From the NCBI GenBank assembly GCA_020346245.1, contig CP070778.1, positions 199,429-233,602 on the forward strand: a DNA stretch of 34,174 nucleotides, written 5' to 3'. The stretch comes from Flavobacteriaceae bacterium (GTDB taxonomy: Bacteria; Bacteroidota; Bacteroidia; Flavobacteriales; Flavobacteriaceae). Shown here one piece after another: positions 1 to 34,174 of the stretch. The position numbers and the translations under genes were made by a program. Positions within the stretch are counted from its first letter, which is position 1; each line of letters begins with the position of its first letter. The notes below the pieces were generated by a model. It was not told where the DNA came from. It did no database searches and worked only from the letters and a program-made list of their open reading frames with translations.

Positions 1-554
1 CTATTTGACATAATATAAATTATAGAACAAATGCTATTCTATAGCAAATTGCGTATAGCTATGCTATTTGATATAAAATCAGTTCTGATGCTTTAGCGTC
101 ATAACGATATCGATTTTATATCAAAGCAATTTACTGATAATGATTGTTGCTTGTCCGCATTCGTAAGCTATAATTACTCACGAGGTTTGTTTATTGCTTA
201 TTGAGGAGTTCGTGAATGCTTAGCATTTCTATTATAATATAAAATGTACTTCAATGATTTTCTTGCTTTTAAGAATCACCACAGTGGCTTGAAAAATTCA
301 AGATATGACGTGGCGCCTATGCTGAGCGAAGCCAAAGAATAAAATAGCTTAGAATGCCGATTTACAATTGAATTTCCTTATAATTTCATTTATAGTAATG
401 ATTACATAACAAACCTATATTTCTTAGTCATAAAGTTATCAAAGTTGTTTGACCAGTGCTGTCAGATATCCCTATTTCAATAATTTTCTTACCAAAAACA
501 CTTGTTCCTTTCATAGCTTATGATTAGATTACCCTCCTGACAAACGATAAGAAG
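1..554. other. Gene-free, repeat-rich left flank
   Basis: No convincing gene is visible in these 554 bases. The stretch is AT-rich and holds several short inverted and related direct repeats, described separately: a 14-bp perfect inverted repeat at 67-80/112-125, a GCTAT-TCT-ATAGC hairpin at 33-45, and a CTTGAA-AAA-TTCAAG hairpin at 288-302. ATGCTATT occurs at 31-38 and again at 61-68. A 32-codon open frame ending near 340 is too short to support. The pattern looks like a decayed repeat whose rest may lie left of the window; that is inference. Confidence 0.6.
67..125. repeat. 14-bp perfect inverted repeat
   Basis: TTTGATATAAAATC at 67-80 is matched exactly by its reverse complement at 112-125, with a 31-base spacer. 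A related but degenerate copy of the left arm (CTATTTGACATAATATAAAT) opens the window at 1-20. It could form a hairpin in RNA or mark a repeat-element end. No T-run follows, so a classical terminator is unlikely. Confidence 0.6.
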
Positions 555-941
555 TTGAAACAAGGATTAAAGAGCCTTCTTTTGTGTCTTCTGACACTGC
601 CGCTGATGCATTGCACGCCACCTAAGGATGATAAAGTGGAATTGATCAATCGGACTTTGGAATATCAATATGATGAAAATGTGTATCATCTCACTTTTGA
701 TACAGATTCTACATTGCACTGGCAAGCAATGAAAGGAAATGAAGTAGGGCTTAAAGGGAATGAAGTATATATCGCTGAATGGATCTCCAATGACAAACTT
801 TTTATCACCTGGGGTGAGGAAAGTGGAACGGGTGTAAGTCAGGTATTAGATTTTAAAAAAGGAAAAGTCTTTAACCATTTACTTTTTGGTAGAGAGTTGT
901 ACGCTGGTGAGGGTACTATTAAAATATTGGATAACAAATAA
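555..941 (+). CDS. Small MoaF-like lipoprotein
   Basis: This encodes a 128-residue protein starting at TTG 555. The start is chosen because it gives a full lipoprotein signal (positively charged start, Leu-rich core, Cys20 in LPLMHC); an in-frame TAG lies just upstream at 525. The lipobox is loose, so lipidation is likely but not certain. The mature part is a run of predicted beta strands. The stretch KLFITWGEESGTGVSQVLDF followed by KGKVFNHL resembles the MoaF/MoaF-like calycin fold, where the protein shows 'W-E-G-T-V-V-D-F-G' spacing. The ligand and role are unknown. It is convergent with the downstream oxidoreductase pair, with only 5 bases between the stops. Fold assignment is from memory of motif spacing and is tentative. 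Confidence 0.6.
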   Translation: MKQGLKSLLLCLLTLPLMHCTPPKDDKVELINRTLEYQYDENVYHLTFDTDSTLHWQAMKGNEVGLKGNEVYIAEWISNDKLFITWGEESGTGVSQVLDFKKGKVFNHLLFGRELYAGEGTIKILDNK

Positions 942-946
942 TAAGC

Positions 947-1504
947 CTAACTCTCAGACCAGGATTTACCGCCGTACTTGTTTATCGGAATACATCCTTC
1001 ATAAGTTCCTGGAATAGGATCATGGGCCAATGCTTGGGTAGCCCCTACCTCAGAGGTGAAATAGCCCAATAAGGTCGTGCTCCGCATAATTTGAAAAAAA
1101 GACTCAGAGCTTCCTTGCCCGGCCTTACCGGACAATTCTAGTAAGACCTCGATTCTTTTATCAATGCTTAAATCTGTAAATCCGGTTTCTTGTAGTTCTT
1201 TCAAGCCATCCCGAACTGTCTTTTGTTCGCCTGGGTTAAAATACCCGTCCAACATTTCGTCGATGAAGCGATGCACTAATGCGTCGGATGCTCCAGGCGT
1301 TTCAGTACGCGGAATGAGAATATCAACAATTATTTCTGTTAACATTGCCTCATCCTTGGTCATGAATTTCGGCGACCAATCAAGTTCCTTTGGCGCTTCA
1401 CAGCCACTAAGTACGCCTGTCCAAATTGAAGTAGTCAACACCCCTCCTAGCAATAACGAAGTCCTTTCTAAGGCCTTTCTTCTACTAATTTTATCTGAGC
1501 TCAT
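947..1504 (-). CDS. Gluconate 2-dehydrogenase subunit 3-like protein (Tat signal)
   Basis: This 185-residue protein is the small subunit partner of the GMC oxidoreductase encoded immediately upstream; their reading frames overlap by 4 bases (ATGA), so they are translationally coupled. Residues 5-35 form a twin-arginine signal (SRRKALERT, then a hydrophobic stretch) ending in a lipobox-like LSGC with Cys35. The body (about 50-175) matches the Gluconate_2-dh3 family, for example 'EAMLTEIIVDILIPRTETPGA'. In characterised FAD-dependent gluconate and glucose dehydrogenases the small subunit carries the Tat signal, and the flavoprotein, which lacks one, is exported with it; the same division is seen here. 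Its likely place is the periplasmic face of a membrane. The substrate is not readable. Confidence 0.9.
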   Translation of the reverse strand: MSSDKISRRKALERTSLLLGGVLTTSIWTGVLSGCEAPKELDWSPKFMTKDEAMLTEIIVDILIPRTETPGASDALVHRFIDEMLDGYFNPGEQKTVRDGLKELQETGFTDLSIDKRIEVLLELSGKAGQGSSESFFQIMRSTTLLGYFTSEVGATQALAHDPIPGTYEGCIPINKYGGKSWSES

Positions 1505-3210
1505 AGATTTCCTTTTTTAAGTTGATCTACAGCATAGTCACATGCCCTAGCCGTTAGTGCCATGTAAGTCAGTGAAGGATTCCCCCAACCATTAGAGTTC
1601 ATACATGAGCCATCTGTCACAAAAATGTTCGGGATATCGTGTACTTGATTCCATTTATTGAGCACAGAAGTCTTTGGGTTTTCACCCATTCTCGCCGTAC
1701 CCATTTCGTGTATGCTCAAACCTGGCTCACTTTGATCGTCATAAGTATGGATATCTTTGAATCCGGAAGCATCGAGCATTTCTGCACTGGAAGTCATCAT
1801 TTCCTTTCGCATGACTGATTCATTTTCACCAAATTCCATGTCGGTGACCAACATAGGCAGTCCCCAAGGATCCTTCTTATTGTGGTCTAAATATATTCTG
1901 TTCTTATGATCGGGTAAACATTCGCCAAAGGCCAGAAATGTAAAGGTCCAGGGACCAGGCTTGGTTAAACCATTCTTCCATTCAGCCCCAAAATCATTGC
2001 CTCCAAAGCCTCTATCCCACCCCTCGCGACCTGACCAGCCATAGGTGCTGAATCCTCGTAGATAATCTTTCCTTTTTGTCTTAGCATCAAGGTTTTGAAA
2101 TCTGGGGACCAACACATCTACAGGACGCCTACCTTTGTGATATTGATCCTCAAAACCGTTATAAGTACCATATGCACCTACCTGGAAATGATTGTCCATC
2201 AGATTATGTCCCAACTCTCCACTCGAGTTCGCCAAACCATCTGGGAAACTATTGGCAACTGAATTGAGTAGAATACTGGTACTGCCAAGCGTCGATGCAC
2301 AAAGAAAGATGATTTTAGCATTGTACTCAATAGCCTCTTTTGTCTCGGTATCTACTATTTGTACACCTGAGGCTTTTTTGGTATGATTGTCATACAGGAT
2401 GGTGTGCACAATAGAATTTGGTCGCAATGTCATGTTGCCTGTCTTTTCAGCAGCAATTAGTGTAACCGAATTACTGCTAAAGTATGCACCAAATGGACAA
2501 CCTCTTCGGCATTTGTTACGTGCCATACACATGCCACGACCACCATGAGGCCTAGTGAGATTGACAGTCCTCCCAATCGTCAATTTACGGTTAGTGAAAT
2601 GTTCATCAATTTTGCCTGCTACGTGCTTTTCCAAACAGTTCAATTCCCATGGCGGTAGAAACTTCCCATCGGGTACCTGAGGTAATCCGTCACTTGATCC
2701 ACTCACACCAATGTATGATTCAACATAGTCGTACCAGGGCTCGATATCCTTGTATCTTATTGGCCAATCCAAACCAACGCCATCACGAGCATTAGCACCA
2801 AATTCTAAATCTCCTCTTCGATAAGCCCATCGCCCCCAGATGAGCGACCTTCCGCCAACTTGATATCCTCGGGTCCAAAGAAAAGGTTTCTTTTGCTCAT
2901 ATGGATTTTCATTGTCTTTGACAAAGAAATGTTTCGTTGATTGATCGATAGCATATGATGATCTACTTTGAACAGGGTAATTTTCTCGGCGTTCCTTAGG
3001 CGTCAATCGGTTGCCATAGGGTAATTCCCAAGGGTTTAGATTCATTGTAGGGTAATCCTTAAGATGCTTTACCATTCTTCCCCTTTCCAGTACCAATGTC
3101 TTCAAGCCCTTTTCGGTAAGCTCCTTGGCTGCCCAGCCGCCACTTATACCAGTCCCTACTACGATAGCATCGTATGTGTGCTGTTGCTTTGATTTGGTAT
3201 TTAGGTTCAT
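1501..3210 (-). CDS. GMC family FAD-dependent oxidoreductase
   Basis: This is a 569-residue flavoprotein of the glucose-methanol-choline oxidoreductase family, closest in layout to the catalytic subunit of gluconate/sorbosone-type membrane dehydrogenases. An ADP-binding Rossmann motif GTGISGG lies at residues 19-25, with the acidic ribose-binding Glu in VLERGR. A cysteine cluster, C228-x5-C234-x3-C238 in 'CMARNKCRRGCPFGA', is typical of this subgroup and may hold an electron-transfer site. The GMC C-terminal domain (about 430-565) includes HEMGTARMG and GNPSLT, the latter carrying the active-site Asn region. There is no signal peptide, so export probably relies on the Tat-signal subunit encoded downstream. 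Oxidation of a sugar, polyol or alcohol is expected; the substrate and electron acceptor are unknown, and no cytochrome subunit is adjacent. Confidence 0.92.
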   Translation of the reverse strand: MNLNTKSKQQHTYDAIVVGTGISGGWAAKELTEKGLKTLVLERGRMVKHLKDYPTMNLNPWELPYGNRLTPKERRENYPVQSRSSYAIDQSTKHFFVKDNENPYEQKKPFLWTRGYQVGGRSLIWGRWAYRRGDLEFGANARDGVGLDWPIRYKDIEPWYDYVESYIGVSGSSDGLPQVPDGKFLPPWELNCLEKHVAGKIDEHFTNRKLTIGRTVNLTRPHGGRGMCMARNKCRRGCPFGAYFSSNSVTLIAAEKTGNMTLRPNSIVHTILYDNHTKKASGVQIVDTETKEAIEYNAKIIFLCASTLGSTSILLNSVANSFPDGLANSSGELGHNLMDNHFQVGAYGTYNGFEDQYHKGRRPVDVLVPRFQNLDAKTKRKDYLRGFSTYGWSGREGWDRGFGGNDFGAEWKNGLTKPGPWTFTFLAFGECLPDHKNRIYLDHNKKDPWGLPMLVTDMEFGENESVMRKEMMTSSAEMLDASGFKDIHTYDDQSEPGLSIHEMGTARMGENPKTSVLNKWNQVHDIPNIFVTDGSCMNSNGWGNPSLTYMALTARACDYAVDQLKKGNL

Positions 3211-3765
3211 AAGAAAAAAATTAGGTGTTCAGGTAAAACTAGGAATAAAAAGAGGAAACAAAAATTTTATCCAGGCATTGAATAAGACAGAAAACTTAGT
3301 CAGCTAATCTCATTCCACACACATTCCCCTACCCTTCGGGTCGTATAAAGAATGTTCCATTACCTTTTCATAATATATTTTTAGGAGAAAAATTTATGTA
3401 GAAATTCGTGCAGAAATCTTTGCTTTCCAAATCAAAGTTACATAACGCAAAACATTATAGAACAAATACTCATTGATATTGCTTAGAACCCAGAATACTA
3501 ATCCATTTGAAACCTAATCTGACAATTATCATTGCCGGTCGATCAGTAAAAGAATATATTCAAGGTCATTTATAAAGGGATAAACGAAATTATTTATCCT
3601 AACACCAATACTTGTCTTTATTAACAAATAGTATAAAATATTTAATTGGATTTTATTTAAGCAATGGTATAAAACCTAACCTGTCATGCCACTATTCCTG
3701 TATTAGCAGTACATGATATAAGTAACTTGTAAATAATTAAAAAGTACTATCTGGGAATTATAATT
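3211..3765. other. Divergent intergenic region, no gene seen
   Basis: These 555 AT-rich bases separate the divergent GMC and antiporter genes. I found no gene, RNA or repeat of note. One leftward promoter candidate is listed separately. No clear TAnnTTTG element precedes the antiporter gene. Confidence 0.5.
3433..3466 (-). promoter_or_regulatory. Possible Bacteroidota promoter for the GMC operon
   Basis: On the minus strand TAACTTTG (3440-3433) fits the TAnnTTTG -7 consensus, and a TTTG (3466-3463) lies 22 bases upstream, inside the accepted spacing range for the -33 element. It would leave a leader of about 220 bases before the GMC start, which is long, so the assignment is weak. Confidence 0.35.
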
Positions 3766-5025
3766 ATGCATTACATCAATGAAAGTCACATACTACTTTT
3801 TCTTTTGCAAATCCTTGTTCTTCTGGGTATTGCCAGAACACTTGGTGTTATCTGCGAAAGCTTTAAAATACCTGCCATCGTTGGTGAAATCCTGGCAGGT
3901 GTCCTATTGGGTCCAACACTTCTTGGACGTGTGGCCCCTTCTTTGCAGCTATGGCTTTTTCCATCAGATGAGATTCAATCCACTATGCTCGAAACAGTTG
4001 CCTGGCTTGGGGTGTTCTTTCTTTTACTCTCTTCAGGGTTTCATGTGGATATCAAAAAAGCAATTCGAAGTGGTCGTGCTGCAATTCTAATAGGTATCGT
4101 TGGTGTTCTGTTTCCTATAGCGATAGGCTTTCCAGTTTTTAGTACTTTGGATTCAATCTATTGGGGAAACGAAGCAAACGTCCTGACATTTGCGCTATTT
4201 TTGTCTGTAGCAGGTTCTATAACGGCAATATCTGTTGTTGCACGTACCCTTAATGATCTTGATATCAGTAAAACCCCAAGAGGATCCCTGGCGCTTTCCT
4301 CATGCGCTATAAACGATATCTTTGGTTGGTTTTTGTTCACTGTAGTTATCTCGTTGGTAACCCCTAACTCCATGAGTATTGCAGAAATAGTGGGTTCAGT
4401 TTTAGGTATCATAACATTTATGGTCCTAAGTTTTGTTTTTGGTTCTAAACTTTTGAGTGCTGCCCTGCGCTATGTAGAATCAACCAAATTGCCACAGCCA
4501 GCAGCATCACAATCCTTAATTGCAAGTTTAGGTTTGCTTTGTGGCGCTATTACACAGTGGTTGGGTATTCATGCTATTCTTGGATTTTTCCTTGCAGGTA
4601 TCATTGCAAGAAGTACAAAAGGCGTTTCAGATGATCTTCGAAAGAGTGTTTCTGATACTTTACATGCCATATTTGTACCGCTCTTCTTTGCCACACTTGG
4701 TCTAAAAATCGATTTCTTAACAGGTATGGTACTATGGCCTACAGTTATCTTTTGTGTCGTTGCAATCCTGGGTAAATTTGGTGGCGCCTGGCTGGGAGCA
4801 AGACTTGGAAAGGAGTCCCAGCAGACATCAATTCTAATAGGTTTTACATTTGTACCCGGAGGTGCTATGGAAATTGTAGTGGCTACTCTTGCCCTTGAAC
4901 TTCAACTTATTGGACATGCAATATTCGTAGCCATTGTATTTGCGGCACTTGCCTCTTCAATATTGGCCGGTCCACTCATTGGGATTCAAAAACGTCGCAT
5001 GGAGATTGGTAAAAGAACAAACTAA
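3766..5025 (+). CDS. Kef-type cation:proton antiporter (CPA2 family)
   Basis: This is a 419-residue integral membrane protein with about 12 hydrophobic segments spanning nearly the whole length. The opening (LGVICESFKIPAIVGEILAGVLLGP) is the hallmark first part of the Na_H_Exchanger domain in the CPA2/KefB-like family. The conserved unwound-helix region 'SCAINDIFGWFLF' carries the ND pair used for cation and proton exchange. The family exchanges Na+ or K+ for H+ across the inner membrane. There is no C-terminal RCK/TrkA-N or TrkA-C regulatory domain and no neighbouring gene encodes one, so it is a stand-alone transport unit. The ion specificity cannot be read from sequence. The start at 3766 places the first hydrophobic helix correctly. 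Confidence 0.92.
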   Translation: MHYINESHILLFLLQILVLLGIARTLGVICESFKIPAIVGEILAGVLLGPTLLGRVAPSLQLWLFPSDEIQSTMLETVAWLGVFFLLLSSGFHVDIKKAIRSGRAAILIGIVGVLFPIAIGFPVFSTLDSIYWGNEANVLTFALFLSVAGSITAISVVARTLNDLDISKTPRGSLALSSCAINDIFGWFLFTVVISLVTPNSMSIAEIVGSVLGIITFMVLSFVFGSKLLSAALRYVESTKLPQPAASQSLIASLGLLCGAITQWLGIHAILGFFLAGIIARSTKGVSDDLRKSVSDTLHAIFVPLFFATLGLKIDFLTGMVLWPTVIFCVVAILGKFGGAWLGARLGKESQQTSILIGFTFVPGGAMEIVVATLALELQLIGHAIFVAIVFAALASSILAGPLIGIQKRRMEIGKRTN

Positions 5026-5182
5026 TAGTTTATTAAGAAATCTAAGTCGTCTGTAACCACTATAATTTCAAGTACATTGAAAATAATTTGCAAGCTTTTT
5101 TTGTTAGTTCATCAAGCATAAGGGATACACTTGTTTGTGTTCTACCACAATAATTTTCGAATGTGAGCAAGTTTTTTGAAGA

Positions 5183-5222
5183 AACAAAAAAACGCCTTAT
5201 CAAGGCAATAAGACGTTTTGTT
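5183..5222. terminator. Bidirectional terminator between convergent genes
   Basis: An imperfect inverted repeat pairs AACAAAAAAACGCCTTAT (5183-5200) with ATAAGACGTTTTGTT (5208-5222) around a short loop. It gives U-rich tails in both directions. It sits between the antiporter gene (plus) and the FKBP gene (minus), so it can end both transcripts. Confidence 0.7.
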
Positions 5223-5242
5223 CTATGCTATGATTGACTTTT

Positions 5243-5671
5243 CTATAGTATTTCAACCAATTCCAGATCAAATACAAGATCCTGGCCCGCTAAGGGATGA
5301 TTGGCATCTATTGTAATATCTTCTGCATCAACTTTTGCAATTCTAAACTGTTGTTGAGATCCATCAGGATTAGAACCAACTAAACCCATACCAACTTCCG
5401 GTTTTATGTCTTCGGGCAGATCCGATTTAGGAACTTTGTGAAATAGTGCCTCATTAACTTCGCCATATGCTTCATGCTTTTCTATTCTGATTGTTTTCTT
5501 CTCATTTACCGCCATATCAATCAAGCCTTTTTCAAAACCAGGAATTAACTGGCCTTTTCCAAGTTCTACTTGCAATGGTTCTCGTTCCAATGAACTATCA
5601 AAAACTTGTCCATCATTTAGTTTCCCGGTATAATGAACTTTTACCACGTCATTTTCTCTTACTTTACTCAT
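5243..5671 (-). CDS. SlyD/SlpA-like FKBP-type peptidyl-prolyl isomerase
   Basis: This 142-residue cytoplasmic protein catalyses cis-trans isomerisation of prolyl bonds and acts as a folding helper. The FKBP core opens with VKVHYTGKLNDGQVFDSS and continues with GKGQLIPGFEKGLIDM. An insert-in-flap domain (about residues 70-125, 'HEAYGEVNEALFHKVPKSDLP...') interrupts the fold as in SlyD and SlpA; this domain gives chaperone activity in characterised members. The C-terminus ends at DLELVEIL with no His/Cys-rich metal tail, so it is nearer SlpA or tail-less SlyD. There is no signal peptide. It is monocistronic, with a good promoter 31 bases upstream of the start and a shared terminator downstream. 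Confidence 0.93.
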   Translation of the reverse strand: MSKVRENDVVKVHYTGKLNDGQVFDSSLEREPLQVELGKGQLIPGFEKGLIDMAVNEKKTIRIEKHEAYGEVNEALFHKVPKSDLPEDIKPEVGMGLVGSNPDGSQQQFRIAKVDAEDITIDANHPLAGQDLVFDLELVEIL

Positions 5672-5702
5672 AATTATTCGTTTGTAATTTTTTAAAACGA
5701 TG

Positions 5703-5710
5703 CAAAGATA
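5703..5710 (-). promoter_or_regulatory. -7 element TATCTTTG for the FKBP gene
   Basis: The minus strand reads TATCTTTG, a perfect match to the Bacteroidota TAnnTTTG -7 element, 31 bases before the FKBP start codon. The -33 region lacks a clean TTTG. Confidence 0.6.
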
Positions 5711-5788
5711 TATGGTATAAAATGGTTAAAAGAAGGAATTCATAAAAACATTACCTTCCTTGACTCATCTGATACATCCATATATATG

Positions 5789-6844
5789 TTATTTGCTACC
5801 TCTTTTCTTATATAAAGAAGGTGTTATGCCTTCAAATTTTTTGAAAGCACTATTAAAAGAAGATAAGGTGCTAAAACCCGCATCAAAAGCTATTGTAGAA
5901 ATTGTATAGTTTTTGGTATTTGCATCCAACAGCATTCCTTTTGCGTCTTGTATTCGATAATAATTTATAAAATCGTTAAAGTTTCGTTTAGCGTACTGAT
6001 TAATAGCTTCTGAGGTGTTTTGAGTACTCTTCCCCACCATCTTGCTTAAACTTGATAGCGATAAATCAGACTCAAGATATAGCTTGTCTTTGATGACCAA
6101 TTCAGATATCTTGTTATATAACCATTCTTTATCATTTTTCTTAAACACATTTCCATCAATTTCTGTCGTTTTTAAATGAAGTGCCTTATAAGTCAAAAAA
6201 TAGATGACGACAGAGTAGACAATTGGCCCCACAATATAAGGCACGGTGTCCTCAATAATATTTAAAAAGTAGGAAATCCAAATAACGATAAAACCAAAAA
6301 TTAATACTTGCAACCATTCAAAAATTGCTTTTTGAGATTTTGTTTGCAATACGTTCCTGTATGCTCCTTTTACTTTTTGCAATAACCTGCCCGAAAGAAA
6401 AATATAAAATGCAAAATGCAGGTAAATAAAAATAAGAGCACTGGCAAAAACTATAACTACTTCCCTATTATGGGTCTCAAACCACTTCCTGGATACGAAA
6501 AAGCTCATCACAAAGATCGTTGTAAAAGGAACAAACTCTAACAGGTTATTCTTTGAAAATTCAAAATTGTAGCGAGTCATTGCTAAAACATACCATCTTA
6601 ACAGCGGGCCAATGAGTAACAAAAAAGCCAATCCGGCAAAAATAAATATTGGTTCCAGATCATTCCCGAAATACAACATTACCGACTTACCAATCCTGAA
6701 AGCCATAAAAATGAGCATTAACCCCAGCAATAAATTTGGAAATGTTCTCTTCTTCTTGAGAAAGCATAAGTAAACAGCAAATAACACCCCGTGCAAAAGT
6801 CCTGCAGTACTAATGATTATGAGAAGAATATCGGAAAAACTCAA
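5789..6844 (-). CDS. Membrane-spanning AraC-family regulator
   Basis: This 351-residue protein has about seven hydrophobic helices in residues 1-225, then a cytoplasmic AraC-type DNA-binding domain (about 240-350). The second helix-turn-helix is clear: 'ISTIAFDAGFSTLSSFNSAFKKFEGITPSLYKKR'. Regulators with an N-terminal multi-helix sensor and HTH_18 are common in Bacteroidota and are thought to sense a membrane or periplasmic signal; the ligand is unknown here. The gene follows a membrane-anchored DJ-1/PfpI gene with 38 bases between, so the two are probably co-transcribed. The start codon ATG at 6844 is directly before the first helix. Confidence 0.9.
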   Translation of the reverse strand: MSFSDILLIIISTAGLLHGVLFAVYLCFLKKKRTFPNLLLGLMLIFMAFRIGKSVMLYFGNDLEPIFIFAGLAFLLLIGPLLRWYVLAMTRYNFEFSKNNLLEFVPFTTIFVMSFFVSRKWFETHNREVVIVFASALIFIYLHFAFYIFLSGRLLQKVKGAYRNVLQTKSQKAIFEWLQVLIFGFIVIWISYFLNIIEDTVPYIVGPIVYSVVIYFLTYKALHLKTTEIDGNVFKKNDKEWLYNKISELVIKDKLYLESDLSLSSLSKMVGKSTQNTSEAINQYAKRNFNDFINYYRIQDAKGMLLDANTKNYTISTIAFDAGFSTLSSFNSAFKKFEGITPSLYKKRGSK

Positions 6845-6882
6845 TAAAATATTTTTATCAAATTTAAGTATATTTTATCCAA

Positions 6883-7974
6883 CTAGGAGTCATATTTTTT
6901 CGCATATGAAACCAAACCAATAATATCAAAAAAACGCCCAACATCACCTTTCATGGCAGCCACAATACTATGCATTGCGATAAGAACTCTGTTGATGGGT
7001 TTCTTTTCTACCACAGACATTCTGTTAATCATTTCTTTAGCTTTTTGCGACCCATTGTTTTCATATGTTGCCAATACCCTTAAAGCATTTTCTTCATCGG
7101 TAATTTCCCGGTATTTAGGTTTGTATCCCAACTGCTTAATCATAGTTTCCGCCAAAATCCATGTAGACCAGGGGTTTTGACCGGTAATTAAATTATCATC
7201 GTGACTAATAGTTTCTAAATACATTGACCCTTCATTGAAAATAGCGCCTTGCGCAACCAACTTATCCTGCAAAAGAAAAGGGAAAATAGCTTTCGCATCT
7301 GATATAAGAAGCAACTCTTCTTTATTTGTAAAGCCACTCACCCTTTTATTTTCTAAAAGCGATTGCCCATTATCTAAAGTAACATTAACCAATGCGGCAG
7401 GACCGTGACATACAGCGCCCACAACCTTGTTGGATTGATAATACTCACGTATAATAGATTGGATAGCCTTATTATCTGGGAAATCAAACATAGCCCCTTT
7501 TCCGCCCGCAAAAAACACAGCTTCATAGTCTTTGGCAACTACATCTTTTACCGGAATTGTATTACTTGTTTTATATTGTGCTACGGAGTCATTTAAAAAA
7601 GCAAAGTCATAAGCACCCATATCATCATCATCAATAACAACCGGTGGCTTCCCTCCTAGCGGACTGGCAATATCTACTTCAAAACCATTCGCTTTAAATA
7701 CATAATAGGCCCGTGCCAATTCTGTTAATTCATAACCAGTGCTTTTTCCGCTGTCTCCCATCGTATTCATACTTGTGACTATGGCTAAAATTTTACCCCG
7801 AGGAGGTTGAATGTTTTTTGCCAAATAAGGTAAATCCTTAACTTGAGTAGTTTCAAGTGTTGTATTCTTGGGTGGTATTAGACTCTTAAACCATAGTCCG
7901 AAAGAAAAGATTATGGCAATTATACTAAGTAAAGTAATTCCTGTCCATTTAAGGATGCGATATTTTTTAAACAT
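6883..7974 (-). CDS. Membrane-anchored DJ-1/PfpI family protein
   Basis: This 363-residue protein has a single N-terminal membrane helix (about residues 11-30) and then a class I glutamine-amidotransferase-like DJ-1/PfpI domain (about 60-290). The nucleophile elbow is GAVCHGPAALV with Cys189-His190, and a conserved Glu candidate (Glu82) is in TGYELTELA, as in Hsp31/HchA-type members. Family members act as glyoxalases, chaperones or hydrolases; the exact activity is not shown by sequence. A C-terminal extension of about 70 residues (290-363) is not part of the core fold. If the helix is a signal anchor, the domain faces the periplasm, which is unusual for glyoxalase-type members. It is first gene of a probable pair with the AraC regulator. 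Confidence 0.85.
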   Translation of the reverse strand: MFKKYRILKWTGITLLSIIAIIFSFGLWFKSLIPPKNTTLETTQVKDLPYLAKNIQPPRGKILAIVTSMNTMGDSGKSTGYELTELARAYYVFKANGFEVDIASPLGGKPPVVIDDDDMGAYDFAFLNDSVAQYKTSNTIPVKDVVAKDYEAVFFAGGKGAMFDFPDNKAIQSIIREYYQSNKVVGAVCHGPAALVNVTLDNGQSLLENKRVSGFTNKEELLLISDAKAIFPFLLQDKLVAQGAIFNEGSMYLETISHDDNLITGQNPWSTWILAETMIKQLGYKPKYREITDEENALRVLATYENNGSQKAKEMINRMSVVEKKPINRVLIAMHSIVAAMKGDVGRFFDIIGLVSYAKKYDS

Positions 7975-8457
7975 AAGATTTGTTTTATAATTATGGGGCT
8001 AAATAAGGGAAAGACGCCAACAAAGTCTGTTGAAATGATAATTTTGTCAGAGCGAAAATTATTCCGGAGGTAAAAGAAAGATTGCGAATTATTAAATTGT
8101 TATAAAAATGAAGCTTTTCTTGCACTCTCTTCCTCTGGATACCTCTAAAGACGGATAATAAGTATTTGTTGCTTATTTAATGTTATATTAAGCTATTCAC
8201 TAAACTCGTACTTCGGTTTTTTTCTTTTTTCTGCAAAAAATAACCGTACTAATGAAAATGAAGTGCTAAATACGTCATCGCTCCAACCTGCCTTCTCATA
8301 AAATCATCTGCCGGATATATTTATTCACACACCTCCCCCGCCTATGTGGGTTAAATTATGTTAAAATTATATTAAATAGTACCTTTTTATACATAGTACT
8401 GTAACAAAAAGAATTAACCGTCGTCTATTACATAAACACGACAACCTAAAAAACAAA
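7975..8457. other. Gene-free region with weak hairpins
   Basis: No gene is supported here. An 8-bp perfect inverted repeat at 8038-8062 lies upstream of the DJ-1 gene. A 42-base imperfect hairpin (8208-8249) pairs GTAC..GGTTTTTTT with AAAAAATAACCGTAC. No TAnnTTTG promoter was recognised. Confidence 0.5.
8038..8062. repeat. 8-bp inverted repeat upstream of DJ-1/AraC genes
   Basis: ATAATTTT (8038-8045) and AAAATTAT (8055-8062) flank a 9-base spacer, about 65 bases before the DJ-1 start codon. It may be an operator or a leader hairpin. In such AT-rich DNA an 8-bp match can arise by chance. Confidence 0.35.
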
Positions 8458-8676
8458 GTGATGTTTAATTTCGCAATCTTAATTTTCACCAAAGCGATTA
8501 AAATGTTCGGGATTTCCGCAGCAGTCTATGACATTTACTTTAGCCTGTTCAGTTCAATGGAGATTAACTTCACACTCTTAATTTATACCCTGGCCATTGA
8601 ATCCTTTTTTATATATATGAAAACTACTCCCATTAAAATTCCATTATGGCTGGAAGCCATTGAAGATTTTATTTAA
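8458..8676 (+). CDS. Possible small hydrophobic protein, unsupported
   Basis: An open frame of 72 codons starting ATG (with a second ATG at 8461) encodes a protein with two hydrophobic stretches (about 3-25 and 36-54) and a short polar tail ending in EDFI. I recognise no family. There is no clear promoter or ribosome site, and the frame lies in an otherwise empty AT-rich stretch where frames of this size arise by chance. It is convergent with fabD. I list it only because nothing else occupies the interval. Confidence 0.25.
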   Translation: MMFNFAILIFTKAIKMFGISAAVYDIYFSLFSSMEINFTLLIYTLAIESFFIYMKTTPIKIPLWLEAIEDFI

Positions 8677-8744
8677 TATAAGAACCTCTTAGCACATTTA
8701 TCTCCTCATTTATTAACCTCTCCTGTGGGTTGGCAGGAATCACA

Positions 8745-8767
8745 AATCATTCTAATACATAATGATT
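8745..8767 (-). terminator. Weak hairpin just after fabD
   Basis: AATCATT (8745-8751) pairs with AATGATT (8761-8767) around a 9-base loop, directly beyond the fabD stop codon. The U-tail in the fabD direction is poor, so termination is only possible. Confidence 0.35.
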
Positions 8768-8768
8768 G

Positions 8769-9644
8769 TTAGGAAATACCGTATGTTTTTACGTTTTTAT
8801 CGATTTGATGAACAAGCCCCCTTAAAAAATTACCGGGGCCAATCTCGGTAAAATCTGTTGCTCCATCTTCTATCATATGGAGAATAGTATGCCTCCACAT
8901 TACGGGGTGCGTTAGTTGATCGATTAAGTTTTTCTTAATCAAAGCGATATTTTCTGTCGGTCGACCTGCAATATTCTGGTATATCGGGCAAATAGGCTTT
9001 TTAAATTCGGCTTCTTCAATGGCCGCTTTAAACTCCTCAACTATAGGCTCCATAAAGGGGGAATGGAATGCACCACTTACCGGTAAATTTACCACTGCCT
9101 TTGCACCTGGACTCAATTTATCACAAGCCTCTTTGAGCGCTTTTTTCTCACCTGATATAACAACCTGATGCAGCGCATTATAATTGGCAGGGACCACTAC
9201 CCCGTCTACGTGATCACAGATATCCTTTACAATAACATCATATAATCCAACCACAACGGCCATGCCTGTATTATCCAGTTCGCAAACTTTTTGCATCGCT
9301 GAAGCACGCCTGGAGATAAGCTTCAAGGCCGATTCGAATTCTAAAGAATCAATAGCAGCCAAAGCGGATATCTCACCCAGAGAATGTCCGGCAACCATAT
9401 CAGGTTTAAAATCATTACCCAGGGTTTTAGCCAGAATGTATGAATGTAAAAAAATTGCCGGTTGTGCAAACTTGGTTTGTTTCAAATCTTTTGCAGATCC
9501 TTCAAACATTACATCAGTAATTGAAAATCCCAAAAGTTCATTAGCTCTGTAAAAATATTCCTGAGCCAAATTTGATTTTTCAAACAACTTTTTGCCCATA
9601 CCCGGAAATTGAGTGCCCTGACCAGGAAATAAGTACGCATGCAT
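8769..9644 (-). CDS. fabD: Malonyl-CoA:ACP transacylase
   Basis: This 291-residue cytoplasmic enzyme transfers the malonyl group from CoA to acyl carrier protein, supplying the extender unit for type II fatty acid synthesis. The N-terminal YLFPGQGTQFPGMG motif is diagnostic. The active-site serine is Ser88 in GHSLGE, and the catalytic His is His194 in GAFHSPFM. A QP pair after KFAQPAI contributes the expected oxyanion-region Gln, and the usual Arg lies in ISRRASAMQ. The length is normal for FabD. It stands alone here rather than with fabH, fabG or acpP, as is usual in Flavobacteriaceae. The start ATG at 9644 gives the standard N-terminus. Confidence 0.96.
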   Translation of the reverse strand: MHAYLFPGQGTQFPGMGKKLFEKSNLAQEYFYRANELLGFSITDVMFEGSAKDLKQTKFAQPAIFLHSYILAKTLGNDFKPDMVAGHSLGEISALAAIDSLEFESALKLISRRASAMQKVCELDNTGMAVVVGLYDVIVKDICDHVDGVVVPANYNALHQVVISGEKKALKEACDKLSPGAKAVVNLPVSGAFHSPFMEPIVEEFKAAIEEAEFKKPICPIYQNIAGRPTENIALIKKNLIDQLTHPVMWRHTILHMIEDGATDFTEIGPGNFLRGLVHQIDKNVKTYGIS

Positions 9645-10038
9645 AGAGACAACAGATTGTTAAGATTATCAATAAACCACTTTATATCAGAATTAAATCG
9701 ATTAGAAAATTTTAGCCCTGATCACGACCAGAATCTTAGTATTCTTATCAGAAACATAATACATTTCTCCTCGAACATTCTATTTAATCTTAGTTTATAA
9801 GTATAAAGAAACTATATTTTCTTACAAGTTTTGTTTAAAAACGATAACATTCCTATTTAAGGGTTATTTTTCACTTTACACACTAATTACCTGCATGCCA
9901 AAAGTATGCTACAGACCGGTTCCATTTTCAAAATAGAAAAAGCCTCTAATTAAAAATTTGGAGAAAGGTAAAGCCTAAAAAGGAAGGTAATGGAAAATAA
10001 TGCAGAACAATCATGCTATAGATTGATTTAGCCAAATT
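9645..10038. other. Intergenic region, no gene seen
   Basis: This 394-base AT-rich stretch lies between fabD and ridA, both leftward. I see no coding frame of interest. One possible promoter for fabD is listed separately. Confidence 0.5.
9899..9932 (-). promoter_or_regulatory. Possible promoter upstream of fabD
   Basis: The minus strand carries TACTTTTG (9906-9899), matching TAnnTTTG, and TTTG (9932-9929) 22 bases upstream. The 255-base leader it would give to fabD is long, so confidence is low. Confidence 0.35.
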
Positions 10039-10428
10039 TTAAGAAGAAATAATAGCATCTACTTCTATTTCAATTAACCAATCTGGATTAATAAAACGAG
10101 ATACTTGCATGATTGTATCAACAGGCTTTATAGTTTTAAAATAAGACGCTCTTACTTTTGCAGCAGCTTTCCAATCTTCTATATTAGTTAATAATATTCG
10201 TGTTCTAACGACGTCGTTTAAGCTTGAACCTGCTTTTTCTAATGCCATTTTAATAGTTTCCAGGCATTGTTTGGTTTGCAAAGAAATATCTCCAACACCT
10301 ACTGTATTTCCATCTGCATCCATTGGTGCAGTTCCACCAATTGTTATATATGGTCCAACACGAACGGCACGACTGAAGCCAATAACTTCTTCATATGGAC
10401 TTCCTCCAGATATTAGTTCTCTTTTCAT
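10039..10428 (-). CDS. RidA/YjgF/UK114 family protein
   Basis: This is a RidA-superfamily protein of 129 residues. I chose ATG 10428 because it gives the usual family length and leaves 7 bases after the upstream lipoprotein gene; a start at 10494 would add 22 residues unlike the family and overlap that gene by 59 bases. The family core is present: GFSRAVRVGPYITIGGTAP, then the region QTKQCLETIKMALEKAGSSLNDVVRTRILLTNI, and a C-terminal LIEIEVDAI. The Arg in 'VVRTRILL' matches the substrate-carboxylate Arg of RidA enzymes that deaminate enamines and imines. There is no signal peptide, so it is cytoplasmic. It is the last gene of a MarR-cupin-lipoprotein-RidA operon. The precise subfamily is not clear. 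Confidence 0.9.
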   Translation of the reverse strand: MKRELISGGSPYEEVIGFSRAVRVGPYITIGGTAPMDADGNTVGVGDISLQTKQCLETIKMALEKAGSSLNDVVRTRILLTNIEDWKAAAKVRASYFKTIKPVDTIMQVSRFINPDWLIEIEVDAIISS

Positions 10429-10435
10429 AAATAAT

Positions 10436-10984
10436 TCAATTGTCTTTGTTAGTAATTTCTCGTCTTGAAAGCTCATATCTAGTTTCGAAAGCAAGAGAAT
10501 CTCCTTTAAACATATCCATCCAAATTAGGACTTTATCATTTTTCTTCTTAAAATGTACACCATGCATGTGTAATTCTTTGTGAGATTTTGTATTTCCAAC
10601 CTTACCATTACATAAAAAATGCAAATCACCATCTACATCTGAATTTACAGCAATTAATATTGGTTGATTTTGTAACTGACAAAAGTGGTTTCCATAAAGA
10701 ATTCCATTATCAATATTATAAATGGTAAGCATCTCTGTGGTAGTACCAAGTTTTAACCGTTCAATAATAACATTCTCTCTAGAAGTTGCTTCAATTTCCC
10801 AACCGAAACTTCCATCTATCGTATCTTGAACTTTCCATTTACCTTGAAGGTTTTTGAGATAATTTAAAGCTGAATTTGGATCAGAAATTACATCTAGTTT
10901 TTGATGTTGTTGTTCTTCTTCATTACATGCAATTAAACAACTAAGTAATAAACTCAATACTAAATATTTAATCTTTAATTCCAT
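10436..10984 (-). CDS. Lipoprotein of unknown function
   Basis: This 182-residue protein has a clear lipoprotein signal ending LSCLIAC with Cys20, followed by a Glu/Gln-rich linker. The mature domain reads as a small beta-rich fold: LQGKWKVQDTIDGSFGWEIEA, then alternating strands with 'GILYGNHFCQLQNQP', 'HLHMHGVHF' -type His content and 'KVLIWMDMF'. The opening resembles lipocalin-like 'LxGxW' domains that probe the quality of a substrate (DUF1579-like), but I cannot name a family. It lies third in the MarR operon, 39 bases after the cupin gene and 7 before RidA, so a role next to the exported cupin is plausible. Confidence 0.75.
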   Translation of the reverse strand: MELKIKYLVLSLLLSCLIACNEEEQQHQKLDVISDPNSALNYLKNLQGKWKVQDTIDGSFGWEIEATSRENVIIERLKLGTTTEMLTIYNIDNGILYGNHFCQLQNQPILIAVNSDVDGDLHFLCNGKVGNTKSHKELHMHGVHFKKKNDKVLIWMDMFKGDSLAFETRYELSRREITNKDN

Positions 10985-11023
10985 TAAAATAATATTTATT
11001 GATTTTTGCAGATATATTCTATT

Positions 11024-11761
11024 TTAATGATTTTTCATTCTACTCATTTGCTCATTAGCCTTTTTAAAAATATTACGTATAACTTCTCCATTAGAAGGTT
11101 CTTCAATAAGTGTATCTGGATCCCATTGGCTACGTTCAGTATTAAAGAAGTCACCACCGTAAATATGAAGTCCTCCAGTAAATCTCGGAAGTGGATTTGT
11201 TACAGAATGAATGGCGTTTGTTTTTAGCATAGCAACATCTCCCGCAAATAAACATCGAACATCATGTGCTTCTAAACTTTCCTTGTTTCGTTTCCATATA
11301 ATATTGTCTTCTCTTCCAGTATATAGCCCAATATTTGCCCACATATGATGGTTATGTGGCATGAGATTCATCTGAGGTGTCCATGAAGCTGCGAAAATGG
11401 TTAAGTCTTTTGAGCGTAAAAAGACCTTCAACCCTGCTTCTTTCGGTTCACCAATTGCTTTAAGCATTGCTTTTGGATTTGAAACACCTTTGGCTAAAAC
11501 TTCTTTCACTGCTTCCTGAGGATTAGAATCTTTATTTGCAGCAATACAGTCTTCAATAAATTTTTGCATTTCTGTTAATTCACGTTCAGTAACAGGAATA
11601 ATTTCTTCTCCATGATCTAAAGCATCTATGGAAACTTCTGTCATTGCAGAAGACATAAAGGCTGGAATTGCTGCTAAACTTAAACCCAATCCTAAAGTTC
11701 TAATCATACCTCTCCTTGTAAGCTCTAGATTTTTTTGTTCTGTGTTGTTTTGAGTCTTCAT
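11024..11761 (-). CDS. Tat-exported cysteine-dioxygenase-like cupin
   Basis: This 245-residue protein has an N-terminal twin-arginine signal (Arg16-Arg17, then GMIRTLGLGLSLAAIPAFMSSA) and a double-stranded beta-helix domain (about 90-230) related to the cysteine dioxygenase-like COG5553 group. The metal-site pattern is visible: 'MPHNHHMWANIGLYTGREDN' gives His136 and His138 (HxH), and later 'AIHSV' and 'GGLHIYGG' give His185 and His199; thiol dioxygenases use a three-His Fe(II) site. The substrate could be a thiol, but sequence alone does not decide it. Its reading frame overlaps the MarR gene by 4 bases (ATGA). An exported member of this fold is unusual, as characterised thiol dioxygenases are cytoplasmic. 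Confidence 0.78.
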   Translation of the reverse strand: MKTQNNTEQKNLELTRRGMIRTLGLGLSLAAIPAFMSSAMTEVSIDALDHGEEIIPVTERELTEMQKFIEDCIAANKDSNPQEAVKEVLAKGVSNPKAMLKAIGEPKEAGLKVFLRSKDLTIFAASWTPQMNLMPHNHHMWANIGLYTGREDNIIWKRNKESLEAHDVRCLFAGDVAMLKTNAIHSVTNPLPRFTGGLHIYGGDFFNTERSQWDPDTLIEEPSNGEVIRNIFKKANEQMSRMKNH

Positions 11762-12249
11762 CTTTTTTGTTTTTTGTATTCGTAGTAAAAGCGTTCGTTA
11801 AATGGAATAGATTTTAACGATGCTTCAATTTCATCTAGCTGCTTAAGTATAGATAAATCTTCTTTTAGCATTTTATAAATAGCATCCTCGCAACTGTTCC
11901 ATATTTGTTCTAAATCTGGAAGTAGGTCAAGTGATTTCTGAGTTAATTTTATATTTTGCTTTCTTTTATCATAAGAATCCTTTTCTGATATTATATAACC
12001 TTTAGATGTCATTTTCTTGAGCATAACCACCATTGAAGGATGTGTATATCCTAACTGTTCAGCAATTTGGACCATTGTAAGCATGTCATTTTCTCTTAAT
12101 AACTTAAATACTAAATGCCAACTAGGTTCAACATCTATATCGATTTCCTTAAAGAATTTTCTCGTATCATGAGACATCCTGTCACTTATACGCTTTAATC
12201 TATTATCCAAAGCTTTGTATCCAAGTTCTTTAATAAAATCCCTTTCCAT
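11758..12249 (-). CDS. MarR-family transcriptional regulator
   Basis: This 163-residue protein has the MarR winged-helix domain (about 40-110). The recognition part is 'LTMVQIAEQLGYTHPSMVVMLKKMTSKGYI', and the wing carries the conserved Asp-Arg-like region 'SEKDSYDKRKQNIKLTQKS'. Long helices at both ends form the dimer interface in this family. It opens the operon with the cupin, lipoprotein and RidA genes and overlaps the cupin by 4 bases. Its promoter contains a 10-bp perfect palindrome between the -7 element and the -33 position, fitting autorepression lifted by a small ligand. The ligand is unknown. Confidence 0.9.
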   Translation of the reverse strand: MERDFIKELGYKALDNRLKRISDRMSHDTRKFFKEIDIDVEPSWHLVFKLLRENDMLTMVQIAEQLGYTHPSMVVMLKKMTSKGYIISEKDSYDKRKQNIKLTQKSLDLLPDLEQIWNSCEDAIYKMLKEDLSILKQLDEIEASLKSIPFNERFYYEYKKQKR

Positions 12250-12266
12250 TTTAATGTCTAATAAAC

Positions 12267-12274
12267 CAAAGATA
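12267..12274 (-). promoter_or_regulatory. -7 element TATCTTTG for the MarR operon
   Basis: The minus strand reads TATCTTTG, a perfect TAnnTTTG match, 17 bases before the MarR start codon. No clean TTTG lies at the -33 position. Confidence 0.65.
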
Positions 12275-12286
12275 GTAAAATATAGT

Positions 12287-12296
12287 TAGTTAACTA
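12287..12296. promoter_or_regulatory. Palindromic operator candidate for MarR
   Basis: TAGTTAACTA is a perfect 10-bp palindrome, with further symmetric bases two positions out on each side after a two-base mismatch. It begins 13 bases upstream of the -7 element of the MarR promoter, where a bound dimer would block RNA polymerase. Function is inferred. Confidence 0.5.
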
Positions 12297-12316
12297 CATA
12301 GTTGATTAAATATATT

Positions 12317-12344
12317 AAAAAAGCTCATTGTATTTATGAGCTTT
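12317..12344 (-). terminator. Rho-independent terminator, second of a pair
   Basis: AAAGCTCAT (12320-12328) and ATGAGCTTT (12336-12344) form a perfect 9-bp stem with a 7-base loop. On the minus strand it is followed by a run of six U. It lies downstream of the alcohol dehydrogenase gene and before the MarR promoter. Confidence 0.75.
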
Positions 12345-12424
12345 CCTCCACTCCTTATGGTGTTGGGACCGGGTGGTGTAAAAACTCCTGCATGGCAAAG
12401 TATGCCGAAAGATAGAAGGAAGAA

Positions 12425-12454
12425 TAAAAAAACCAATATACAACTATACTGGTT
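12425..12454 (-). terminator. Rho-independent terminator of the alcohol dehydrogenase gene
   Basis: AACCAATAT (12431-12439) pairs with ATACTGGTT (12446-12454), 8 of 9 positions, around a 6-base loop. On the minus strand the stem runs into seven U. It starts about 20 bases after the dehydrogenase stop codon. Confidence 0.8.
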
Positions 12455-12476
12455 CTGTATTGTAAAATAGTATTTT

Positions 12477-13532
12477 TTAGCTTTTCAGGGATTTCATGTC
12501 AATTACAAAGCGATATTTAACATCGCTCTTCAACATTCGTTCATAGGCCGTATTTATGTCCTGCATATTTATTACTTCTATATCTGAAGTAATATTATGC
12601 TCACCACAGAAATCCAGTAGTTCCTGGGTTTCTGCTATCCCACCAATTAGAGAACCGGCTACTGATTTGCGCCCCATAATAAGCGGTACCGTTACCAGCA
12701 TTGGATCTAAAGGTCCCAAATAGCCTACAACAACCAGGGTGCCATTGGTATTCAATGTGCCTACATACGGATTTAAATCGTGTTCATAGGGAACTGTGTC
12801 AATAATAACATCAAAACGCCCCATAGCACTTTGCATTTGAGACTCGTCTGTTGAAATAATTATTTCATCTGCACCTAAAGCTTTCGCATCATCTATTTTG
12901 TTGGTTGATCTGGAAAATAAGGTTACATGTGCCCCTAGTGCATCTGCCAATTTAATGGCCATATGGCCCAGGCCACCCAAACCAACAACAGCAACTTTGC
13001 TATCTTTACCTACATTCCAGTGTCGCAATGGTGACCAGGTAGTAATTCCGGCGCATAATACCGGTGCAATACCTGCTAAATCCAGATTTTCAGGAACACT
13101 TAAAACAAAAGCTTCATCTACTACAATTGTTTCGGAATACCCTCCATGGGTATTTGTCTCCAAATGTTTATCATATCCTCCGTACGTTCCTACCCATTCC
13201 GGACAGTATTGTTCTAAATCATTTTTACAATTAGCACAGCTTCTGCAGGAATCCACCAAACATCCGACCGCCACTAAATCACCAACTTTATATTGATTTA
13301 CATCGTCCCCTACTTTTAAAACCTTTCCTACTATCTCATGTCCGGGAACCACAGGATATTGTGTCATACCCCAGTCATTGCGGGCAAAATGTAGATCCGA
13401 ATGACAAACACCACAATAAAGAATATCTATTTCAACATCTTTTGCAGTTACTCCCCGCCTGTTAATTTCCAGTTGTTTTAAATCTGCATCTGCAGCTACT
13501 GTGCCATAAGCTCTAATATTTTTTACGTCCAT
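12477..13532 (-). CDS. Zinc-dependent NAD(P) alcohol dehydrogenase (YahK/CAD type)
   Basis: This 351-residue medium-chain dehydrogenase/reductase probably reduces aldehydes to alcohols with NADPH in the cytoplasm, as YahK-like and cinnamyl-alcohol-type enzymes do. Catalytic zinc ligands are Cys43 (CGVCHSD), His65 (PGHE) and Cys160 (VLCAGITTW). The structural zinc is held by Cys96, Cys99, Cys102 and Cys110. The Rossmann motif is VVGLGGLGH (182-190); the following 'LFSRSTNK' with Ser-Arg at the end of beta 2 favours NADPH over NADH. The gene is monocistronic and followed by a strong terminator. The physiological aldehyde is not known. Confidence 0.94.
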   Translation of the reverse strand: MDVKNIRAYGTVAADADLKQLEINRRGVTAKDVEIDILYCGVCHSDLHFARNDWGMTQYPVVPGHEIVGKVLKVGDDVNQYKVGDLVAVGCLVDSCRSCANCKNDLEQYCPEWVGTYGGYDKHLETNTHGGYSETIVVDEAFVLSVPENLDLAGIAPVLCAGITTWSPLRHWNVGKDSKVAVVGLGGLGHMAIKLADALGAHVTLFSRSTNKIDDAKALGADEIIISTDESQMQSAMGRFDVIIDTVPYEHDLNPYVGTLNTNGTLVVVGYLGPLDPMLVTVPLIMGRKSVAGSLIGGIAETQELLDFCGEHNITSDIEVINMQDINTAYERMLKSDVKYRFVIDMKSLKS

Positions 13533-13665
13533 ATTTTTATGATTTTTAGCAAATTATTTGATGACTTATTAATGTGTATGCTACTGTGAAGGTAAATTAC
13601 AAAAAGTCGTATAAAAAAGTAGTAGAATATAGCCGGTAAAATATATTTCTTTTTTACAGACAGGC

Positions 13666-14079
13666 CTAATCCCGATTTAATTCATCAACATGCTGCATAT
13701 AAGTAGCTATGGTCTGCAGTTCCTCATCAGATATATTTTGCAGAAAACCGTCAATATTTGCCTGCATAATTGCAACTTGTGCGGAAGTGGTGTCTACAAT
13801 GGGCTTAGCTTTACCCCTTAAAAATGCTACAATGTCACCATTTTCTTCTTTGTATATCTTCATGATTTCTTTGACGGAAGGTCCAATTTTTGTTTTGTTG
13901 ACATCATGGCAGGTAATACATGTTTTTTCCGAAAACAGCCTGTTGCCCAGGAAAATTTGGGACTCCCAACTCAATTCGCCACGCTGGGGCGCTGCTTTTT
14001 CTTGCACCATGGTTGATTTCTTATCCAACTTGCAGTTGAATAACATGAGAAATAAAATTAGCAATGACAGTAAACGCAT
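13666..14079 (-). CDS. Small lipoprotein cytochrome c (class I)
   Basis: This 137-residue protein has a lipoprotein-type signal ending LMLFNC (Cys16), a polar linker, and one c-type haem motif CITCH at residues 54-58. The downstream KIGPSV is the Pro-containing loop common in cytochrome c551/c552, and Met105 (VAIMQANI) is the probable sixth ligand. The C-terminal helix (ISDEELQTIATYMQHV) completes the fold. It should be anchored to a membrane on the periplasmic side and shuttle electrons. It stands alone, 133 bases upstream of the alcohol dehydrogenase. A 7/8 match to the -7 element (TATCTTTA on the minus strand) lies near 14115. No oxidase or dehydrogenase partner is adjacent. Confidence 0.9.
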   Translation of the reverse strand: MRLLSLLILFLMLFNCKLDKKSTMVQEKAAPQRGELSWESQIFLGNRLFSEKTCITCHDVNKTKIGPSVKEIMKIYKEENGDIVAFLRGKAKPIVDTTSAQVAIMQANIDGFLQNISDEELQTIATYMQHVDELNRD

Positions 14080-14289
14080 AGGTTTTTAGATATACTAATA
14101 CTCTATTAAAGATACTAAAAACCTATATTTTTATTCTATAAGACAGGGCACTATATTTTATCTATAATAAGAGATTTGGTAATTTCCAACATAAAACCTT
14201 AGTATCGCAACAACTTCACTTTTCGGATCATAAATATTGGCTATCTTACCGGTCTTTTGAGATCCTTAGCGGACAACCAAGGCTAATCA

Positions 14290-16485
14290 ATGGCAGAAAA
14301 GAAGAAGTTTGGCACTTTTGCAGGAGTCTTTACCCCTTCCATACTTACTATTTTAGGGGTTATTATGTATATGCGTTTGGGCTGGGTAGTGGGTAATGCC
14401 GGTCTGTTAGGTGCCATTGTCATTATTATTATTGCCCATGTTATTGCTGTTACTACGGGTTTAAGCGTATCTTCAGTAGCCACCGATAAAAAGATTGGAG
14501 CCGGTGGTATTTATTATGTGCTATCCAGGAGTATGGGTATACCCATAGGAGGTTCAATAGGAATAGCTTTATCTGTAGGCACCGCCTTGTCTATAGCCCT
14601 TTATTTAGTTGGATTTTCAGAGAGTTTTAATGCGTATTTCGGATTTGGCATGTCCGTTAATGACATCAGGATAACAGGAACTATTGCCTTGTTGAGCTTA
14701 ACGGTGATTGCATTAATAAGCACTTCTTTGGCTCTTAAAGCACAGTATTTTATATTGGCAACCATTGTGGTTTCGTTGGTTTCCATCTTCACCGGGTCAC
14801 CTGAGATTGCACCTGATTCTGTACCACTCTTTTCAACTGAAGGTGCAGTACCCCTTGAAGTGGTCTTCGCCATATTTTTTCCGGCAGTTACTGGTTTTAC
14901 AGCGGGTATTGCCATGAGCGGGGATTTAAAAGACCCTAAAAAATCTATCCCCTTGGGAACTTTATCTGCTATTGGTGTTGGGCTGGTAGTTTATCTTGGT
15001 CTTGCTGTTTTTATTGCATTGACCATTAATCCGGATGTTTTGAAAACAGATTACAATATTTTAATGAAGATTGCCCTGTTTGCACCTGCAGTGGTCGCCG
15101 GGATTTGGGGAGCAACCCTGTCTTCAGCCTTAGGAGGTATATTGGGCGGACCAAGGATATTACAGGCCCTATCTATTGATAAGGTAACTCCTAAAATTTT
15201 TGGCAAAGGAAAGGGAACTAACAACGAGCCTGTTAATGCGCTGCTAATGGTTTTTATTATCGCAGAGGCCGGGATTCTTATTGGGGAATTAGACATTATT
15301 GCCCGTATTGTCTCTATGTTTTATCTGACTGCTTATGGTTTTATCAATATTTCTTATTTCCTTGAAAGTTGGGCGAATCCTGATTTTCAACCAACTTTTA
15401 AAATTAAACGGTGGATTGGCCTACTTGGTTTTGTTGCCTGCTTTGCGGTAATGTTTAAATTGGATATGATTGCCATGTTAGCTGCGTTAGCAATCATAGG
15501 GGGACTTTATTTTTTTCTGCAACGAAAGGAAGTCAAGCTGCAATCAAATGATGTATGGCGAAGTGTCTGGGAAAATGTGGTTAACAAAGGGCTTAAAAAG
15601 ATAGATGCCAAGGTGGATGAAAACACCAACTGGAATCCAAATATTATTCTCTTTAGTGGTAAAAGTGATCATCAATATTATCTATTGGAATTATGTAAAA
15701 CCGTTTCAGGCCGTACGGGTATAGTTACAAATTTTAAGCTTATTCTCGATACTAAAGATGATACGCCTTTAAAAAAAACAGAGCAGGTTGTACGCGACGA
15801 ATCTCTTCAGGAACTTGGTATTTTTGGAAGGCAGGTAAAAGTGGATAACATTTATAGTGGCATTACAAACATTGCCACTGTTTTTGGGTTTTCAGGTGTG
15901 GAACCAAATACCATAATGATGGGCTGGCCTAAAGGTTTGGAAAATTCTATAGAATATTCCAAAATGACCGAGGCCTTGCTGTATTTGGATTATAATTTAT
16001 TGTATTTGGATTTTGACAGAAAAACGAAATTTGGAAACTACAGTTCTGTGGATCTTTGGTGGCGGGAAACGGACAGCAAGAATGCCGAGATGATGTTAAA
16101 TATTGCACGTTTTATAATTGCTTCACCAAAATGGAACAATACTGTTATTAGAGTTTTGTTCGTGAACAACAACAATGTAGATAGTAACCTGATACATACT
16201 AAAATAACTAAACTGGTCGAAGATTTGAGGGTTAATGTAGAAATAAGAATTATCAACAATGCCGTAGAACAGGAAGCATTTTATACCATAATTGAACAAG
16301 AATCTGAGTCTACTGATCTGACCCTGGTAGGGATACCCAATTTTAAAATTGAAAAACAAGCCGAATTTGTATTAAAAACAAATCAATTGTTTGAAACCAT
16401 AGGCTCTACCCTATTGGTAAAAGCTGCTAATAATTTTAATGAACTGGATTTGAATTTAAATGAGGCAAAGACGGAAGTCTTATAA
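14290..16485 (+). CDS. SLC12-type cation-chloride cotransporter homologue
   Basis: This 731-residue protein has a 12-helix APC-superfamily transporter domain (about 10-415) and a cytoplasmic C-terminal domain (about 430-731). The opening 'FGTFAGVFTPSILTILGVIMYMRLGWVVGNAGL' is the signature of the SLC12 (Na-K-Cl/K-Cl cotransporter) family, and 'FAIFFPAVTGFTAGIAMSGDLKDPKKSIPLGT' is its conserved helix 6 region. The C-terminal part resembles the universal-stress-like fold of SLC12 tails ('NIILFSGKSDHQYYLLELCK', 'LTLVGIPNFK'). Prokaryotic members exist and probably move K+, Na+ and/or Cl-, or amino acids; the substrate here is unknown. Start ATG 14290 directly precedes the typical N-terminus. Confidence 0.9.
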   Translation: MAEKKKFGTFAGVFTPSILTILGVIMYMRLGWVVGNAGLLGAIVIIIIAHVIAVTTGLSVSSVATDKKIGAGGIYYVLSRSMGIPIGGSIGIALSVGTALSIALYLVGFSESFNAYFGFGMSVNDIRITGTIALLSLTVIALISTSLALKAQYFILATIVVSLVSIFTGSPEIAPDSVPLFSTEGAVPLEVVFAIFFPAVTGFTAGIAMSGDLKDPKKSIPLGTLSAIGVGLVVYLGLAVFIALTINPDVLKTDYNILMKIALFAPAVVAGIWGATLSSALGGILGGPRILQALSIDKVTPKIFGKGKGTNNEPVNALLMVFIIAEAGILIGELDIIARIVSMFYLTAYGFINISYFLESWANPDFQPTFKIKRWIGLLGFVACFAVMFKLDMIAMLAALAIIGGLYFFLQRKEVKLQSNDVWRSVWENVVNKGLKKIDAKVDENTNWNPNIILFSGKSDHQYYLLELCKTVSGRTGIVTNFKLILDTKDDTPLKKTEQVVRDESLQELGIFGRQVKVDNIYSGITNIATVFGFSGVEPNTIMMGWPKGLENSIEYSKMTEALLYLDYNLLYLDFDRKTKFGNYSSVDLWWRETDSKNAEMMLNIARFIIASPKWNNTVIRVLFVNNNNVDSNLIHTKITKLVEDLRVNVEIRIINNAVEQEAFYTIIEQESESTDLTLVGIPNFKIEKQAEFVLKTNQLFETIGSTLLVKAANNFNELDLNLNEAKTEVL

Positions 16486-16503
16486 ACTAAGTATTATTTC
16501 AAA

Positions 16504-16534
16504 CTTATTTCCCTTATATATTTAATAAAATAAG
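16504..16534. terminator. Weak hairpin between convergent genes
   Basis: CTTATTT (16504-16510) pairs with AAATAAG (16528-16534) around a 17-base AT loop, between the convergent transporter and SMP-30 genes. It may act in both directions but is weak. Confidence 0.3.
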
Positions 16535-16553
16535 GCGAAGATGTGCTGAAAAA

Positions 16554-17621
16554 CTAGAAGTCATATTTTAAAAGATCATTCCCTAGATTGGTAATATAAA
16601 GTGTTCGACCATCATTTGAAAAGAACATCCCTGTGATTAATCCCGGCAGCGGATTAAACAGATCTGGTGTAAATAATTCAAGTCGTTCCAGTCCCAAATG
16701 ACTCCTTCGATTCCATTCGTTTGTAATCTTTAAATTATCCTTTGTGGAGCCATCAAATAGTACATGCTGTGAATGATTTTCAAAATCTATTGCAATTACC
16801 TGATTGTTCAAAGGTGAAGCTACGATTAGCCGACCTTCACTATCTATTAATAAATTATCCGGAGTTCCCACATTAGCAACTACTCCGGCATATTTAGACG
16901 AACCACTATTCGTATCTACTTCAAATTTATGTACTCTGTCCATCATGGTTTCTGAAATATAGAGGTGTTTTTCGTCCTTATCCATGGTAATGCCATTGGC
17001 AAAATGAAGACTGTCCATAATTTTAACCGGAGGACTTTTTAAATCGGCCATTCTGAAAACTGCTCCATGTGGTACCGGTAAATTTACATCACGAAACATT
17101 TCTTCCAAATTCGTACTCTCGGTAGATTGGGAAAACCAAAGTGCTCCGGTTTTATCCCTGTAGATGGTATTAACTCCAAAAGGATGGTCATAGATCATTT
17201 CTACTTTTTCAGAGTCTATGTTTACTCTGTAAATCCTTCCGTCTGCAACGTCCGACATTAAAATATGTTTACCGTCATGTTCCAGAACCATGCCATTAGG
17301 TGATGCAATTCGCTCTGGTGGAAGATGCACAAAACCGGCTGCGGTGAAATCACCAAACGGACGATTAGAACCATCTTTTTCAATTAGTCTGAGGCCATTG
17401 GCCTGATCTACAACGACAATTCTTCCATCTTCCAGTTGAACCCCATCTTCAGCACGAAGCAAGCTGCCATCTCCTGGGAATAAATTTTCTTCCTGATATG
17501 TAAAATATGGGAGCGGTTTTGCGGATTCTTTTTTATCACTAATCTTCTCTGCCGGTTTAGGTGTATTGCAGCCAATAAATGTAAAAGCGAAAAGGAACAA
17601 AGGGTAGATGGATAATTTCAT
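16554..17621 (-). CDS. SMP-30/gluconolactonase-like beta-propeller lipoprotein
   Basis: This 355-residue protein has a lipoprotein signal ending FTFIGC (Cys18) and a six-bladed propeller of the SMP-30/strictosidine-synthase type. Expected motifs are seen: 'RIASPNGMVLEHDGKHILMSD', 'FANGITMDKDEKHLYISET' and 'VGTPDNLLIDSEGRLIVASP', where the Asn residues in PNG, NGI and PDN match metal (Ca2+) ligands of lactonases. It is therefore a candidate periplasmic or surface lactonase; the substrate is not known. The gene is transcribed alone, with a 7/8 match to the -7 element (TATCTTTA) about 21 bases upstream at 17643-17650. Confidence 0.88.
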   Translation of the reverse strand: MKLSIYPLFLFAFTFIGCNTPKPAEKISDKKESAKPLPYFTYQEENLFPGDGSLLRAEDGVQLEDGRIVVVDQANGLRLIEKDGSNRPFGDFTAAGFVHLPPERIASPNGMVLEHDGKHILMSDVADGRIYRVNIDSEKVEMIYDHPFGVNTIYRDKTGALWFSQSTESTNLEEMFRDVNLPVPHGAVFRMADLKSPPVKIMDSLHFANGITMDKDEKHLYISETMMDRVHKFEVDTNSGSSKYAGVVANVGTPDNLLIDSEGRLIVASPLNNQVIAIDFENHSQHVLFDGSTKDNLKITNEWNRRSHLGLERLELFTPDLFNPLPGLITGMFFSNDGRTLYITNLGNDLLKYDF

Positions 17622-17818
17622 AATTGAGTGGTTTGATGTCCATAAAGATAAAAGAATTTGGAATAGTTGATTACTTAATTATTGCTAACTACTTATTCAG
17701 AAATCTCTTAATTTCAATTATACCTATTATCAGTTATTTCTCGCAACTCATCTTCTCAAGAGATAGTATGGAATTAAACTATAGATTCAGGCTCAGGCCG
17801 CTCAGAAATTATAAACTC

Positions 17819-19465
17819 TTAGTGTTCTGCTTCCATCCTCTTTAACATGGCTTTTGAATTCTTCGCAGTAGCTCCATCAGGATCCAGTTGTATGGCTTTA
17901 TTATAAAATTCTTTTGCCTTCATCAGGTCGCCAGATTTCCAGTAACCTTCCGCAAGGCTGTCCCATGTATTTGCAGATTCCGGGAAAAGTCTGGTGTTCA
18001 TTTGGAATACAAAAACAGCACCTTCATTTTGACCAGAGCCTAACAGTTGATAACCAGCTTTATTAAATTCTGCCTCAAAATTGAAAAACTTATACGCAGG
18101 ATCCTGTACCAGTCGTTGGGCTTCTGTGAACAGTAATTCATACTTTTGATCCATAAAAAGTTGGGTAAGATATCCCATAGGATCTATGATAAAATTATCG
18201 GCAGAAAAATTGAGAGCGGCCTCCAATACCGGATCTTCATTGGCACTATAGTCCTCAAAGGTGGGTTCTACAGCCAAATGGGGCACAGTATAATCTGCAT
18301 TTTCCCATTGTGGCTTATCCTGCCACCAGGCAAAGGATAGGTAAATGGCCAGCTTGGAGTTTGGCAATTCTACACGGTTATTGTCCCCGTAAAAATTAAT
18401 ATTCTCACCGGTAGGTTCACCTACAAAAATAGCATTGGTATAATTATCAAGCTCGTTCACTAAATTCTGACAAGCAGAAAATGTGCGACGCCCTATGATC
18501 ACAAAGAATTTTCCGGGTTGATTGATCTTTTGATTTTCAATTATTCCTGTAATTATAGGCTTATTCTTATAGTTATTGCCTCCACCGTTAAGTCGCACGT
18601 CCAGCACTAATTTCTCTACTTCATTGTTGTCAATAAATTCAAACAGGCGTTCGTAAAATGCAGGGATATTTTCACTGGGGTCATCCTGAATCTGGCTATG
18701 CCGCACATAAACGGCCTTCTCATTTGGGAGGTATTCAAAATAATAGATCTTGTCCAGATTTTTAAGATAATAAGGGCTTTTAGACTGGTCTCTGGCCCCT
18801 ACCCAATCTGTCTCTGGTTTTACTTCACCATAGGAAAGATATCCATGTTTTGGTTCACCGGCAGTTACCTCCGTAGTAAAGGTCTTTCCTTCCTTTTCTA
18901 CTTTAAACGTAATCTTGTTTTTTAGCGTTTCTGTGACACCTTGTGCATGCAGCACTTCGGGAACCAACAAATAATTACCTCCATAAGCTTTAAAAAATTG
19001 CTCATTTTCGGCAGGAACTACAGGATATATTGCCTCTAAGACATTTGCCATAGGCTTCCCTTCTACTTCCAGGATTTTTGCACCTACTATAGATTCATAC
19101 GCTTTATGTGCTCCATGAATATAAATTCCATCTTTATAATAGTGAGTATAGATGGGAAGTTCATGGTATTGTACAGGTCCTTCAGAATAACTTACTCTGG
19201 TATGCCCATATTTGAACATCCCTATTATCTTACTGAAACCAACAAGAATCTCATGATCCTGCATTTGAGGAATGGCCTTATCAAATTCAGCTATAGCTTC
19301 GTCAAAAGCCACTGCCGTGGTCTTTTTAAACAGAAAAGGATAATCTTCATGAACGGTATTTTGTAAAAACCGCAGGTCTTCCTGCCATTGTGAGCTTGTG
19401 AATTTTTGCTGCGCCGATACCTGCCAAAGCACTAGCAAGGCAGCGAATAAAAATAATTTGTTCAT
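17819..19465 (-). CDS. Secreted S41-family peptidase with TPR tail
   Basis: This 548-residue protein begins with a signal peptide cleaved after VSAQ. An N-terminal helical region (20-90) is followed by a region that may be a degenerate PDZ domain, and an S41 (tail-specific protease) catalytic domain at about 240-400. The domain shows VLDVRLNGGGNN at 287-298, the Ser nucleophile at Ser330 in GRRTFSAC, and VGEPTGEN at 348-355. The usual catalytic Lys/Gln is less obvious, so it may use the Ser-Glu type of triad or be inactive. The C-terminus (about 495-545) contains a TPR-like helix pair ('SLAEGYWKSGDLMKAKEFYNKAIQLDPDGAT'). It lies in the periplasm or outside. The substrate is unknown. Confidence 0.87.
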   Translation of the reverse strand: MNKLFLFAALLVLWQVSAQQKFTSSQWQEDLRFLQNTVHEDYPFLFKKTTAVAFDEAIAEFDKAIPQMQDHEILVGFSKIIGMFKYGHTRVSYSEGPVQYHELPIYTHYYKDGIYIHGAHKAYESIVGAKILEVEGKPMANVLEAIYPVVPAENEQFFKAYGGNYLLVPEVLHAQGVTETLKNKITFKVEKEGKTFTTEVTAGEPKHGYLSYGEVKPETDWVGARDQSKSPYYLKNLDKIYYFEYLPNEKAVYVRHSQIQDDPSENIPAFYERLFEFIDNNEVEKLVLDVRLNGGGNNYKNKPIITGIIENQKINQPGKFFVIIGRRTFSACQNLVNELDNYTNAIFVGEPTGENINFYGDNNRVELPNSKLAIYLSFAWWQDKPQWENADYTVPHLAVEPTFEDYSANEDPVLEAALNFSADNFIIDPMGYLTQLFMDQKYELLFTEAQRLVQDPAYKFFNFEAEFNKAGYQLLGSGQNEGAVFVFQMNTRLFPESANTWDSLAEGYWKSGDLMKAKEFYNKAIQLDPDGATAKNSKAMLKRMEAEH

Positions 19466-19551
19466 ACGAGTATTAGTTAGATGTAAAACTTAAAAAGTGT
19501 AATATGTTCCTAATTAGACAACTCTTTTTATAAAATGTTACAAGAAAATTT

Positions 19552-19950
19552 CTAACCAAATCTCTCACGCCGGAATTTTATCCTGAATACGCCATTTATC
19601 CCTACCAATAAGATATACTCCAGTCCAATAACCCAAAACCAAGGGTCTACGAAAAAGGACAGATAACTACCACCCTCTGGAATAATAAATAAGGGAACAG
19701 TTATTAAGGCATCAAAACAAATAGTTATCAAAAACATGAAAACCCCTAATTTAAAACCGTGAGTATCTGCTCCGTTTTTGTAGTAATATTTAGCGCCAAG
19801 GATTACACTTGGTATCAAAACCAAAGTGAGTACAATATTTGCCTGTAACTCCGGGTTTTCCAGGAATTCTACGAAATAGGACAGGATATATGCCGTAATG
19901 CCAATGGCCCAAACCATAGCTGCTGATAGTATTGCTCTTTCAATTTTCAT
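19552..19950 (-). CDS. Small four-helix membrane protein, unknown function
   Basis: This 132-residue protein has four hydrophobic segments (about 8-30, 38-56, 69-90 and 102-122) and ends in a basic tail, RIKFRRERFG. It resembles the small DUF5367-type membrane proteins that accompany regulators and NAD(P)-binding proteins in Bacteroidota, but I am not certain of the family. It lies 60 bases downstream of the NmrA-like gene on the same strand with no terminator between, so it is probably the last gene of the AraC-DUF1772-NmrA cassette. Confidence 0.7.
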   Translation of the reverse strand: MKIERAILSAAMVWAIGITAYILSYFVEFLENPELQANIVLTLVLIPSVILGAKYYYKNGADTHGFKLGVFMFLITICFDALITVPLFIIPEGGSYLSFFVDPWFWVIGLEYILLVGINGVFRIKFRRERFG

Positions 19951-20010
19951 TGTTTTTATGTTTTTAGGTTTATATAATAGACTATCTGAATATAATAGGT
20001 TTAGAAAATT

Positions 20011-20856
20011 TTATATCCGCTCCTTCTCTACTCCATCCCACACACGAGATTTTGCAACTTCATTGGCATAGGCAGTAAAATCAATAGGTTTTCTTCCCAA
20101 TACCTTTTCAATGTCGTTGGTGACAATTGAATTACTCGCTACCAAAACTTCTTCAAACAAATAATTGATTAGCCATAGATAGCCGTCGGGCAAATTAAAT
20201 TCCTTCATCATGGCATTGTAATCTTCCATACTAATTGGTGTGAATTGTATTTCCCTGCCTGTTGCCACAGATATTTCGCGGACCACATCCGAAAAAGTAA
20301 GCGTACGTGGACCGGTTAACTCGTAGATTTCGTTATTATGCTTATCATCAAGTAAAGCGGCAACCACCACATCTGCAATATCATTGGCATCTACATAAGG
20401 TACCTGAGCTTCATTCTTTGGCAAAGCCACATGGCCCGCCAAAATTGGGTCCAGAAAGAAACTTTCACTAAAATTCTGATTAAACCAGCTCGCTCTCACA
20501 ATGGTCCAATCTAAACCTGAATTCATGACAATTCGCTCACATTCCTCTGCTTCTTGCTCCCCTTTACCTGATAGGAGTACTACTTTCCTAACACCGGACT
20601 TCACCGCCAGATTTGTAAATCCTTCAATGGCTTCCTTTGCTCCCGGAACCGCCAAATCTGGTTGAAACGTAATATAAACGCTCTCCATTCCTTGCAATGC
20701 TCCTTTCCATGTCGAAGGATCTTCCCAATCAAAAGAGGGATTTTCACTGCGTGATCCTATTCTAACGATTTGCCCTTTTTTAACTAAACGGTTTGCAACG
20801 CGACGGCCCGTTTTTCCTTTGCCGCCTAATACTAAAATGTTTTGTTTTTTTCTCAT
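20011..20856 (-). CDS. NmrA-like NAD(P)-binding protein (atypical SDR)
   Basis: This 281-residue protein belongs to the atypical short-chain dehydrogenases of the NmrA/HSCARG and azoreductase-like type. Residues 6-20 contain the dinucleotide motif GGKGKTGRR, followed by IGSRS, an Arg/Ser pair typical of NADP(H) preference. The rest follows the family: 'KKVVLLSGKGEQEAEE', a 'WTIVRASWFNQNF' segment, and 'VPYVDANDIADVVVAALLDD', which binds the substrate side. The classical YxxxK catalytic pair is not evident, so it may act as a redox sensor or a reductase of quinone-like compounds. It is cytoplasmic, and lies 25 bases downstream of the DUF1772 gene in the same operon. Confidence 0.88.
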   Translation of the reverse strand: MRKKQNILVLGGKGKTGRRVANRLVKKGQIVRIGSRSENPSFDWEDPSTWKGALQGMESVYITFQPDLAVPGAKEAIEGFTNLAVKSGVRKVVLLSGKGEQEAEECERIVMNSGLDWTIVRASWFNQNFSESFFLDPILAGHVALPKNEAQVPYVDANDIADVVVAALLDDKHNNEIYELTGPRTLTFSDVVREISVATGREIQFTPISMEDYNAMMKEFNLPDGYLWLINYLFEEVLVASNSIVTNDIEKVLGRKPIDFTAYANEVAKSRVWDGVEKERI

Positions 20857-20881
20857 GATTTTAATTTTTAAGATTTATAAA

Positions 20882-21406
20882 TTATGTATTTATGGTATTT
20901 GTTCTGCTAAGACAGATAATAAGAAGTAATAAGAATGATAGTACTGTACTTACGGTTCTGATAAGATGAAACCTGTTCCATTTTACTTCGAACTTGTCCC
21001 GTAACAGTTTTAATTCTTCGGCACTGGCCTGCATCAAATCTGTTTTATCCAGTAGCTCATTTAAGGGTACATTTCCGAATATGGTGACTGCTACTAACCC
21101 GATGATATAAAGAGCGGCTGATACCATAACCAGCCATAATAGGGTCCCGGAAGATGTTTTGTATAAAAATATATTGGCTATATGCAAAAAGAACGGGCCG
21201 AAGAATACAATTAGAAATATTGGGTTAATTATGGCCCTGTTCATCTCCTGAAAAGAGCGCAAATAACCCACATCAGCAAGTTGTCCAATGCCAGGCGTAA
21301 CAGCATTGTTCCAGGTAAAGCAAAGACCTGCTGTAAGACCGGTCAAAAGGGTTGCAAGTACTAATACAACGGTTTGTGTATCAAAGTTTAAAGATGTCAT
21401 TATCAC
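20882..21406 (-). CDS. DUF1772 (anthrone oxygenase-like) membrane protein
   Basis: This 174-residue protein (168 if translation starts at the second ATG, 21400) has four hydrophobic segments and the DUF1772 pattern: 'LLTGLTAGLCFTWNNAVTPGIGQL', 'SFQEMNRAIINPIF', and a late 'NVPLNELLDK' with 'FEVKWNRFHLIRTVST'. The N, W, N and H positions fit the polar residues conserved in this family, whose fungal relatives oxidise anthrones to anthraquinones. Enzyme activity has not been shown for bacterial members. It is the first gene of an operon with the NmrA-like gene and is preceded by a probable AraC operator and a palindromic -7 region. Confidence 0.88.
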   Translation of the reverse strand: MIMTSLNFDTQTVVLVLATLLTGLTAGLCFTWNNAVTPGIGQLADVGYLRSFQEMNRAIINPIFLIVFFGPFFLHIANIFLYKTSSGTLLWLVMVSAALYIIGLVAVTIFGNVPLNELLDKTDLMQASAEELKLLRDKFEVKWNRFHLIRTVSTVLSFLLLLIICLSRTNTINT

Positions 21407-21424
21407 ATTGTTTTAAGATTACAA

Positions 21425-21436
21425 TGCAAATTTGCA
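21425..21436 (-). promoter_or_regulatory. Palindromic -7 region of the DUF1772 promoter
   Basis: TGCAAATTTGCA is a perfect 12-bp palindrome. Its centre, CAAATTTG (21427-21434), matches the TAnnTTTG -7 element at 7 of 8 defined positions and lies about 20 bases before the start codon. There is no -33 TTTG at the expected place, which is instead filled by the direct repeats. Confidence 0.45.
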
Positions 21437-21454
21437 ACTACGCGCTATGACTTA

Positions 21455-21491
21455 TTTGTTTGAAAAGGATTGAAATTTGTTCGAAAAGGAT
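21455..21491. promoter_or_regulatory. Two 16-bp direct repeats, 21-bp period: AraC operator
   Basis: TTTGTTTGAAAAGGAT (21455-21470) and TTTGTTCGAAAAGGAT (21476-21491) are identical in 15 of 16 positions and offset by 21 bases, two helical turns. They lie between the AraC gene, whose stop codon they touch, and the DUF1772 promoter, covering the place of the -33 element. This is the arrangement expected for a bound AraC-type activator; the binding itself is inference. Confidence 0.65.
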
Positions 21492-22357
21492 CAGGATTTT
21501 ACCTCACTTGGTCTAAAGCCATATTTTTTGATAAAGGCATTGGAGAAAGAACTCAGGCTTTCATAGCCTACAGACCATGCTGCTTCCTGTATGGTAACCT
21601 CTTTAGAGCTTAAAAGCTCATGGGCCTTTATAAGACGCTCATTTTGAAGGTATTTGTAAACGGGAAAACCAAATAGTTCCTTGAAATTCTTTTTGAGTTT
21701 AAAATCGTTTAAACCTATCAGTCTTGAAAGTTCAGCTATAGATGGAGGAGTCTCCATATTCTTAGTAAGGATCTCTTTGGCCTCATATAACTTCTCCCTG
21801 TCAGTATCCTTTATTGTTTTGTTTTTGTCTACTGCAGAATCTGAAACTTTGGCAAAAAAATGTGCCAATAATTCCGTAACCTGGCTCCTTAGAAATAATG
21901 CCCTGGCCGGACCCTCGTATGTATTGGCGAAAATTTTATCTACCGCATTCTGCATATTATGATCCATGAAAAAGGTAGGGCCTTCAACGTAATCACTATT
22001 TGGGTTTATAAGCTCATTAACATACTGCGAATAGACTGTGTGTTCACTATCCGGTAGTTCTTTTAAATTCTTTAGACTATACAGAATGACTACACATGAC
22101 AGTTTTTTATTCTTTGAAACAGTATGTATAAACTTAACATTCTCATTGGCAAAAAAGGACATAGCCAACCCCTTGGTATTGTTATACTTTTGTTGTTTAT
22201 GTCTGTATTCTACTTTCAGATCTACATTGCCCGAACCATAAAAGGCAAAGGCTATGACATCTTCATCAAAACCACATTTATCAATGGTTTCGGCCTCAGA
22301 ATCTGCATATTCTAAAAGTACTAAGAAGTCATTTATTTCTATAAAATCTCTTGTCAT
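21491..22357 (-). CDS. AraC-family regulator (PchR-like)
   Basis: This 288-residue protein has an N-terminal sensing region (1-185) that I do not recognise in detail and a C-terminal AraC double helix-turn-helix (about 190-288). The first HTH is 'PSIAELSRLIGLNDFKLKKNFKELFGFPVYKYLQNERL' and the second 'VTIQEAAWSVGYESLSSFSNAFIKKYGFRPSEVKS', both typical of PchR-type regulators. No membrane segment is present, so it acts in the cytoplasm and probably binds a small molecule directly. It lies directly upstream of the DUF1772 and NmrA genes, with 84 bases between. The 21-bp spaced direct repeats there make it a probable activator of that operon. Confidence 0.92.
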   Translation of the reverse strand: MTRDFIEINDFLVLLEYADSEAETIDKCGFDEDVIAFAFYGSGNVDLKVEYRHKQQKYNNTKGLAMSFFANENVKFIHTVSKNKKLSCVVILYSLKNLKELPDSEHTVYSQYVNELINPNSDYVEGPTFFMDHNMQNAVDKIFANTYEGPARALFLRSQVTELLAHFFAKVSDSAVDKNKTIKDTDREKLYEAKEILTKNMETPPSIAELSRLIGLNDFKLKKNFKELFGFPVYKYLQNERLIKAHELLSSKEVTIQEAAWSVGYESLSSFSNAFIKKYGFRPSEVKS

Positions 22358-22379
22358 CCCTTATGCTAAGATATTCAAT

Positions 22380-22458
22380 TTGGCAATTAAATAATGTATA
22401 TTACTTCACCATTATTGATTTATCTTGTTTTTAAGTTGGTTGAACATTTTATTGCCAA
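22380..22458. repeat. Long-range inverted repeat upstream of AraC gene
   Basis: TTGGCAATTAAAT (22380-22392) and ATTTTATTGCCAA (22446-22458) are complementary at 12 of 13 positions, separated by 53 bases. The left arm lies 22 bases before the AraC start codon. They could be paired operators or a leader stem. Confidence 0.5.
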
Positions 22459-22553
22459 GCAATTCCCTTAAAGAGTATATAGAATGCTAGTCTCATCATT
22501 TAAGCTGAAATACTGTTTTTCGGTATTACTAATAAACAATTCCATTATATGAA

Positions 22554-23471
22554 CTATTTTTTAAACCTGGATAAAAGCATTATTTTTTTTCTGGTGTTAA
22601 TGAAATATACCCCGGTAAGCAAGACAATGGCTGCACTTATGGATTGCAGGGTGATGGGTTCATTTAAAAAATAGCTACCCAGAAACATTGCAACAATTGG
22701 ATTCACATAGGTATTGGTAGCCACCTTTTCCGGCGAAACATTTTTTAAAAGGTAATTAAAGGAGGTAAAGGCCACAATACTACCAAAGATGATGAGTAAT
22801 AACATGGACCAGTTTGTTTCTGCGCTCCAGGTGGTGGGCAGGCTCCAGGTTTCGCCAAAAGCCAGGCTCATAAGACCCAGCATGAGTCCGCCCATAAACA
22901 TCTGGTAGCCGGTGTTTACAAAAAAGTTTTTCGGGAAATCCGCTCGTCCCACAAAGAGGCTGCCATAGGCCCATGCCAGCATAGCGGAAAAGATCATCCC
23001 AATACCCAACAAGGCGTTTTCCTGTTCCAGCACGGCTTTTTGGTTTATAAGTAAATACATCCCTATAATCCCCAAAAAAATACCAACAATAGAACTGCTT
23101 TGTATTTTCTTCCCCTGCAGTATCCACATCATTAAAAGGACTATAAGGGGTTGTGCCGATATTTCCAGGGCTGCAAAGTTACTATCCACATATTTAAGTG
23201 CCCAAACTACTACCCCATTACCAAAACTCAGGAAAAGGAAACCCACCAGGGTGGTATTGCCCAGCTGTTTTTTGTTAATGCGAAGGCTTTTACCCAAAAT
23301 TGCTGCAATTCCAAAAATAAGCAGGCCGGCCACTGTAAAGCGTACTCCTGCCAGCATAAAAGGCGGCAGTTCTGCAACAGCAATCTTGTTTAGCAAGTAG
23401 GTAGAACCCCAAATCACATAAATAGCGAAGAAAGCGCCGATTATTAATGGTACATTTCGTTTGGACTCCAT
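22554..23471 (-). CDS. EamA-family (DMT) exporter
   Basis: This 305-residue protein has ten hydrophobic helices in two EamA repeats (about residues 8-135 and 145-290), the drug/metabolite transporter fold that exports amino acids, metabolites or drugs from the cytoplasm. The signature 'IYVIWGSTYLLNKIAVAELPPFMLAGVRF' opens repeat 1, and 'NTYVNPIVAMFLGSYFLNEPIT' closes repeat 2. I start it at ATG 23471; a TTG at 23492 would add seven residues (LSIPTP region) and run into an inverted-repeat arm. The substrate is unknown. The leader upstream holds a nested inverted-repeat structure, listed separately. Confidence 0.92.
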   Translation of the reverse strand: MESKRNVPLIIGAFFAIYVIWGSTYLLNKIAVAELPPFMLAGVRFTVAGLLIFGIAAILGKSLRINKKQLGNTTLVGFLFLSFGNGVVVWALKYVDSNFAALEISAQPLIVLLMMWILQGKKIQSSSIVGIFLGIIGMYLLINQKAVLEQENALLGIGMIFSAMLAWAYGSLFVGRADFPKNFFVNTGYQMFMGGLMLGLMSLAFGETWSLPTTWSAETNWSMLLLIIFGSIVAFTSFNYLLKNVSPEKVATNTYVNPIVAMFLGSYFLNEPITLQSISAAIVLLTGVYFINTRKKIMLLSRFKK

Positions 23472-23480
23472 AGGGGTTGG

Positions 23481-23568
23481 TATAGACAGCAATATTAGCT
23501 TTTTGGTAGTACATCTTAAAGGATTTTAGCTAAAACTATTTTTAGGTAGTCCTAATATTGCTTCTATA
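23481..23568. repeat. Nested inverted repeats in front of the EamA gene
   Basis: TATAGACAGCAATATTAG (23481-23498) pairs with CTAATATTGCTTCTATA (23552-23568); the arms match over 17 bases with one extra C in the left arm, and the core 11 bp are perfect. Inside lies a perfect palindrome TTTTAGCTAAAA (23524-23535), and TTTNGGTAGT occurs twice, at 23501-23510 and 23541-23550. The structure ends 10 bases before the EamA start codon. Confidence 0.65.
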
Positions 23569-23642
23569 GGATAATTAAAAATGACAGCGGCAAAGACATG
23601 GCTTTAAAGATTCTTATCACCATGGCTGCGAACCGGATTTGA

Positions 23643-24563
23643 TCAATTCTTATACAAATCATTTCGGGATAAAGTTTTACCCTTAAATCTAATGGGAATG
23701 CCCACCAATACCGAATCCTTATTATAAACTGCTGCCTGAAAATGAAGGTGGGGTTCCTGCGAAAATCCGGAAATTCCTACCAACCCTAATGGCGTTCCCT
23801 CCTTTACATAACTATCTTTCGAAACAAATATGCTATGTTGCTTAAAATGGGGGATAAAAATATGGGCGCCATCACATTTTAGTTCAATATAGTTTCCGGT
23901 GCCGTCCTCTGAGCTTACATTCATATTAACACCTTCATTATCCTTAACGGCGGTTTTAGTATCTAATATTATGCCATCGCAAGGGCAATACACCGTGTCT
24001 GAAAAAATATAGTGCTCTTCATTTTTATTGGACATCATTTTTTTTGAGGCACTGCCAAAACTGTCTATTTGGTTAATATCCATAGCGTATTGTTGTGCGG
24101 TTGGGAAATCTCTAATATGATTATTAATCATTTTATTTGAACCTCCGGACGAAACGTAATATGTACCTCCTCTTAATGGAAAGCTTAATTCAATACCGCG
24201 ATCAACATAATACCTTCCCCGAATAGCATTGAATACCATCATCAAAACCATTAGGGCCAATAAGGTAGTTACCCCTATGCTTATCTTACTAAATAAACGA
24301 TTGGGTTTTCCCAAGTTACCTGATCTTAATCGCAGAATAGTTGCACTAACAATGTATATTATGAGTAGGAGGATTATATATCTAAGATAATAGCTCCCCA
24401 CCAGGGGCCATTGCCCCCATAGGTAAAGAAAAAAGAGAATAGCAGAGTATAAAATAGACTTCGCTAATAATCCAATATTGCTTTTAGGTTTCCGAGAGAT
24501 AAAATCTGTTAGTATTAAAAAAGGTAGTCCCAGATGAATAAGTGTAAATACTATCTTCTCCAT
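23643..24563 (-). CDS. Membrane-anchored M23 (LytM-type) peptidase homologue
   Basis: This 306-residue protein has four hydrophobic helices in residues 1-115, followed by an M23 metallopeptidase-type domain (about 125-290). Zinc-ligand candidates are the His in 'NNHIRDFPTAQQYAMDINQ' with its Asp 13 residues on, and the HLH of 'GFSQEPHLHFQ'; the flanking 'YVKEGTPLGLVGISG' strand pair is the usual LytM end. The first His-to-Asp spacing is longer than in typical peptidoglycan hydrolases. 'CPCDGIILDTK' is unusual in having two Cys. It may be a cell-wall hydrolase or a degenerate regulator. Domain orientation after four helices is not settled. I know no close family name for the full architecture. 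Confidence 0.8.
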   Translation of the reverse strand: MEKIVFTLIHLGLPFLILTDFISRKPKSNIGLLAKSILYSAILFFLYLWGQWPLVGSYYLRYIILLLIIYIVSATILRLRSGNLGKPNRLFSKISIGVTTLLALMVLMMVFNAIRGRYYVDRGIELSFPLRGGTYYVSSGGSNKMINNHIRDFPTAQQYAMDINQIDSFGSASKKMMSNKNEEHYIFSDTVYCPCDGIILDTKTAVKDNEGVNMNVSSEDGTGNYIELKCDGAHIFIPHFKQHSIFVSKDSYVKEGTPLGLVGISGFSQEPHLHFQAAVYNKDSVLVGIPIRFKGKTLSRNDLYKN

Positions 24564-24768
24564 AAAGATTATTTAAATGATCAATGGAAAGCGTTTATAA
24601 AAAGATGAAGTTTTTGGTAAATTGTTACAATCAGAAGATTTAACAGTAAAAAATAACTATTGTCCTGTCTGATATTCTCCTTTCATCCTGAAAAATCTCT
24701 TTAAATAAAAAGAAAAGTCTAATAAATGGATTAATATGCCCTGAATTAAGCTGTTGGTAATACTAATT

Positions 24769-25575
24769 TTAAAGTTTAAAATCTTCAGCCTTAAAACCAT
24801 TATTGAATTTGATGTCTTTGAAGGTATATCTGCCATTTAAAACATACTCGCCCATTTCATTGGGGCCAAAAGATTCACGAACTGTGGTCAGATAAATGCC
24901 ATCGACTATGTCATAAGTTAAGGTCATTTTTAGAATGGGATCGTCTATCCCCCAATCCGGTAATGAAAAATAGAAAAGATCTATTAAATGGGTATCCGGA
25001 TTAAAATACAGGATATACTCATCGTTTTTTTCTTTTCCGGTGATATTACCATTGTATGTTAAACTTACCTTGTCATAGGTTATGCCTTCAACCTTTTCAG
25101 TTCCTAAGTAGCTGTAAATGGTTCCCGGGTCTTTTAATTTATACATCATCGTAAACCAATAAAAGTTTACTTTTCGTAAAAAAACGGTTCCCGCAAGTGC
25201 TTTTTCATCTGTAATTGATTTCCCGTCCAGGCTTAAAGCGGGTTTTCCATTAACCATAGATTGTATGGCCAGCCCTTCCTGATCTGGCAATACATTTCGT
25301 TGATGTACTTTATAAGAGCCCCATGAATGTTCCCCGTTAAAAATATGGCGTTCGGTAGAAACATCACGTCCATTATCAAAGTTGTCATAGATATAGGTAA
25401 ATTGCACATCCTTTTTCGCTGCAATTTTCTGATAGCCCCCATTAACCTCTGTTAAATCGTTCAGTAATGCTTTAGACTTTGCATCAGAATGCTGGGCTAA
25501 TAGCCAATTGCCATTGACAATAAAGATTGACAACGCGAATAATATGCCAGTATGTTTTATAAAATTTGTGCTCAT
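24769..25575 (-). CDS. Secreted protein, DUF6503-like
   Basis: This 268-residue protein has an N-terminal signal (IFIVNGNWLLAQ, cleavage likely after AQ). The mature chain is mostly beta strands: 'GGYQKIAAKKDVQFTYIYDN', 'DVSTERHIFNGEHSWGSYKVHQRNVLPDQEG', then 'YFNPDTHLIDLFYFS' and a closing 'YTFKDIKFNNGFKAEDFKL'. The pattern is that of the LolA-like DUF6503 proteins of Bacteroidota, which are secreted and of unknown function; I give that from memory. It is the gene downstream of the transhydrogenase operon on the same strand but after a 176-base gap, so co-transcription is uncertain. Confidence 0.75.
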   Translation of the reverse strand: MSTNFIKHTGILFALSIFIVNGNWLLAQHSDAKSKALLNDLTEVNGGYQKIAAKKDVQFTYIYDNFDNGRDVSTERHIFNGEHSWGSYKVHQRNVLPDQEGLAIQSMVNGKPALSLDGKSITDEKALAGTVFLRKVNFYWFTMMYKLKDPGTIYSYLGTEKVEGITYDKVSLTYNGNITGKEKNDEYILYFNPDTHLIDLFYFSLPDWGIDDPILKMTLTYDIVDGIYLTTVRESFGPNEMGEYVLNGRYTFKDIKFNNGFKAEDFKL

Positions 25576-25751
25576 GATTATTTTTTGTTAATTAATGTTG
25601 ATTTGCGCAGATGTTTTTTTGTCGATTAAAACTGTAAGTACTTTCATCCTTGGGAGAATAAAAATATGCCAGGCATTTAAAAACAGATTAAAACAAATTT
25701 TGCGGGATCAGATTGGACTTAACATCTGTAAGGGAAAACTTGCAAGCCACT

Positions 25752-27131
25752 TTACATATTCTTTAATTCACTTACTAAATCTGCAAGGGCATCTTTAGCA
25801 TCTCCAAAGAGCATCACCGTTTTCGAATTATAGAATAATTCATTTTCTATTCCGGCATATCCGGCATTCATAGTACGTTTATTAACGATAATATGTTTTG
25901 CATTTTCTGCGTCAAGTATGGGCATTCCATATATGGGACTCGAGGGATCATTATGCGCAGCCGGATTTACCACATCGTTCGCCCCTACAACCAAAACAAC
26001 ATCCGTATTTTTAAAGTGCGAATTAATATCCTCCATTTCTACCAACAAGGAATAATCTACATTACTCTCTGCCAATAAAACATTCATATGGCCCGGCATT
26101 CGACCCGCAACGGGGTGAATAGCATATTTAACATCGACACCTTTCTCGGTTAGCAATTCTTCCAATTCATGAATGACATGTTGTGCCTGGGCGACGGCCA
26201 ATCCGTAACCTGGAACTATAATTACATTATTTGCATAGTTCATCATTATTGCAGCATCACTGGGGTTGGTTTTTTTGATGGTCCCTAGCCGTTTATCTGC
26301 TCCGGCGGCTGTATCGGTGCCCCCGAAAGCGCCAAATATTACAGCTCCCAGGGTTCTGTTCATTCCCTTACACATGGCTATTGTAAGTATAATACCGGCA
26401 GAACCAACAAGGATACCCCCTACTAACATTACCATATTTGAATATAATATACCTGTGATGGCCGCGGCAATGCCTGTTAAGGAATTAAGTAATGAAATTA
26501 CCACAGGCATATCTGCACCCCCGATTGGCAGTACAAATAAAATTCCATAGACCAAACCCGCCCCCAGTAATCCAAAGATTATAGCCTGATTACTTGTGCC
26601 TGTACTTACTGTAAATACAGCGAAGGCTATAATGGCGAGGATAAATATATTGTTAATGGTGTTGTACCTGGGAATAGCCACGACGCTTTTTATTGAGCCG
26701 TTTAACTTCCCCCAGGCTATAAGACTTCCTGAAAATGTAATGGCACCTATTATTATTCCGGAAACAATAGTTGTACCCTGCATCTTGTCACCAACATTTT
26801 TACTGAATTCTACCAAACCAATCAGTGCGGCACTTGCCCCTCCAAAACCGTTAAACAAAGAAACCAATTCCGGCATCTTTGTCATTTTTACTTTAACCGC
26901 CATCCAACCGCCTATGGCAGCACCTAATAATAAGGCTAAACCAATTAAAATGTATACAGAGGTTGGGATTTGGAGATCATGGATGAAAATTGTGGCTGCA
27001 ATAGCAAGAGCCATTCCTGAAGCCGCAATTAAATTTCCATTTTTTGCTGTAGCGGGATGTCCTAACTTTTTTAATCCAAGAATAAAAGCTACAGTAGCTA
27101 TCAGATAGATAATACTTAATGATATGCTCAT
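25752..27131 (-). CDS. pntB: NAD(P) transhydrogenase subunit beta
   Basis: This 459-residue protein supplies the beta membrane domain (about nine helices, residues 1-265) and the NADP(H)-binding domain III (about 280-459). Domain III is clear from 'PGYGLAVAQAQHVIHELEELL', 'HPVAGRMPGHMNVLLAESNVDY', 'VGANDVVNPAAHNDPSSPIYGMPILD' and 'IVNKRTMNAGYAGIENELFY'. With PntAA and PntAB it forms the proton-translocating transhydrogenase in the inner membrane, using proton-motive force to drive hydride transfer from NADH to NADP+. Its start overlaps the PntAB stop by one base (TAATG), showing translational coupling. It is the last gene of the operon. Confidence 0.96.
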   Translation of the reverse strand: MSISLSIIYLIATVAFILGLKKLGHPATAKNGNLIAASGMALAIAATIFIHDLQIPTSVYILIGLALLLGAAIGGWMAVKVKMTKMPELVSLFNGFGGASAALIGLVEFSKNVGDKMQGTTIVSGIIIGAITFSGSLIAWGKLNGSIKSVVAIPRYNTINNIFILAIIAFAVFTVSTGTSNQAIIFGLLGAGLVYGILFVLPIGGADMPVVISLLNSLTGIAAAITGILYSNMVMLVGGILVGSAGIILTIAMCKGMNRTLGAVIFGAFGGTDTAAGADKRLGTIKKTNPSDAAIMMNYANNVIIVPGYGLAVAQAQHVIHELEELLTEKGVDVKYAIHPVAGRMPGHMNVLLAESNVDYSLLVEMEDINSHFKNTDVVLVVGANDVVNPAAHNDPSSPIYGMPILDAENAKHIIVNKRTMNAGYAGIENELFYNSKTVMLFGDAKDALADLVSELKNM

Positions 27132-27439
27132 TAATTTTTCTTTTTAAACATTTGAAGCATTCTTCCGGTTACGGCAAACCCACCAACTACATTTATAATT
27201 CCCAGTACTACTCCTATAAAACCTAAGGCCAATGCAAAATAATCATCCGGGTCAGACTGCAACATAACCAAAATAGCACCTATAACTACCACCCCACTTA
27301 GAGCATTTGCGCCAGACATTAAAGGCGTATGTAAGACGGCCGGAATATTTTTTATTACCTCTACCCCTACAAATATTGCAAGGATAAGAATGTAAATAAT
27401 CTGGAGGTTATCACTGATAAATTGTATAAGTCCATTCAT
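27131..27439 (-). CDS. pntAB: NAD(P) transhydrogenase subunit alpha part 2 (membrane)
   Basis: This 102-residue protein has three hydrophobic helices ('IIYILILAIFVGVEVIKNIPAVLHTPLMSGANALSGVVVIGAI...') and matches the membrane piece of the alpha subunit. The conserved HTPLMSGANA segment, which contributes to the proton channel, is complete. In Escherichia coli this piece is fused to PntA; here it is separate, which is the usual arrangement in many bacteria. It lies one base after the pntAA gene and overlaps pntB by one base. Confidence 0.95.
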   Translation of the reverse strand: MNGLIQFISDNLQIIYILILAIFVGVEVIKNIPAVLHTPLMSGANALSGVVVIGAILVMLQSDPDDYFALALGFIGVVLGIINVVGGFAVTGRMLQMFKKKN

Positions 27440-27440
27440 C

Positions 27441-28550
27441 TTATTTGCTTTTTGGTTGTCGTATTATTCCATTATGAACAATTAAGGTCTCATCTGTAAT
27501 TTGTTCTTCCAGGTCCCATTTAAATTGATTGTCTTCCGTAAGATGCATGATAAAATTATACATGTTTTTGGCATACAAATCGCTGGCATTAGTAGACACA
27601 CTTTCCGGTGCTATACTGGTCCCAATCACTTTTACCCCATTTCTTATAACAGTTTTATTTAGTTTGCTTATTTCACAATTACCACCCTGGGCTGCGGCGA
27701 GGTCTATTATAACTGCACCATTTTTCATTTGCAAAACCTGTTCTTCTGTTATTAATACGGGAGATCTTTTTCCAGGTATACCAGCAGTTGTAATTACCAG
27801 ATCTGCTTTAAAAAGAGATTTGTTAACCGCCTCTTTCTGTCTTTGCGCATAATCTTCAGTAGCTTCTTTTGCATAACCATCTTCAGATTGACCATCTGTT
27901 CCTTCTACTAAAATGAATTTTGCACCCAAAGACTCTGCCTGCTCTTTGGTTTCTAATCTAATATCAGTGGCCTTTACCATAGCCCCAAGACGCTTTGCCG
28001 TTGCTATGGCCTGCAACCCGGCAACCCCTACCCCATAGATCAAAACCCTGGCCGGCTTAATAGTCCCTGCCGCAGTCATCATCAAGGGAAATATTTTTTT
28101 CATTTCATAAGCCCCCAAAATAACCGATTTATAACCTGCCAAATTACTTTGTGAACTAAGTACATCCATATCCTGTGCCCTTGAAATACGGGGCATGGCA
28201 TCCATTGAAAATGCCGTCGCGCCCTGCTCTGCAATTTTCTTAATCAATTTAGGGAAGGATTTATGATACAATTGGCCAATCAAAATTTGGCCCTTATTTA
28301 CCAATTTTAAATCATCTTCGTTAAACGGGTTAATCTTTATAAGTACCTGGGCTTCCTTAAAAACAACGCCACGTTCTTCTATTCTTGCACCGGCATTTTT
28401 GTAGTCCGAATTCTTAAAAGAAGAATACTCGCCGGCATCGTCTTCCACAATCAATTCAAACCCTTTATCAATTAGTTGTTTTGCAATTCGAGGAGCTATT
28501 GAAACGCGTTTTTCACCTTTTTGAGTTTCTTTCAATATGCCAATTATCAT
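27441..28550 (-). CDS. pntAA: NAD(P) transhydrogenase subunit alpha part 1 (NAD-binding)
   Basis: This 369-residue protein is the soluble domain I of transhydrogenase. The alanine-dehydrogenase-like N-terminal fold starts MIIGILKETQKGEKRVSIAP. The mobile RQD-loop region reads 'RISRAQDMDVLSSQSNLAGYKSV'. The NAD+-binding Rossmann motif is VLIYGVGVAGLQAIATAKRLGA followed by ATDIR, with Asp at the end of beta 2 favouring NAD. 'DLVITTAGIPGKRSPVLIT' and 'VIIDLAAAQGGNCE' complete the site. It works in the cytoplasm, docking on the PntB domain. It opens the three-gene operon; the start ATG at 28550 gives the standard N-terminus. Confidence 0.96.
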   Translation of the reverse strand: MIIGILKETQKGEKRVSIAPRIAKQLIDKGFELIVEDDAGEYSSFKNSDYKNAGARIEERGVVFKEAQVLIKINPFNEDDLKLVNKGQILIGQLYHKSFPKLIKKIAEQGATAFSMDAMPRISRAQDMDVLSSQSNLAGYKSVILGAYEMKKIFPLMMTAAGTIKPARVLIYGVGVAGLQAIATAKRLGAMVKATDIRLETKEQAESLGAKFILVEGTDGQSEDGYAKEATEDYAQRQKEAVNKSLFKADLVITTAGIPGKRSPVLITEEQVLQMKNGAVIIDLAAAQGGNCEISKLNKTVIRNGVKVIGTSIAPESVSTNASDLYAKNMYNFIMHLTEDNQFKWDLEEQITDETLIVHNGIIRQPKSK

Positions 28551-28856
28551 AGTTATTGGTAGTTTAGCAGCTAAATACTTATTCCAGGAATTGAATTAAT
28601 ATTTATAGTGCATGAAATTATGCTATTTTTTTTAAAATCTGTACAAATCATAAGAAAAGTGTTTTGAGTATTTCTTATCTCTAAACTATTGGGTTAATAG
28701 TAATCAAACGCTAATTAACTAAATCAGCAACAATTTAGATGACTTATGAGGAATATTATTTGATTTTCACAACCATATAAGTCTGTTTGGCAACAATTAT
28801 GACAGCTACTTTTAAGAAGGTGCTAGTTTTGGCGTTATAAGGAAAAGTCAAAATAA
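28551..28856. other. Divergent intergenic region with hairpins
   Basis: No gene is seen. The interval separates the transhydrogenase operon (left) from the barrel protein gene (right). It holds an 8-bp inverted repeat ATAAGAAA/TTTCTTAT (28650-28657/28671-28678), a 6-bp stem ACTATT/AATAGT (28685-28701), and a rightward -7 element. Confidence 0.5.
28824..28831 (+). promoter_or_regulatory. -7 element TAGTTTTG for the barrel protein gene
   Basis: TAGTTTTG matches TAnnTTTG and lies 25 bases before the start codon at 28857. A TTTG exists at 28786-28789, but the 34-base spacing is too long for a normal -33 element. Confidence 0.5.
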
Positions 28857-29366
28857 ATGAAAAACACAATTTTAGCACTTGCTTTCGTAATTCTGGGAAT
28901 GGGTTTGCATGCACAAGAAGGTTTAAAGCTCGGAATTCACGCAGGTTTGCCTATTGATGATTTTAATGATGAAATTAGCCTTGTGGCCGGATTAGACCTT
29001 GGCTATATGTGGGCCATGGGAGAAGTAGTTGACCTGGGAATTAGTACAGGACTTATTTACGGATTTAAGGAATCTTTTCAGTCTGATATAATTACGGATA
29101 GTCTTACAGACGTTCAATTCGTTCCGCTTGCTGCTTCGTTAAGAGTATGGCCCTCCAATTCCTTTTCATTCGGGGTTGATGGAGGATACGGCCTTGGATT
29201 AAATAAAGGGAATGATGGCGGAATTTATTACAGACCTATAATAGGCTACCTAATGGGACCTTTAACTGAAATAAATCTATCCTATACCGGAATACAGTTA
29301 GAAAACAGAACCTGGAATACAGTTACATTGGGATTCTTGCACACTTTCGAATTTAAAAAGTGGTAA
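28857..29366 (+). CDS. Outer-membrane beta-barrel protein
   Basis: This 169-residue protein has a signal peptide (LALAFVILGMGLHAQ) and a mature part made of alternating amphipathic strands with Gly turns ('LKLGIHAGLPID', 'VDLGISTGLIYGF', 'SFSFGVDGGYGLGL', 'GGIYYRPIIGYLMG') ending in an aromatic C-terminal strand that finishes FEFKKW. This is typical of small eight-stranded outer-membrane barrels (OmpX/OmpW or PorT-like size class). No specific family is named. It is transcribed alone to the right and converges on the aldo-keto reductase gene with 7 bases between the stops. Confidence 0.82.
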   Translation: MKNTILALAFVILGMGLHAQEGLKLGIHAGLPIDDFNDEISLVAGLDLGYMWAMGEVVDLGISTGLIYGFKESFQSDIITDSLTDVQFVPLAASLRVWPSNSFSFGVDGGYGLGLNKGNDGGIYYRPIIGYLMGPLTEINLSYTGIQLENRTWNTVTLGFLHTFEFKKW

Positions 29367-29373
29367 AAGCAAT

Positions 29374-30366
29374 CTAATTCTGTAATATTCCTTCTATAGT
29401 TTGTAATTCCTCAGGAGAAAATTCCATAGTATCCAGAATCCCGACGGCATCTTCTATTTGTGCAACTTTGCTGGCACCAATAATTACTGAGGTTACCCTT
29501 TTATCCCTTAAAACCCAGGAAAGTGCCATTTGTGCCATTTTTTGTCCTCTGGATTCAGCTATTTCATTAAGACGTTTAACCTTGTCAATTTTTTCGGGAG
29601 TGATATCTGTTGATTGCAAATAACTGGCTGCTTTTGATGCCCTGGAACCTTCAGGAATACCTTTGAGATACTTATTGGTCAACAATCCCTGAAATAACGG
29701 GCTAAATACTGCGGATCCCACACCATTTTGCTCAAGCACATCTAATAAACCATCCTCTACCCATCTATTGAACATACTATAAGAAGGCTGATGTACCAGA
29801 CATGGCGTACCAAGTTCTTTTAAAATATCTATGGCTTTTTGTGATTGTTCAGGGTCATAGGAAGAAATACCTGCATATAATGCTTTTCCCGATCTAACAA
29901 TCTGGTCCAGGGCCATCATGGTCTCCTCCAGAGGAGTATTTGGGTCGGGCCTGTGGCTGTAAAAAATATCTACATATTCCAGACCCATACGTTTCAGACT
30001 TTGATCACAACTTGCAATCAGATATTTGCGGGATCCCCATTCTCCATATGGCCCGGGCCACATATCGTAACCTGCTTTGGAGGTAATGATCAATTCATCT
30101 CTATACGATTGTAAATCAGACTTTAGAATTCTTCCAAATGTCTCTTCTGCCGAGCCATAAGGAGGTCCGTAATTGTTGGCAAGGTCAAAATGGGTAATCC
30201 CAAGATCAAAAGCCCTAAGCACCATCTTTCTGCCATTTTCATAGACATCAATTCCGCCAAAGTTATGCCATAAGCCAAGAGAAATTGCCGGGAGAAGTAA
30301 ACCGCTGTTCCCACAGCGATTATATTTCATGTTATTATACCTATCATGGTTTGCTGTATAGTTCAT
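29374..30366 (-). CDS. Aldo/keto reductase (YghZ / L-glyceraldehyde 3-phosphate reductase type)
   Basis: This 330-residue (beta/alpha)8 oxidoreductase shows the catalytic tetrad Asp61 and Tyr66 (HFDLANNYGPP), Lys97 (ITSKAGYDMWPGPYG) and His138 (DIFYSHR). The pattern 'SLGLWHNFGG' with 'AGYDMWPGPYG' and 'ISSYDPEQSQ' matches YghZ-type enzymes, which reduce L-glyceraldehyde 3-phosphate and methylglyoxal-like aldehydes with NADPH. ATG 30366 is kept because the N-terminal 12 residues (NYTANHDRYNNM) resemble the YghZ start; an internal ATG lies at 30330. There is no signal peptide, so it is cytoplasmic. It follows the UROD-family gene by 74 bases, perhaps in one transcript. Confidence 0.93.
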   Translation of the reverse strand: MNYTANHDRYNNMKYNRCGNSGLLLPAISLGLWHNFGGIDVYENGRKMVLRAFDLGITHFDLANNYGPPYGSAEETFGRILKSDLQSYRDELIITSKAGYDMWPGPYGEWGSRKYLIASCDQSLKRMGLEYVDIFYSHRPDPNTPLEETMMALDQIVRSGKALYAGISSYDPEQSQKAIDILKELGTPCLVHQPSYSMFNRWVEDGLLDVLEQNGVGSAVFSPLFQGLLTNKYLKGIPEGSRASKAASYLQSTDITPEKIDKVKRLNEIAESRGQKMAQMALSWVLRDKRVTSVIIGASKVAQIEDAVGILDTMEFSPEELQTIEGILQN

Positions 30367-30440
30367 ATTTGATAAGCTACTATTTGTTTAATTTTTGTAT
30401 TGGATTACCCTGCCATTCCTTTTCGGTAAAGCAGTTAGTT

Positions 30441-31508
30441 TTAGTGTTTTGAAAATGCATGGCCTGTATCTACGGCGGTTCGTACTTTTTTCCAGTCTAC
30501 CTCTCCCAATAAAGCACATTCAGCCCCTAAAATAAAACGATCCGGAGCTTCTTGCAGGACTTCATTTACCTGTGCCTGTATTTCCTGATCATTGCCGGTA
30601 AGGATGGGCCCCCTTTTCTCAAGTCCTCCCATTATTGGACGCTCGCCAAACATCGCATACAATTCTTTTAATGGAACTTTTTTACCTGCTACAATATCAC
30701 TTAAATTCACTATATGGCCTGGATAGTCTATAAATGGACTTAAATCGTCATAAGGACCATCATAATCACAGATGTGCAGAACATTGCAGATGCAGCCTTC
30801 ATTAATTACATTCTGGACTACCATATCTGTCGGTTTTATATAATCCAGAAAGATATTCGGGTCCTGGAATCTGAATGCCTCATTGCCCTGAGTTGGAGCT
30901 AAAAATCCATCAACGCCTAGTTTTTTGCATTCTTTTAAAAAGATCATAACGCTATCTGTAATAATTTCAAGACCCCTTTTTACACTCTCAGGATCCTGCT
31001 TCAAATGCTCTGTTACCAATTGACCGGTAACGCTATGACCTGCACACATAAATGGTGAATAAAAAGTAGCGATAACAGGGGCTAATTTTTTACCCTGTTT
31101 TACTAATTCCTTTACCACGTAGAGTTGTTTGTCATAAAAATCCTTTTTATAAAAAGGCATTTTGGCCCAGTCTTCGGGTTTCTTTATAGTATCGATGGCC
31201 GGAAAAAGAGCTTCATACTGGATTTTTATAAAATCCATGTCAATTGCTTTAAAATACTCCAGATGTCTCATAACTGCAGCATCTCCCCATTGGTAGCCTT
31301 CACCAAAATGAACAAAAAATCCACTTGGGAAATATTCCTGTTTTCCGGTTGAAGTCAATAAATTTAAAACAGCTTCCCTCTTGTTGAAAGCCGGAGTTGT
31401 ATTACAGGAACTAAGACTAAAAGCACCCATTCCTGTGGCGTAGGTACCAGCAGAGATTAATCCCAGGGATTTGACAAAGTCTCTTCTTTTAATAGTTTTT
31501 AAGTCCAT
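30441..31508 (-). CDS. Tat-exported UROD/MtaA-superfamily lipoprotein
   Basis: This 355-residue protein has a TIM-barrel domain of the uroporphyrinogen decarboxylase superfamily behind a Tat signal (Arg8-Arg9 in KRRDFVKSLGL) with a lipobox-like SLSSC (Cys35). It lacks the UROD substrate motif with MRQAGR near the N-terminus. It does have the zinc-site pattern of MtaA/MtbA-type methyltransferases: His245-x-Cys247 (LHICDYDGP) and Cys331 (LGAECALLG). It is therefore more likely a methyltransferase-like or related enzyme than a haem pathway decarboxylase. Cytoplasmic members need corrinoid partners, and none is adjacent, so the role outside the cytoplasm is open. A weak -7 (TATCTTTC) lies near 31554. 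Confidence 0.8.
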   Translation of the reverse strand: MDLKTIKRRDFVKSLGLISAGTYATGMGAFSLSSCNTTPAFNKREAVLNLLTSTGKQEYFPSGFFVHFGEGYQWGDAAVMRHLEYFKAIDMDFIKIQYEALFPAIDTIKKPEDWAKMPFYKKDFYDKQLYVVKELVKQGKKLAPVIATFYSPFMCAGHSVTGQLVTEHLKQDPESVKRGLEIITDSVMIFLKECKKLGVDGFLAPTQGNEAFRFQDPNIFLDYIKPTDMVVQNVINEGCICNVLHICDYDGPYDDLSPFIDYPGHIVNLSDIVAGKKVPLKELYAMFGERPIMGGLEKRGPILTGNDQEIQAQVNEVLQEAPDRFILGAECALLGEVDWKKVRTAVDTGHAFSKH

Positions 31509-31641
31509 CAGTCATAGTATTTAAAATTGAAACAGCAATTTATAAGACTCATGGAAAGATAGTCCAAAAAGATTAAATCCTAAATAAGCCCATATAATAT
31601 TATGAACCAATTTAGGATTTTGTATTCAGTATTTAAAGTAT

Positions 31642-31662
31642 AATGCTGCTGAAATCAGCATT
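31642..31662 (-). terminator. Hairpin after the PQQ-like gene
   Basis: AATGCTG (31642-31648) and CAGCATT (31656-31662) form a 7-bp stem with a 7-base loop, 10 bases beyond the stop codon of the propeller gene. The U-tail is broken by A residues, so it is a weak terminator. Confidence 0.4.
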
Positions 31663-31672
31663 TACGATTTCA

Positions 31673-33616
31673 CTATAAAATAAAGCGTTTAACCATTTTG
31701 GAATCATGCTTTAAAAAAACCTCTCCCTCAACAAGGTCAATGGCATAATTTGGTTTCCTGTTTTTCCCAAGTGGTATACTACTCTCACTTTCACCGGTAT
31801 CTTTATTAATTTTTAAAAGTTCAATACCATTTTCACCTTTAGTAAGTACCATGCAATAGTCTCTGGCTTCTTTGGTGGCCTTAAATCTTTTATTGGCTGC
31901 GTTAAAAGCCAATCCTGCTGCGCTGCCAGCAGATTTACCCATTTCATTATAGGCAGCACCCAATTCTGCAAATGCCTGTCCTTCAACAGTATCAAGACCA
32001 TGTTGGGCCCCTGCTTCCTGCAATACCCCTGAAGTCATAGTACTTACTGCGGATACATAACCGGCATATACGGTTCCTGCAAATAGCAAAGCCCTTTTCC
32101 ATCCTTCTTCTCTTGGTGAGGCATAATATTTTTGAAATAAAAGTGTACCGTCATAATCATACATCGCAAAATTCTGATCAGAACTTAACAGGATACCCTT
32201 TTTTCTTATCTCTAAAGTATTTGGCGATTCATTTTCATTAAATTTAACAGGCTCTGTGGCTGCCATATCAATTGTTCCACTATCAAGATTAACACTTACT
32301 ACGGCTCCCGATTTATAATCGTAGGTGTATAAATGATTCCCATTTTGGTTTACCAGTTTATAGTGGGTTTTCAGGTCTTTATCCCATAAAAGATCACCTG
32401 TTGTAGTATTTACAATATTCATCTCTTCAGCGGTGGCATATAATATTCCGTTATCTGTGGTAAGGGTATATCCTACATGTCCTTTGACTTTAATAGTTTT
32501 ATCAAAGGTGAAGCGACCGTTTTTGGTATCCAGATAGTTTAAAAAGTGTTTATCATTTCTTGAAGTGATTACCAGCATTCCTTCTTCAGTAGGCGTGAAA
32601 TCATAAATTCCTCCCTTTATGGTTATACCTCTGCCTTTCTTGCCCCATAAACCACTGCCATCCTCCATAGAAAATAGATTCACCCGGGAATTTGAGGCCC
32701 CCTGCGGCAGAACCAATAAATTATTATTTATCCAGGTTATAAGTCCAAGTTGCCCTTTTACTTCTATCGGATTTTCCCAAATCATTTCACCGTTTGAAAT
32801 ATCATATGCGCTATAGGTAGAAGTGAAGGTTACAATAGTATTACCATTGTTAGAGGACATTGACTGATTTTCAGTTCTTTGTTCAGAGCCAATTATGAAA
32901 TACTCTCTGGAAGGATGCATATTAAAATCGAGCTTAATTTCCATTCCTTCAGAGGCTGCCTCTGCAACATTCTTCAAAAGATTGCCAAAAGCACCCATTT
33001 TGCTTATTTGTTTCGCCTCGCTTGAATTATCAACACTCCAGATTACGTCTCCGGTTTTTGATTTTATTTTTACATTTTTAAGCAATGTTATTCCCAATAA
33101 TTCTTCATCATTCAGCTCAACAAGATTTATTAATTTACCAAAACTGCCTTCTTTACTCCAGAGCACGTTGCCTGTAGAAATGTCTATTGAGAGTGCTATA
33201 TCTTCTCCTGATACCGATTTCCCGGCTACAACTATGGCATTCGATTGATAAAGGACAAAGTGCTGCTTCACATTTTTAATTCCGTGCTCAAAAGAGTTGA
33301 ATACTTTGCTGCCATCAAAAAGGTTGACTATAAAAAACCCTTTTTCGGTTTCAATTTTTGCAAAAGGCGAATTCTCCAGCTCCGTGAAAGAATCTTCACT
33401 CAAACGAGCAAAGGTTAAATCACTCCAGATTACTTCGCCACTGTTAGTATCAATGCCATATAAACCTGAATTCGTATGTACAATGTAATTTCCTAAAGCA
33501 CTGACGGTCTGCCAGTTTATCTCATTCTCAAAGGAAGAGGTCCATGTTTCTTCTGATTGAGCAAATATGGAAAGGCTCGTGAAAACGAATGCGGATAGGA
33601 TAGCTTTTTTAAACAT
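31673..33616 (-). CDS. Secreted PQQ-like beta-propeller protein
   Basis: This 647-residue protein has a signal peptide (SAFVFTSLSIFAQ) and many PQQ-like repeats with the 'G-x-x-x-W' pattern: 'NSGEVIWSDL', 'STGNVLWSKE', 'KTGDVIWSVD', 'SNGEMIWENP', 'EDGSGLWGKK', 'TTGDLLWDKD'. Such propellers usually scaffold protein contacts rather than catalyse reactions. An unusual segment at about 515-590 breaks the propeller; it is rich in Ala, Gly and Ser ('AGTVYAGYVSAVSTMTSGVL...GKSAGSAAGLAF') and separates the last blade. No methanol-dehydrogenase catalytic residues are evident, so an enzymatic PQQ role is not supported. It lies 76 bases downstream of the edge-cut gene on the same strand. Confidence 0.82.
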   Translation of the reverse strand: MFKKAILSAFVFTSLSIFAQSEETWTSSFENEINWQTVSALGNYIVHTNSGLYGIDTNSGEVIWSDLTFARLSEDSFTELENSPFAKIETEKGFFIVNLFDGSKVFNSFEHGIKNVKQHFVLYQSNAIVVAGKSVSGEDIALSIDISTGNVLWSKEGSFGKLINLVELNDEELLGITLLKNVKIKSKTGDVIWSVDNSSEAKQISKMGAFGNLLKNVAEAASEGMEIKLDFNMHPSREYFIIGSEQRTENQSMSSNNGNTIVTFTSTYSAYDISNGEMIWENPIEVKGQLGLITWINNNLLVLPQGASNSRVNLFSMEDGSGLWGKKGRGITIKGGIYDFTPTEEGMLVITSRNDKHFLNYLDTKNGRFTFDKTIKVKGHVGYTLTTDNGILYATAEEMNIVNTTTGDLLWDKDLKTHYKLVNQNGNHLYTYDYKSGAVVSVNLDSGTIDMAATEPVKFNENESPNTLEIRKKGILLSSDQNFAMYDYDGTLLFQKYYASPREEGWKRALLFAGTVYAGYVSAVSTMTSGVLQEAGAQHGLDTVEGQAFAELGAAYNEMGKSAGSAAGLAFNAANKRFKATKEARDYCMVLTKGENGIELLKINKDTGESESSIPLGKNRKPNYAIDLVEGEVFLKHDSKMVKRFIL

Positions 33617-33692
33617 ATTATGGATATTAAAATTGATGATTTGGGTTTAGATCTTTTCTGTTTGGAATTCTTAAATTTCTAGTAATAAGGCC

Positions 33693-34174
33693 CTAAAGAC
33701 CTGTTAGGGAATGTTGGTTGTAGTCATCTACCATTTTTACAAAAGAGGCAGCAAACTTTTTATTTACCAATTTCCCTTCCTTTTGTCTTTCGGTGAATTG
33801 GTTTCTTAATCCGTAGTAGTTGTCGTCATAGTTATCCCGAATATCATGCTTGTCTCCTATGAAATTTAATAGGTTAATATGCATAATGTTTCTGGGGTTT
33901 TTTGATTCCTTTTGCACCAGCAATTGAAAATTGTCCTGGATATAATCTATCAGCTCCTGACCACCTCTTCTGACGTATTCTGCCAGTTCGTATGAAATTT
34001 TGCCTGTGGTCCTGCTGTACAATCTATAAAGGTCTATTTCTCCACTCGCAAGTTGTTCCAGACATAATTTTTTAGGCATCATTTTTATAGCCTTACCCGT
34101 TATATCGGCATAAGAAACTGTTTTAAATACCTGCCCGCTATCTAAATGAAAACCCTCTATCTCCTTGGGTTTTA
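33693..34174 (-). CDS. Unknown protein, 5' end cut by window edge
   Basis: An ATG exists at 34082 (129 codons), but the frame stays open through it to the right edge with no stop. I read about 30 further codons upstream, ending near residues 'KPKEIEGFHLDSGQVF' at the edge. The true protein is therefore longer and its start is outside the window. The visible part includes 'GEIDLYRLYSRTTG', a possible lead into a beta-rich sensor fold, and a helical C-terminus ('RQKEGKLVNKKFAASFVKMVDDYNQ'). I do not recognise the family. It is upstream of the PQQ-like gene with 76 bases between and may be co-transcribed with it. Confidence 0.7.
   Translation of the reverse strand, partial: KPKEIEGFHLDSGQVFKTVSYADITGKAIKMMPKKLCLEQLASGEIDLYRLYSRTTGKISYELAEYVRRGGQELIDYIQDNFQLLVQKESKNPRNIMHINLLNFIGDKHDIRDNYDDNYYGLRNQFTERQKEGKLVNKKFAASFVKMVDDYNQHSLTGL

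Follow-up and report, generated by a model that had tools for sequence, protein, structure and literature searches.

A MarR-cupin-Rid gene cassette of Bacteroidota with a putatively exported cupin of predicted thiol-dioxygenase fold

Organization of the locus

The sequence analysed here (the window) is a stretch of 34,174 nucleotides from a genome of the Flavobacteriaceae. It contains four closely packed genes, all on the minus strand: a MarR-family regulator (11758..12249), a cupin with a predicted thiol-dioxygenase fold and an N-terminal twin-arginine signal, TRRGMIRTLGLGL (11024..11761), a small lipoprotein (10436..10984), and a Rid-family protein in which no signal peptide is seen (10039..10428). 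The MarR gene (12249-11758) and the cupin gene (11761-11024) overlap by 4 bases, the cupin and lipoprotein genes are separated by 39 bases, and the lipoprotein and Rid genes by 7 bases if Rid begins at the ATG at 10428; genes and spacings are thus as given in the initial annotation. This ATG is backed by the alignment, in which there are relatives that begin with MKR. A longer version starting from a TTG at 10494, as proposed by the ORF tool, gains no support from the start of the relatives.

The regulator exceeds the Pfam cut-offs of PF12802 (38.5 versus 27 bits) and of PF01047, and its matches in PDB are of the MepR/SlyA type. Ahead of its gene there is a palindromic candidate operator, GTTAACTACATAGTTGAT on the plus strand (12289..12306, itself without strand), which precedes a Bacteroidota -7 promoter box of the form TAnnTTTG (TATCTTTG, 12267..12274, minus strand). 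The palindrome is present in all 14 MarR-bearing loci with 0-4 mismatches (two or fewer in 12 of them), its centre lying 46-51 bases before the MarR ATG; the box that follows is perfect in 9 of the 14 loci and has one mismatch in the other five. This putative operator at the regulator's own promoter is a new finding. In the 3.05 Mb genome (completeness given as 81%) it is the sole perfect site, with no one-mismatch site listed, and MarR is therefore very probably an autorepressor that controls its own cassette. A wider regulon was also considered. Besides the perfect site, five places with two mismatches were listed; with up to three mismatches, the reversed control pattern gave more matches than the operator itself (93 versus 55 per strand), so that we claim no second target.

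Conservation of the gene set

Cupin neighbourhoods were compared after removing five duplicates (L025, L026, L028, L029 and L031, each identical in every letter to part of L002, L005, L007, L008 and L009, respectively) and excluding L032, a distant relative (28% identity, E 9e-4), from the cassette counts. Among the resulting 15 distinct Bacteroidota loci, the window included, MarR adjoins the cupin in 14 and Rid lies downstream of it in 13. All three genes stand in the same order in 13 of the 15, a linkage beyond chance, and we take these three as the conserved unit. The initial annotation had treated the lipoprotein as a further component and had proposed such a survey; the association of MarR and Rid with the cupin was borne out, whereas the lipoprotein occurs in the window's own cassette and in no other (1/15). 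Of the nine other genus members searched, one has a relative of it (46% identity), elsewhere in the genome and beside an AraC/DJ-1 gene. A chance arrival in the operon is the best explanation for it. The lipoprotein scores below the Pfam cut-off for GATase_7 (20.2 versus 25 bits), and its single-sequence model (pLDDT 43.7) is too poor for naming a fold. In one relative, a SnoaL-like gene occupies the same slot.

Beyond the three genes, the neighbourhoods vary between loci: by crude clustering, the Bacteroidota loci have at most a permease-like cluster common to two of them. The cassette is flanked by an alcohol dehydrogenase gene, which 7 of the 10 genus members retain with variable flanks, and we therefore place this gene outside the unit. 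In the relative L030, a LysR gene lies upstream. The pairwise distances of the three proteins, compared over 12 of the 15 loci, show modest congruence (r 0.65, 0.42 and 0.52), part of which we take to be carried by the near-identical pair L009/L010.

The cupin cassette is rare and patchy, being found in 10 of 397 Flavobacteriaceae genomes and in 2 of 10 members of the window's genus. Cultured carriers include Eudoraea adriatica and Mangrovimonas aestuarii. Samples of the order and of the phylum, 395 each, gave the window's own copy, one strong relative and three weak matches (26-27%) in the former and the own copy only in the latter, and a plasmid search gave one weak match (30%, Pseudomonas). 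One copy (L004) adjoins a phage-type integrase and a tRNA-Leu gene. On the best reading of this distribution, the cassette moves horizontally. A Rid of at least 71% identity is encoded in 9 of the 10 cupin-bearing genomes and in 11 of the 397 overall. Proteobacterial relatives of the cupin (41-47% identity) occur without MarR, without Rid and apparently without a signal, so the function of the cupin may have shifted.

Fold, active site and predicted export of the cupin

No Pfam or NCBIfam model matches the cupin at E 1 or better. In particular, none of 20 members of its family matches the Pfam model CDO_I (which we take to be PF05995), the sole match at E 0.1 or less being unrelated and at chance level. 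Searches against PDB do give matches: a single-sequence search finds thiol dioxygenases at E 4e-4, and a profile search gives as its best match mercaptosuccinate dioxygenase (8vni, E 5.9e-7), with which the cupin has the motif PHNHxxWAxI...GxExN in common. The AlphaFold model (pLDDT 80.2) retrieves structures by Foldseek at E 1.6e-11, and the best 44 matches are cysteine, mercapto-acid, N-terminal-cysteine, cysteamine or ergothioneine dioxygenases or putative CDOs; the DMSP lyase 4b29 appears at rank 46. The 50 matches listed by VIA, which re-examines the structures that Foldseek retrieved, fall in the same classes. The first 20 of them (Z 15.0-16.9, rmsd 2.0-3.0, 144-165 residues aligned) indicate a CDO-type cupin fold, the closest of those listed being 4qma (Z 16.9, rmsd 2.0, 159 residues aligned) and the Pseudomonas thiol dioxygenase 4tlf_A (Z 16.6), followed by 8vni (Z 16.0) and rat CDO (Z about 15), while ADO, PCO and ergothioneine dioxygenase reach Z 11.9-13.5.

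The putative metal ligands H136, H138 and H185 are invariant in all 27 sequences and form a three-histidine site (HxH...H). Its first part reads HNH, as in 8vni, where 6xb9 and 3eqe have HDH. The predicted fold (Z 15-17) and the three histidines uphold the initial annotation of the cupin as being of thiol-dioxygenase type. The H199/Y201 pair is likewise invariant (27/27), but the Ser-His-Tyr motif of which it would be part is incomplete, Ser being replaced by Gly (15/15) or Ala (11/11); according to the available text of PMC8050391, this motif helps thiol-dioxygenase activity and is not required for it. The same text reports that Arg168 of 3-mercaptopropionate dioxygenase binds the substrate carboxylate. 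R210 of the cupin aligns with Arg168 of Av3MDO in an ungapped stretch from Y159/Y201, and the position is Arg in 24 of 26 cupins and Phe in L009 and L010, with the distant L032 (Lys) left out. The arginine typical of CDO is replaced: at the position of the Arg of B. subtilis CDO (3eqe), which we take to be Arg60, Leu, Met or Ile stands in the 25 cupin rows that have a residue at this place (L032 left out).

A twin arginine is present at the N-terminus in all 15 cassette-type Bacteroidota rows (L032 left out), and the host has TatC (224.4 bits). The Tat signal noted initially is thereby supported as a conserved feature, and the cupin is predicted to leave the cytoplasm via Tat. The cleavage sites, judged by eye, vary.

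The Rid protein

The fourth gene product belongs to the Rid family (PF01042, 91.1 versus 27.3 bits), with 3i7t as its best PDB match, and lies below the NCBIfam cut-off for the RidA type (TIGR00004, 67.3 versus 106.25 bits) and below that for RutC. The RidA arginine (Arg105 of TdcF) is retained in the window's own protein; over the 13 cassette Rids the position holds R in 8, H in 2, G in 2 and C in 1, the His and Gly forms including those of L005 and L007. In the alignment, Glu is kept and Phe replaces Tyr17 (12/12 each). The part of PMC4433059 available describes this arginine as essential for imine hydrolysis and the Rid5/Rid6 subfamilies as variable at it and most likely not imine hydrolases. 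If the arginine is needed, imine hydrolysis is not the conserved role of the cassette Rids, because 5 of the 13 have lost it. By subfamily criteria, used here in place of a subfamily model, we class the protein as Rid6-like.

In a separate observation, a Rid relative without a cupin (L060) adjoins a gene for a YheO-like PAS sensor, a type of partner in D-amino-acid/imine systems.

Interpretation

Gene order, the conserved operator over the promoter, the predicted fold with its three-histidine site and the twin-arginine signal, all read from sequence, lead us to favour a rare, horizontally moving, inducible MarR-cupin-Rid cassette that oxidises a thiol-carboxylate outside the cytoplasm, a reading that we judge evenly poised between right and wrong. 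MarR bound to its single operator would block transcription until it is released by a ligand, either a thiol or the product formed from it. The cupin would fold with iron in the cytoplasm, leave through Tat and, once outside the cytoplasm, add O2 to a carboxylate-bearing thiol of the 3-mercaptopropionate or mercaptosuccinate type, R210 taking the place of Arg168. The reaction would yield a sulfinate, or sulfite and an organic acid if the substrate is mercaptosuccinate-like. The Rid6-like protein would have its substrate in the cytoplasm, a metabolite that is either imported or related.

It is possible, though rather unlikely, that the cupin keeps the thiol-dioxygenase fold and acts on a non-thiol substrate by C-C or C-S cleavage, as DMSP lyases and diketone dioxygenases do, the cassette then serving the catabolism or detoxification of another marine metabolite. 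The missing CDO_I match, the incomplete Ser-His-Tyr motif, the lack of the CDO-type Arg and the DMSP lyase among the fold matches are consistent with this, as are the proteobacterial neighbourhoods, where an amidohydrolase (PF04909; L014, L018 and L019) lies near the cupin in 3 of 11 loci and a GMC oxidoreductase (PF00732; L017 and L020) in 2 of 11, and no sulfur-pathway gene was recognised among the few neighbours scanned. However, the best 44 Foldseek matches and the 50 VIA matches listed are all thiol-type dioxygenases or putative CDOs, and both R210 and the PHNHxxWA motif speak for an enzyme of the 3MDO/MSDO kind.

The initial annotation envisaged oxidation of a thiol or amine compound outside, followed by clearance of a reactive imine or enamine by RidA inside. 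Linkage of Rid to the cupin, the arginine of the window's Rid and the neighbour of L060 agree with this; yet it now seems improbable, since the Rid falls under the RidA/RutC cut-offs, the arginine is not conserved, Rids of at least 71% identity occur without the cupin in 2 of the 11 Rid-bearing genomes, the cassette has no amine-forming enzyme, and the two proteins apparently reside in different compartments. It is very improbable that the cupin, like ADO/PCO in eukaryotes, oxidises N-terminal cysteines, here those of lipoproteins or other exported proteins, or that it acts as a sensor: ADO and PCO have the same fold (Z 12.6-13.5) but lie about 3 Z units under the small-molecule enzymes, and from the equivalence of R210 and Arg168 one expects the substrate to be a small carboxylate.

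Starting from the favoured thiol-carboxylate reading, we tentatively suggest, with more doubt than confidence, that the cassette represents the first extracytoplasmic thiol dioxygenase pathway, in which a mobile MarR-controlled unit of marine Bacteroidota would oxidise thiol-carboxylates (3-mercaptopropionate, for example) in the periplasm, usually partnered by a Rid6-type protein in the cytoplasm. If so, organic-sulfur oxidation would be sited in the periplasm of these bacteria, and the orphan Rid6 group would gain its first metabolic context, with a concrete partner, regulator and operator for finding its substrate.

Comparison with known systems

The open-access literature searched yielded no exported thiol dioxygenase and no pair of thiol dioxygenase and Rid; the available part of the metaldehyde paper PMC5658602 has a reference-list mention only. 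Cysteine dioxygenases (rat CDO; B. subtilis YubC, 3eqe/4qm9) resemble the cupin in fold (Z about 15-15.6) and metal site and differ in the Arg60 position and in matching CDO_I. The 3-mercaptopropionate dioxygenases (6xb9, 4tlf) share the fold (Z 16.3-16.6), the three His and the equivalents of His157/Tyr159 and Arg168; the cupin departs from them in having Gly/Ala for Ser155, no CDO_I match, a predicted export signal and linkage to MarR and Rid. Msdo of Variovorax and Advenella (8vni) is the best profile match and shares the fold and the PHNHxxWAxI motif, and the Ser of the SHY motif is also missing from it in the alignment, although identity is 20% over the aligned part. In the available text of PMC5373536, the Msdo gene has a LysR regulator and clusters with rhodanese and cystathionine beta-lyase genes, whereas the cassette cupin has MarR, Rid and a Tat signal (the relative L030 does have LysR). 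Finally, the cassette Rids resemble the Rid6/Rid5 subfamilies in belonging to PF01042 and in the variable arginine position, and differ from them in that the majority (8/13) keep the arginine and in their linkage to a cupin that is probably exported.

Gene set and proposed function

The window carries four genes on the minus strand: MarR (12249-11758), a cupin (11761-11024), which is a thiol-dioxygenase-like protein, a lipoprotein (10984-10436) and a Rid (PF01042) protein (10428-10039). These coordinates bear out the spacings reported in the initial annotation. The best account of the data is an inducible cassette in which the cupin, as a presumably exported and iron-dependent enzyme, would oxidise a thiol-carboxylate. 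The sequence analysis establishes the anatomy, the linkage, the operator, the key residues and the predicted fold; the metal, the substrate, the export, the MarR ligand and the role of Rid are inferences. One such compound, 3-mercaptopropionate, occurs in coastal sediments.

The host genome is a single contig of 3.05 Mb, with completeness given as 81%. Since L005 of Eudoraea adriatica includes, without a single difference, the whole locus of a member of the same genus (L026, from genome G304), the host belongs to Eudoraea or is close to it. Elsewhere in the window (947-3210), a GMC oxidoreductase (PF00732/PF05199) adjoins a gluconate 2-dehydrogenase subunit 3-like protein (PF13618), whose twin-arginine-like start (SRRKALERTS) makes it a second likely Tat substrate.

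Conserved unit

A single pattern scan, which finds close relatives, covered 84,980 species genomes and yielded 21 loci, and a sample of 397 Flavobacteriaceae genomes yielded 11 cupin matches, including that of the window. With five duplicates and a weak match (L032) removed, there were 15 distinct Bacteroidota loci, counting the window; a recheck upheld the duplicates as well as the residue counts given below. MarR lies immediately 5' of the cupin in 14 of these; the exception is L030, where a LysR gene (PF00126/PF03466) is found instead. Rid lies immediately 3' of the cupin, or one gene later (window and L004), in 13 loci, among them L008, whose Rid contains an in-frame TAG. Downstream of the cupin, Rid was not found in L006 (locus only) or L030, and the genome of the latter (G115) has no Rid match at E 1e-25. 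The lipoprotein is confined to the window among the 15 loci, and in L004 its slot is occupied by a SnoaL-like gene (PF13474). Thus, the linkage of four genes proposed initially holds for MarR and Rid with the cupin and not for the lipoprotein, and what is conserved is MarR-cupin-Rid, the position ahead of Rid being open to an extra gene. Because L030 (534-2226) encodes a twin-arginine cupin under a LysR gene and without Rid, the cupin can also stand alone under another regulator.

The in-frame TAG of L008 (6734-7117; Robertkochia) recurs in a second genome collection (L059). In the genus sample, the lipoprotein has just one further relative (L034, 314-2052), which adjoins a DJ-1/AraC-type regulator gene (PF01965, PF12833).

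Operator and promoter

A palindrome, in its fullest form AGTYAACTAYRTAGTTRACT, precedes MarR in all 14 MarR-bearing loci, with its center 46-51 bases from the MarR ATG. Mismatches to the 18-base consensus number 0 in seven loci, 1 in four and 2 in one; L008 has 3, and L004, in which the right half alone is intact, has 4. A resampling control matters here because the consensus was derived from the very sequences scored: among first-order resampled upstream regions (200 rounds of 14), none had as few as one mismatch, and 1.8% had at most three. The palindrome is followed by a TAnnTTTG box, perfect in 9 of the 14 loci and with one mismatch in 5, which we take to be the -7 promoter element of Bacteroidota. 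The distance between the two is 12-15 bases in 12 loci; in L008 and L023, the script took an earlier tied match, and TATCTTTA is visible further downstream. The host genome contains one perfect palindrome site, and its other sites show no excess over a reversed control pattern. In the simplest reading, MarR is a putative autorepressor of its own cassette alone, and a presumed MarR ligand would make the cassette inducible.

Cupin

The cupin matches no Pfam or NCBIfam model. The model predicted for it has the fold of thiol dioxygenases, with match scores (Z) of 16.9 against 4qma, 16.6 and 16.3 against 3-mercaptopropionate dioxygenase (3MDO; 4tlf and 6xb9), 16.0 against mercaptosuccinate dioxygenase (MSDO; 8vni), about 15 against rat cysteine dioxygenase (CDO), and 11.9-13.5 against ADO, PCO and ergothioneine dioxygenase. 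H136, H138, H185, H199 and Y201 are unchanged in all 27 aligned cupins. In the alignment to 3MDO, H199/Y201 correspond to H157/Y159 and, with no gap between, R210 to R168, a residue that, according to PMC8050391, binds a substrate analogue ionically through its carboxylate. Of 26 cupins (L032, with Lys, excluded), 24 retain R210, and L009 and L010 have Phe there. The Ser of the Ser-His-Tyr motif is replaced by Gly or Ala in the family. From fold and residues, the cupin is predicted to work like a 3MDO/MSDO-type enzyme. CDO itself was rejected, as CDO_I matched 0 of the 20 family members scanned and the place of CDO Arg60 holds Leu, Met or Ile.

All 15 cassette-type Bacteroidota cupins have a twin-arginine signal predictive of export, and the host genome encodes TatC. 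The 11 proteobacterial relatives (41-47% identity) start at or close to the fold in the aligned rows, whose starts were picked by the analyst (the L022 row was truncated at a stop); in L013, L015 and L017 the open frame extends further upstream than the aligned start.

Rid protein

The nearest solved chain to Rid is 3i7t. The initial annotation suggested that this protein, as a RidA acting on reactive imines or enamines, might clean up a reactive product, a role that the residues make less likely: in the 13 cassette Rids (12 from the alignment and L008 read separately), the arginine position needed for imine hydrolysis holds R in 8, H in 2, G in 2 and C in 1. According to PMC4433059, this arginine is variable in Rid5 and Rid6, and Rid4-7 are most likely not imine hydrolases. 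We provisionally file the protein as Rid6, by the criterion of the variable arginine. The host genome has three more Rid-family matches, so that, whatever part this Rid may play in the cassette, it need not cover the housekeeping roles of the family.

Distribution and probable mobility

The cupin occurs in 10 of the 397 Flavobacteriaceae genomes (weak L032 excluded) and in 2 of 10 genus members; strong matches number 2 of 395 in the order sample, and the window's own is the only one among 395 in the phylum sample. Rid at at least 71% identity is present in 11 of the 397 genomes, 9 of which also have the cupin, and 1 of the 10 cupin-bearing genomes is without it. Two genomes (G148 and G155) have Rid without the cupin, the first next to an SCO1-like gene and an alpha/beta hydrolase, the second next to a YheO-like PAS protein. 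At L054 (7-1890), a cassette-type Rid (84%) without cupin lies 38 bases downstream of an alpha/beta hydrolase gene that follows the SCO1-like gene and encodes a signal peptide, as judged by eye. At L060 (4-1893), such a Rid (71%), also without cupin, neighbors a small protein that matches no Pfam model and the YheO-like PAS protein, which by eye has an N-terminal membrane segment.

In L004, a tyrosine integrase gene (4050-5321, plus strand) lies between an adjoining tRNA-Leu (3895-3977, minus strand) and the cassette copy (MarR-cupin-SnoaL-Rid), which begins 145 bases past it; this arrangement suggests an integrative element. Between Tamlana (L009) and a MAG labelled as Cytophagales (L010), all three proteins diverge by only 4-6%, reflecting either recent transfer or a misplaced contig. 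The patchy distribution, the L004 integrase and tRNA-Leu, and the similarity of L009 and L010 together speak for horizontal movement of the cassette.

Comparison with known systems

In the open-access literature, which leaves most subscription journals outside, we found no account of a RidA-cupin-MarR operon, of a thiol dioxygenase or, in flavobacteria, a cysteine dioxygenase paired with a RidA-family protein, or of a periplasmic or Tat-signal thiol dioxygenase; for cupin dioxygenase and RidA in Bacteroidetes, only work unrelated by title and start of abstract was found. One close comparison is with Msdo, for which PMC5373536 describes regulation by LysR and neighboring genes for a rhodanese and a cystathionine beta-lyase, with no mention of MarR in that text, whereas the cupin of the window cassette is accompanied by MarR and Rid.
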